Positions 1-44,247 of a stretch of 44,247 nt of DNA are shown one piece after another. The notes beneath the pieces were generated by a model that was given only the letters and a program-made list of their open reading frames with translations, was not told where the DNA came from and searched no databases. Each line of letters starts with the position of its first letter. The stretch's first letter is position 1. The DNA is taken from assembly GCF_900142515.1 (NCBI RefSeq), contig NZ_FRBC01000026.1, forward strand, positions 1-44,247. The letters run 5' to 3'. The DNA comes from Pseudoselenomonas ruminantium (GTDB taxonomy: Bacteria; Bacillota; Negativicutes; Selenomonadales; Selenomonadaceae). A program made the position numbers and the translations under genes.

Positions 1-366
1 CGTCGGGCCGGTCTTCGCTGCGCTCAGACGGTCGCTCCCACAGAAAAAGCACTCCCCCGTTCGCCCCCCCGTCACGATTTTGGCAATTGACACGAACTCG
101 GTTCTCCTGTAACAAGAACATCGATGTGCTTGCACCTTACAGCCGGAACATAGCAATATACTCAAACGTAACGGTGGGTGGAGGTGGGGATGCTTTTTCA
201 CCGACGGAACGACTGCCTGAACGAAGTGAAGGCTGGCCCGCAAACAGCATTGGCTGGAAGCTTCGTTGATTGGAGCGCCGTTGGCCTGCCCGGCGCAGGT
301 AACTGGAAGATGCGCACTTCTGCTGGCGGGTCATTTAGTGGAGCGGCGAAAAAGTATTCCCACCGC
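1..366. repeat. Gene-free stretch with diverged copies of a GC-rich repeat
   Basis: No convincing gene is visible here; open frames on both strands are short and lack ribosome sites. The stretch instead carries related segments in opposite orientations. Positions about 1-75 (plus) resemble the reverse complement of about 178-242, with roughly 24 of 32 bases matching over the best part. The plus strand at about 335-366 resembles the same segment again. All share a run of C-rich sequence next to GAAAAAG, which in one frame reads like GEKxxPPPP. This looks like a degenerate dispersed repeat rather than coding sequence. Its extent beyond the left edge cannot be seen. Confidence 0.45.
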
Positions 367-509
367 CGCCCCACTGCTTTGTAACGAATTGTGTTCCAAC
401 TCGCACCAACAAACTGCAGTTTATATGTGTGGTGAAATGTCTTTTGAATATGATGCAATAAACTGAAAATTGATGAATGATAATCTTTTTTATTTGTAAA
501 TGAGAATCC

Positions 510-539
510 TTGACAAGTGTGATTGATATGCGTTATCAT
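510..539 (+). promoter_or_regulatory. Putative feoA promoter, possible Fur operator nearby
   Basis: A perfect TTGACA (510-515) lies 18 bases before TATCAT (534-539), giving a plausible sigma-A promoter about 60 bases before feoA. The surrounding AT-rich DNA (475-565) repeats GATAAT/TTATCATA-like words, including TGATAATC near 479 and TTATCATA at 533 and again near 557. These resemble pieces of a Fur box, which would fit an iron-uptake operon. The promoter is seen in the sequence; the Fur assignment is inference. Confidence 0.45.
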
Positions 540-598
540 AACTTAAGTAGTAATAATCTTATCATAAGTTTTAGAGAATTTATTAGGAGGCGTTGATT

Positions 599-823
599 TT
601 GACATTGAAAGACGGTAAGACCGGCATGACGCTGAAAATTCAGCAGATTGGCGATTCCGACCTCAAAGAAAGACTGATGACCATGGGCCTCACCCCCGGA
701 ACGAAAATCAAGGTGCTGCGCAGTGCTCCCTTGGGCGATCCTATCGCCATCGGTGTGCGCTCTTACAATCTGGCTCTGCGTCGTGATGATGCAGCCAAGG
801 TTCAGGTGCAGCAGGTAAATTGA
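599..823 (+). CDS. feoA: Ferrous iron transport protein A (FeoA)
   Basis: A 74-residue SH3-like FeoA protein, a small cytosolic partner of the FeoB iron permease. The family pattern is visible: a leading LKDGKTG turn, the central ERLMTMGLTPGTKIKV segment, then APLGDPIAIGV and a basic end. I chose TTG 599 because AGGAGG at 585-590 lies 8 bases upstream. The in-frame TTG at 593 would leave only 2 bases. It is the first gene of an apparent feoA-feoB-peptide operon, separated from feoB by about 20 bases. FeoA is thought to modulate the FeoB channel or GTPase; its exact role is not shown by the sequence. Confidence 0.9.
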   Translation: MTLKDGKTGMTLKIQQIGDSDLKERLMTMGLTPGTKIKVLRSAPLGDPIAIGVRSYNLALRRDDAAKVQVQQVN

Positions 824-844
824 TCGTCATGGAGATTGACAATT

Positions 845-2767
845 ATGGACAGAGGAGATGTAGTTAATACAATGTCAACATTAGCAGTAGCACTTACCGG
901 CAACCCGAATGTCGGTAAATCCACGATTTTCAACGAGCTCACTGGCGCCCGCCAGAAAATCGGTAACTGGCCAGGCGTTACAGTCGATAAGAAAGTTGGT
1001 TATACCCGTCACAATGATCGGGCAATTTCCATTGTGGACCTGCCGGGTACCTACAGCATCAATGCCCGTTCACCGGAGGAAAAGATCGTTATTGATTACC
1101 TCCTGAACAATAAGCTTGACCTTGTGGTGGATGTCGTGGACAGTTCCAACCTTGAGCGCAACCTGTTCTTGACGGTGCAGTTGTTGGAGCAGGGGATTCC
1201 CGTGCTGATTGACCTCAACATGAAGGATGATGCCGAACGCCGTGGTATCAAGGTAGACTGCCGCAAGATGGAAGATGCTTTCGGCATGCCGGTGGTGGAA
1301 AGCATTGGCCGCAGCAGCAAGAGTACAAAAAGCCTGTTGGATGTATTCACCAGCACGGTGATGGACAATTACCAGCCCAGCGACCGGGTAAAAGCTCATA
1401 TCGCCAAGGTACAGGAAATCAAAGCCAGCGCTAAGAGCGAAGAAGAGAAGAATGAAGAAATCATCGAAGCCCGCTATGCACTGATTGACTCTGTGGTAGC
1501 AGAGGCTGTTACGGTGAAGAATGTCGGTTCCGATATGTCGGAGAAGATGGACAAGTTCCTGGCTAATGGCATTCTGGCATTGCCGATTTTCCTGGCCATC
1601 ATGTATGCGGTGTTCAATATTACGTTCGAATGGATTGGCCAGCCCATTGCCGATGCTTTGGATGCTGCCATCAATGAGGATTTCCTGGATTTTGCCAAGG
1701 AAAGCCTTGAAGCTGCCGGCGTGGCAGACTGGATGGTTTCCCTGGTCTGCGATGGTATTATCGGTGGTGTAGGCGCAGTACTGACCTTCGTACCACTGAT
1801 TTTCGTCCTGTTCTTCTGCCTGTCCTTCCTGGATGGCACGGGCTACATGGCACGTATTGCCTTCATCATGGACCCGATCATGCGCCGCTGCGGCCTTACG
1901 GGCAAAGGCGTTATGCCTCTCATGATGGGCTTTGGCTGCGGCGTTCCTTCCATTATGGGTGCCCGTGCGCTGGATTCGGAGAAAGACCGCATGGTGTCCA
2001 TCATGGTTACGCCGTTCCTCACCTGTGGTGCAAAATTGCCGATCATGGCTCTGTTTGCAGCGATGTTCTTCCCGGATAATGCTGCGGATATCGTATTCTC
2101 CATGTATATCATCGGTGTGGTTATGGCCATTGTCGCTGCTAAACTGCTGGGCAGCACGGTGTTCAAAGATGGCGGTTCTACTTTCCTGCTGGAACTTCCG
2201 CCGTATCGTATGCCGGATATGAAGACGGTCCTGCTGGAAACCTGGGATAAGGGCAAAGGTTACCTCGTCAAAGCTGGTACCATCATCTTTGCCGCTTCTG
2301 TTCTCCTGTGGATTATGTCCAACTACAACTTCGACGGTCCTTGCGAAATCAACGAGTCCATCCTGGCTACGCTGGGCAGCTGGATGAGCACCCTGTTCGT
2401 ATTCCATGGTTTCGATACCTGGGAAGCTGGTGCAGCACTGCTCTCTGGCATCATGGCAAAAGAGACGGTAGTAGCAACGATTGGTATTCTCTATGGTGCA
2501 GCTGATGTTTCCACCGAGGCAGAAGATGCTTTGGAAACGGCTGATACCCTGATGAAGACGGGCATGGCTTCCAGCTTCACGGCTTTGTCTGCGTTTGCAT
2601 TCATGATTTTCTCCCAGCTCTATACGCCTTGCGTAACGGCTCTGGGTACGATCAAGAAAGAAGCTGGCGGCTGGAAGTGGATGGGCTTCTCCGCTGTCTA
2701 TATGTTTGTGATTGCCTGGGTAGTTTCCCTGCTGGTATATCAGGTTGGCAGACTCCTCGGCTTCTGA
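845..2767 (+). CDS. feoB: Ferrous iron transport protein B (FeoB)
   Basis: A 640-residue GTP-gated ferrous iron permease of the inner membrane. The N-terminal G domain shows G1 GNPNVGKST (about 19-27), G3 DLPG and G4 NMKD. A helical spacer rich in Lys/Glu follows. The C-terminal half is a polytopic membrane domain with the conserved GFGCGVPSIMGAR gate motif, a second Cys-containing segment (TCGAKLP) and the MAKETVVATIG motif. The length is shorter than the roughly 770 residues of E. coli FeoB but normal for Firmicutes. ATG 845 has GGAG (831-834) 10 bases upstream; ATG 872 behind AGAGGAG is an alternative start. Likely cotranscribed with feoA and under iron control. Confidence 0.95.
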   Translation: MDRGDVVNTMSTLAVALTGNPNVGKSTIFNELTGARQKIGNWPGVTVDKKVGYTRHNDRAISIVDLPGTYSINARSPEEKIVIDYLLNNKLDLVVDVVDSSNLERNLFLTVQLLEQGIPVLIDLNMKDDAERRGIKVDCRKMEDAFGMPVVESIGRSSKSTKSLLDVFTSTVMDNYQPSDRVKAHIAKVQEIKASAKSEEEKNEEIIEARYALIDSVVAEAVTVKNVGSDMSEKMDKFLANGILALPIFLAIMYAVFNITFEWIGQPIADALDAAINEDFLDFAKESLEAAGVADWMVSLVCDGIIGGVGAVLTFVPLIFVLFFCLSFLDGTGYMARIAFIMDPIMRRCGLTGKGVMPLMMGFGCGVPSIMGARALDSEKDRMVSIMVTPFLTCGAKLPIMALFAAMFFPDNAADIVFSMYIIGVVMAIVAAKLLGSTVFKDGGSTFLLELPPYRMPDMKTVLLETWDKGKGYLVKAGTIIFAASVLLWIMSNYNFDGPCEINESILATLGSWMSTLFVFHGFDTWEAGAALLSGIMAKETVVATIGILYGAADVSTEAEDALETADTLMKTGMASSFTALSAFAFMIFSQLYTPCVTALGTIKKEAGGWKWMGFSAVYMFVIAWVVSLLVYQVGRLLGF

Positions 2768-2781
2768 TTGGAGGAATTTTT

Positions 2782-2934
2782 ATGGCAACTTATGTTGTAG
2801 GTGTAGTACTGGCGATTGCCTTGTTCTTTGCCCTGCGGCATGTGTATAACAACTTCCGCACGGGACATAATGATTGCTGCAGCAGCAGTGAATGCAGCTG
2901 CGGATGTTCAGGATGCCATAGCCATAAATCGTAA
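2782..2934 (+). CDS. FeoB-associated Cys-rich membrane peptide
   Basis: A 50-residue protein with one N-terminal membrane helix (about 3-18), a short linker and a Cys/His-rich tail: CC, then CSCGCSGC and HSH. This is the layout of the small FeoB-associated Cys-rich family found after feoB in many Firmicutes. The tail could bind or hand over ferrous iron at the cytoplasmic face of FeoB; this is inference, as the family role is not settled. ATG 2782 follows GGAGGA (2770-2775) with good spacing and only 14 bases after feoB. It is the last gene before a strong terminator. Confidence 0.8.
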   Translation: MATYVVGVVLAIALFFALRHVYNNFRTGHNDCCSSSECSCGCSGCHSHKS

Positions 2935-2954
2935 CACTTCCATATTGTAGATTG

Positions 2955-3004
2955 ACCAGGGGCAGACAATGTCATTTCAGTACATTGTCTGCCCCTGGTT
3001 TTTT
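2955..3004 (+). terminator. Rho-independent terminator of the feo operon
   Basis: A perfect 18-bp stem (2955-2972 with 2982-2999) has a 9-base loop and is followed by a T run. It ends feoA-feoB-peptide transcription. The remaining 200 bases to the dcu gene are AT-rich. Confidence 0.92.
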
Positions 3005-3088
3005 GACGTGCTTTGCACGTTTTTGATTACTTATATTTAATATATAATAAATATAAGTAATTATTAAAATATTTTATGATAAATAGTA

Positions 3089-3118
3089 TTTACTTATATA
3101 TAGTCATTGTAGTATAAT
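3089..3118 (+). promoter_or_regulatory. Putative promoter for the dicarboxylate carrier gene
   Basis: TATAAT at 3113-3118 is preceded by TTTACT at 3089-3094 (18-base spacer) or TTACTT one base later (17). It lies in AT-rich DNA about 155 bases before the start codon, leaving a long leader (about 3125-3275) with no recognised riboswitch. Confidence 0.4.
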
Positions 3119-3275
3119 TAGCAAGGACTTAGCAGATGAATGGTTTATTGATACTATTTAGAAAAGTTATGAAATTTTTTTTATGATTGCAGGAAATTGA
3201 CTAGCTTTGACGAATAGAAACCACAAGGGGAGATATCTGCTAACAAAATTTTATAAGGAAAGGGAGATTACAATT

Positions 3276-4616
3276 ATGGAAATGTTAGTTGGTCTCGTGG
3301 TACTACTGGCTTGCTTGATTGTTGGCGTCCGTCATGGCGGCATTGGTCTGGCTGTTATCAGTGGTATTGGTCTCATTATCTTCACTTTTATCTTCGGCTA
3401 TAAGCCGGGGAACCCGCCTATCGATGTTATGCTTACCATCCTGGCGGTAGTAACCTGCGCCGGTTTCCTGCAGACTTCCGGCGGTCTTACGGTTATGCTG
3501 AAATACGCGGAAATTTTCCTGCGCAGCAATCCGAAACAGGTTACGATTTTCGCTCCACTCACTACCTGGTTCCTGACGGTACTCTGTGGTACAGGACATG
3601 TCGTTTACACCATGTTCCCGATTATCTATGATATCGCTATCAAGCAGAATATTCGTCCGGAACGTCCGATGGCTGTGGCTTCGGTGGCTTCGCAGATGGC
3701 TATCTGTGCTTCCCCTGTATCGGTAGCTGTTGTATCCATCGTCAGCTTCTTTGCAGCTGCTGATTTCCATTATTCTGTTTTGCAGATTTTAGCAGTATCT
3801 ATTCCTGCAACTGGTTTTGGCGTGCTCTGTGCTGCACTGTGGTCCTATCGCCGCGGTAAGGAACTGGCCGATGATGAACGCTTCCAGGAATTCATCAAAG
3901 ATCCGGAAAACCGTGACTATGTATATGGTGACACGGAATCCCTGATGGACAAGGAATTGCCTGCAACTTATTACCGGGCAATGTACATCTTCTTTGCAGG
4001 CATTCTCGTCATTGCCTGCCTGGGTAACTTCCCTGATCTGCTGCCGCATTTCAAGAACGCTAAGGGCGTGATGAAACCTATCTCCATGACGATTGTCATC
4101 CAGATGGTTATGCTCTTTGTAGCAGCATTGATTCTCCTGAGCTGCAAGATCAAAGCGAAGGATGTTGGCAACAGCCAGGTATTCCGCTCTGGTATCGTAG
4201 CTCTCGTATCCGTATATGGTGTTGCTTGGATGGCCAGCACGTATTTTGGTGCACATATGACTTTCCTCAAAGAAAGCCTGGGTGCAGCGGTGACGACTTA
4301 TCCCTGGGCTTATGCCATCATTGCGTTCCTGACTTCCAAGCTGGTTAACTCTCAGGCAGCTGCTATCGCCATTGTTGTGCCGTTGGCTCTGTCTGTAGGC
4401 ATGGATCCGGTGATGATCATGTCCTTTATCTCCGCTTGCTATGGTTACTTCTTCCTGCCGACTTATCCTTCCGATTTGGCCTGCATTGGCTTTGACCGTT
4501 CCGGCACTACCCGTATCGGCAAGTACATCCTGAATCACAGCTTCATGATTCCGGGGCTTATCGGTATCGCAACTGGTTGCTGCATGGGATTTGTCATGGC
4601 ACATATCGTAATGTAA
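3276..4616 (+). CDS. Anaerobic C4-dicarboxylate transporter, DcuA/DcuB family
   Basis: A 446-residue, strongly hydrophobic carrier of the Dcu family. It would exchange fumarate, malate or aspartate for succinate across the inner membrane during anaerobic growth. Visible family marks are the GVRHGGIGLAVISGIG start, the GTGHVVYTMFPIIYDIA segment and a C-terminal YGYFFLPTYPSDL stretch. About ten membrane segments can be counted. I chose ATG 3276 because AGGGAG (3261-3266) sits just upstream and the family starts here; an in-frame TTG at 3207 is unlikely. DcuA and DcuB cannot be separated by eye. It is monocistronic, convergent with a LysR gene, and fits a succinate-pathway fermenter. Confidence 0.88.
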   Translation: MEMLVGLVVLLACLIVGVRHGGIGLAVISGIGLIIFTFIFGYKPGNPPIDVMLTILAVVTCAGFLQTSGGLTVMLKYAEIFLRSNPKQVTIFAPLTTWFLTVLCGTGHVVYTMFPIIYDIAIKQNIRPERPMAVASVASQMAICASPVSVAVVSIVSFFAAADFHYSVLQILAVSIPATGFGVLCAALWSYRRGKELADDERFQEFIKDPENRDYVYGDTESLMDKELPATYYRAMYIFFAGILVIACLGNFPDLLPHFKNAKGVMKPISMTIVIQMVMLFVAALILLSCKIKAKDVGNSQVFRSGIVALVSVYGVAWMASTYFGAHMTFLKESLGAAVTTYPWAYAIIAFLTSKLVNSQAAAIAIVVPLALSVGMDPVMIMSFISACYGYFFLPTYPSDLACIGFDRSGTTRIGKYILNHSFMIPGLIGIATGCCMGFVMAHIVM

Positions 4617-4633
4617 GCGAATATTTTTCCATA

Positions 4634-4672
4634 AAGAATCGGCGGTTCGTCTGAACTGCCGATTCTTGTTTT
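4634..4672 (+). terminator. Terminator between dcu and the LysR gene
   Basis: A 15-bp stem (4634-4648 with 4653-4667, one G-T pair) with a 4-base loop is followed by GTTTTTG. It lies between convergent genes and could serve both, but the T tract favours the plus strand. Confidence 0.85.
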
Positions 4673-4679
4673 TGTGTCT

Positions 4680-5576
4680 TTAATTGTTGTTGTTGGCTTT
4701 TCGTTCCTTCAGCAAATCTTTGCAGAAGTCAATGAAGGACTGAGCAGCCTTGGAGATATAGCGATCTTTTTTCCAGGCAAGACCGACATCGACAAAGAGA
4801 GGATCGGCCAGAGGAATAGCCTTGACACCTGGCGTATCTTCTACTACCATGTTAAGCAGGAAGGCGATGCCGACACCACTGGCAACCAGGCCTTTTAACG
4901 TGACAACCTGGTTGGATTCCAGTACAATGTTGGGGGTTACGTTTTCTTCTTTCATTTTGCCGAGGATGGTCTGGCGCAGGAAGGAGCCTTCCTTGAGCAT
5001 GATGATGTTTTCTTCCGCAATATCCTGCAGGGAAATACTCTTCTTTTCCGCCAGAGGGCTGTCCTCTGGCACGCAGCAGACAATCTGATCCGTGGTCATG
5101 GGTAACAGCTGCAAGTGGCTGGAAGCACCGGAGATGATGATGATACCAAAGTCCAGTTCATCCCGCTCCAGCTGCTCGCGAATGGACATGGAACCTTCCT
5201 CGTGCATGAAGATTTCCAGATGGGAATAACGGCGTTGGAAACTGGAGAAGATCTTGGGGAAGAGGTAAGCACCCATCATGGGAGGGATACCAATCTTGAT
5301 GGTGCCTTTTTGCAGCTGTTTGTAGTCGTTGACTTCCAGCACGGCATCCTGGATATTGCGGAGCGCCAGTTCTACGCGATTGAGAAAGACGGCACCTTCC
5401 GGCGTCAGGGACAGCTGCTTCTGGCTGCGGTCAAAGAGCTGGATGCCCAGTTCGGCTTCTAGTTTTTTGATCGCTACGGTGATGTTGGGCTGGGACACGC
5501 GAAGGCGTTCTGCGGCCCGGGTGATATTTCGCAGACGGCTGGCCATCTGGAAATATTCAAGTTGTCTAAGTTCCAT
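4680..5576 (-). CDS. LysR-family transcriptional regulator
   Basis: A 298-residue LysR-type regulator. The N-terminal winged helix-turn-helix (about 1-60) begins MELRQLEYFQMAS and contains the recognition region RVSQPNITVAIKKLEAELG. The C-terminal part (about 90-290) has the two-lobed effector fold, with the usual GTIKIGIPP entry strand. Its target is not evident. It is convergent with the dicarboxylate carrier and divergent from motA, with about 230 bases to motA in which an autoregulatory site would be expected. The ribosome site (AGAAAGAAG) is weak. The effector is unknown. Confidence 0.9.
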   Translation of the reverse strand: MELRQLEYFQMASRLRNITRAAERLRVSQPNITVAIKKLEAELGIQLFDRSQKQLSLTPEGAVFLNRVELALRNIQDAVLEVNDYKQLQKGTIKIGIPPMMGAYLFPKIFSSFQRRYSHLEIFMHEEGSMSIREQLERDELDFGIIIISGASSHLQLLPMTTDQIVCCVPEDSPLAEKKSISLQDIAEENIIMLKEGSFLRQTILGKMKEENVTPNIVLESNQVVTLKGLVASGVGIAFLLNMVVEDTPGVKAIPLADPLFVDVGLAWKKDRYISKAAQSFIDFCKDLLKERKANNNN

Positions 5577-5804
5577 CGTATCGCTTCTTTCTCTATAAAC
5601 TAGTTTTATTCACATCTATTATACCATACTTTTGATGAATGTATGATATAATAATAAAAATTTATTATAAAAAATAGAAAAATTTTTCTGACGCTATAGT
5701 AGGATTTTTGTCCTGCGTATGGAATTATACAAATTAGATACATGTGTATTTCGACTTAGATGATGTTCCTTCAATAGCAAAGGAAGGTTAGGGGGGCTTT
5801 TATC
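5577..5804. promoter_or_regulatory. Divergent intergenic region, lysR / motA
   Basis: 228 AT-rich bases between the divergent LysR and motA genes must hold both promoters. TATGATATAATAATAA near 5641-5656 offers several -10-like words, but I could not pair one with a good -35. No gene is seen. Confidence 0.35.
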
Positions 5805-6578
5805 TTGGAAATTTCAACAGTCATAGGCGCAGTCGGTGGTCTTATCTCTGTATTCGTAGGTATGATCATCAAAGGTGCACCTCTCAGCTCATTGAATAAC
5901 CCGGCAGCATTCCTGATCATTATCTGTGGTACCTTCTCTTGTCTGTTCACAGCTTTCAATATGAATCAGATGAAAAATCTGCCTAAGCTGATCAAGATGG
6001 TTTTTTTCAAGCCGTCTCTACATGAAAAGTCAGAGCTTTTGGGACTCTTTGTCGAGCTTTCCCAGATCGCTCGCCGCGAAGGTATTCTGGCCTTGGAAAG
6101 CAAGGTGTCAGAGATTGACGATCCTTTTTTCCGTACCGGGTTGGGGATGGTCATCGATGGTATGGATCCGGAATTCGTTGGTGATGTATTGGATGCAGAA
6201 CTGGCAGTCATGCAGGAACGCCATGCTGAGGGGCGTGCCATGTTGGAGCAGGCTGGCCTTTATGCACCGACCCTTGGTGTGTTGGGCGCCGTTATCGGTC
6301 TTATTGCAGCACTGGGCAACCTGAATGATATCAACAAATTAGGTCATGCTATCGCAGCTGCATTCGTTGCTACGATTCTTGGTATTTTCACGGCATACGT
6401 TGTATACCTGCCCATGGCTAATAAGCTGAAGCTTTTGTCTAAGGCAGAAGTCAGCGAGAAGCGTATGATCATTGAAGGGATACTTTCCTTGCAGGCCGGT
6501 GATTCACCTACGGCCATTGAAGCAAAACTGATGGTATTCATTCCTCAGTCCGAACGCGAAGGGTTGAAGAAGGAGTGA
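5805..6578 (+). CDS. motA: Flagellar motor stator protein MotA
   Basis: A 257-residue inner-membrane stator subunit of the MotA/ExbB-like class. It shows two N-terminal membrane helices (about 3-22 and 32-52), a cytosolic domain of about 100 residues that contacts the rotor, and two further helices beginning at the conserved APTLGVLGAVIGLI segment (about 151-). It uses TTG 5805, which has AGGGGGG (5790-5796) 8 bases upstream. motB follows 4 bases after its stop, so the two form an operon. With MotB it forms the ion channel that powers flagellar rotation. Confidence 0.92.
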   Translation: MEISTVIGAVGGLISVFVGMIIKGAPLSSLNNPAAFLIIICGTFSCLFTAFNMNQMKNLPKLIKMVFFKPSLHEKSELLGLFVELSQIARREGILALESKVSEIDDPFFRTGLGMVIDGMDPEFVGDVLDAELAVMQERHAEGRAMLEQAGLYAPTLGVLGAVIGLIAALGNLNDINKLGHAIAAAFVATILGIFTAYVVYLPMANKLKLLSKAEVSEKRMIIEGILSLQAGDSPTAIEAKLMVFIPQSEREGLKKE

Positions 6579-6582
6579 TTTG

Positions 6583-7461
6583 ATGGCTAGAAAGAAACCA
6601 CATCCGCCTCACGAAGAACATGAAGGTGAGCCCTGGCTCCTGCCTTACTCCGATCTGATGACGCTGCTTTTGGCACTCTTCATTGCTTTGTTTGCAATTT
6701 CTCAGACTGACCAGAAGAAGATGGCAGAATTGGCACAGGCCTTTAGTTCTGCATTCAATATGGGCGGTCCGTCCTTCTTTGACAAAGCGGGACCGAATGT
6801 AGGCCGCCGCGCAGAGACGATTTCTGATGAAGACAAGGGTAATTCTGCTTATTTTGCAGAAAACAGTCAGTTGGAAGAAGTCCAGAAGAAGATGCAGGAA
6901 TATATTGAAGAAAATCACCTGGAAGATCAGCTGAGTACGGAAATGGCGGAAGAAGGGCTGATGATCCGTATCAAGGAGCGGGCATTGTTTCCTTCTGGTT
7001 CTGCCCAGTTAGTGGGGCAGGCACAGTCTATCGTACCGGTGGTGGCAGGTATGCTGGCTTCCTTGCCGGAACGGGTGGTCATATCCGGGCATACGGATAA
7101 TGTGCCCATCAATACGGCGCAATATCCGTCCAATTGGGAGCTCAGTGCTTCCCGTGCGATGAATCTGATGAAGGCTGTACTGGCCGCAGAAAAATCTTTG
7201 AATCCGGCGAGGTTCAGCGCGATTGGCTACAGTGAATACCGGCCTATTGCGGATAATAAAACCGATGCTGGCAGACAGCAGAATCGCCGGGTAGAGATTT
7301 TCATTGCACGGTCGTATCGGTTCAATCCCAATGAACCGGTGGGAGGCAAGCAGGCATCTGGCACTGATACAGGTGCAGCGAAACCTGCTGATAGCAATAC
7401 GCCTGTTACTCCTTCGACTGATGGAGCCGCAGGCAGTAAGATGGCAACAACAACGATGTAG
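6583..7461 (+). CDS. motB: Flagellar motor stator protein MotB (OmpA-like)
   Basis: A 292-residue stator subunit. It has a short basic, His-rich cytosolic start and a single helix (about 20-42). In that helix, the Asp of PYSDLMTLLLALF is the family's ion-carrying residue. A periplasmic linker leads to an OmpA-like peptidoglycan-binding domain: VVISGHTDNVPI, NWELSASRAMNLM and GRQQNRRVEI are visible. The last 45 residues are a low-complexity Gly/Ala/Thr/Pro tail. ATG 6583 has AAGGAG (6570-6575) 7 bases upstream and follows the motA stop closely. It anchors the stator to the cell wall. Confidence 0.93.
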   Translation: MARKKPHPPHEEHEGEPWLLPYSDLMTLLLALFIALFAISQTDQKKMAELAQAFSSAFNMGGPSFFDKAGPNVGRRAETISDEDKGNSAYFAENSQLEEVQKKMQEYIEENHLEDQLSTEMAEEGLMIRIKERALFPSGSAQLVGQAQSIVPVVAGMLASLPERVVISGHTDNVPINTAQYPSNWELSASRAMNLMKAVLAAEKSLNPARFSAIGYSEYRPIADNKTDAGRQQNRRVEIFIARSYRFNPNEPVGGKQASGTDTGAAKPADSNTPVTPSTDGAAGSKMATTTM

Positions 7462-7474
7462 GAAAAGCAGGATT

Positions 7475-7504
7475 GAGCCGGCTGAAAAGCCGGCTTCTTC
7501 TTTG
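7475..7504 (+). terminator. Terminator after motAB
   Basis: A GC-rich stem (7477-7483 with 7488-7494, extended by two pairs) closes a GAAA loop and is followed by TTCTTCTTT. The T run is interrupted, so termination may be partial. Confidence 0.7.
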
Positions 7505-7544
7505 CCTGAATATCAAATTAATGATAAAATCATAGGAGGACGTT

Positions 7545-7916
7545 TTGGTTATAGGAATTGGCATGGATATGGTAGAAGTAGGCCGGATAAAAAAAGCTAT
7601 TGTCAATGATCACTTTGTTAAAAGAGTATTTACTCCGGCAGAGATTGATTATTGTCAGAGTCGTGGTCAGCAGGCTGCACAAAGCTTTGCCGCCCGTTTT
7701 GCCGCAAAGGAGGCTATTTTGAAGGCTTTTGGTACGGGATTAAGGGGGGGAAAACTCACAGATTTGGAGATCCTGCCAAATGAGTTAGGCTGTCCTGAAG
7801 TACAGCTTACTGGCTATTTTGCAGAATTGGCCAGGAAACATGAGATCAAGAATATTTGGCTGTCGCTGACGCATACCAAAGAGTATGGGGCAGCACAGTG
7901 TGTAATGGAGGCATAG
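7545..7916 (+). CDS. acpS: Holo-[acyl-carrier-protein] synthase
   Basis: A 123-residue AcpS-type phosphopantetheinyl transferase. It moves 4'-phosphopantetheine from CoA to the serine of apo-ACP, activating fatty acid synthesis. The family motifs are plain: GIGMDMVEVGRI near the start (magnesium-binding Asp) and FAARFAAKEAILKAFGTG (about 44-61, catalytic Glu). The start is TTG 7545, with AGGAGG (7534-7539) 5 bases upstream. The next gene starts 2 bases after the stop, a pairing of acpS with the NAD(P)HX repair gene that is common in bacteria. Confidence 0.94.
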   Translation: MVIGIGMDMVEVGRIKKAIVNDHFVKRVFTPAEIDYCQSRGQQAAQSFAARFAAKEAILKAFGTGLRGGKLTDLEILPNELGCPEVQLTGYFAELARKHEIKNIWLSLTHTKEYGAAQCVMEA

Positions 7917-7918
7917 AG

Positions 7919-9484
7919 ATGAAGATAGCAATATGTGAGGAAATGCGCAATATCGATCGGGCTGCTGCTGAGGAATACGGCTTGCCGGAATTGTTGCTCA
8001 TGGAAAATGCCGGGCACATGGTAGCTCAGGCAATGGAACATTTATTGGGAAATGTAGCTGGCAGGAATATCTGTATAATGGCTGGCAGCGGCAATAATGG
8101 TGGGGATGCTTTCGCGGCGGCCCGCTATTTGAGTAATATGGGAGCAAAAATCAAGATTTTCCTCACTTGTGAGCCGGAACATTTAAAGACCGCTTCTGCG
8201 AGAATGATGAAAGTATGTAAGCAGATGGGGATTGAGGTACACGGCCTGGATGAGGATAGGGACTGGAATCGTCTGCATGTGGCGTTGAAATTTGCTGATG
8301 GTATTATCGATGGACTTTTAGGTACAGGTTTTAGTGGTGAATTAAAGAAAAAAGTCCTGCGTCTGATTGAAGAAGTCAATGAAGCCGGAAAAAAAGTATT
8401 GGCGATTGATATTCCCAGTGGTGTAGAGGCTGATACAGGTAAGGTCTCGACAGTAGCTATTGTAGCGGATATGACTTTGACCCTGGGGCTGCCTAAAGTT
8501 GGACACCTGCTCAGCCCAGGGGCTGATATGACTGGCCAGCTGATTGTGGACGATATAGGTATTCCCCAGTCTTTGTTGCAGGATAGCAAAATCCAGCAAA
8601 ATCTGTTGGATGAGAAAATGGCTGTAACACTCCTGCCTCTGCGAGGAAAGGCTGTCCATAAGGGGGATTGTGGCAGGATTCTGGTGATTGCTGGTTCTCA
8701 AGGGATGACAGGAGCAGCAGCTTTGGCTGCAACATCGGCTTTGCGGGCTGGCGCAGGCGTGGTGACTTTGGCTGTACCGGCGTCTTTACAGCCCATTTTA
8801 GCCGGCCAGCTGCAGGAAGTGATGGTGCAGCCTGTAGGCGAACCGGAACAGACTTTTCTCGGGGGCGAGAAATCTCTGAACAAATTGCTGGAATTAGCGC
8901 AGAGCCATGATGCTGTTTTGATTGGCCCGGGGTTGGGGCGCAGTATGGAGACACAGGAATTGATCCGTATGTTTGCGGCCAAAGTCAACAAACCTCTGGT
9001 CATGGATGCAGATGCTATATTTGCCTTCAATAATCAGCCGGATGATTTGAGCAAATTGCCGCAGGTTCCGGTGCTGACACCTCATTTAGGAGAAATGGCT
9101 GGACTGTTAGGCGTATCCGTGTCGGAGTTACAGGAGGCGCTTCTGCCCATTGTACGGGAAGCTGCATCGGAGTATCAGTGCATATTGGTGGTAAAGAGCG
9201 AGTGCACATTGATTGTCTATCCCGATGGAATGGCATTCTTTTCCTCGCTGGGAAATCCGGGGATGGCCACAGCTGGCAGCGGAGATGTGCTGGCGGGAAC
9301 CATTACCGGCCTGATGAAACAGACGGAAGGCGGCTTGGCACCTTTGGCTGGTGTATACCTTCATGGCCGGGCAGGCGATATTGTTTATGGCGAAAAGGGA
9401 GAGGGGCTGTTGGCTGGCGATATTCGGGATAATCTGCCTGCTGCTTTAAAGGAATTGCGGCAAAAACAGATGGCTGGCCGCTGA
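7919..9484 (+). CDS. nnr: Bifunctional NAD(P)H-hydrate epimerase / dehydratase
   Basis: A 521-residue fusion that repairs hydrated NADH and NADPH. The N-terminal half (about 1-210) is the epimerase (YjeF-N/NnrE), with the ENAGHMVAQAM helix and the GSGNNGGDAFAAARYL motif. The C-terminal half (about 230-510) is the ADP-dependent dehydratase (NnrD) of the ribokinase-like fold, with HKGDCGRILVIAGS and the catalytic GNPGMATAGSGDVLAGTI segment. ATG 7919 follows GGAGG (7907-7911) by 7 bases. The frame stays open upstream to 7856, but that would overlap acpS. It is translationally linked to acpS. Confidence 0.94.
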   Translation: MKIAICEEMRNIDRAAAEEYGLPELLLMENAGHMVAQAMEHLLGNVAGRNICIMAGSGNNGGDAFAAARYLSNMGAKIKIFLTCEPEHLKTASARMMKVCKQMGIEVHGLDEDRDWNRLHVALKFADGIIDGLLGTGFSGELKKKVLRLIEEVNEAGKKVLAIDIPSGVEADTGKVSTVAIVADMTLTLGLPKVGHLLSPGADMTGQLIVDDIGIPQSLLQDSKIQQNLLDEKMAVTLLPLRGKAVHKGDCGRILVIAGSQGMTGAAALAATSALRAGAGVVTLAVPASLQPILAGQLQEVMVQPVGEPEQTFLGGEKSLNKLLELAQSHDAVLIGPGLGRSMETQELIRMFAAKVNKPLVMDADAIFAFNNQPDDLSKLPQVPVLTPHLGEMAGLLGVSVSELQEALLPIVREAASEYQCILVVKSECTLIVYPDGMAFFSSLGNPGMATAGSGDVLAGTITGLMKQTEGGLAPLAGVYLHGRAGDIVYGEKGEGLLAGDIRDNLPAALKELRQKQMAGR

Positions 9485-9576
9485 TTCATGATGTCCCAAC
9501 CATACAGACAAATATCCTCAAAGAACGTAACAAGATAGTTTTTTGGTGACAAAAACATGAAAATGTATGGAAATAC

Positions 9577-9605
9577 TTGACAACTGTGTATTGCAGGAAT
9601 AGAAT
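9577..9605 (+). promoter_or_regulatory. Sigma-A promoter of the branched-chain aminotransferase gene
   Basis: A perfect TTGACA (9577-9582) and TAGAAT (9600-9605) are 17 bases apart, about 35 bases before the start codon. No attenuator or T-box is seen in the short leader. Confidence 0.75.
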
Positions 9606-9640
9606 GTAGTTACTTTGAGGAAAAGAAAAGGGGTTTTAGC

Positions 9641-10663
9641 ATGGCAAATGTAAACATTGATTGGTCAAATCTCGGTTTTAGTTATCAGCCGATTACCAAG
9701 CGTTATGTGGCCAACTATAAGGATGGTCACTGGGAAAAAGGTGGTTTGACGGAAGATGCCACGATCGTACTCAATGAGTGCGCTGGTATATTACAGTATT
9801 GCCAGGAAGTTTTTGAAGGCTTGAAGGCTTATCGTACGAAGGATGGCCGGGTGGTAACATTCCGTCCGAATCTGAATGCTAAACGTATGGTGGATTCAGC
9901 TAAACGTCTGGTTATGCCGCCGGTACCGGAAGAGATGTTCATGGAGGCTGTGGATCAGGTGGTTGCTGCCAATAAGGATTGGATTCCTCCTTATGAATCC
10001 GGTGGTGCACTGTATCTGCGTCCGTACCTTTTTGCAACGGGCCCGGTTATTGGCGTTAAACCGTCAGATGAATATCAGTTCCGCCTCTTTGGTACGCCGG
10101 TTGGTTCTTATTTCAAGAATGGTATCAAGCCGATCACCATTTGCGTCAGTGATTTTGACCGTGCTGCTCCTCATGGTACTGGTGATATCAAGGCAGGCCT
10201 TAACTATGCTATGAGCTTGCATCCCTATATTGTAGCCCATGAAAACGGCTTTGACGAAAATATGTATCTGGATGCAGCTACGCGTACTTATGTAGAAGAA
10301 ACCGGTGGTGCTAACTTCCTTTTTGTTACCAAGGATAATGTTATCGTTACACCGAAATCGGATTCTATCCTGCCATCCATTACGCGCCGTTCGTTGGTGG
10401 CTTTGGCCGAAAATCTGGGCTATAAGGTTGAGCATCGTCCTGTGAAGTTTACGGAACTGGAAGAATTTGCTGAGGCTGGCCTCTGTGGTACGGCTGCTGT
10501 TATCTGCCCGGTAGGCAAGGTCGTATCCAAAGACAAGACCATTGAATTCCCCAGCGGTATGCAGGAAATGGGACCTGTCCTTACGAAACTCTACAACACG
10601 CTCAGAGGTGTGCAGCTTGGTACGGTAGAGGCACCGGAAGGCTGGATTCGCGAAATCAAATAA
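9641..10663 (+). CDS. ilvE: Branched-chain amino acid aminotransferase
   Basis: A 340-residue fold-type IV PLP enzyme that interconverts leucine, isoleucine and valine with their 2-oxo acids, using glutamate. The length and the GTGDIKAGLNYAMSL segment match the larger bacterial/eukaryotic BCAT subclass, with Lys184 as the likely PLP lysine. EVFEGLKAYR (about 57-66) and the EETGGANFLF stretch are further family marks. It has its own promoter and terminator, so it is probably a single-gene unit. GGGG before the ATG serves as ribosome site. The early bases TTGATTGGTCAA look like the palindrome discussed elsewhere, but encode conserved family residues. Confidence 0.93.
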   Translation: MANVNIDWSNLGFSYQPITKRYVANYKDGHWEKGGLTEDATIVLNECAGILQYCQEVFEGLKAYRTKDGRVVTFRPNLNAKRMVDSAKRLVMPPVPEEMFMEAVDQVVAANKDWIPPYESGGALYLRPYLFATGPVIGVKPSDEYQFRLFGTPVGSYFKNGIKPITICVSDFDRAAPHGTGDIKAGLNYAMSLHPYIVAHENGFDENMYLDAATRTYVEETGGANFLFVTKDNVIVTPKSDSILPSITRRSLVALAENLGYKVEHRPVKFTELEEFAEAGLCGTAAVICPVGKVVSKDKTIEFPSGMQEMGPVLTKLYNTLRGVQLGTVEAPEGWIREIK

Positions 10664-10673
10664 TCAGTAAACG

Positions 10674-10714
10674 AAAGAAGATTTGTCGTTTCTTGACGGC
10701 GAATCTTCTTTTTT
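10674..10714 (+). terminator. Terminator after ilvE
   Basis: A stem of about 15 bp (10674-10688 with 10697-10711, one mismatch and one G-T pair) runs into a T tract. Confidence 0.85.
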
Positions 10715-10768
10715 CATGTGATTTTTAGAAAAAAGGCGTAAACTTATTACAATAATAACAAGGAGTTC

Positions 10769-10798
10769 TTTACAAAGAACACGAATTCTCTTTATAAT
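10769..10798 (+). promoter_or_regulatory. Promoter of the cdaA operon
   Basis: TTTACA (10769-10774) and a perfect TATAAT (10793-10798) are 18 bases apart, 47 bases before the cdaA ATG. Confidence 0.7.
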
Positions 10799-10844
10799 AG
10801 TAGATGAAGATATAACAGGAATGTAACACTAGGGAGTTTTGTTT

Positions 10845-11684
10845 ATGCCGATTGATTTTTCCTTGCCCATACAATTCCACGGCATTCTGTCAACCATTGG
10901 CTGGTTTGATGTTTTGGATATTTTGATTGTGGCAGCAATCCTTTATAAAATCTATGAAATGCTCCAGGATACAAGGGCTATCACGTTGGTGAAGGGGATA
11001 TTGGTCCTGTTGGCCGTAACCATGGTCTGCAGCTGGCTGGATCTGCATGTGATATCCTGGCTGCTGCAAAAAGCAGTGACGCTGCTCTTTGTGGCGCTGC
11101 CTATCGTTTTTCAGCCGGAATTGCGGAGAGCGTTGGAGCATCTGGGACAGGGGCGTTTTTTGGGAACGGCGGCATTGTTGGATGATGAAGAAGCTCGTAC
11201 GGTAGTTAATGAAATAACGAAGGCTGTAAAGCAGCTTTCTGCAACGAAGACCGGTGCTCTGCTGGTTATTGAGCGCAATATGGGCCTGAATGATGTCAGC
11301 GCTACAGGGATTCAGATAGATGGGTTGATTTCGGCAGAATTTCTGCTTAATGTCTTTATCGTCAACACACCTTTGCATGATGGTGCTACCGTTATCCGGG
11401 GAAATCGGTTGATTGCAGCAGGCTGTCTTTTGCCGCTGACGGAAAATCGTGCCCTCTCTACAGAACTCGGGACACGTCACCGGGCGGCTATCGGTCTTTC
11501 TGAACAGTGCGATGCTCTGATTGTGGTGGTCAGTGAAGAAACGGGGACGATTTCTGTGGCAGAAAACGGTCATATCATGCGCCATTTGAGCCCGGAATAC
11601 CTGAAGGAAGTGCTGATGCCTGCTTTTGAAATGCCCACCACTGGTATCAAAGATATGGTAATGAACTGGAGGAAGAAGAAATGA
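10845..11684 (+). CDS. cdaA: Diadenylate cyclase CdaA (c-di-AMP synthase)
   Basis: A 279-residue membrane enzyme that makes cyclic di-AMP from two ATP. Three N-terminal helices (about 15-90) precede the DAC domain (about 100-265). The catalytic motifs are visible: DGA in NTPLHDGATVI and RHR in GTRHRAAIGLSE, followed by VVVSEETGTISVAENG. ATG 10845 follows AGGGAG (10831-10836) by 8 bases. The stop overlaps the next start as ATGA, coupling it to its known regulator CdaR. c-di-AMP controls potassium, osmotic and cell-wall balance in Firmicutes. The usual third partner, glmM, is not next in line here. Confidence 0.94.
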   Translation: MPIDFSLPIQFHGILSTIGWFDVLDILIVAAILYKIYEMLQDTRAITLVKGILVLLAVTMVCSWLDLHVISWLLQKAVTLLFVALPIVFQPELRRALEHLGQGRFLGTAALLDDEEARTVVNEITKAVKQLSATKTGALLVIERNMGLNDVSATGIQIDGLISAEFLLNVFIVNTPLHDGATVIRGNRLIAAGCLLPLTENRALSTELGTRHRAAIGLSEQCDALIVVVSEETGTISVAENGHIMRHLSPEYLKEVLMPAFEMPTTGIKDMVMNWRKKK

Positions 11685-12634
11685 TTTCCCGCTTTCGCAG
11701 TTTGATACAACGTAATTTAGTCGCAAAAATTGTTGCCATGCTGGTGGCGTTGATCCTTTGGGGTTACGTGATGAATGATCAGAATCCGTCTTCTGAGGGC
11801 AGTTTCACGGTTCAGGTGCAGTTATTGAATGTACCGGAAGGATATAAAGTCACGCAAGGCACAGATAAGGTGAAAGTCACGGTCCGTGGTGTCAGATCTC
11901 TTTTTGTCAACAATAGTGATGTGGATTTTCATGCTTATGTGGACTTACGGGGAGCCGAAGAAGGAAAGAAAGAGTACAAGGTGCGCATGGAAATGCCCCC
12001 AGGGTTTGAATTGGTGGACATGACCCCTGATACGGTAGAAGTCAATTTAGATCCCATCATCAGCCGGAGGGTAAGGGCCGATATCAATGTGAATGGTTCG
12101 CCAGCCAGCGGTGTGACGGTGGCCAGTGTCAGTCAGGCCAGTTCCGAAGTGCTGGTGGAAGGCCCGGCTTCGTTGGTTACAGAAGTGGATCGTCTGATTG
12201 GCTATGTGGGGCTTACCAGCAAAAATGATACGGATTTCGCTTTGCAAGTGCCGTTGACAGCTATCAATGCCGAAGGGAAAGAAGTGTCGGGGCTGACTAT
12301 ACAGCCTTCCACGATGTATGTGGCCGTGCAGATGGCTCGTGGCCTTACCAAGAAGATTGTTACCATTCAGCCGATACCTGGTGATGATTTGCCTGATAAT
12401 CTTGAACTGGTAGCTTTGAAGGCAGAACCTTTGCAGATTGAGATTGCTGGTTCAGAAAACATCATCGCCAATCTTACCTCTGTCCCGACAGAGAAAGTCT
12501 CGCTGGCTGATGTATTAAAAAATACCAATAAGACCGTAAAACTGGAACTCCCGGCGGGAGTGACGGTAACCAATCATGATGTGTTGGTGCATATTGTGGT
12601 AAAGAGTAAGAAAACAGGAAAAAATATGGAGTGA
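11681..12634 (+). CDS. cdaR: CdaR, YbbR-domain regulator of CdaA
   Basis: A 317-residue protein with one N-terminal membrane anchor (about 10-30, NLVAKIVAMLVALILWGYV) and repeated extracytoplasmic YbbR domains of about 80 residues each. These are beta-rich, with recurring patterns such as VPEGYKVT, DMTPDTVEVNLDP and VEVLVEGPASLV-like strands. It binds CdaA in the membrane and modulates c-di-AMP output. It starts on an ATGA overlap with cdaA and ends on a GTGA overlap with the next gene, so all three are translationally coupled. Confidence 0.9.
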   Translation: MISRFRSLIQRNLVAKIVAMLVALILWGYVMNDQNPSSEGSFTVQVQLLNVPEGYKVTQGTDKVKVTVRGVRSLFVNNSDVDFHAYVDLRGAEEGKKEYKVRMEMPPGFELVDMTPDTVEVNLDPIISRRVRADINVNGSPASGVTVASVSQASSEVLVEGPASLVTEVDRLIGYVGLTSKNDTDFALQVPLTAINAEGKEVSGLTIQPSTMYVAVQMARGLTKKIVTIQPIPGDDLPDNLELVALKAEPLQIEIAGSENIIANLTSVPTEKVSLADVLKNTNKTVKLELPAGVTVTNHDVLVHIVVKSKKTGKNME

Positions 12635-14250
12635 AGCTACAAGTGATTCGCATAAAAAATCTGCAGATACCTTTTGATACGGAATTACCGTTAGAAACAC
12701 TTGCGGCCAAACGCTTGCAATTACCACCTCAGGCCATTGCTGAGGTGGTAATTGTGCGTAAGGCTGTGGATGCCCGCCGTTATCGTGGCGCGCCAGTGAG
12801 TTTTGTCTATATGCTGGACGTTAAGGTGAATATGCCAGAAAAGGCTGTGCTGAAAAAATTGCGCAGGGATAAAAACGTGGAAATCCTGCCGGAGAAAAAG
12901 AAAGTTTTCCATAATTTCCGTCCCTATAAGGAGGGTGAGCTGCGTCCGGTCGTAGTGGGGTTTGGCCCTGCAGGCATGTTCGCTGCATTGACGCTGGCCA
13001 GAGCTGGTTGGAATCCGCTGGTCTTAGAACGAGGCGGTGATGTGGATAGCCGTAAGGCGGCTATTGAATTGTTTTGGCAGACAGGTACCTTGAATGAACA
13101 ATCCAATGTCCAATTTGGTGAGGGCGGAGCTGGTACATTCTCAGATGGCAAACTGACTACCCGCATCAGTGATGGACATATCCAGGATGTGCTGGAAGCT
13201 TTTATTAAGGCTGGTGCTCCGGAAGAAATCCGCTATCTTCATAAACCGCATATCGGCACGGACTTGTTGCAGGGGGTTGTGAAGAATATCCGTGAGGAAA
13301 TCATCCATTTAGGCGGTGAGGTATGTTTCAATGCGCAGGTTACGGATATGGAAATCGTGCAGGGGCGGATGCAGGCGGTTATTGTCAATGGAGAAAAGCG
13401 CATTCCTTGCAGTGATGTGTTTATGGGAATTGGCCATTCTGCCCGAGATACATACCGCATGTTATTGGATAAAGGCCTTAGGATGGAGGCGAAACCTTTT
13501 GCTATTGGTGTGCGCATTGAACATCCTCAGGAATTTATCGATCAAGCTCAGTATGGTGAGGATGCGGGAAATCCCCGTCTGCCTGTAGCGGATTATGCTT
13601 TGACCTATAAAGATCCTAAAACCGGCCGGGGGGCGTATTCTTTCTGCATGTGTCCCGGTGGTCAGGTAGTAGCGGCAACTTCTTTGCAAGGACAGGTCTG
13701 CACCAATGGCATGAGCAATTATAAGCGCGATTCCGGTATTGCCAACAGTGCGCTGCTGGTGCAGGTCGGCCCTGATGATTTCGGCCAGGAAGTATTGGCT
13801 GGGATGAAGTTGCAGGATGAGCTGGAAAAAGCGGCCTTTGTGTCAGGTGGAAAGAATTACTATGCGCCAGTGCAGACGGTGGGAGATTTCCTGGCTGGTA
13901 CTTCCGGGTCAACGCAATTCCTGACGACACCGACCTATCAGCCGGGGGTAAAGGCTGCGGACTTGCATCAATGTCTGCCGCATTTTCTTACGCAAACGCT
14001 GGAGGGATCATTGCCTTATTTTGATGGTAAAATAAAAGGGTTTGCTCATAAAGGCGCGGTAATGACCGGAGTAGAGGCTAGATCATCTGCGCCCTGCCGT
14101 ATTTGCCGCAACCGGGAAACCATGATGGCTGATGGTGTGGCAGGGCTGTATCCGATGGGAGAAGGCGCAGGATATGCTGGTGGTATTATGAGCGCAGCTG
14201 TAGATGGTATGAAGGCAGCCTTGAATTTTTTAGAAGCGACGAATTTTTGA
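12631..14250 (+). CDS. FAD-dependent oxidoreductase, YbbR-linked (COG2509-like)
   Basis: A 539-residue flavoprotein. After about 100 residues of N-terminal domain comes the dinucleotide fold VVVGFGPAGMFAALTLARAG (about 107-). It is followed by FGEGGAGTFSDGKLTTRI and a C-terminal FAD segment YPMGEGAGYAGGIMSAAVDG. This pattern is the uncharacterised FAD-dependent dehydrogenase family, whose substrate is unknown. The start is GTG 12631, overlapping the cdaR stop by GTGA. A 15-bp perfect inverted repeat lies in its early coding region (12718-12754). Its coupling to cdaA-cdaR suggests cotranscription, not necessarily a shared function. Confidence 0.85.
   Translation: MKLQVIRIKNLQIPFDTELPLETLAAKRLQLPPQAIAEVVIVRKAVDARRYRGAPVSFVYMLDVKVNMPEKAVLKKLRRDKNVEILPEKKKVFHNFRPYKEGELRPVVVGFGPAGMFAALTLARAGWNPLVLERGGDVDSRKAAIELFWQTGTLNEQSNVQFGEGGAGTFSDGKLTTRISDGHIQDVLEAFIKAGAPEEIRYLHKPHIGTDLLQGVVKNIREEIIHLGGEVCFNAQVTDMEIVQGRMQAVIVNGEKRIPCSDVFMGIGHSARDTYRMLLDKGLRMEAKPFAIGVRIEHPQEFIDQAQYGEDAGNPRLPVADYALTYKDPKTGRGAYSFCMCPGGQVVAATSLQGQVCTNGMSNYKRDSGIANSALLVQVGPDDFGQEVLAGMKLQDELEKAAFVSGGKNYYAPVQTVGDFLAGTSGSTQFLTTPTYQPGVKAADLHQCLPHFLTQTLEGSLPYFDGKIKGFAHKGAVMTGVEARSSAPCRICRNRETMMADGVAGLYPMGEGAGYAGGIMSAAVDGMKAALNFLEATNF
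12718..12754 (+). repeat. Perfect 15-bp inverted repeat inside the flavoprotein gene
   Basis: Positions 12718-12732 are the exact reverse complement of 12740-12754, around a 7-base spacer. No T run follows, so it is not a standard terminator. It begins 88 bases into the coding sequence and could fold in the mRNA or be a protein-binding site. Confidence 0.9.
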
Positions 14251-14340
14251 TTGAGACACTAGCAGAATTGGTTTAAATAGTGTAAAATAGAGTTGGTGCG
14301 ATTTTTCGCAAAATTTTATATGTGTGGAGGGAAACAATCC

Positions 14341-14907
14341 ATGAAAAAATTTGTTCAAATGCTGCTCATTATGTGCATGGTTGTATTTAGCGCACAGGTG
14401 GCCTTTGCCAATGCTGACAGGGCTACGGTACAGGAAGGTGCTGATATTACTGCCGTAAAGCGCATTGCTGTGGCTGCGCCGCTGTATATGCCTGTCAGTG
14501 ATAAGGCTCCGAATAAGGAATTATTGACGCAGATTTTGTCTGATGCCAGCCGGGTATCCCACCGTTATGTGATATCATATGATGGCGTAGCCGAAGGCAT
14601 CAAGACCGCTACAAACGTAGATATCAAGTCCCTTGACCGCCGTCAGGCTGCCAAGGTTTTCAAGGAAAATGCAGCAAATTATGCAGATGCCTATGTAGTA
14701 TTGACGGTAGCAAACAGCAGCCGTACTACGTTCTTCTTTGATGTGTTCAAAGCAGGCACCAACGAATTGCTCTATACCTATGAAATCCGTGCGAATAAAA
14801 GCGAAGAGGATTCCGTAGCTACGTTCAACAACCTTTGTGAACAGTTCTATAAACACTTAGATCGTTCTACTGATGATCAGTTAAAGGCTAATAGCAAAAA
14901 GAAATAA
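14341..14907 (+). CDS. Exported protein of unknown function
   Basis: A 188-residue protein with a clear signal peptide: MKK, a hydrophobic core (about 5-18) and AFA-NA as the likely cleavage site near residue 22. The mature part (AVKRIAVAAPLYMP, then alternating helices and strands, and a FFFDVFKAGTNELLYTYEIR strand pair) suggests a small periplasmic alpha/beta domain. It ends in a Lys-rich tail. I do not recognise the family. ATG 14341 follows GGAGG (14326-14330) by 10 bases. It is a single gene ending in a strong terminator shared with the convergent transglycosylase gene. Confidence 0.8.
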   Translation: MKKFVQMLLIMCMVVFSAQVAFANADRATVQEGADITAVKRIAVAAPLYMPVSDKAPNKELLTQILSDASRVSHRYVISYDGVAEGIKTATNVDIKSLDRRQAAKVFKENAANYADAYVVLTVANSSRTTFFFDVFKAGTNELLYTYEIRANKSEEDSVATFNNLCEQFYKHLDRSTDDQLKANSKKK

Positions 14908-14910
14908 AAG

Positions 14911-14953
14911 AAAGGAGACAGGCTCCCCGATAAGGGGAGTCCTGTCTCCTTTT
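14911..14953. terminator. Bidirectional terminator
   Basis: A long stem of about 18 bp (AAAGGAGACAGG then CTCCCC, pairing with GGGGAG and CCTGTCTCCTTT) lies between convergent genes. T residues follow it on the plus strand and A residues precede it, so it can act both ways. Confidence 0.9.
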
Positions 14954-14963
14954 CATTATAAGA

Positions 14964-15806
14964 TCAGTCTGTGGGGGTGGCTAGATACAGCGGTTTGATT
15001 TTTGCTGATTCAGCGGTTGTTTCGTCAATATAACCATTGCGCACCATGGCGTCAATCACAATGAACTGGCGTTTTTTGGCCAGCATGAAATCTACGTAAG
15101 GAGAGTAGAGCGAAGGGGCGTTGGGAGTGCCCGCGAGCATAGCAGCTTCGGGCAGCTTCAGATCCTGAGGTTTCTTGCCGAAGTAACCTTGGGCTGCCGG
15201 ACCAATGCCATAATAATTGGAACCATAGTAAATGGTGTTGAGATAGAGCTCAAGGATCTCACTCTTACTGTAGTTGGCTTCCATATCCAGAGAGAGCAGG
15301 AGTTCTTCCGCTTTGCGGCCAAAGGATTGCTCGTGGGAAAGGAAGAGGTTCTTGACCAATTGCTGAGTGATGGTGCTGGCTCCTTCGGTGACTTCTCCGT
15401 ACTGGAGATTCACCAGGGTAGCCCGCATGATACCTTGCACATCAAAACCGTAATGACTGTAAAAGCGGTTGTCCTCTACGGCGATGATAGCATTCTGCAT
15501 ATCTTCGGGAATATCCCGGAGTTTCACATAATGTTCTCGATCAATACGGGCATCAACTGCTCGTTTGAGAAAAATCATGCGGCTGAGGCGATCCGTGACC
15601 GAAATAGTCTTAGGTGGATCATGCTGCTGGTTGGCAGGCAAAACAGCAGCGAGCCTGGGGAGAAAATCTCCCACATGCTGCCAGGTCCGAGGTGCGAAGA
15701 AAGTAAAACCGCCTGCCAGGAAAAAGGCAAGCAAGAAAATCAATCCCAGAAGAAAGATAAAGCGGAAAAATTTTCGGTAAATTCGTCGTTTTTTATGTTT
15801 TTTCAT
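14964..15806 (-). CDS. Monofunctional GT51 peptidoglycan glycosyltransferase
   Basis: A 280-residue membrane-anchored enzyme that polymerises lipid II into glycan strands. A very basic start (KKHKKRRIYRK) leads into one helix (about 14-36). The GT51 domain (about 75-260) has the catalytic AVEDNRFYSHYGFD (Glu near residue 110), then EGASTITQQLVKN, RKAEELLLSLDME and ILELYLNTIYYG. No transpeptidase domain follows, so it is monofunctional (MtgA-like) or a stripped class A PBP. The C-terminus (KKRQFIVIDAMVRNGYI) resembles the linker region of class A PBPs. It is divergent from the arginine operon. Confidence 0.9.
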   Translation of the reverse strand: MKKHKKRRIYRKFFRFIFLLGLIFLLAFFLAGGFTFFAPRTWQHVGDFLPRLAAVLPANQQHDPPKTISVTDRLSRMIFLKRAVDARIDREHYVKLRDIPEDMQNAIIAVEDNRFYSHYGFDVQGIMRATLVNLQYGEVTEGASTITQQLVKNLFLSHEQSFGRKAEELLLSLDMEANYSKSEILELYLNTIYYGSNYYGIGPAAQGYFGKKPQDLKLPEAAMLAGTPNAPSLYSPYVDFMLAKKRQFIVIDAMVRNGYIDETTAESAKIKPLYLATPTD

Positions 15807-15842
15807 AAGTATACTCCTTGAAAAATTCTACTCATATTATAA

Positions 15843-15894
15843 CATGAATTTTTATAAATAGGGGTTGCAATTTTATGCATGATGGTTGTATAAT
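15843..15894 (+). promoter_or_regulatory. Putative argC promoter with possible ArgR box
   Basis: TTGCAA (15865-15870) and TATAAT (15889-15894) are 18 bases apart, about 98 bases before argC. Just upstream, ATGAATTTTTATAAAT (15844-15859) resembles the ARG-box pattern bound by ArgR/AhrC repressors (TGAAT, AT spacer, partly symmetric second half). The regulatory reading is inference. Confidence 0.4.
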
Positions 15895-15954
15895 TATAAA
15901 CATAGTTTACAGGGTACAGTTTGCAGGTCAAAAATAACGGAAACTGAATCCGTA

Positions 15955-15966
15955 TTGACAGGTCAA
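15955..15966. repeat. Palindrome TTGACAGGTCAA in the argC leader
   Basis: A member of the TTGACNNGTCAA family, located in the arginine operon leader about 10 bases before the ribosome site. It is single here, with a half-like TTGCAGGTCAAA at 15921. Confidence 0.6.
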
Positions 15967-15991
15967 ATTGATACCAGAGGAGGATTTCTCT

Positions 15992-17026
15992 ATGAAGGTC
16001 AGCGTTATCGGAGCTACCGGTTATGCCGGTGCCGAACTGTTGCGGTTGCTCTATCAGCACCCGCAAGCGGAAGTGGTGCATATCACTTCGGAAAGTCATA
16101 CCGGCGAGAAGATTGCCAGCCTTTATCCGCATTTGCGGGGGCTTTACGATATGGAGCTGGAGTCCATGAAGGACATCGAGCGGATTGGTAAGGACAGCGA
16201 CTTCGTTTTCATCGGTTTGCCTCATGGCCACGCCATGGAAGTTGGCCGGGCATTGGCGGGGATGCCGGTGCGGATCATCGACCTGGGGGCAGATTACCGC
16301 TTCACGGATACGGAAGTTTACGAGGCCTGGTACCATGTTCCGCACACCCATCAGGATGCGGAAAGGGTTTACGGTCTGGCAGAGCTCTATCGGGAGCAGA
16401 TAAAATCCGCCAAGATTATCGGCAACGCCGGCTGTTTCACCACCGCCAGCATCCTGGCACTGGCACCGTTGGCCAAGCAGCATCTGATTGATGTGAATAC
16501 CATCATCGTGGATGCCAAGTCTGGTGTATCGGGAGCAGGGCGCGGCGCCAAGCAGGTCAACCACTTCCCAGAGCTATATGATAACTTCCGGGCTTACAAC
16601 GTGGCCAAGCACCGACATACGCCGGAGATTGAGCAGGCGTTGACGGAACTTTCCGGGGAAAAGGTTCTCCTGAACTTCACGCCTCATCTGGTGCCCATGT
16701 CCCGCGGGATTCTCTCCACCTGCTATGCGAGTCTCAAAGAAGGCGTAACGGCTGATCTCGTCAGCGCCGCCTTTGAGAAGCTCTACGGCAAAGAATACTT
16801 TATCCGACTGTTGGGCGAGGGAGCATATCCTTCGACGAAGGAAGTCAGAGGCTCCAACTTCTGCGATATCGCCTGGCATGTGGATGAGCGCACGGGCCGG
16901 GTAATCGTCCTTTCCGCCATCGACAACCTCGTGAAGGGGGCGGCAGGACAGGCAGTACAGAACTTCAACATCGCCTGTGGCTTTGAAGAACGCATGGGAT
17001 TGGATTTCGTACCCATTTATCCCTGA
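15992..17026 (+). CDS. argC: N-acetyl-gamma-glutamyl-phosphate reductase
   Basis: A 344-residue NADPH-dependent enzyme of arginine synthesis that reduces N-acetylglutamyl phosphate to the semialdehyde. The Rossmann start VIGATGYAGAELLRLL and the catalytic cysteine in GNAGCFTT (Cys148) are visible. KSGVSGAGRGAK and the HRHTPEIEQ stretch also fit the family. ATG 15992 has GAGGAGG (15977-15983) 8 bases upstream. It is the first gene of a seven-gene operon argC-J-B-D-F-G-H. These genes look richer in G and C than the flanking cdaA and feo regions. Confidence 0.96.
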   Translation: MKVSVIGATGYAGAELLRLLYQHPQAEVVHITSESHTGEKIASLYPHLRGLYDMELESMKDIERIGKDSDFVFIGLPHGHAMEVGRALAGMPVRIIDLGADYRFTDTEVYEAWYHVPHTHQDAERVYGLAELYREQIKSAKIIGNAGCFTTASILALAPLAKQHLIDVNTIIVDAKSGVSGAGRGAKQVNHFPELYDNFRAYNVAKHRHTPEIEQALTELSGEKVLLNFTPHLVPMSRGILSTCYASLKEGVTADLVSAAFEKLYGKEYFIRLLGEGAYPSTKEVRGSNFCDIAWHVDERTGRVIVLSAIDNLVKGAAGQAVQNFNIACGFEERMGLDFVPIYP

Positions 17027-17063
17027 TTGAAGCAATAGACAAAAATTTTTGGGAGGAATATTC

Positions 17064-18275
17064 ATGTTTAGTGATGCACATAAAAAAGCGGGTGTTACCT
17101 ATCCGCAGGGATTTCAGGCAGCTGGCGTCAAAGCCGGCATCAAGAAGAGCGGCAACCTCGACGTAGCCGTCATCTACACGGAACAGGAAGCGGCAGTAGC
17201 TGGCACCTTTACCCAGAATGCCGTGGCTTCGGCACCGGTGCGGGCTTCCAAGAAGGTTGTGGCTACGGGCATGGCTCATGCCATCACTGCCAACGCGGGC
17301 TGCGCCAATGCCTGCACCGGCGAGCAGGGCGAAAAGGACGTCGCTGCCATGCAGGATATCACGGCTACGGCTCTGGGCTGCAAGGCTGATGATGTAGTGG
17401 TAGCTTCCACGGGCGTTATCGGTGTGAACCTGCCCATGGACAAGATGGAAGCAGGCATCAAACAGGCGGTAAAGGAGCTCTCCACCGAGGGCAGCGAGAA
17501 CGCCGGCAAGGCCATCATCACCACGGATACCTATTCCAAGGCCTGCGCTACGGAAATCACCCTCGGGGGCAAGGAAGTGCGCTTCGGTGCCATTGCCAAG
17601 GGGTCCGGTATGATTCAGCCCAACATGGCAACGATGCTCTGCTTCATCACCACGGACGCGGCTATCGATAGCAAGCTCCTGCAGAAGGCACTGTCGGAAA
17701 TCGTGGAGGTTTCCTTCAACATGATTTCCATTGACGGCGATATGAGCACCAACGATATGGTTATCGTGATGGCTAACGGTGTTGCTGGCAATGCCAAGAT
17801 TACCGAGGAAAACGAGGACTATGAACTCTTCAAGGCTACCCTCAAGAATATCTGCCAGGAGCTGTCCAAGAAGATTGCGGCCGATGGCGAGGGCGCTACC
17901 AAGTTCCTGACCATTTCCGTCAGCGGCGCCAAGAGCTTTGCCGATGCCAAGACCATCGGCATGAGCGTAGCCAAGAGCCCGCTGGTCAAGACGGCCTTCT
18001 TCGGCGAGGATCCCAACTGGGGGCGAGTTATCTGTGCCGTGGGGTATGCCGGCGTGCCCATGGATCCTGATAAGACCGTGGTGAAATTCGGCGGCATTCC
18101 CGTTTACGCCAATGGCGTCGGCGCAAAATACGACGAAACGGAACTGCGCAAGGTCATGGAAGCCCATGATATCGTCATCGACATCGATATGGGCGAAGGC
18201 GATGCAAAAGCCGATATCTGGAGCTGTGACTTCTCCTATGAATACGTGAAGATCAACGGCGAATATCACACCTAA
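17064..18275 (+). CDS. argJ: Bifunctional ornithine/glutamate acetyltransferase
   Basis: A 403-residue enzyme that transfers the acetyl group from N-acetylornithine to glutamate, recycling it. In bifunctional forms it also acetylates glutamate from acetyl-CoA. It is a self-cleaving precursor: the NMATML motif places the scissile bond between Ala189 and the nucleophile Thr190. KGSGMIQPN precedes it and EDPNWGR lies in the beta chain. ATG 17064 follows GGAGGA (17052-17057). No argA or argE is in the cluster, which agrees with a cyclic pathway. Whether it is mono- or bifunctional cannot be told by eye. Confidence 0.95.
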   Translation: MFSDAHKKAGVTYPQGFQAAGVKAGIKKSGNLDVAVIYTEQEAAVAGTFTQNAVASAPVRASKKVVATGMAHAITANAGCANACTGEQGEKDVAAMQDITATALGCKADDVVVASTGVIGVNLPMDKMEAGIKQAVKELSTEGSENAGKAIITTDTYSKACATEITLGGKEVRFGAIAKGSGMIQPNMATMLCFITTDAAIDSKLLQKALSEIVEVSFNMISIDGDMSTNDMVIVMANGVAGNAKITEENEDYELFKATLKNICQELSKKIAADGEGATKFLTISVSGAKSFADAKTIGMSVAKSPLVKTAFFGEDPNWGRVICAVGYAGVPMDPDKTVVKFGGIPVYANGVGAKYDETELRKVMEAHDIVIDIDMGEGDAKADIWSCDFSYEYVKINGEYHT

Positions 18276-18287
18276 GGAGGCAGGGCG

Positions 18288-19172
18288 ATGTTTACAGCAG
18301 AAGACAAAGCCGCCATCCTGGTGGAGGCCCTGCCCTATATCCAGCAGTTCTACGGCAAGACCATCGTCATTAAATACGGCGGCAACGCCATGATCAATGA
18401 TGACCTTAAGGAAAAGGTCATGCAGGATATTGCCCTGATGAAATATGTGGGCATCCGTCCGGTAATCGTCCATGGCGGCGGCCCGGATATCACGGGCTTC
18501 CTCAAGAAGGTGGGCAAGGAGTCGGACTTCGTAGCGGGCCTCAGGGTTACCGATGCGGAAACCATCGAGATTGCGGAAATGGTGCTGGACGGCAAGGTAA
18601 ACTCCGAAATCGTCAATCTCCTGAACCGCCGTGGTGTGCGGGCTGTGGGCCTCAGCGGTAAAGACGCAGGCCTCATCAAGGCCAAGAAGAAGCTGGCCAC
18701 GGTCTACGAAGGCGAGGACACCAAAACGGTGGATATCGGCTATGTAGGCGAAGTGGAAAAGGTGGACACGGGGATTCTCGAAGACCTGCTGGAGCAGGGC
18801 TATGTGCCCGTTATCGCGCCCATTGGTGTCGGAGATAACGGCGAGAGCTACAACATCAACGCTGACTATGTGGCGGCGGAGATTGCCGGGGCTTTGGAAG
18901 CAGAAAAGTTGCTGCTCTTGACGGATATTGAAGGCATCTACAAGGACTTCAATGACAAGTCAAGTTTCATCTCCACGCTGCACCTGCCGGATGCCCGCCA
19001 GTATATCAAAGAAGGCATTATCGCCGGCGGCATGATTCCGAAAGTGGAAGCCTGCCTGACTTCCTTGGAGCAGGGCACGGGCAAGACGCATATCATCGAT
19101 GGGCGCCTGCCGCACTCCATCATCTTGGAAATCTTCACCTCACGGGGCATTGGCACCCAGGTGGTGCGTTAA
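18288..19172 (+). CDS. argB: Acetylglutamate kinase
   Basis: A 294-residue amino-acid kinase that phosphorylates N-acetylglutamate. Visible motifs are KYGGNAM (about 24-30), the VHGGGPDI glycine loop, GLSGKDAGLI and the ADYVAAEIAGAL / LLLTDIEGI nucleotide region. The N-terminal helix of about 20 residues (TAEDKAAILVEALPYIQQF) is the extension typical of arginine-inhibited hexameric forms, so feedback inhibition is likely. AAGGAGG (18274-18280) overlaps the end of argJ and sits 7 bases before the ATG. Confidence 0.96.
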   Translation: MFTAEDKAAILVEALPYIQQFYGKTIVIKYGGNAMINDDLKEKVMQDIALMKYVGIRPVIVHGGGPDITGFLKKVGKESDFVAGLRVTDAETIEIAEMVLDGKVNSEIVNLLNRRGVRAVGLSGKDAGLIKAKKKLATVYEGEDTKTVDIGYVGEVEKVDTGILEDLLEQGYVPVIAPIGVGDNGESYNINADYVAAEIAGALEAEKLLLLTDIEGIYKDFNDKSSFISTLHLPDARQYIKEGIIAGGMIPKVEACLTSLEQGTGKTHIIDGRLPHSIILEIFTSRGIGTQVVR

Positions 19173-19191
19173 ATAAAAAGGGAGACATTCT

Positions 19192-20394
19192 ATGCAGGAA
19201 CAGGAAATTTTTGCGGAGGACCAGGCAAGTTACCTGCCGGTCTTCAACCGCTATAAGATAGTCCTTGACCATGGCGATGGTGCCTATGTCTGGGACATTA
19301 ACGGCAAGAAATATCTGGACTTTCTCGGGGGCATTGCAGTAAATGTGCTGGGCCATAACAACAAGGCACTGGTACAGGCCGTAGCTGAGCAGGCAGGGAA
19401 ACTCATCCACTGCTCCAATCTCTACTACACCCAGCCTCAGGCTGATGCGGCGGCCAAGCTCGTGAAGCTCAGTGGTTTGGACAAGGCCTTCTTCGGCAAT
19501 TCCGGTGCGGAAGCCAACGAAGGGGCCATCAAGATTGCCCGCAAGTACGGTTACAGCATCCACCCGGAAAAGACGGAAATCATCTCCGCCTGGGAAAGCT
19601 TCCACGGTCGTACCATTGCCACGCTGACGGCTACGGGCCAGCCCCATTATCATGAGGGCTTAGGGCCGTTGCCCGCTGGTTTCAGCTATGTGCATTACAA
19701 CGATATTGCCGAGCTGGGAGCAAAGATCAGCGACAAGACGGCAGCTGTGATGCTCGAGACCATTCAGGGGGAAGGCGGCGTCCATACACCGGATGCGGAT
19801 TACCTCAAGCAGGTCAGAGCACTTTGCGACAAGCATGGCGCTTTGTTGATTCTCGATGAGATTCAGGCTGGTATCGGCCGCAGCGGCAAGTTCTTCGCCT
19901 ATGAGAACTACGGCATCAAGCCGGATATCGTGACCCTGGCTAAGGGCCTGGCAGGCGGCGTGCCCATCGGAGCCTTTATCGTCACCGACAAGGTGGCAGC
20001 GGCCTTCAAGCCCGGCGACCATGGCACCACCTTCGGGGGCAACCCCCTGGCCTGTGCCGCAGCCAATGTGGTACTGGATACGGTGCCGCAGGAAGATTTC
20101 CTCAAAAATATCCAGGTCGTAGGCAAATATTTTAAGGATAAATTGCAGGAATTAGCTGCTAAATATCCAAAATTTATAGTAGATGTGCGTGGTGAAGGGC
20201 TGATTCTCGGAGCAGAGCTGGTCAGCGCAGACCATGGCCGGAATATCGTTAATGATTGCCTGGCTCAGGGCCTCATCATCAACTGCACGGCCGGGAAAGT
20301 TTTGCGCTTTATCCCGCCACTCATCATCACGACCGCACAGATTGACGAAGCGTTTGCCGTAATGGATGAAGTGATCGGCAAATACGCGGACTAA
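19192..20394 (+). CDS. argD: Acetylornithine aminotransferase
   Basis: A 400-residue class III PLP aminotransferase that converts N-acetylglutamate semialdehyde to N-acetylornithine with glutamate. The DFLGGIAVNVLGH entry, FFGNSGAEANEGAIK loop, LDEIQAGIGRSG and TLAKGLAGGVPIGAF are seen; Lys251 is the PLP lysine. It may double as succinyldiaminopimelate aminotransferase, as in many bacteria. A short stretch near 20100-20190 is clearly AT-richer than the rest of the gene, though the protein reads through normally. Confidence 0.95.
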   Translation: MQEQEIFAEDQASYLPVFNRYKIVLDHGDGAYVWDINGKKYLDFLGGIAVNVLGHNNKALVQAVAEQAGKLIHCSNLYYTQPQADAAAKLVKLSGLDKAFFGNSGAEANEGAIKIARKYGYSIHPEKTEIISAWESFHGRTIATLTATGQPHYHEGLGPLPAGFSYVHYNDIAELGAKISDKTAAVMLETIQGEGGVHTPDADYLKQVRALCDKHGALLILDEIQAGIGRSGKFFAYENYGIKPDIVTLAKGLAGGVPIGAFIVTDKVAAAFKPGDHGTTFGGNPLACAAANVVLDTVPQEDFLKNIQVVGKYFKDKLQELAAKYPKFIVDVRGEGLILGAELVSADHGRNIVNDCLAQGLIINCTAGKVLRFIPPLIITTAQIDEAFAVMDEVIGKYAD

Positions 20395-20405
20395 GGGGGC
20401 TTTGG

Positions 20406-21335
20406 ATGTTAAAAGGACGCGATATGTTATCCATCCACGAACTTTCCGTGGATGAAGTACAGGAAATTCTGACGCTTGCCCATGAATTGAAGGCCAAGCA
20501 GAAGGCGGGGATCGAACATCATCTGCTTAAAGGGAAGACTTTAGGCATGATTTTCGAAAAATCCTCCACGAGAACAAGGGTTTCCTTTGAAGTGGGCATG
20601 TATCAGTTAGGCGGTCAGGCTCTGTTCCTGTCCAACCGTGATCTGCAGTTGGGCCGCGGCGAACCCATCAAGGATACGGCACGGGTATTGTCCCGTTATC
20701 TGGACGGCATCATGATTCGTACCTACGGTCATGACCGGGTGGAGGAGCTGGCAAAATACGCCGATATCCCCGTTATCAATGCCCTGACGGACCTGCTGCA
20801 TCCCTGCCAGGTGCTTACGGACCTCCTGACCATTCAGGAGCACAAGGGCAAGAACCTCAAGGGCCTCAAGATGGCCTATGTGGGGGATGGCAACAACATG
20901 ACCAACTCCTACATGTACGGTTGTGCTAAAGCAGGCATGACCTTTGTGGCAGCTACCCCGGAAAACTACAAGCCCGATGCCACGGTGACGAAGCTGGCCA
21001 AAGAAGATGCCAAGCTCACGGGCGCCAGCATCGAACTGGTAACCGACCCGGTGGAAGCCGTCAAAGGTGCCGATATCGTGGTTACCGACACCTGGGCCAG
21101 CATGGGCCAGGAAGAGGAGCATGATGAACGCAAGAAAATCTTTGCTCCCTATCAGGTGAACAAGGAGCTTCTGGCTCATGCCGATAAGCGGGCCATCGTC
21201 ATGCACTGCCTGCCGGCTTACCGCGGTGAGGAAATCACCGAGGAAGTGTTGGAAGCAAACGCCCATGTGATTTTTGACGAAGCAGAAAACCGCCTGCATA
21301 CCCAGAAGGCCATTATGGCTTTGACTATGGGCTGA
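20406..21335 (+). CDS. argF: Ornithine carbamoyltransferase
   Basis: A 309-residue enzyme forming citrulline from ornithine and carbamoyl phosphate. The carbamoyl-phosphate loop STRTR is at 54-58, with HPCQ in the middle and the ornithine/catalytic MHCLPAYRGEEI near the end. An SMG-like loop (SMGQEEE) lies before it. ATG 20406 has AAGGGGG overlapping the argD stop. Its place in the biosynthetic operon indicates the anabolic enzyme, not a catabolic one. Confidence 0.96.
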   Translation: MLKGRDMLSIHELSVDEVQEILTLAHELKAKQKAGIEHHLLKGKTLGMIFEKSSTRTRVSFEVGMYQLGGQALFLSNRDLQLGRGEPIKDTARVLSRYLDGIMIRTYGHDRVEELAKYADIPVINALTDLLHPCQVLTDLLTIQEHKGKNLKGLKMAYVGDGNNMTNSYMYGCAKAGMTFVAATPENYKPDATVTKLAKEDAKLTGASIELVTDPVEAVKGADIVVTDTWASMGQEEEHDERKKIFAPYQVNKELLAHADKRAIVMHCLPAYRGEEITEEVLEANAHVIFDEAENRLHTQKAIMALTMG

Positions 21336-21374
21336 GGCGATTATAGATTTTAGAAGTGGAAAGGAAGTAATATT

Positions 21375-22589
21375 ATGGCTAAACAGATTAAAAAAGTAGT
21401 TCTGGCTTACTCCGGCGGTCTGGATACCTCCGTTATCATTCCCTGGCTCAAGGAAAACTACGATGGCTGCGAAGTTATCGCCTGCTGCGCTGATGTAGGG
21501 CAGGGCGATGAACTGGATGCCGTTCATGATAAGGCGCTGAAATCCGGTGCCTCCAAGGTCTATATCGCTGACCTCAAGGAAGAATTCCTCAAGGAATATG
21601 TATGGCCCACCCTCAAGGCTGGCGCTGTTTACGAAGATAAGTACCTGCTGGGCACTTCCTTTGCCCGTCCCATCATTGCCAAGAAACTGGTAGAAATCGC
21701 TAAGCAGGAAGGCGCGGATGCTATCGCTCACGGCGCTACCGGCAAGGGCAATGACCAGGTACGTTTCGAACTCACCGTCAAGGCGCTGGCTCCGAACATC
21801 ACCCTGATTGCTCCCTGGCGTGAATGGGATCTTGACTCCCGCTCCGCTGAAATCGAATATGCCAAGAAGCATGACATTCCCATCGCTACGGAAAACAAGA
21901 CCTATTCCATGGATAGAAACATCTGGCATCTGTCCCATGAAGGTGCTGACCTCGAAGATCCGGCTAACGAACCGAAAGACAGCATGTTCCTGATTTCCAA
22001 GGCTCCCAAGGATGCTCCGGACGAACCGGAATACGTGACCATCGACTTTGAACAGGGTGAACCGGTGGGTGTCAACGGCAAGAAAATGGGCGCTGTGGAA
22101 CTCATGGAAGAACTCAACAAGATCGGTGCCCGCAACGGCGTCGGCATCGTGGATATCTGCGAAAACCGTCTGGTGGGCATGAAGTCCCGCGGCGTGTACG
22201 AGAATCCGGGCGGAGCTCTGCTCTACTATGCACACCGTGAACTGGAATACCTCTGCCTTGACCGCAACACCTATCACTACAAGCAGCAGGTTGCCATCCG
22301 CTATGCTGAACTGGTTTACGATGGCATGTGGTTCTGCCAGCTGCGCGAAGCTCTGGATGCATTCGTCAACAGCACCCAGCAGACCGTAACGGGCCAGGTA
22401 AAACTGAAACTCTACAAGGGCAACATCATCTCCGCAGGTTCCACTTCCCCGTACTCCCTGTACAGCCAGGAATTCGTAACCTTCGAGCATGATGACGTAT
22501 ACAACCAGGCAGATGCTACGGGCTTCATCAACCTCTTCGGCCTGCCGCTGAAGGTTCGTGCCCTGATGCAGGAGAAGACTGGTAAATGA
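21375..22589 (+). CDS. argG: Argininosuccinate synthase
   Basis: A 404-residue ATP-dependent enzyme joining citrulline and aspartate. The PP-loop AYSGGLDTS (SGGLDTS at 13-19) opens the protein; [13 protein letters not shown] and the [15 protein letters not shown]-terminal region match the family. AAGGAAG lies upstream of ATG 21375. The stop overlaps the argH start as ATGA, giving translational coupling. The gene is unusually uniform in composition. Confidence 0.97.
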
Positions 22590-24004
22590 GCGAGGCTATG
22601 TGGGGAGGCCGTTTCACCAAGACCGTAGACGAAATGGTCAACGAGTTCCAGGCCTCCATAAACTTTGACAAGCGCATGTACCACGAGGACATTGCCGGTT
22701 CCATCGCTCATGCCATCATGCTGTCCAAATGCGGCATCATCTCCGAGGACGACTGCGGGGCCATCCTGCAGGGCCTCAAGGACATTGAAGGCCAGATTGA
22801 AGCGGGGGATTTTGACTTCTCCGTGGATCTCGAAGATATTCATATGAATATCGAAAAGCGATTGACCGAAGCCATTGGCGAAGCTGGCGGGCGGCTCCAT
22901 ACTGCCCGCAGCCGCAATGACCAGGTGGCTCTCGATACTCACATGTATGTGCGTAGGGAAGTAGTGGCTGTCCAGCAGGAAATCATCAATCTGCAGGAAG
23001 CCCTGGTGGAGCTGGCCAAGAAAAATCAGGATGTCATCATGCCTGGTTACACCCATCTCCAGCGGGCCCAGCCCATTCTCTTTGCCCATCATCTGATGGC
23101 TTACTTCGGCATGCTCTCCCGTGACTACGCCCGCTTCGAAGGCGTTTACAAACGGGCAGACATCATGCCTTTGGGCGCAGGTGCCCTGGCCGGCACCACG
23201 TTCCCCATCGACCGGGAACTGGTGGCCAAGCAGCTGAACTTCGAGCAGATTTACAGCAACAGCCTGGATGCGGTCAGCGACCGTGACTACATCATGGAAT
23301 TCCTGTCGGCGGCCAGCATTTTGATGGTACATCTTTCCCGCTTGTCGGAAGAAACCATCCTTTGGTGCAGCCGGGAGTTCTCCTTTGTGGAACTTGACGA
23401 TGCCCATTGCACGGGCTCGTCCATGATGCCGCAGAAGAAAAACCCCGATGTATCCGAACTCGTGCGCGGCAAGACGGGCCGGGTAATCGGCCACCTGATG
23501 GCCATGCTCACTACGGTCAAAGGCTTGCCACTGGCCTATAACAAGGACTTGCAGGAGGATAAGGAGGGCATATTTGACGCCATCGACACGGTGAAATTCA
23601 GCCTGGGTGTCTATGCTCAGCTTATCCGTGGTATGAAGGTCAAGAAAGATGTTATGCGCAAGGCCGTGGAGGAGGACTTCTCCAATGCAACCGACCTTGC
23701 CGACTATCTGGTAAAGAAGGGCATGCCCTTCCGTCAGGCACATGCGGTATCCGGTACGGCCGTGCATAAATGCATTGCCGAGGGCAAATATCTTGCCGAT
23801 ATGACCCTGCCGGAATTGCAAGAACTCTCGCCACTCTTCGAGGCCGACATTGCCGAGGCCTTGAAGCCGGAGACCTGTGTCAACCAGCGCATTTCCTTGG
23901 GCGGTACGTCAACAGAGCAGGTCAAACTGCAGCTGACCGCCGCACAGGAACTTATCGACGCTGAAAAAAAGACCAATACGAATTTGACCAGTCAACAGAT
24001 TTGA
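22586..24004 (+). CDS. argH: Argininosuccinate lyase
   Basis: A 472-residue enzyme splitting argininosuccinate to arginine and fumarate. It shows [11 protein letters not shown] and the superfamily signature [12 protein letters not shown] (277-288). It begins at ATG 22586 inside the end of argG. Its last codons lie in a cluster of TTGACNNGTCAA palindromes, one of which encodes LTSQ and the next supplies the TGA stop. The native C-terminus was therefore probably altered when the repeat arrived. The released fumarate could feed the anaerobic respiration suggested by the Dcu carrier. Confidence 0.96.
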
Positions 24005-24025
24005 TAAGTCAAATTGACTTGTCAG
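23984..24025. repeat. Cluster of three TTGACNNGTCAA-type palindromes at the end of argH
   Basis: Copies are TTGACCAGTCAA (23984-23995), TTGATAAGTCAA (24001-24012) and TTGACTTGTCAG (24014-24025). The first lies in coding sequence, the second contains the argH stop. The last two can pair with each other to form a hairpin. Confidence 0.8.
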
Positions 24026-24034
24026 ATATAACGA

Positions 24035-24076
24035 AACAGCCTTGCAGAAGAATAGTCTCTGTAAGGCTGTTTTTTG
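24035..24076 (+). terminator. Terminator of the arginine operon
   Basis: A 14-bp stem (24035-24048 with 24058-24071, one G-T pair) and a 9-base loop end in a run of seven T. Confidence 0.9.
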
Positions 24077-24360
24077 TGAGGACTGGTATGGTAAAAGCCA
24101 TTGGGGAACAAAGAGCCAACTTGGAGCCTGACATATTATGAAAATGGATTTGCTCCTGAAAAATGGGTAAAATAGGTATAAATATTTACATATTTATTTA
24201 GCAGGAGTTTTCAAAAGTGTCCCGAATAATATAATATAAAAGTAGTAATAATAAAAAATAATAATAATAAATAAACTAAACAATACAAATAAATAATCCA
24301 AAAGAGGCGAAAATGTAGTATAATATAAATGTAGATAGGTTTTAGATGGGAGGGGTTAGC
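24077..24360 (+). promoter_or_regulatory. AT-rich region before the Panacea cassette
   Basis: No gene is seen. Positions 24230-24300 are almost pure A/T, with repeated TAATAA/AATAAT words that could be operators. TATAAT at 24319-24324 is a likely -10 about 37 bases before the start codon, without a good -35. Low GC marks the start of the accessory island. Confidence 0.4.
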
Positions 24361-24828
24361 GTGGAAACTGCAAGAGATGTGGAAAAAGCGCTATTCTTAG
24401 GCTATAAGCAGAGACATAAGCATGATATGGATGAAATGAAGATGCATAAGTTGATGTATTTTGCCCAAAGAGAATTCCTCGTAAGGTATGATGAACAGCT
24501 GTTTTCAGAAGATTTTGAAGGCTGGAAGTATGGTCCAGTTCTTTTAAGTGTTCGAACACTGTTCCGTACGGCATTAGATTTTCAAGACTGTGCTGAGATA
24601 AAAGATAGTAAAGTAAAAAAAGTTATAGAGTTTGTGCTAAACGAGTATGGCAAGATGTCCTCGTGGAGTCTGAGTATGTTATCGCATGAAGAGTTTAGCT
24701 GGAAAAAAGCTAGACGGGGGTTAAAGGCTAGTGAAAATGGAAATGTACATATTGCAGTGAAAGATATTAAAGTCGACGCTGTAAGGGTTAGATTTGAGCG
24801 TAAACATGGTGTAGAGTTAGTGTATTAA
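24361..24828 (+). CDS. Panacea (SocA-like, DUF4065) antitoxin-type protein
   Basis: A 155-residue protein. Residues about 28-75 carry the Panacea/SocA-like pattern: KLMYFAQREFLVRYDEQLF, then DFEGWKYGPVLLSVRTLF. In known systems this domain is the antitoxin that neutralises many unrelated toxins. I prefer GTG 24361, which has GGGAGG (24348-24353) 7 bases upstream, over ATG 24346. The stop and the next start overlap as TAATG, so translation is coupled and the antitoxin is made first, as expected. AT-rich composition contrasts with the argH side and suggests transfer. The C-terminal 50 residues are basic and may contact the partner; this is inference. Confidence 0.8.
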   Translation: METARDVEKALFLGYKQRHKHDMDEMKMHKLMYFAQREFLVRYDEQLFSEDFEGWKYGPVLLSVRTLFRTALDFQDCAEIKDSKVKKVIEFVLNEYGKMSSWSLSMLSHEEFSWKKARRGLKASENGNVHIAVKDIKVDAVRVRFERKHGVELVY

Positions 24829-25691
24829 TGGAACAGGAAATTAGAGACGTAAGAAAGTATTTCGCTAAATTTCGTATTGTAAGACTGACTTCTTGTAAAA
24901 AGAATAAAGAGATTATAGAAGGGTTTAGTGCAATAGAAAATGGTATTGCCTTAGAACGCTATTTAAAAGAGGACGCATGGGAGGCCGATAGTAAAGGCGA
25001 GACATGCGTCTATCTTGTTGTGGATGAAAATTCACGAGTAGCAGCTTTTTTTTCATTGAAGTGTGGTTTGTTATATACAAAGAATGAATTCGATGCTTTG
25101 TCAGACGATGAGGATAAGGAAGTGCTAAGACTTTTAGTAGAGGCAATGCTTCAAAATGATAAGGCTTCATTAAAAGATTTAGAAAAATATTATACGGATA
25201 ATGATAATTATGAGAAGGCAGATAAAATGTTAAATCTTGCTCGTGATAAGGCAGACATGTTAAAGTCGGCTGAATATGCGAGAGATGATAAGAGTTCGGA
25301 GTTGGTTCGAGACTGCTACCCGGCGTTAGAACTGCAGCATTTTTGTAAAAATATAAAATATCCCACTCAAAAATATAGGGGGATACCGTTAGGGTTTGGG
25401 CTTTTTTGGGAAAAAATAGTACCACAAATTGAGAAGATAATAAAGATGATAGGTTGTCAATATTTATATTTATTTGCAGCTGATCAAACCGAAAAAATAG
25501 ATATAAAAAAGGACGGACGATTGATAGGATATTACAGATCAAATTTGAACTTTGAACTTTCGCGAGATTTGTTGAGTATAAAACCAAATTATGATTTGGG
25601 ATGTGTGGCGATGCACCAAAAAGTAGATGATTTATTGAAAGCGCGTAATGATATGTGGGAGAGATTTTCTGATAACATTAAAGGCGTGTGA
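24828..25691 (+). CDS. Putative GNAT-fold acetyltransferase, candidate toxin
   Basis: A 287-residue protein. The strand pair YLVVDENSRVAAFFSL (about 64-79), the RGIPLGFGLFWEKI segment (about 184-197, in the place of the GNAT acetyl-CoA loop and helix) and YLYLFAAD (about 211-218) suggest a GNAT acetyltransferase. Between the first strands and the loop lies a highly charged helical insertion (about 88-160) rich in Asp, Glu and Lys. The C-terminal helix is basic. Its start overlaps the Panacea gene stop, which points to a toxin role; the target is unknown. A GNAT enzyme with a non-toxic role is the alternative. The fold call is moderate, since no search could be run. Confidence 0.55.
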   Translation: MEQEIRDVRKYFAKFRIVRLTSCKKNKEIIEGFSAIENGIALERYLKEDAWEADSKGETCVYLVVDENSRVAAFFSLKCGLLYTKNEFDALSDDEDKEVLRLLVEAMLQNDKASLKDLEKYYTDNDNYEKADKMLNLARDKADMLKSAEYARDDKSSELVRDCYPALELQHFCKNIKYPTQKYRGIPLGFGLFWEKIVPQIEKIIKMIGCQYLYLFAADQTEKIDIKKDGRLIGYYRSNLNFELSRDLLSIKPNYDLGCVAMHQKVDDLLKARNDMWERFSDNIKGV

Positions 25692-25697
25692 TTTGTT

Positions 25698-26435
25698 ATG
25701 GATAATTTATTCAACATAGTAAGTGAGAGCAGTAAGATTGTCTTTTTAGGTGGAGCTGGAACATCTACGGAGTCGGGAATACCTGACTTTCGCGGGATTC
25801 ATGGCATGGGGCATAGCTTGTTTCATGACAAGTATTCTTTTGAAGAAATACTATCCCATGATTTCTTTGAACGGTATCCAGAACTATTTTATAGATACTA
25901 TCGAAAATTTCTTATTCATTCCGATGCGAAACCCAATTCGTGTCATTATGCTTTAGCTAAGTTGGAACAGAAAAAGAAATTAATCGGTGTAATCACACAA
26001 AATATTGATGGACTGCATAGACAGGCTGGCTCCAATGTAGTGATAGAATTGCATGGGAATATTTATAACAATTATTGCGTGAAATGCCATACATACTATA
26101 CGTTGGAGGATATACAGGAACAAAGCGAAGTGCCCAGGTGCGTATGCGGTGGGATAATCAAACCGGATGTCGTTTTATACGATGAAATGCTGGATGAAGA
26201 AAACCTAATGCGTGCGGAATCGCTTATGCAGCAGGCAGATACATTGATCGTAGGAGGAACATCATTAACTGTACATCCTGCGGCAGATCTTTTAGAATAT
26301 TTTCAGGGCAGGCACTTAGTTGTTATAAATCAGACAGCTACTGTTGCCGATTCGTGGGCAGAGCTGGTTATACGTGAACCTATTGGTTCGGTATTCCAAA
26401 AACTACTTGAACATGAGGGCTTTGAATCCTTGTGA
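25698..26435 (+). CDS. Sirtuin (NAD-dependent deacylase, Sir2 family)
   Basis: A 245-residue sirtuin. GAGTSTESGIPDFRG (about 19-33) binds NAD, TQNIDGLHRQAG continues the site, and the catalytic His lies in ELHGN (about 118). Four Zn cysteines follow as two pairs (CVKC and CVC with spacing). GTSLTVHPAA closes the NAD pocket. All catalytic residues are present, so deacetylation is possible, unlike degenerate defence Sir2 domains. KPDVVLYDE replaces the common LYGE. It starts 6 bases after the putative acetyltransferase, so the three genes form one operon. It may reverse the toxin's acetylation, or may be an unrelated CobB-like deacylase caught in the cassette. Confidence 0.88.
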   Translation: MDNLFNIVSESSKIVFLGGAGTSTESGIPDFRGIHGMGHSLFHDKYSFEEILSHDFFERYPELFYRYYRKFLIHSDAKPNSCHYALAKLEQKKKLIGVITQNIDGLHRQAGSNVVIELHGNIYNNYCVKCHTYYTLEDIQEQSEVPRCVCGGIIKPDVVLYDEMLDEENLMRAESLMQQADTLIVGGTSLTVHPAADLLEYFQGRHLVVINQTATVADSWAELVIREPIGSVFQKLLEHEGFESL

Positions 26436-26476
26436 GTGATGTGGAATAAAAGACAATGATAGGGAAAGAGGAAAAC

Positions 26477-26524
26477 AGCCGGAGGGCTGACTGGTCAAAT
26501 GACGAGTCAGCTCTCCGGCTATTT
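26477..26524. terminator. Bidirectional terminator built on the palindrome family
   Basis: A 21-bp stem (26477-26497 with 26500-26520; one G-T pair, one mismatch) separates the convergent sirtuin and hsdR genes. Its upper part is two adjacent family palindromes, TGACTGGTCA and TGACGAGTCA. T runs are short on both strands. Confidence 0.8.
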
Positions 26525-26536
26525 TGGTTTCACGAG

Positions 26537-29509
26537 TTACTGGTCTGTTCTTAACGTCCGATATACTTCATCGGCAAATATGCCCATGGAATAGCGTTTA
26601 AGTTCTTCGTCTCTCAGCAGCAGGGAGAAGAAGTCTTGGTTGTGTTCGTAGCCTTCGACGAGGATATCATCGAGCCGGTTGAAGAAGGAAATCTCAAAGT
26701 TCGCAGCGGTGTTATTTTGCGCACTGGCTTTGAGGTCATCGGATTTGAGCATGATGTCCCGCAGCTGCAGCATGGATTTGACGGCAACGTCGTTGTCAAA
26801 ACTGTTGCCGGTGCGGCTGTTGATTTCCTCGATGATTTGGGATAGTTTCTTGTAGGTTTCTGGTGATACGTTGATATCGTCCGGCACCGGCAAGGTAACA
26901 ACAGGGTAAGGCACGATGGTTTCTTTTACATAGGTGGTATTGAGTTTCTGGACGAAATCGGTAGCCTTTACCTTGCCGCGCAAATCGAACCCGCCGCCGC
27001 TGTGACGGATGTTGACAAAGGCCAGCAGGCAGTCGATGAAGGTGTATTTCTCATGGATGGCATGGTCTTCGAAACTGGTGACCTGGATGAGGAATTCATA
27101 GTATTTGACAAAGCCTTTCAGCAGTTTCATCAGTTTCCTGTGCTCATCATCTTTGTAATGTTCCATCCGTTTCTGCACTTTATACAGGATGCTGGCGATG
27201 CGCGTCTTGCGGTGGCTGTCCTTGGAGTATAGTAGCGTATTGACCTTTTCGACGTCTTCCGTATCAAAGATGCCATAGGCATCAATCTTGGCCTCGAGTT
27301 CGTAGATAGCCTCGGGGCGGATGGAGTTGGAGAGGAAGGTCACCGTGTAATACACCGAGAACGCCTTCTTGATATCCTCATAGTCATTGACAAAGTCCAG
27401 GATGAAGGTCTTTTTCTTATAGGGCGGGCAGATGCGGTTGAGACGGGAAAGGGTCTGGACAGCCGCAACCCCGCGGAGTTTCTTGAGGATATACATGGCG
27501 CAGAGCCGCTTTTGGTCAAAGCCCGTCTGGTATTTGTTGGCCACAATCATGACACGGTATTCTGGTGTGTCGAATTTGTCGCGGGTTTTCTGCTCGGCAA
27601 AACCGTTAATACCAGATTCGGTATATTCGTCGCCATCGAGCTTTACCTTGCCCGAGAAGGCGACGAGAGCCTTCATATCATAGCCTTTCCGCTGGATATA
27701 TCTGTCGAAGGCCTGCTTGTACTTTACGGCTTCCGGACGGGAGCCGGTAACCACCATAGCCTTGGCCGTACCGTCCAGTCCGTCCATGACGGAGGTGCGG
27801 AAATGCTCGATGATGATTTCGATGCGCTGGGCGATATTGGTCTCGTGGAGCGCGGCATAGCGGGCAATCTTACGCTTGGCTTCAGCGGTCTTGAGCTCGG
27901 GGTCATCCTCGATAATCTTGTTGATCTTATAAAATGTATCATAGGTGGTGTAGTTTTGGAGTACATCGAGGATGAATCCTTCTTCGATGGCCTGTTTCAT
28001 CGAGTAGATATGGAAGGCCTCATACATCCCCTGCGGATTGAGCCGCCCGAATTTCTTCAGGGTATTGGCCTTCGGGGTGGCAGTGAAGGCAAACATGGAG
28101 ACATTGGCCTGCTTGCCGTTCAGCTCAATCTCTTCGGCGATGGCATCTTCCATATCGCGCTCTTCCTCGGTATCCAGTGCCTCTTTTGAGCCCAGGGCCT
28201 TGGTAACGGCGGCGATATTCTTGCCGGCCGTGGAGGAGTGGGCCTCGTCGATGATTACGGCAAAGCGCTGTTCCTTGAGGTTCTTGACCTCATCGACAAT
28301 GAAGGGGAATTTCTGGATGGTCGTGACGATAATCTTTGTATTCTGCGATAAGGCGCTGGCTAAATCAGCGGAGGTGCAGCTATCATCCATGACGCGGATA
28401 AGGCCGCTCTTGTGGTCGATGGCGCGCACGGCGGACTGCAGTTGGCGGTCAACCACGACGCGATCTGTCATGATGATAACATGGTTAAAGATGATATTAT
28501 CCGCATCATCGTGGAGGGATGCCAGCCGATGGGAGAGCCAGGCAATGCTGTTGGTCTTGCCGGAACCCGCGCTATGCTGGATCAGGTAGTTCAGGGCGCT
28601 GCCATTTACCTTTACGTCCGCCAGCAGTTTGCGCACAGCATCGAGCTGATGATAGCGCGGGAAAATCAAGTTCTCCCGCGTCTCTTTTTTACAGGTGGCC
28701 TCGTTGAACTTCTCGGATACCTCGACAAAGATGAATTTATTGATAATCTCCAAGATGGTATCCTTCTGCAGGATGTCTTCCCACATATAGCTGACGCTGT
28801 ACTTATCCTCGTATACGGGATTACCCTTGCCAGCCTGGACGCCTTCGCCATTGCCCTTATTGAAGGGCAGGAAATAGGTGGTGTCCTTGGCAAGTTTCGT
28901 GGTCATGTGCACCTCGGTGAGGTCCATGGCAAAGTTGACCAGTGCACCAGCCTTGAACAGGAACAGGCGTGTCTTGGGGTTGCGGTCTTTGCGATACTGA
29001 TAGATAGCATCCGCATAGGACTGCCCTTGATAGTTGCACTTGAGCTCAAAGGTCATGATGGCAAGGCCATTGAGGAAAATGACTACATCCACGCGCTCGT
29101 CGTCACTTGCCCATACTTCCTCCATAACGGAGAAACGGTTCTTCTGATACTTGGCATAAAGGTCAGGATTGAGCTTGGAGGCGGGCTTATCATACATCAG
29201 TTTCAGGACGATGCCCGTGGTGGGCTCGATGCCATGCTTCAGCACGGAAATCAGGCTGTCCTTCTTGGAGGTTACCTTCTGATTGATGTAGTTGACGATA
29301 GTTTCCTCAGTACGTTCCTTATAGATTTTCCGCAGGGCGTCCAGCTCGTCCGGCTGGGTGTCCTCCAGAAAGGCAAAGAGCATTTTTCTATCCATGGCCA
29401 CGGTCCGGTCAAAATCCGTCTTGGCATTGCGGATAATAAAGCCATTCTCATCCCGCAGCTGCTCCAGGATAAAGGCCTGGTATTCCCGTTCCGATAAAAT
29501 CTCATGCAT
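26537..29509 (-). CDS. hsdR: Type I restriction enzyme, R subunit (HsdR)
   Basis: A 990-residue restriction and translocation subunit. The N-terminal PD-(D/E)XK nuclease is seen at about 140-160 (VDVVIFLN, then FELKC). The SF2 helicase motor follows: Walker A HSAGSGKTNS (about 316-325), DEAH in IIDEAHSS (about 421) and FTATPKANT. The C-terminal helical region should bind the methylase. It is the last gene of hsdM-hsdS-hsdR on the minus strand and starts inside the end of hsdS (8-base overlap), behind an AGGAGG within hsdS. All motor and nuclease motifs are intact, so it is probably active. Confidence 0.95.
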   Translation of the reverse strand: MHEILSEREYQAFILEQLRDENGFIIRNAKTDFDRTVAMDRKMLFAFLEDTQPDELDALRKIYKERTEETIVNYINQKVTSKKDSLISVLKHGIEPTTGIVLKLMYDKPASKLNPDLYAKYQKNRFSVMEEVWASDDERVDVVIFLNGLAIMTFELKCNYQGQSYADAIYQYRKDRNPKTRLFLFKAGALVNFAMDLTEVHMTTKLAKDTTYFLPFNKGNGEGVQAGKGNPVYEDKYSVSYMWEDILQKDTILEIINKFIFVEVSEKFNEATCKKETRENLIFPRYHQLDAVRKLLADVKVNGSALNYLIQHSAGSGKTNSIAWLSHRLASLHDDADNIIFNHVIIMTDRVVVDRQLQSAVRAIDHKSGLIRVMDDSCTSADLASALSQNTKIIVTTIQKFPFIVDEVKNLKEQRFAVIIDEAHSSTAGKNIAAVTKALGSKEALDTEEERDMEDAIAEEIELNGKQANVSMFAFTATPKANTLKKFGRLNPQGMYEAFHIYSMKQAIEEGFILDVLQNYTTYDTFYKINKIIEDDPELKTAEAKRKIARYAALHETNIAQRIEIIIEHFRTSVMDGLDGTAKAMVVTGSRPEAVKYKQAFDRYIQRKGYDMKALVAFSGKVKLDGDEYTESGINGFAEQKTRDKFDTPEYRVMIVANKYQTGFDQKRLCAMYILKKLRGVAAVQTLSRLNRICPPYKKKTFILDFVNDYEDIKKAFSVYYTVTFLSNSIRPEAIYELEAKIDAYGIFDTEDVEKVNTLLYSKDSHRKTRIASILYKVQKRMEHYKDDEHRKLMKLLKGFVKYYEFLIQVTSFEDHAIHEKYTFIDCLLAFVNIRHSGGGFDLRGKVKATDFVQKLNTTYVKETIVPYPVVTLPVPDDINVSPETYKKLSQIIEEINSRTGNSFDNDVAVKSMLQLRDIMLKSDDLKASAQNNTAANFEISFFNRLDDILVEGYEHNQDFFSLLLRDEELKRYSMGIFADEVYRTLRTDQ

Positions 29510-30830
29510 CCATAGGCACCTCCTTTTTACCAGTTACATACTCATAAATCAAGGATTTCTTGTATTCGATTAAGGTGTCAAGTTGCTTTTGTTTGTCGGC
29601 AATTATGACATCAATCTTGGAACATTTTTCATCAAGATAATTTGTTATTTTTTGACGTTCTTCTTCGTCAGGACAGAATACTATCTTCATATTATTAAAA
29701 TTAGAACCGGTTAATTGGTTAATGGTTGATGTGAAAAAAGTTCCAAGATAATATTTGAATACTTCCGAGTTTAATACATAATATATAAAACGTGGGGCTA
29801 TACATCTATAAATCATCATGAACGCGCCAAATGTTGCATCTACATCATCGATAAGTGTATTTTTGCCGATTAATTCGCGGCTGCCATTTCTTGAACAAAT
29901 TAAAATGTCCCCTTTTTTTACTTTTAAGTTTTTAGGTATTCTACTAGATACATATACATTATCATCAAAAACTAATTTACCGTCTTGAATATTTGATGAT
30001 CTCAAAACTAAAGTTCCTTCGTTTTCATCAACAATATCAATCGGCTTATAGGTTAATCCGTTTCTTGAATCACCAAGATACTTTACTTTTTTCACAGTCC
30101 AATGGTGTGGAATGTTACCAATCCAGTCAATACCGCTATCCTTCATAGCCACATCTTTATCCAGCCCTTTGGTAACCGCCTCTGTGATAACGGATTGCTT
30201 GTATTCCTGCAGGACTTCGATTTGACGTTGGATATCCTTAATAATATTATCGATTTCATTACAGCGACGCATGAGATATTTAGAAATACGTTTTTGTAAA
30301 TTGATGTCCGTAGGGATTGGAACCATGAGATTCTTTAAGGTTCCTCCATATATGACTTCAATAGTTGTGGCATTGCTTTGATATGTTAATTGAGTCAGAA
30401 ATAAACTTGAGGAATTAAAAATTAATTCCAAATATGGATATAGTACAACATCTTCATTAATCCTAAATTTTATAATACATGGATGAATGACTCCTTTATA
30501 GAATTTGTCGGAGATACGACAAATCCTGCCAATGGTTCCACGAGTGGTAATTAAAATATCTTTAGGACGAATTTGAAAACCTGCCATTGTGCGATATTTT
30601 TCTTCAGAAATATAGGTATCGTTTGTAGTAAAGTTATAATCTAATACTGTACGTTGGTTATATACCCAATATCCTTCATCAGTAAAATCTGTACTTTTTA
30701 ACTCGCTGCCAAATGGTCCGACACGGAGGCTATCTATTTCATTGGATAATAAATACTTTAACGGGATAACAGACCAGTCTTTAGGAATCTCCCCAATCCA
30801 CGCAATCCCACTATCTTTCATCTCTCTCAT
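29502..30830 (-). CDS. hsdS: Type I restriction specificity subunit (HsdS)
   Basis: A 442-residue subunit with two target-recognition domains. Each half opens with the same phrase, MKDSGIAWIGEIP (about 4-16) and MKDSGIDWIGNIP (about 227-239). Each half ends in a coiled-coil conserved region (about 183-220, and the last 45 residues). The two variable domains (about 25-180 and 250-390) set the bipartite DNA target, which cannot be predicted here. The gene is noticeably AT-richer than hsdM and hsdR, usual for exchanged S genes. It overlaps the hsdM stop by ATGA. No second hsdS or recombinase is present, so no inversion switch is seen. Confidence 0.93.
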   Translation of the reverse strand: MREMKDSGIAWIGEIPKDWSVIPLKYLLSNEIDSLRVGPFGSELKSTDFTDEGYWVYNQRTVLDYNFTTNDTYISEEKYRTMAGFQIRPKDILITTRGTIGRICRISDKFYKGVIHPCIIKFRINEDVVLYPYLELIFNSSSLFLTQLTYQSNATTIEVIYGGTLKNLMVPIPTDINLQKRISKYLMRRCNEIDNIIKDIQRQIEVLQEYKQSVITEAVTKGLDKDVAMKDSGIDWIGNIPHHWTVKKVKYLGDSRNGLTYKPIDIVDENEGTLVLRSSNIQDGKLVFDDNVYVSSRIPKNLKVKKGDILICSRNGSRELIGKNTLIDDVDATFGAFMMIYRCIAPRFIYYVLNSEVFKYYLGTFFTSTINQLTGSNFNNMKIVFCPDEEERQKITNYLDEKCSKIDVIIADKQKQLDTLIEYKKSLIYEYVTGKKEVPMDA

Positions 30831-32947
30831 AATGCGCCTCCAAAGAGTTTCGCTATGCGCTCGTTGACACTTTTATCGAGGGCGAAGAATTCTTGGGCCA
30901 GTTCGTCGCTGGCTTTGGGTGGCACATATTTGTAGAAGTAGCGGGTGAAGGGAATCTCGGCACCGGTCTTGATGACGGGTTTTTTCTTACTCATATCTTC
31001 TTCGAAGAAGGCTTTGGCGTCGGGGATATGGGGGAGGACTTCCCGGGTCATATAGTCGTCGATATTTTCCTCGAAGGGGACAATCTCCGTGTCTTTGGTT
31101 TCCTTGTCATAGATAATGTTGCCTTTGCGGTCACGCTGGATTTCGGCAGTTTTATCCATCAGGGACAGGCCGTCCATAATTTTGCTGAATAAGGTTTTGT
31201 TTACGGCCAGTTCTACGGCATGCGGTTTCAAGACCGCTTTGAGGATTGGCTCGAATTCCTTCGGGGACAGGTAGAGCGTGTCAGAGACAGAGTTACGCAG
31301 GGTGGTAACGATATCCTCGTAGAGTGGTTGTCCGCCTTCAAGTGTATCCAGCTTTTTCTTGTCTTTGTCTGACAGGTCTTCTTTAGCTTGCAGTTCCGCA
31401 ATTTTGCCTTCATCGTATATGCTGTTTAAGGAACCTTTTGCCAACATATTCTCGATGCGCTCCTTATTGATGGCATAGCTGCGCTGCAGGGGTTGCATGA
31501 CGGCGTACTCACGATACATGAACTCCGTATTACGGAATATCTTGCTATTCTCGTTTTCGGTGAAGTCGGCATAGAGTTTGACAATAGCCTCACGGTCCTC
31601 GGCGGTAATCTCGTTGCGTTTCTTGCCTAGGGACTTACGCAGAACGTGATATAGCTGGGTGGCATCAATCAGCTGGACTTTTCCCTGACGTTCTTCCCGT
31701 TTGTTTTTGGACAGAATCCAGATATAGGTGGCGATGCCGGTGTTATAGAAAAGGTCGGTGGGCAGGGCGATGATGGCTTCGATTAAGTCATGCTCTAACA
31801 TATAGCGGCGGATTTGACTCTCACCGGAGGCGGTGCCACCAGCAAAGAGGGGGCTGCCGTTCTCGATGATGGCCGCACGGCCATTGGTATCGTCCATTTT
31901 ATCGATGGCCGACTGCATGAACAGCAGCTGCATGTCGCCGGTGCCAGGTAAGCCAGCCATAAAGCGGCTATGTGCTTTGTCGAATTCATCTTTTACAGCG
32001 GATTCGACACCTTCAGAAGCATCTTTGCCGCCCCAGGATTGACCAAAAGGAGGATTTTCGATGACGAACCTCATTTTTTGTCCAGGAAAGCTATCGGTTT
32101 TCATGGTATCGACATGCTGAACTTTATCGGCATCCTCGCCCTTAATCAGCATTTCCGCCACACACATGGCGAAGGATTCCGGGTTTATTTCCTGGCCGTA
32201 TAGTTTGACCTCTGCCGTGTTGTTGAAGCGTTTAATCCAGTTGTAGGAGGTGGAGAGCATGCCGCCCGTACCGCAGGCCTGGTCCAGCACGGTAACTACC
32301 TTGTGGTCATCAAAGATATCGTCGGCACCTTCGGCTAGGAGAATCTCCACCATGACTTTGATGATATCACGACCGGTGTAGTGGTCACCGGCTTCAGCAT
32401 TTTCAGAGAAACGGCGAATGAGGTCTTCAAAGATATAGCCCATCTTTACATTGTCAATAATCGCCGGGTTCAAATCCACATTTGAGAAAGCATCCACCAC
32501 ACCATATAAGCGGTTATGCTTATCCATTTTGATGATTTCCTTCTCGAACTCCAGATTGGCAATGATGTCTTTGACATTCTGGGAGAAGCCCTGCAAATAC
32601 GATTTGAAGTTTTCTGCAATGTTAGCCGAGTCATTCAGCAGCTCATTTAGGGAAAGACGGCTTTTGTTGTAGAAGGAATAACCAGCGGCTTTATAGAGAA
32701 CCTTGTCTGGTATGTTGGGATTGGTACTGACCATCTGCAGCACAGCAGGTTTGGTCTTCTCTAAGGCACATTCAAAGCGGCGGATGATGGTCATGGGAAT
32801 GATGACGTTCTTATACTTATCGCTCTGGTAAGGGCCACGTAACTTGTTGGCGATAGACCAGATGAAGTTGACTTCTTCGGTGACATCCACGGGAGCATCG
32901 TCCCAGATTACGTTTTGCATCGTGTGCTTCAAGTCTTGTGATTGCAT
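30827..32947 (-). CDS. hsdM: Type I DNA methyltransferase subunit (HsdM)
   Basis: A 706-residue adenine-N6 methyltransferase. The N-terminal helical domain (about 20-150) precedes the SAM fold, with motif I VLDQACGTGGMLSTS (about 224-238) and catalytic motif IV NPPFGQSW (about 298-305). The length exceeds the usual 500-odd residues, mainly by a C-terminal extension (about 520-706) with many charged residues that may contact HsdS or HsdR. ATG 32947 follows GGAGG with 7-base spacing. It is the first gene of the operon, with its own promoter at 33035-33063. Confidence 0.94.
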   Translation of the reverse strand: MQSQDLKHTMQNVIWDDAPVDVTEEVNFIWSIANKLRGPYQSDKYKNVIIPMTIIRRFECALEKTKPAVLQMVSTNPNIPDKVLYKAAGYSFYNKSRLSLNELLNDSANIAENFKSYLQGFSQNVKDIIANLEFEKEIIKMDKHNRLYGVVDAFSNVDLNPAIIDNVKMGYIFEDLIRRFSENAEAGDHYTGRDIIKVMVEILLAEGADDIFDDHKVVTVLDQACGTGGMLSTSYNWIKRFNNTAEVKLYGQEINPESFAMCVAEMLIKGEDADKVQHVDTMKTDSFPGQKMRFVIENPPFGQSWGGKDASEGVESAVKDEFDKAHSRFMAGLPGTGDMQLLFMQSAIDKMDDTNGRAAIIENGSPLFAGGTASGESQIRRYMLEHDLIEAIIALPTDLFYNTGIATYIWILSKNKREERQGKVQLIDATQLYHVLRKSLGKKRNEITAEDREAIVKLYADFTENENSKIFRNTEFMYREYAVMQPLQRSYAINKERIENMLAKGSLNSIYDEGKIAELQAKEDLSDKDKKKLDTLEGGQPLYEDIVTTLRNSVSDTLYLSPKEFEPILKAVLKPHAVELAVNKTLFSKIMDGLSLMDKTAEIQRDRKGNIIYDKETKDTEIVPFEENIDDYMTREVLPHIPDAKAFFEEDMSKKKPVIKTGAEIPFTRYFYKYVPPKASDELAQEFFALDKSVNERIAKLFGGAL

Positions 32948-33034
32948 TCAAAAGCCTCCATATCATGAAAACAGCTGTCATCCCTGACGTATGATATTTA
33001 TCATAGGCCAAGCAACTATTATAATCTTTTATTA

Positions 33035-33063
33035 ATTATAATTCTGGTAATTTTAGTAGTCAA
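33035..33063 (-). promoter_or_regulatory. Promoter of the hsdMSR operon
   Basis: On the minus strand TTGACT (33063-33058) and a perfect TATAAT (33040-33035) are 17 bases apart, about 88 bases before hsdM. It shows that the structured region beyond 33064 is not part of the hsd leader. Confidence 0.75.
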
Positions 33064-33065
33064 TA

Positions 33066-33324
33066 AATTAGCTCTTGCATTTTAAAAGCATTTGCCAACA
33101 ACTCAGGCAGATGTTAGAATAGGCGTATAGAAGGTGCCGCCCAGCGGTTGCACTCACAGTAGTAAAAACTTTATAACTTAAACCGCCACAGTTTAGTCGC
33201 TAGAGCGGTTTATCCAAAGGTAACGATTTATAAGCGGATAAGCTTGGCCAACAGTCTCCTTTATCGAAAGCAGCAGCCGAAGGCTTTCATGTATCTGATT
33301 CGGAATGGAAAGGCTTATCCAAAA
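33066..33324 (-). ncRNA. Structured RNA-like region, unidentified
   Basis: No gene fits here. Several helices are possible: 33236-33243 with 33313-33320 (8 bp, long range), AAACCGC/GCGGTTT at 33180-33186 and 33205-33211, a GAAAGC/GCTTTC hairpin near 33269-33290, and a GCGG/CCGC hairpin near 33140-33155. On the minus strand the GAAAGC hairpin contains C(UUCG)G, a loop typical of structured RNA, so I favour that strand. It sits between the hsd promoter and the IS605 left hairpin. It could be an orphan guide-RNA scaffold of an IscB-like element; that identification is a guess. Confidence 0.35.
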
Positions 33325-33420
33325 CGCCGTAAAACCCCTAACTTTAGTTATGGGGGTTTACGGCGTGTCCACCGAATTTACGTAGGTAATTGAAGGTGGA
33401 CAATTACTTTTTAACTTGTG

Positions 33421-33449
33421 TTGTATTAGCTTTCTTAAAGTTGTATAAT
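33421..33449 (+). promoter_or_regulatory. tnpA promoter immediately before the start codon
   Basis: TTGTAT (33421-33426) and TATAAT (33444-33449) are 17 bases apart, and the tnpA ATG is only 7 bases after the -10. The message would start at or next to the AUG. Confidence 0.5.
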
Positions 33450-33455
33450 ACAAAC

Positions 33456-33866
33456 ATGGGAGAAATAAAATATCATTCAAGCCACAATATCGTATATTCA
33501 TGTAAGTACCATATCGTGTTCTGTCCCAAGTACCGCAGAAAAGTGTTGGTCAATGGCGTTGACACCAGACTAAAGGAGCTGGTCAAGTCAATCTGTGAAG
33601 AAATCCAAGTCGATGTAATCGAAATGGAAATCATGCCAGACCATGTGCATCTTTTACTGGAGGTTCACCCGCAGTTCGGTGTTCACAAAGCCGTAAAGAC
33701 TATCAAGGGCAAGACCTCTCGCATCTTGAGGCAGGAATTTCCATGGCTGACAACTAAACTGCCTAGCCTATGGACAAACAGCTATTTTTGCTCCACTGTC
33801 GGTGGTACTCCGCTTAACATCGTGAAGCAGTATATCGAGAGCCAGAAAACATCGCAAAGGAAGTGA
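33456..33866 (+). CDS. tnpA: IS200/IS605 transposase TnpA (Y1 HUH)
   Basis: A 136-residue single-strand transposase. The HUH motif is PDHVHLLLE (HVH, about 65-69), and the nucleophile tyrosine is in IVKQYIESQ (about 127). The N-terminal KYHIVFCPKYRRKVL is typical of the family. ATG 33456 has no Shine-Dalgarno; an in-frame start at 33390 lacks family sequence. It cuts and joins single-stranded ends during replication. All key residues are present, so the element may be active. tnpB starts 4 bases after the stop. Confidence 0.93.
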   Translation: MGEIKYHSSHNIVYSCKYHIVFCPKYRRKVLVNGVDTRLKELVKSICEEIQVDVIEMEIMPDHVHLLLEVHPQFGVHKAVKTIKGKTSRILRQEFPWLTTKLPSLWTNSYFCSTVGGTPLNIVKQYIESQKTSQRK

Positions 33867-33870
33867 GAAA

Positions 33871-34992
33871 ATGGACAAGTACACAATGGGCTTCAAATTC
33901 AGAATATACCCGAACCATGCCCAGCAAGAACGCATTAACCATACTCTGGGATGTTGCCGATTTGTGTTCAATCATTTTCTCGCCATCCGTAGAGATGAAT
34001 GGACTGCAAACCATAAGTCTGTAACCTACAATCAGACAAGTGCTATGCTGACGGACTTGAAAAAGTATAAGGAGTATAGCTGGCTGAAAGAGGTAGACAG
34101 CATGGCATTGCAGGAGTCTTTGAAGAATCTCGACACAGCATACCAGAATTTCTTCAAACACCAAGCAAAATACCCGCGCTTCAAATCCAAGCATAACCAT
34201 CGCCAATCCTACCGCACCAGGAATCAGAGCAAAGGCGTCCGTATCGTAGGGAATCGAATTAAACTGCCAAAAATCGGAACTGTGAAAATCAAGCAGAGCC
34301 GTGAATTTGACGGGCGAATCCTCAATGCTACAGTCGGCCGTAATGCTTCTGGCAAGTATTTTGTGTCTTTGTGCGTAGAATTGGACAGGGGAATTTTGCT
34401 CAAGACCAATGACGGCGGAGAAATAGGCATTGACGTGGGTTTAAAGGAGTTCTATTCAGACAGCAATGGAAATACTGTTGCCAATCCCAGAATCCTGCGG
34501 CGTCTGACTAGAAAGCTCGCGCGAGAACAAAGACGGCTTTCTCGAAAAATGCCAAGGTCTGTGAATAGGGATAAGGCTAGAAGCCGTGTTGCCAGAGTTC
34601 ATGAACGTATAGCTAATATCCGCAAGGATTTTCTACACAAAACATCTGCGGCATTGGTTAGACAGAACAAGACTATAGCCATAGAACACCTGCAAATCAA
34701 GAACATGATGAGAAACCACAAGTTAGCTCGTGCCATATCGGACGTAAGCTGGTCTGAGTTCTTCCGTCAGCTTGAGTATAAGGCAGAATTGCATGGCTCC
34801 GAAGTCTTGAAGGTAGATACGTTCTACCCGTCCAGTCAGACTTGCTCGAAATGCGGACACCAGAACGTGGAGACTAAAAATCTTGGTGTCAGAAAGTGGA
34901 TTTGCCCCGAATGTGGTTCGCATCATGACCGAGATACCAATGCTGCTGTAAATATACTGCGAAAGGCACTTGAACAAAAACAGGTTGCCTAA
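33871..34992 (+). CDS. tnpB: RNA-guided nuclease TnpB
   Basis: A 373-residue TnpB, ancestor-type relative of Cas12. The N-terminal KFRIYPNHAQQERI domain is followed by a RuvC nuclease with its three acidic residues: IGIDVGLKEF, IAIEHLQIKNM and the HDRDTNAAVNIL Asp. A zinc ribbon (CSKCG and CPECG) lies between the last two. It should use an RNA transcribed from the right end of the element to cleave the empty donor site. Nothing is truncated. It overlaps the start of that guide RNA at its 3' end. Confidence 0.94.
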   Translation: MDKYTMGFKFRIYPNHAQQERINHTLGCCRFVFNHFLAIRRDEWTANHKSVTYNQTSAMLTDLKKYKEYSWLKEVDSMALQESLKNLDTAYQNFFKHQAKYPRFKSKHNHRQSYRTRNQSKGVRIVGNRIKLPKIGTVKIKQSREFDGRILNATVGRNASGKYFVSLCVELDRGILLKTNDGGEIGIDVGLKEFYSDSNGNTVANPRILRRLTRKLAREQRRLSRKMPRSVNRDKARSRVARVHERIANIRKDFLHKTSAALVRQNKTIAIEHLQIKNMMRNHKLARAISDVSWSEFFRQLEYKAELHGSEVLKVDTFYPSSQTCSKCGHQNVETKNLGVRKWICPECGSHHDRDTNAAVNILRKALEQKQVA

Positions 34993-35121
34993 CATAAATC
35001 AGTACCGTGGGGCACACGGGAATTCACGCTTGGGGAGAACGTGTAAGTCAGTCTGGCTACGGTCAAACCGCAGTGTTCATCGAACCAAGAATCCCCTGCC
35101 TTTAGGCATGGGGAGTGTCAA
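34900..35121 (+). ncRNA. Candidate omega-RNA at the IS605 right end
   Basis: In this family the guide RNA is made from the tnpB 3' end and right end. Here the right end carries the hairpin at 35093-35113, and the RNA guide would begin just after the GTGTCAA at 35121. The scaffold limits are inference from family knowledge. Confidence 0.4.
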
Positions 35122-35150
35122 ATGTAAAATGCAAGTGTTTTAGTATGGAA

Positions 35151-35807
35151 TCAGCGAACGCGGCAGACAAATGCTTTGGTGCCAATTTGCACCTTGATTT
35201 TTAGCGCTTTGCCGTCATGAGCCATAGATGGGTCTACGTTCACAAGGTAGATGATGTTGTTGTTGGTCAATGGTTCCAGCAGGAAATGACGATCAAGGTA
35301 TTCATGGGATTTCTTGACCGGGAAGCATTTATATTCATAGCCGTTATCATAGATTACTGAAACATGAGGGGTAGTTTGCTCGTCAACCTGTTCTTTGGCC
35401 AGGCTTTTTACGTTTGCAGTGATCATGGCAAAGGTCTTGCCGTCATCGGCGGTATACCCGCTGAATCTGCCCTCGGCTTTGTTGCCGAAAGACAGTTCGT
35501 TGACGGTGATTTCAGCATTATGAGGAACACTGATGGGCTGTTTTAGGGAAAACGCCTGTGCGCCGGCGATCTTGCCTTCTGCCGTATTCTGCGTAGCTTC
35601 CTGATTTGGCTCGGCAATTGGTGCTTTGGATGCTTGCATGACATGGCGGGCGCTTAATATGCCGCCGCCCACAAATAAGAGGAAAAGGGCGAGTATGGAG
35701 GCGACAATCAGCTTGGTATGATTGCTTTGCCTCCCGATTTTGTGTCCACAATGGGCGCAGTAATTGACCTTTCGTTCCAGTTTTTTTCCGCATTTGCTAC
35801 ATTTCAT
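35151..35807 (-). CDS. Zinc-ribbon membrane-anchored protein
   Basis: A 218-residue protein. An N-terminal zinc ribbon (MKCSKCGKKL then YCAHCGHKIG, four Cys) is followed by one membrane helix (about 33-52). A linker rich in Ala, Gln and Glu leads to a beta-rich outer domain (about 85-215) resembling the DUF4352/immunoglobulin-like class: strands such as ITVNELSFG and IYLVNVDPS. It is probably a type II membrane protein with a cytosolic metal site. I do not know its function. A promoter (35858-35886) reads into it. It lies just past the IS605 right end and may be core chromosome. Confidence 0.8.
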   Translation of the reverse strand: MKCSKCGKKLERKVNYCAHCGHKIGRQSNHTKLIVASILALFLLFVGGGILSARHVMQASKAPIAEPNQEATQNTAEGKIAGAQAFSLKQPISVPHNAEITVNELSFGNKAEGRFSGYTADDGKTFAMITANVKSLAKEQVDEQTTPHVSVIYDNGYEYKCFPVKKSHEYLDRHFLLEPLTNNNIIYLVNVDPSMAHDGKALKIKVQIGTKAFVCRVR

Positions 35808-35857
35808 TCAACGAACAGCTCCTAAGATTATGATAAGATTTGTTGATAATATCATTC

Positions 35858-35886
35858 ATTATAACAAATGACCTATTTGAAGTAAA
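35858..35886 (-). promoter_or_regulatory. Promoter of the zinc-ribbon protein gene
   Basis: On the minus strand TTTACT (35886-35881) and a perfect TATAAT (35863-35858) are 17 bases apart, about 50 bases before the start codon. Confidence 0.7.
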
Positions 35887-35927
35887 TATAGTGCCGGATA
35901 AACCGATGATAATCTACTGGATGCTAT

Positions 35928-35961
35928 AAAAGACTGCTCCTTATGGAGCAGTTCTTTTTTT
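35928..35961 (+). terminator. Terminator-like hairpin with no obvious upstream gene
   Basis: GACTGCTCC-TTAT-GGAGCAGTT with flanking A and T runs forms a strong hairpin ending in seven T on the plus strand. The upstream plus-strand DNA holds no gene after the IS605 element. It may end a small RNA, attenuate the DUF1097 gene, or end minus-strand transcription (TCTTTTAT on that side). Confidence 0.7.
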
Positions 35962-36044
35962 GCAACGGGACTCATGTCCTTTTCAGAAACTTCGCATCTG
36001 CGTAAAATAATAATAAACAATATAAAATATATGGAGCGTGACTT

Positions 36045-36590
36045 ATGGAACAAGTAATTCGGGCAATAAAGGATATCAATCAGACGGATGTTGTAGTGGC
36101 GGCTGTTTCTGCTGTGGCTTGCCTGGGGGCATTGCTGGAACTGCCGGTATGGGCTGTGTTTATCGGCTGGGCCTGGTATCTGGCTATCGGAGCCAATGGC
36201 AAGGCGATAAAGGAAGGGACTGTTACCACTGTTGCATCTGGCATCATGGCACTCACGGCGGTGGTACTCACGGACGTTTTCGCCGGTTTCATGAGTGGGC
36301 TGCTTGCCAATATGCTGGCGGTCTTCATCATGATTCTGGTGCTGATGGTATCGCTGAAATTATCCTGCATCAAACATTCACTGGTAGGCTTCAATACGTT
36401 TTCCTGTGTTTTTGCCGGCTATTATTTAAGTGCCTTTCCTGTTCAGAGTGACTACTGGCTGAATCTTGGCTATGCTTTTGCCTATATTTGCGGCTCCAAT
36501 ATTCTGGGATTGGTAGTGGGTTGGCTGGCCCAGAAGTTGTGCAACTTCTCTCTGCGGCGCAAGGAATCGGCCAAGGAATTGACTGCGTAA
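36045..36590 (+). CDS. DUF1097 family inner-membrane protein
   Basis: A 181-residue polytopic membrane protein with about five hydrophobic helices (near 17-48, 63-80, 82-105, 115-130 and 140-165). It ends in a positively charged tail (LRRKESAKELTA). The arrangement and the ELPVWAVFIGWAWYL and GSNILGLVVGWL segments fit the DUF1097/YcdZ family, whose function is unknown. ATG 36045 follows GGAGCG. TATAAA near 36016 may be its -10. It seems to be a single gene. Confidence 0.75.
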   Translation: MEQVIRAIKDINQTDVVVAAVSAVACLGALLELPVWAVFIGWAWYLAIGANGKAIKEGTVTTVASGIMALTAVVLTDVFAGFMSGLLANMLAVFIMILVLMVSLKLSCIKHSLVGFNTFSCVFAGYYLSAFPVQSDYWLNLGYAFAYICGSNILGLVVGWLAQKLCNFSLRRKESAKELTA

Positions 36591-36697
36591 CAGGTTTTTG
36601 GATGTGCGGGTGAAGATTTCTGTGGTTCTGTGACATTGGTTACAGATTAATACCATGCTTTCTGTTAGAATTGCCTTCATTGATCATAGGGAGGTGA

Positions 36698-37012
36698 ATG
36701 GAATCGGAAAGGCATATCTTGCCTTATCATGTATGGATGAAAAGAAATTTGATCGTTATGATGTTACTGGCTGCTTTTGTCTGGGCACCATTAGCTGATT
36801 CTTGCCGTCAGGTAAGTGTCCTGCCAGCGAGGATGTTGGCGGTGGAGCTGGCGAATGCTTCTATATTCACGGTGTCTCAGGATTTTCCGGCACCGCCCCG
36901 GCGGGTGGCGATATTGCGCCGTCTGCAAAGAGAGCGGCGTAACATGCCGGAACGTACCTGGACAGACAATCGCGTAGCTGAATATGCTGTACGCCGTGAA
37001 ATCCGCATATAA
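36698..37012 (+). CDS. Small exported or membrane-anchored protein, unknown
   Basis: A 104-residue protein with a hydrophobic segment (about 19-31, LIVMMLLAAFVWAPLAD) that looks like a signal peptide, then an Arg-rich part (RRVAILRRLQRERR). AGGGAGG (36688-36694) lies just 3 bases before ATG 36698. ATG 36737, which gives MKRNLIVMM, looks like a more typical signal start but lacks a good ribosome site. I do not recognise a family. A shared terminator follows immediately. Reality of the gene is supported by the ribosome site, signal and terminator, not by homology. Confidence 0.55.
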   Translation: MESERHILPYHVWMKRNLIVMMLLAAFVWAPLADSCRQVSVLPARMLAVELANASIFTVSQDFPAPPRRVAILRRLQRERRNMPERTWTDNRVAEYAVRREIRI

Positions 37013-37013
37013 A

Positions 37014-37053
37014 AAAAGACAAGCTCTTGGAATCGGAGCTTGTCTTTTCTTTA
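37014..37053. terminator. Bidirectional terminator
   Basis: AAAAGACAAGCTC (37014-37026) pairs exactly with GAGCTTGTCTTTT (37036-37048) across a 9-base loop, between convergent genes. T runs follow on both strands. Confidence 0.9.
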
Positions 37054-37072
37054 TGTGTCCCTGACTTGTGTT

Positions 37073-37624
37073 TTATTCAGCGTCAAACAGTGGTAATGCT
37101 TCAAGGAAGATGATGTCCTTGCGTTTGGCTGCATCGCCTTCAGCAAGGACGCAAGCCTCGCCGATTACCTTGCCGCCAGCTTTTTCGGTGAGTTCGGTGA
37201 GTGCTTTCATGGAGCCGCCGGTGCTGATGACATCATCCAGCAGCAGGACATTCTTGCCCTTGAGACGGTCAACGTCCACGCCATCAAGGCAAAGCTTCTG
37301 CACGCCCTTGGTGGTGATGGAGATATCTTCCACCCAGACAGCATTTTCCATGTAAGCCTTGACGGATTTGCGGGCTACCACATAACGTTCCATGCCCAGT
37401 TCGCGGGCGAGATCGGCAGCCAGGGGGATACCCTTGGTTTCTGCCGTAAGGATTACGTCCGTTTCGGCTGGAATCTTCTTAGCCAATTCCTTGGCGCAGG
37501 CCAGTGTCAGATCCGGGTCGCCGAGCATGATGAAGCCCGCAATCGCCAATTTGTCCGTAACATTCAAAATGGGCAGCGAACGCTTGCAGCCAGCTACCGT
37601 CAGATCATAAAATCTATTTGCCAT
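37073..37624 (-). CDS. Purine-type phosphoribosyltransferase
   Basis: A 183-residue type I phosphoribosyltransferase. The PRPP loop is VLLLDDVISTGGS (about 125-137); AETKGIPLAADLARELG and YVVARKSVKAYM are also family-like. The closest pattern is adenine phosphoribosyltransferase (purine salvage, base + PRPP to nucleotide). The N-terminal 40 residues differ from standard Apt, so the base cannot be fixed and I give no symbol. It is a single gene, divergent from surE by 135 bases. No purine riboswitch is seen upstream. Confidence 0.8.
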   Translation of the reverse strand: MANRFYDLTVAGCKRSLPILNVTDKLAIAGFIMLGDPDLTLACAKELAKKIPAETDVILTAETKGIPLAADLARELGMERYVVARKSVKAYMENAVWVEDISITTKGVQKLCLDGVDVDRLKGKNVLLLDDVISTGGSMKALTELTEKAGGKVIGEACVLAEGDAAKRKDIIFLEALPLFDAE

Positions 37625-37759
37625 ACTATAATACTCCTCGCTTGAGAATTTTTACCCACCTATTATACGCTCTTTTTTCCGTCAGCGCAAATATTATTGT
37701 ACGAGAGTGGTAAAATTGTGTAAAATAGGGGGTAGTGCACGAACGGAGGAGGAAGATTT

Positions 37760-38515
37760 TTGCGTATTTTATTATCAAATGATGACGGTGTAAAAGCAGC
37801 TGGCCTTGAAGCATTAGTGCAGGCGTTGCATCAGGAACATGAAGTGATTGTGGCCGCACCCATGCAGCAGCAGAGCGGCATGAGCAATGCTCTGACCATT
37901 GGCAAGCCCATCGAAGTGGCGCGGGACAAAGCCTTGGAGGAAAAATACGGCATTGAGGCCTGGGCTGTTGGCGGTACGCCGGCAGATAGTGCCAAACTCT
38001 ATATTGAAGCCTTCATGACGGAAGACAAGCCGGTGGATCTGGTGATTTCCGGCATCAACCACGGGGCGAACCTTGCCACGGATATCATCTATTCAGGAAC
38101 GGTGGGCGCAGCTATGGAAGGGTATTTCCACGATATTCCTGCCTTTGCCTTGTCGCTGGATGCGGACAGCCGGTTGACTTATCAGGAAGCGGCGGAGATC
38201 TTTGCCCGGGATTTCCGGAAGTTGATGCCGGAGGAGGGCAGATGTTTCCTGTTCAATATGAATTTCCCGCTGTTCCTGAAGGATGATGTGCCGCAGTATG
38301 TCTTTGGCCGTCAGGGCAAGCGGGACTATCTCAATGCCTTTACGAAAGAAGAACGGGATGGCAGGGTATTTTATACCATGGCTGGGGAAATCTATGACCG
38401 GGACAAGGGCAATGCCACGGATATCTATGCCACCGAGCAAGGCTATATCTCCATCACGCCGCTGGTGACTGATTTGACAGACTATATGGAACTGGATAAA
38501 CGTCTGGAAAAATAA
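37760..38515 (+). CDS. surE: 5'/3'-nucleotidase SurE
   Basis: A 251-residue metal-dependent nucleotide phosphatase of stationary-phase survival. The signature LLSNDDGVKAAGL at the start holds the metal-binding DD pair. APMQQQSGMSNALT and ISGINHGANLATDIIYSGTVGAAMEG complete the site. It starts on TTG 37760 with GGAGGAGG (37745-37752) upstream. It leads a row of same-strand genes concerned with nucleosides and methyl-group turnover (ahcY, mtaD homologues), with a 77-base gap that may hold a further promoter. Confidence 0.94.
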   Translation: MRILLSNDDGVKAAGLEALVQALHQEHEVIVAAPMQQQSGMSNALTIGKPIEVARDKALEEKYGIEAWAVGGTPADSAKLYIEAFMTEDKPVDLVISGINHGANLATDIIYSGTVGAAMEGYFHDIPAFALSLDADSRLTYQEAAEIFARDFRKLMPEEGRCFLFNMNFPLFLKDDVPQYVFGRQGKRDYLNAFTKEERDGRVFYTMAGEIYDRDKGNATDIYATEQGYISITPLVTDLTDYMELDKRLEK

Positions 38516-38592
38516 GATGGCGGCAAGCGTGTTTTCATGTTACAATAAAGTTTGAGATTTTTGGCTTATATAGTAGTAGGGAGGGCATTACC

Positions 38593-39834
38593 ATGAAATC
38601 AATGATTCGCGATATTAAGCTGGCTCCATCCGGCCATGATAAAATCGAATGGGTAAAGAACTTTATGCCGGTCATGCGGGCGGTGGACGAAGAATTTTCC
38701 AAGACTAAGCCTTTTGCCGGAAAAAAGATGGTGATTACCCTGCATCTGGAGGCCAAGACTGCTTATATGGCAGAGGTATTCATGCATGCCGGGGCAGAAG
38801 TGGCCATCACGGGGAGCAATCCGCTTTCTACGCAGGATGATGTGGCTGCTGCTTTGGTGGAAGACGGTGTCCATGTCTTTGCCTGGCATGATTGCACGGA
38901 GGAGGAATACTTCCAGTTCATCGACGAAGCGCTGAAGATTGAGCCGGACTTCATCATCGATGATGGCGGTGATTTGGTACATGCCCTGCATACCACCCAT
39001 CGTGATTTGCTGCCGAAGATTGTCGGTGGTTCCGAGGAAACCACGACGGGGGTGCATCGCCTGCGTGGCCTGGCTCAGGAAGGCAAGCTGGAATTCCCCA
39101 TGATTGCCGCTAATGATGCTTATATGAAGTTCCTGTTCGATAACCGCTATGGTACGGGCCAGTCCACCTGGGATGGCATCATGCGGACTACGAACCTTGT
39201 AATTGCGGGCAAGACTGTGGTTATCGCTGGCTATGGCTGGTGCGGCAAGGGCGGCGCCATGCGTGCCCGGGGCCTCGGTGCTAATGTCGTGATTACGGAA
39301 GTTGACCCCATCAAGGCCATTGAAGCAGTTTTTGACGGTTTCCGGGTAATGCCTATGGATGAAGCTGCCAAGATTGGCGATATCTTCCTGACGCTGACCG
39401 GTGACAAGGATGTAATCGTCAAACGTCATTTCGAGTCCATGAAGGATGGTGCTATGCTGGCCAACTCCGGTCATTTCGACTGCGAAATCAACATCCCCGA
39501 ACTGGAAGGCCTCTCACAGTCCCGCCGCAGGGTGCGCAACAATATCGAGGAATTCCTGCAGCCGGATGGCCGCAAGATCTACCTGCTGGCAGAGGGCCGT
39601 CTTGTGAATCTGGCTGCTGGTGATGGTCACCCGGCCGAAATCATGGATCTGTCTTTCGGTGTACAGTTCTTCTCCATGATGCACTTGCTGGAACACGGCA
39701 AAGAGCTGGCCAAGGAGGTACATCTGATGCCGAATGAAGTCAATGTGAAATTGGCTGAGTTGAAATTGAAATCCTTAGGGCTGGCTATTGATGAGCTCAC
39801 GCCGGAACAACGGTCATATCTCAATTTGGAATAA
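38593..39834 (+). CDS. ahcY: S-adenosylhomocysteine (or S-inosylhomocysteine) hydrolase
   Basis: A 413-residue NAD-containing hydrolase. VVIAGYGWCGKGGAMRARGLG (split across about 212-232) is the NAD-binding fold, and DDGGDLVH and GGSEETTTGVHRL are active-site segments. The substrate-side segment reads HLEAKTA where classic enzymes have HMT(V/I)QTA. The C-terminus ends EQRSYLNLE, without the usual Lys...Tyr tail that completes the neighbouring NAD site. Both traits match the short Thermotoga/archaeal type. An MTA/SAH deaminase gene follows after 18 bases. The protein may therefore act on S-inosylhomocysteine; see findings. GGGAGGG lies before the ATG. Confidence 0.9.
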   Translation: MKSMIRDIKLAPSGHDKIEWVKNFMPVMRAVDEEFSKTKPFAGKKMVITLHLEAKTAYMAEVFMHAGAEVAITGSNPLSTQDDVAAALVEDGVHVFAWHDCTEEEYFQFIDEALKIEPDFIIDDGGDLVHALHTTHRDLLPKIVGGSEETTTGVHRLRGLAQEGKLEFPMIAANDAYMKFLFDNRYGTGQSTWDGIMRTTNLVIAGKTVVIAGYGWCGKGGAMRARGLGANVVITEVDPIKAIEAVFDGFRVMPMDEAAKIGDIFLTLTGDKDVIVKRHFESMKDGAMLANSGHFDCEINIPELEGLSQSRRRVRNNIEEFLQPDGRKIYLLAEGRLVNLAAGDGHPAEIMDLSFGVQFFSMMHLLEHGKELAKEVHLMPNEVNVKLAELKLKSLGLAIDELTPEQRSYLNLE

Positions 39835-39852
39835 ATAAGAGGAGGAGTATTT

Positions 39853-41133
39853 GTGAAAACTTTAATCAAAGACGTTTATGTGGTGCTGCCGGATGGTACG
39901 ACACCGCTGACCAATATCATGCTGGATGGCAACAAGATTGCTGCTATTGGAGAGGTGCCGGAGGATTTCCGTCCGGGTAAGATCATTGATGGCAAGAATC
40001 ATCTGGCTACGCCGGGCTTTGTCAATGCCCATACGCATACATCCATGACGCTGACCCGCAGTTATGCGGATGATATGGCTTTGATGGAATGGCTCAATGA
40101 CAAGGTCTGGCCAATAGAAGCTAAACTCAATGAAGAGGATATTTACTGGGGAGCTATGCTGGCCATGGTGGAAATGGTGCGTTCTGGTACCACCACATTT
40201 GCTGATATGTATGGGCCGTATATGAACCGGGTAGCCGAAGCAACGCTGGATGCCGGTATCCGTGGTGTGCTCTGCCGTGGTATCATCGGCGTGGCACCGG
40301 ACGGAGAGAAGAAGCTGCAGGAAAATGTGGAACTTTACAAGGAGTTCCATGGTGCCAATAATGGCCGTATCTCTGTAATGTTTGGCCCTCATGCTCCCTA
40401 TACCTGTCCGCCGGAATTCCTGAAAAAGGTATCCAAAGCGGCACAGGATTTAGGCGCAGGTATCCATATCCATATGCATGAGACGAGAACCGAGGTAGAG
40501 GATTCCCTCAAGCAGTATGGCAAGCGTCCTTTTGCCTGGGTGGAAGAAACGGGCATCTTTGACAATGACCATGTACTGGCTGCGCACTGCGTGCATCTGG
40601 ATGACAACGATATCGAAATCATCAAGAAACATAAGATCGCGGTTGCACATAACCCGGGCAGCAATATGAAACTGGCCAGCGGCTTTGCGCCGGTACCCCG
40701 TCTGCTCAAAGAAGGGGTAGTCACGGCTCTGGGCACGGACGGCGCTTCCTCCAACAACAATCTGGACATGCTGGAAGAGGTAAATCTGGCAGCTATGCTG
40801 CATAAAGTCAACGAGTACGACCCGCTGGCTGTTCCTGCATTTGAGGCCTTGAAGATGGGCACGGAATACGGTGCCAAGGCTGTAGGCATCGATAACCTGG
40901 GCCGTCTGGAAGCTGGGGCAAAGGCAGATATCACCCTTTGGGATATGAACAGTGCGGCCTGGTTCCCACGGAATAATCTCGTTTCCCTGCTGGTCTATGC
41001 CGCAAATTCCAGCTCCGTGGATACGGTTATCTGTGATGGTCAGGTCATCATGGAAAACAACGAGCTCAAGACGCTTGATGAAGAGCGTATCTTCTTCGAG
41101 GCCCAGCGCTGTGCTGAGCGCCTCACAAAGTAA
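39853..41133 (+). CDS. mtaD: 5-methylthioadenosine / S-adenosylhomocysteine deaminase
   Basis: A 426-residue amidohydrolase that deaminates SAH, MTA or related adenosines. Metal ligands are visible in VNAHTHTSMTL (about 57-67), HMHETRTE (about 203-210), LAAHCVHLD and the GTDGASSNNNLDM Asp. GFAPVPRLLKEGV is typical of the MtaD/SsnA-like group. It starts at GTG 39853 behind GGAGGAG. It is coupled by close spacing to the hydrolase gene before it and to ftsK 18 bases later. Product would be S-inosylhomocysteine from SAH. Confidence 0.9.
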   Translation: MKTLIKDVYVVLPDGTTPLTNIMLDGNKIAAIGEVPEDFRPGKIIDGKNHLATPGFVNAHTHTSMTLTRSYADDMALMEWLNDKVWPIEAKLNEEDIYWGAMLAMVEMVRSGTTTFADMYGPYMNRVAEATLDAGIRGVLCRGIIGVAPDGEKKLQENVELYKEFHGANNGRISVMFGPHAPYTCPPEFLKKVSKAAQDLGAGIHIHMHETRTEVEDSLKQYGKRPFAWVEETGIFDNDHVLAAHCVHLDDNDIEIIKKHKIAVAHNPGSNMKLASGFAPVPRLLKEGVVTALGTDGASSNNNLDMLEEVNLAAMLHKVNEYDPLAVPAFEALKMGTEYGAKAVGIDNLGRLEAGAKADITLWDMNSAAWFPRNNLVSLLVYAANSSSVDTVICDGQVIMENNELKTLDEERIFFEAQRCAERLTK

Positions 41134-41151
41134 CATGGTTGAGGTGATCCC

Positions 41152-43749
41152 TTGAATAAGAAAGTAGCGGAGCGAAAGACTGCTCCGCGGCGCAGAAAGG
41201 CCTCTGGCAGGAAGAAGACAACAGCAAAGCCTGCTGCCAATCCCGAACGCAAGTATGAATTATGGGGCCTTTTCTTAGCAGCGGTAAGCCTTATATCCAT
41301 TTGTGGCCTTTTTGGCTTGAATGTCGGCTTTGTCGGGGTGTATTTTGCCAAGTGCCTGCATTATATGTTTGGTGTCGGGGCAATCCTTATTTCTTTGCTG
41401 ATCCTGCTGATTGGCTATCAGTATATTGTCAAACATCATGGGCTGGTGTATAGTCCGAGATTTTTTGGCATGGGCTTATTGTTCCTGTCTGTGCTGGCTG
41501 TTTGGCATAGTCTTATGATTGAACCAGGAGCCGAGATCCTGCCGGAAAGTTTGCCCAAGGGGGGCGGTTTGCTGGCAGGTGCATTGCTCCTGATCCTGCG
41601 GAAGTTCTTTGGCGTCGATGGTTCGACTATTTTGCTGGTAGCCGGTGTGATCGGCTCGGTCCTTCTGAGTACCACCTGGTCTTTGGCCAATGGTGTCCTG
41701 CGCACTCAGCGCACGGCAGCAAAAAGCGCCGCTGCCACGGGCAAGGCCATGGCTGTAGCCTATGAAAAGGTGGCTGATGTCAGCGAGCGCATGGAAGAAA
41801 AAGTGGTGGAGAAGGTCAAATCTTCCTTCTATAATCAGGAGGAAGATGAACATTTCGCTCAGCCTCCTTTGGAAGAGGCGAAAACAACCGCGGTTCAAAC
41901 TGCGGTGGACGATTTTGAACCAGAACCGCCGCCAGAGCCGGAACCAGCAGAGCTGCCGCAGTTTACCATTGAATACGGCAGAAGCGATGACGAGCAGGAA
42001 GATAGCGGCGAAGAGCCTGGGCTGGGATTGGCTGATGATTTCATGCCTCTAGAGCAAGCGCTTGACCAGTCAACTGACCGGTCAAATCTGACCAGTCAGC
42101 CTGAAAATCCACTGGAGCGCCAGCCTGTCATAGGCGTAGCCCAGCCCAAGCCGGTAGCGCCTTCGGCAAAAACCATGAAGGATGCCGCCAGGCGCACGGC
42201 TATGCCCAGCTATGGGGAAATCGCGCCCATCATGCCAGCGGCGGCCATCCTTGATGGTTCGGAAAAAGCAGTGGAGGAACAGCCGAAGCCTGTCAAGCCA
42301 TACATCCTGCCGAAAGTTACGGAAATCCTCAGCAAACACGTCAAGAGTCAGAATGCTGACCTGGAAATGGAAATTGCGGATAATGCCCGTATCTTGCAAC
42401 AGACATTGGCGGATTTCAAGGTCAAGGCCAATATCCTCAATGCCTGCCATGGCCCGTCGGTTACCCGCTATGAGCTGGAACCAGCACCGGGCGTCAAAGT
42501 CAGCAAGATCACCAATCTGGCAGACGATATTGCCCTGCGATTGGCTGCGGCTTCCGTGCGCATTGAGCAGATTCCCGGCAAAAGTGCCATCGGCATCGAA
42601 GTGCCGAATAAGGAATTGGAAGGTGTGCAGTTGCGGGAAGTATTGGAAAATGCCAAATTCGACAAGGCTAAATCCAAGCTCACCGTTGGTTTGGGCATGG
42701 ACATCGGCGGGCAAGGCATTTTTGCCGATCTGGGCAAGATGCCGCATCTGCTGGTAGCTGGTGCCACAGGTTCAGGTAAGTCCGTCTGCATCAATACCCT
42801 GATTACCAGCATTCTCTTCAAGGCCAAGCCCGATGAGGTAAAGTTTATCCTGGTTGACCCCAAGATGGTGGAACTGTCCAACTACAACGGGATTCCCCAT
42901 CTGATGGTGCCAGTGGTAACCGATGCCAAGAAGGCGGCCTCTGTATTGAACTGGTCAGTGCAGGAAATGGAGAAGCGTTACAGCAAGTTTGCGGAAAAGG
43001 GTGTCCGCAATATGCAGGGCTATAATGACAGCTTCCCGGATGATAAGATGCCAGCCATCGTCATCATCATCGACGAGTTGGCTGACCTCATGATGGTAGC
43101 TCCCCATGATGTGGAAGATGCTATCTGCCGCCTGGCCCAGAAAGCCCGTGCCGCCGGTATCCATATGGTGCTGGCTACGCAGCGGCCGTCTGTAGATGTT
43201 ATCACAGGTATTATCAAGGCCAATGTGCCGTCGAGGATTTCCTTTGCCGTATCGAGTCAGATTGACTCCCGTACCATCCTTGACCGCAGTGGTGCCGAAA
43301 AACTGCTGGGCCGTGGTGATATGCTCTTTTTCCCCATTGGTGCCTCCAAGCCCCGCCGTGTGCAGGGTGCCTTTATCAGCGATGGGGAAGTGGAGACACT
43401 GTTGGACTTCATTCGTGCCCAAGGACAGGAAATGGAACCCAATGAGGAAATCGAAGCCTTTACCCAGCGGGAAATGGAAGCCGCAAATGAAGAAGATAGC
43501 GGCAAGGGCGGTGCCCGCAGTGCACCCAAAACCGATGCCCTGCTGGGTGATGCAGTAAATCTCGTCATGAGCACGGGACAGGCTTCGGCCTCCAGCATCC
43601 AGCGCCGCTTCCATATCGGTTATACAAGGGCCGCAAGGCTGATTGATACCATGGAGGAGCTAAATATCGTGGGGCCTAATTTGGGCAGTAAGCCACGAGA
43701 GATTCTTATGACTACGGAGCAGGCGTTGGAGGCTCTGGCCAATGTATAA
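41152..43749 (+). CDS. ftsK: DNA translocase FtsK/SpoIIIE
   Basis: An 865-residue septal DNA pump. A basic start is followed by four membrane helices (about 38-175), a linker (about 190-410) rich in Pro and Glu, then the alpha/beta motor: Walker A GATGSGKS (537-544) and [11 protein letters not shown]. The C-terminal gamma winged helix (about 800-860) recognises orienting DNA sites. TTG 41152 has GAGGTGAT upstream. Three TTGACNNGTCAA-type palindromes (42062-42099) lie in the linker coding region and add about 13 codons ([13 protein letters not shown]). The frame is kept. It coordinates chromosome resolution at division. Confidence 0.95.
42062..42099. repeat. Three TTGACNNGTCAA-type palindromes inside ftsK
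   Basis: TTGACCAGTCAA (42062-42073), CTGACCGGTCAA (42074-42085) and CTGACCAGTCAG (42088-42099) follow one another in frame in the disordered linker region. Confidence 0.85.
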
Positions 43750-43837
43750 TACTAATGACGCGCGAATTGGTTAAACTGCCGATTATGCGGGTGTAGGAAT
43801 TTATGCAGAAGCAGTCTGCACATTAAGAAAACTCGTT

Positions 43838-43897
43838 AACAGCGGGTGGTTGATAAGTCAATTTTGTTGACAAGTCAGCTGCCCGCTGTTTGTTTTT
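43838..43897 (+). terminator. ftsK terminator built on the palindrome family
   Basis: A 24-bp stem (43838-43861 with 43867-43890; four G-T pairs, two mismatches), a 5-base loop and a T run. Its upper half is TTGATAAGTCAA (43850-43861) and TTGACAAGTCAG (43867-43878), the same palindrome family seen after argH. The 88 bases before it hold no gene. Confidence 0.85.
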
Positions 43898-43919
43898 GCA
43901 AATTGTATTTAACCTAGTA

Positions 43920-44247
43920 CGCCAGAAGTCCTCCACCTCTTAGGTGGGGGACTTCTGGCGAATTTACGTAAGTAATTGAGCCATACGATACTTTGTGACT
44001 TTTTTGTGATAAAATATTGGTAGGAAGGCGGTGATTATAGTGAATAAGGCATACCGATACAGGCTCTACCCAACAACTGAACAGAAGATTATGTTTGCCA
44101 AGACCTTCGGCTGTGCCAGATTCATCTATAACAAAATGCTTGGAGACCGCCTTGACCATTACAAGGAAACTGGCAAGAAGCTGAACAATACCCCTGCACA
44201 GTACAAGGAAGAATTCCCATGGCTGAAAGAGGTTGACAGCCTTGCTC
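43920..44247 (+). mobile_element. Left part of a second IS200/IS605-type (TnpB) element
   Basis: A 19-bp hairpin (43920-43938 with 43942-43960, one G-T pair) is followed by AATTTACGTAAGTAATTGA (43961-43979), 18 of 19 bases identical to the left-end word of the first element. A tnpB gene follows directly with no tnpA. The right end lies outside the window. Confidence 0.75.
44040..44247 (+). CDS. tnpB: TnpB, N-terminal part, cut by the window edge
   Basis: At least 69 residues are visible: KAYRYRLYPTTEQKI at the start, then FGCARFIYNKML, and EFPWLKEVDSLA at the window edge, matching the N-terminal domain of TnpB. It is clearly not the same protein as the TnpB at 33871-34992 but has the same opening plan. 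It probably starts at GTG 44040, with AGGAAGG at 44022-44028; GTG 44031 in the same frame is too close to it. Nuclease motifs lie beyond the window, so activity cannot be judged. Confidence 0.85.
   Translation, partial: MNKAYRYRLYPTTEQKIMFAKTFGCARFIYNKMLGDRLDHYKETGKKLNNTPAQYKEEFPWLKEVDSLA

Follow-up and report, generated by a model that had tools for sequence, protein, structure and literature searches.

The region at 33066-33324 of the window (the whole stretch of 44,247 nucleotides of Pseudoselenomonas ruminantium DNA that was analyzed) is a scar of unrelated pieces rather than a guide RNA. Our explanation of the whole, which we hold at a probability of about 80%, is that the antitoxin half of a type I toxin-antitoxin locus survives in this scar, in decayed form, at 33082-33219 on the plus strand. 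A sequence-only reading had described the region as a structured RNA on the minus strand with no gene. Its observation is partly confirmed and its interpretation partly supported. There are indeed zero ORFs of at least 60 aa overlapping 33066-33324, and its suggestion of a new ncRNA is borne out to the extent that 33082-33219 matches a small RNA family; the match is on the plus strand, covers about half of the proposed length, and is a degenerate copy.

Comparison with other genomes breaks the region into pieces, with homology ending at ~33067, ~33213, and ~33315-33319, and it is not the one feature that it had been taken for. The leftmost piece, 32948-33067 (minus strand), is the upstream region of hsdM, whose product has N6_Mtase and HsdM_N domains. 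In genome searches it is 78% identical to locus L009 of genome G021, up to 33067. A promoter scan places a promoter-like TTGACT-17-TATAAT match (11/12) at 33063-33035 on the minus strand; as the sequence-only reading correctly stated, this is beyond the region in the minus sense. The next piece is the degenerate antitoxin-type small RNA gene, matched by our covariance model R1 at 33082-33219 of the plus strand (homologous core 33084-33213; 83.9 bits, E 6.9e-17). It is followed on the plus strand by an in-frame internal fragment of a gene for a ~639-aa protein (33213-33318), an open frame with zero stops that has 87-88% DNA identity to the protein-gene interior in loci L007 and L008. The homologues of the fragment lie inside a 639-codon ORF of G002 and inside the homologous ORF of G014; the protein match covers 33208-33330 (query residues 321-361, 85% identity). 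The protein has no Pfam match at E<=0.001. A protein search of the window's own genome found no other copy of the fragment, which speaks against its being a copy of a gene elsewhere in that genome. The rightmost piece is an IS200/IS605 element on the plus strand, whose shared part (33315-34999) begins with a TTAT target and then the IS left end. It contains hairpin arms at 33324-33338 and 33352-33366 (repeat scan), tnpA within an ORF at 33390-33866 (Y1_Tnp), and tnpB at 33871-34992 (OrfB_IS605, Cas12f1-like_TNB). A second copy on contig C49 of the same genome is 95.4% identical over 1685 bp, up to the end of the locus, and has sequence in common with the window from 33315 onward only; the TTAT(C) present in both is probably the IS target. 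No similarity to the C49 copy extends left of 33315, which places the region outside the IS. Positions 34993-35117 run from the stop codon of tnpB to the likely IS end, where elements of the IS605 type would be expected to have their omega RNA. A phage or plasmid origin of the region was rejected: blastn of 32948-33324 against phage and plasmid collections gave only chance matches of 30-34 bases. An intact module had zero blastn matches in either collection, and a family peptide had zero matches in plasmids.

The two structural marks of the sequence-only reading are real as strings of letters. The minus-strand C(UUCG)G is present as GCC-UUCG-GGC at 33276-33284. Because 33213-33318 is the inside of a protein gene, this UUCG consists of codons (CAG CCG AAG GC), and its bases are kept as codons in L007 and L008. 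The 8-bp pairing of GGATAAGC (33236-33243) with GCTTATCC (33313-33320) also exists. It spans the junction of gene and IS, two of its bases (33319-33320) come from the IS side of that junction, and it is absent from L007 and L008, which have GGATAAGT and CTTATGC or CGTATGC. The minus strand is not unusually structured: its MFE is -61.6 vs -62.0 ± 4.7 in shuffles (z 0.07), and 104/200 shuffles were equally stable or better. The plus-strand fold of 33066-33324 is weakly above its shuffles (z -1.79, 7/200 equal or better). Together, the shuffle test and the homology breaks rule out a single folded RNA over 33066-33324. Rfam had zero matches to the whole window at gathering score; for 32940-33460, a limit relaxed to E 5 added only miRNA and carA lines at chance level. 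On these searches, a guide RNA or another known RNA was rejected for want of a credible match.

The plus-strand core (33084-33213) is a member of a dispersed family of ~130 bp, with blastn matches in 9 other genomes of the genus. The eight founding copies have a plus-strand promoter, TTGCCW-17-TATAAT or TAAAAT, inside an inverted repeat. Downstream of it lies a predicted RNA of ~95 nt with a GC-rich 5' hairpin, a terminator stem, and a T-rich tract. In the window, the promoter reads TTGCCA-17-TAGAAT (33092-33120, plus strand) and the inverted repeat AGCATTTGCC-N9-GGCAGATGTT (33087-33115) is the small-RNA promoter hairpin. Alignment to the family shows a partly altered 5' hairpin, GGTGCCGCCCAGCGGTTGCAC (33133-33153, plus strand), and a terminator stem T1 (33179-33212, plus strand) whose U-tract, present in relatives, has been lost (TTTATCCAAAGG). 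Model R1, built from 8 intact copies, has matches at E<=0.01 in 84/151 genomes sampled from the taxonomic family, 16 of the 21 other genomes of the genus among them.

The helices of this RNA covary. Among 73 distinct aligned rows (alignment A2, which includes a few secondary matches), 92% of cells are paired under the model structure and two-sided changes number 218 vs 51 ± 5.5 in shuffles, figures that lean towards the model structure because A2 was fitted to it. Slid-structure controls had 34-47% of cells paired and 23-41 two-sided changes. The terminator helix has two-sided changes in 10/10 pairs. With the eight founding rows alone, RNAalifold finds two-sided changes in only 3/31 pairs. In Rfam, the loci tested had no toxin-antitoxin RNA match, and two tRNAs in L029 were the sole matches of any kind. 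The U-tract after T1 is mainly on the antitoxin strand, with 4.9/8 vs 1.4 on the toxin strand in the first 28 modules and 4.6/8 vs 2.1 in all 56. T1 does not look bidirectional for this reason, and the idea of a bidirectional T1 was dropped by the U-tract alone. After the promoter hairpin, T2, the U-tract is on the toxin strand (5.7 vs 1.8 on the antitoxin strand in the first 28 modules; 5.0 vs 1.9 in all 56). T2 is often weak or missing in distant members. Read on the minus strand, the inverted repeat at 33087-33115 is probably the terminator hairpin T2 of a lost toxin mRNA. A protein operator was also considered for the AGCATTTGCC repeat; it is less likely than a terminator because the pairs change on both sides and a toxin-strand U-tract follows.

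In most founding copies, a short ORF with a Shine-Dalgarno sequence (for example MNELIVVLLLILLILIEIKK) is found on the opposite strand just beyond the terminator; L010 (= L040) is a founding copy without it. Such an ORF was counted if it was hydrophobic, 15-30 aa long, preceded by a Shine-Dalgarno sequence, and located on the opposite strand beside the terminator. The sample was the 71 listed R1 hits down to E 7.7e-7 and three further hits from the window's own genome. Of these 74, 2 duplicates (leaving 72 unique) and 2 copies with too little downstream DNA were excluded. The ORF is present in 56/70 copies, with a length of 18-24 codons. This count replaces a stricter first count of 44/70: longer toxins extend into the terminator, so the search window was widened; the Shine-Dalgarno window gained one base, and the controls were repeated with it. 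The controls gave 0/70 on the RNA's own strand, 0/72 upstream on either strand, 1/68 (minus) and 0/68 (plus) further downstream, and 0.4 per set in shuffles. Among the 14 copies that lack the ORF by these criteria are the window's own copy and two weak hits in the same genome, and others have a spurious or decayed look; the weak model matches L068 and L100 look spurious. A small hydrophobic ORF beside a predicted antisense RNA gene, as in type I systems, is thus a property of the family, and the window copy has no such ORF.

The ORFs evolve as coding sequence. In 71 comparable, non-independent pairs among 50 distinct toxin genes, there are 291, 56, and 481 differences at codon positions 1, 2, and 3, and 59% of the codon changes are synonymous vs 24% expected for random single changes. 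The peptides tested have no match above the cut-off in Pfam or NCBIfam (one chance NCBIfam line at E 0.23). In folds of the leaders of 43 distinct toxins, the Shine-Dalgarno sequence is often in the 3' arm of a hairpin, as seen by eye and uncounted.

We propose that intact relatives would make two convergent transcripts. One would be the antitoxin RNA of ~95 nt, from a promoter whose -35 and -10 are in the arms of the inverted repeat. The other would be an mRNA of the opposite strand for a membrane peptide of 18-24 aa, with its Shine-Dalgarno sequence held in a leader hairpin; this mRNA would read through the antitoxin gene and end at T2, the antitoxin promoter hairpin. Since the same DNA encodes both, the antitoxin would be complementary over its whole length to the 3' part of the toxin mRNA, and from this complementarity we infer that it would silence the toxin by blocking translation or by triggering decay of the mRNA. 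In such an interlocked layout, with the toxin mRNA ending at the hairpin that holds the antitoxin's -35 and -10, every round of toxin transcription would also cross the toxin's own antitoxin gene. Cognate specificity of RNA-RNA pairing was tried and came out negative: duplexes of the antitoxin 5' part with the cognate toxin leader are not better than mixed ones (-30.2 vs -29.7), with 298/2000 permutations as good. They are modestly better than duplexes with shuffled antitoxin (-27.0). The window copy would have lost its toxin gene and its antitoxin U-tract to the fragment of another gene, beside which the IS200/IS605 element would have inserted, presumably in that order.

The window copy lacks the toxin ORF and the antitoxin U-tract (1/8 T after T1), and 8/52 of its near-invariant bases are substituted. 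By comparison, 26 other rows that retain the 5' block have 0-6 substitutions, and three further rows without the 5' block have 14-15 changes, nearly all of them gaps there. On these alignments, we take the window copy for a decayed, toxin-less antitoxin relic that would be inert at present. It may still be transcribed because most of its promoter is kept (10/12 with a -10 of TAGAAT and TG before it), and its RNA would not end properly because the U-tract is lost. A working orphan antitoxin, which neutralizes related toxins that arrive or remain (anti-addiction), would also account for the kept promoter, and a further module with a putative toxin, L066, is present in the same genome. That possibility also gains from toxin-less L040, which is nearly unchanged (142 bits, 1/50 near-invariant bases differing) and is apparently a maintained orphan antitoxin. 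Against it are the lost U-tract, the eight changed bases, and the antitoxin of L066, which is strongly different (30.7 vs 83.9 bits for the window copy), and we regard a working role for the window copy as unlikely. Since L040 has hardly changed without its toxin, orphan antitoxins as such may be more than debris. The L040 antitoxin gene is at L040:1469-1607 (G006:C29, minus strand), where the opposite strand enters other DNA.

Other readings concern the family as a whole. The toxin reading rests on architecture and sequence, and the locus could instead pair a convergent regulatory RNA with a gene for a small membrane protein that is not toxic and has a regulatory or structural role. We doubt this, given that the size, hydrophobicity, lysine-rich end, and hidden Shine-Dalgarno sequence, as well as the convergent RNA, multiple copies per genome, and tandem copies, are marks of type I systems (partly general background, partly PMC7472228), and that a relative outside the class, L151, resembles Hol_Tox below the cut-off. 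Less probable still is that the ~130-bp element is a short non-autonomous mobile repeat (MITE-like) and not a toxin-antitoxin gene. Its dispersal, several copies in some genomes, inverted repeats, and the same start base in 13 of the 14 significant blastn matches in the genus would suit a mobile repeat; its conserved promoter, terminator with a directional U-tract, RNA covariation, and adjoining ORF that evolves as coding would not. A minus-strand guide scaffold of the IscB/TnpB type, or another large RNA, was suggested by the adjoining left end of an IS200/IS605 element with tnpA and tnpB. We give it next to no weight in view of the C49 copy, whose shared sequence begins at 33315, the empty Rfam searches, the minus-strand z of 0.07, and the location of both structural marks in the protein-gene fragment or at its junction.

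The spread of the family was assessed with a broader model, R2, at E<=0.001 for order and class. It has matches in 96/189 genomes of the order, with all listed carriers in the window's own family, and in 89/250 genomes sampled from the class, 41 of them in other families. A looser ORF test was passed by 7/12 order and class loci (5/10 in other families); L137, L141, and L142 fail it and have, by eye, a longer, less hydrophobic ORF. In a sample of the phylum, 9/149 genomes have matches, 3 in the same family and 6 in other families; two of these 6 were inspected and both have a small opposite-strand ORF by eye. Control genomes outside the group gave 0/4 and 0/41, in sets without a positive genome, so that this empty answer shows little. 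A pattern search gave 16 matches, of which 12 are in Selenomonas or Anaerovibrio, including S. ruminantium ATCC 12561 and A. lipolyticus DSM 3074 (Selenomonadaceae, class Negativicutes), and the other 4, in unrelated organisms, are probably due to chance. Two more distant modules are present in the window's own genome: L066 (G000:C27:67793-67951), which encodes MNDTTLQLLLIWLIIMTMKKK, and L067 (G000:C27:95134-95284), which has a different small ORF by eye, ending in a GYMLGKD-type peptide like L135 and L150. A second copy at L073:401-563 (G012:C72:19165-19327), 400 bp from an intact one, is cut inside the terminator by an apparent insertion-element end (GACCCCCATAAGTTAGACC). Closely spaced model matches, ~150-520 bp apart, were also seen in L101, G114:C83:5927-6547, and G034:C87:10905-11349.

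By analogy, the nearest layouts would be par/Fst and, from general background, txpA/RatA and holin-like loci. In txpA/RatA, bsrG/SR4, and Hol_Tox loci, the overlap of antitoxin RNA and toxin mRNA is in the 3' part of the latter, as is predicted here. Hol_Tox (PF16935) differs in that it has no match to 13 family peptides, which are short (18-24 aa). A genome outside the class (G488) has an RNA-model match, L151, beside a 28-aa Hol_Tox-like peptide (16.1 bits, cut-off 23.3, E 0.01). This locus may link the family to the holin-like type I toxins already known, and because its peptide resembles Hol_Tox below the cut-off, the family may shade into that group. Ibs/Sib of Escherichia coli has a very short, almost purely hydrophobic peptide, an antisense RNA, and several copies, and in these respects it is like the family. 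Sib RNA lies opposite ibs over the full length of that gene, whereas the antitoxin gene of the family lies beside the coding region, 3' of it. The pAD1/Fst family par (RNA I-Fst / RNA II), as presented in PMC7472228, shares with our family a convergent toxin mRNA and antisense RNA, a small hydrophobic peptide with a charged tail, and a 5' stem-loop of the toxin mRNA that hides the Shine-Dalgarno sequence (here by eye, in many of the 43 leaders). The shared terminator region and the similar short motifs at both 5' ends are also alike (PMC7472228). The PXXXG motif of Fst (PMC7472228) is absent by eye from the peptides of the ORF count. The terminator of par is bidirectional, whereas here the U-tract of T1 is mainly on the antitoxin strand and T2 carries that of the toxin strand; the repeated 5' motif is direct in par and inverted in the family. 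The loci tested have no Rfam match to the Fst/par family.

Fst toxins are described as ubiquitous in Firmicutes, and holin-like toxins are placed among small membrane proteins, in PMC10903887, whose main text makes no mention of Selenomonas, Veillonella, or Negativicutes. Within the portion of the literature that was covered, no work was found on type I toxin-antitoxin systems in Negativicutes, Selenomonas, Veillonella, or Megasphaera. The family is apparently undescribed, and a prior entry in T1TAdb or in the 2010 survey of type I families is possible. We put at about even the odds that this is an undescribed, class-wide type I family with an interlocked layout, in which toxin-less copies (the window copy and L040) are orphan antitoxins left by toxin loss.

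The region itself is a scar, and explaining it led to a family in which very short toxin-like genes are paired with RNA antitoxins. If confirmed, this family would put type I toxin-antitoxin pairs on the map of the Negativicutes, and it would offer a compact example of one hairpin shared by a promoter and a terminator.
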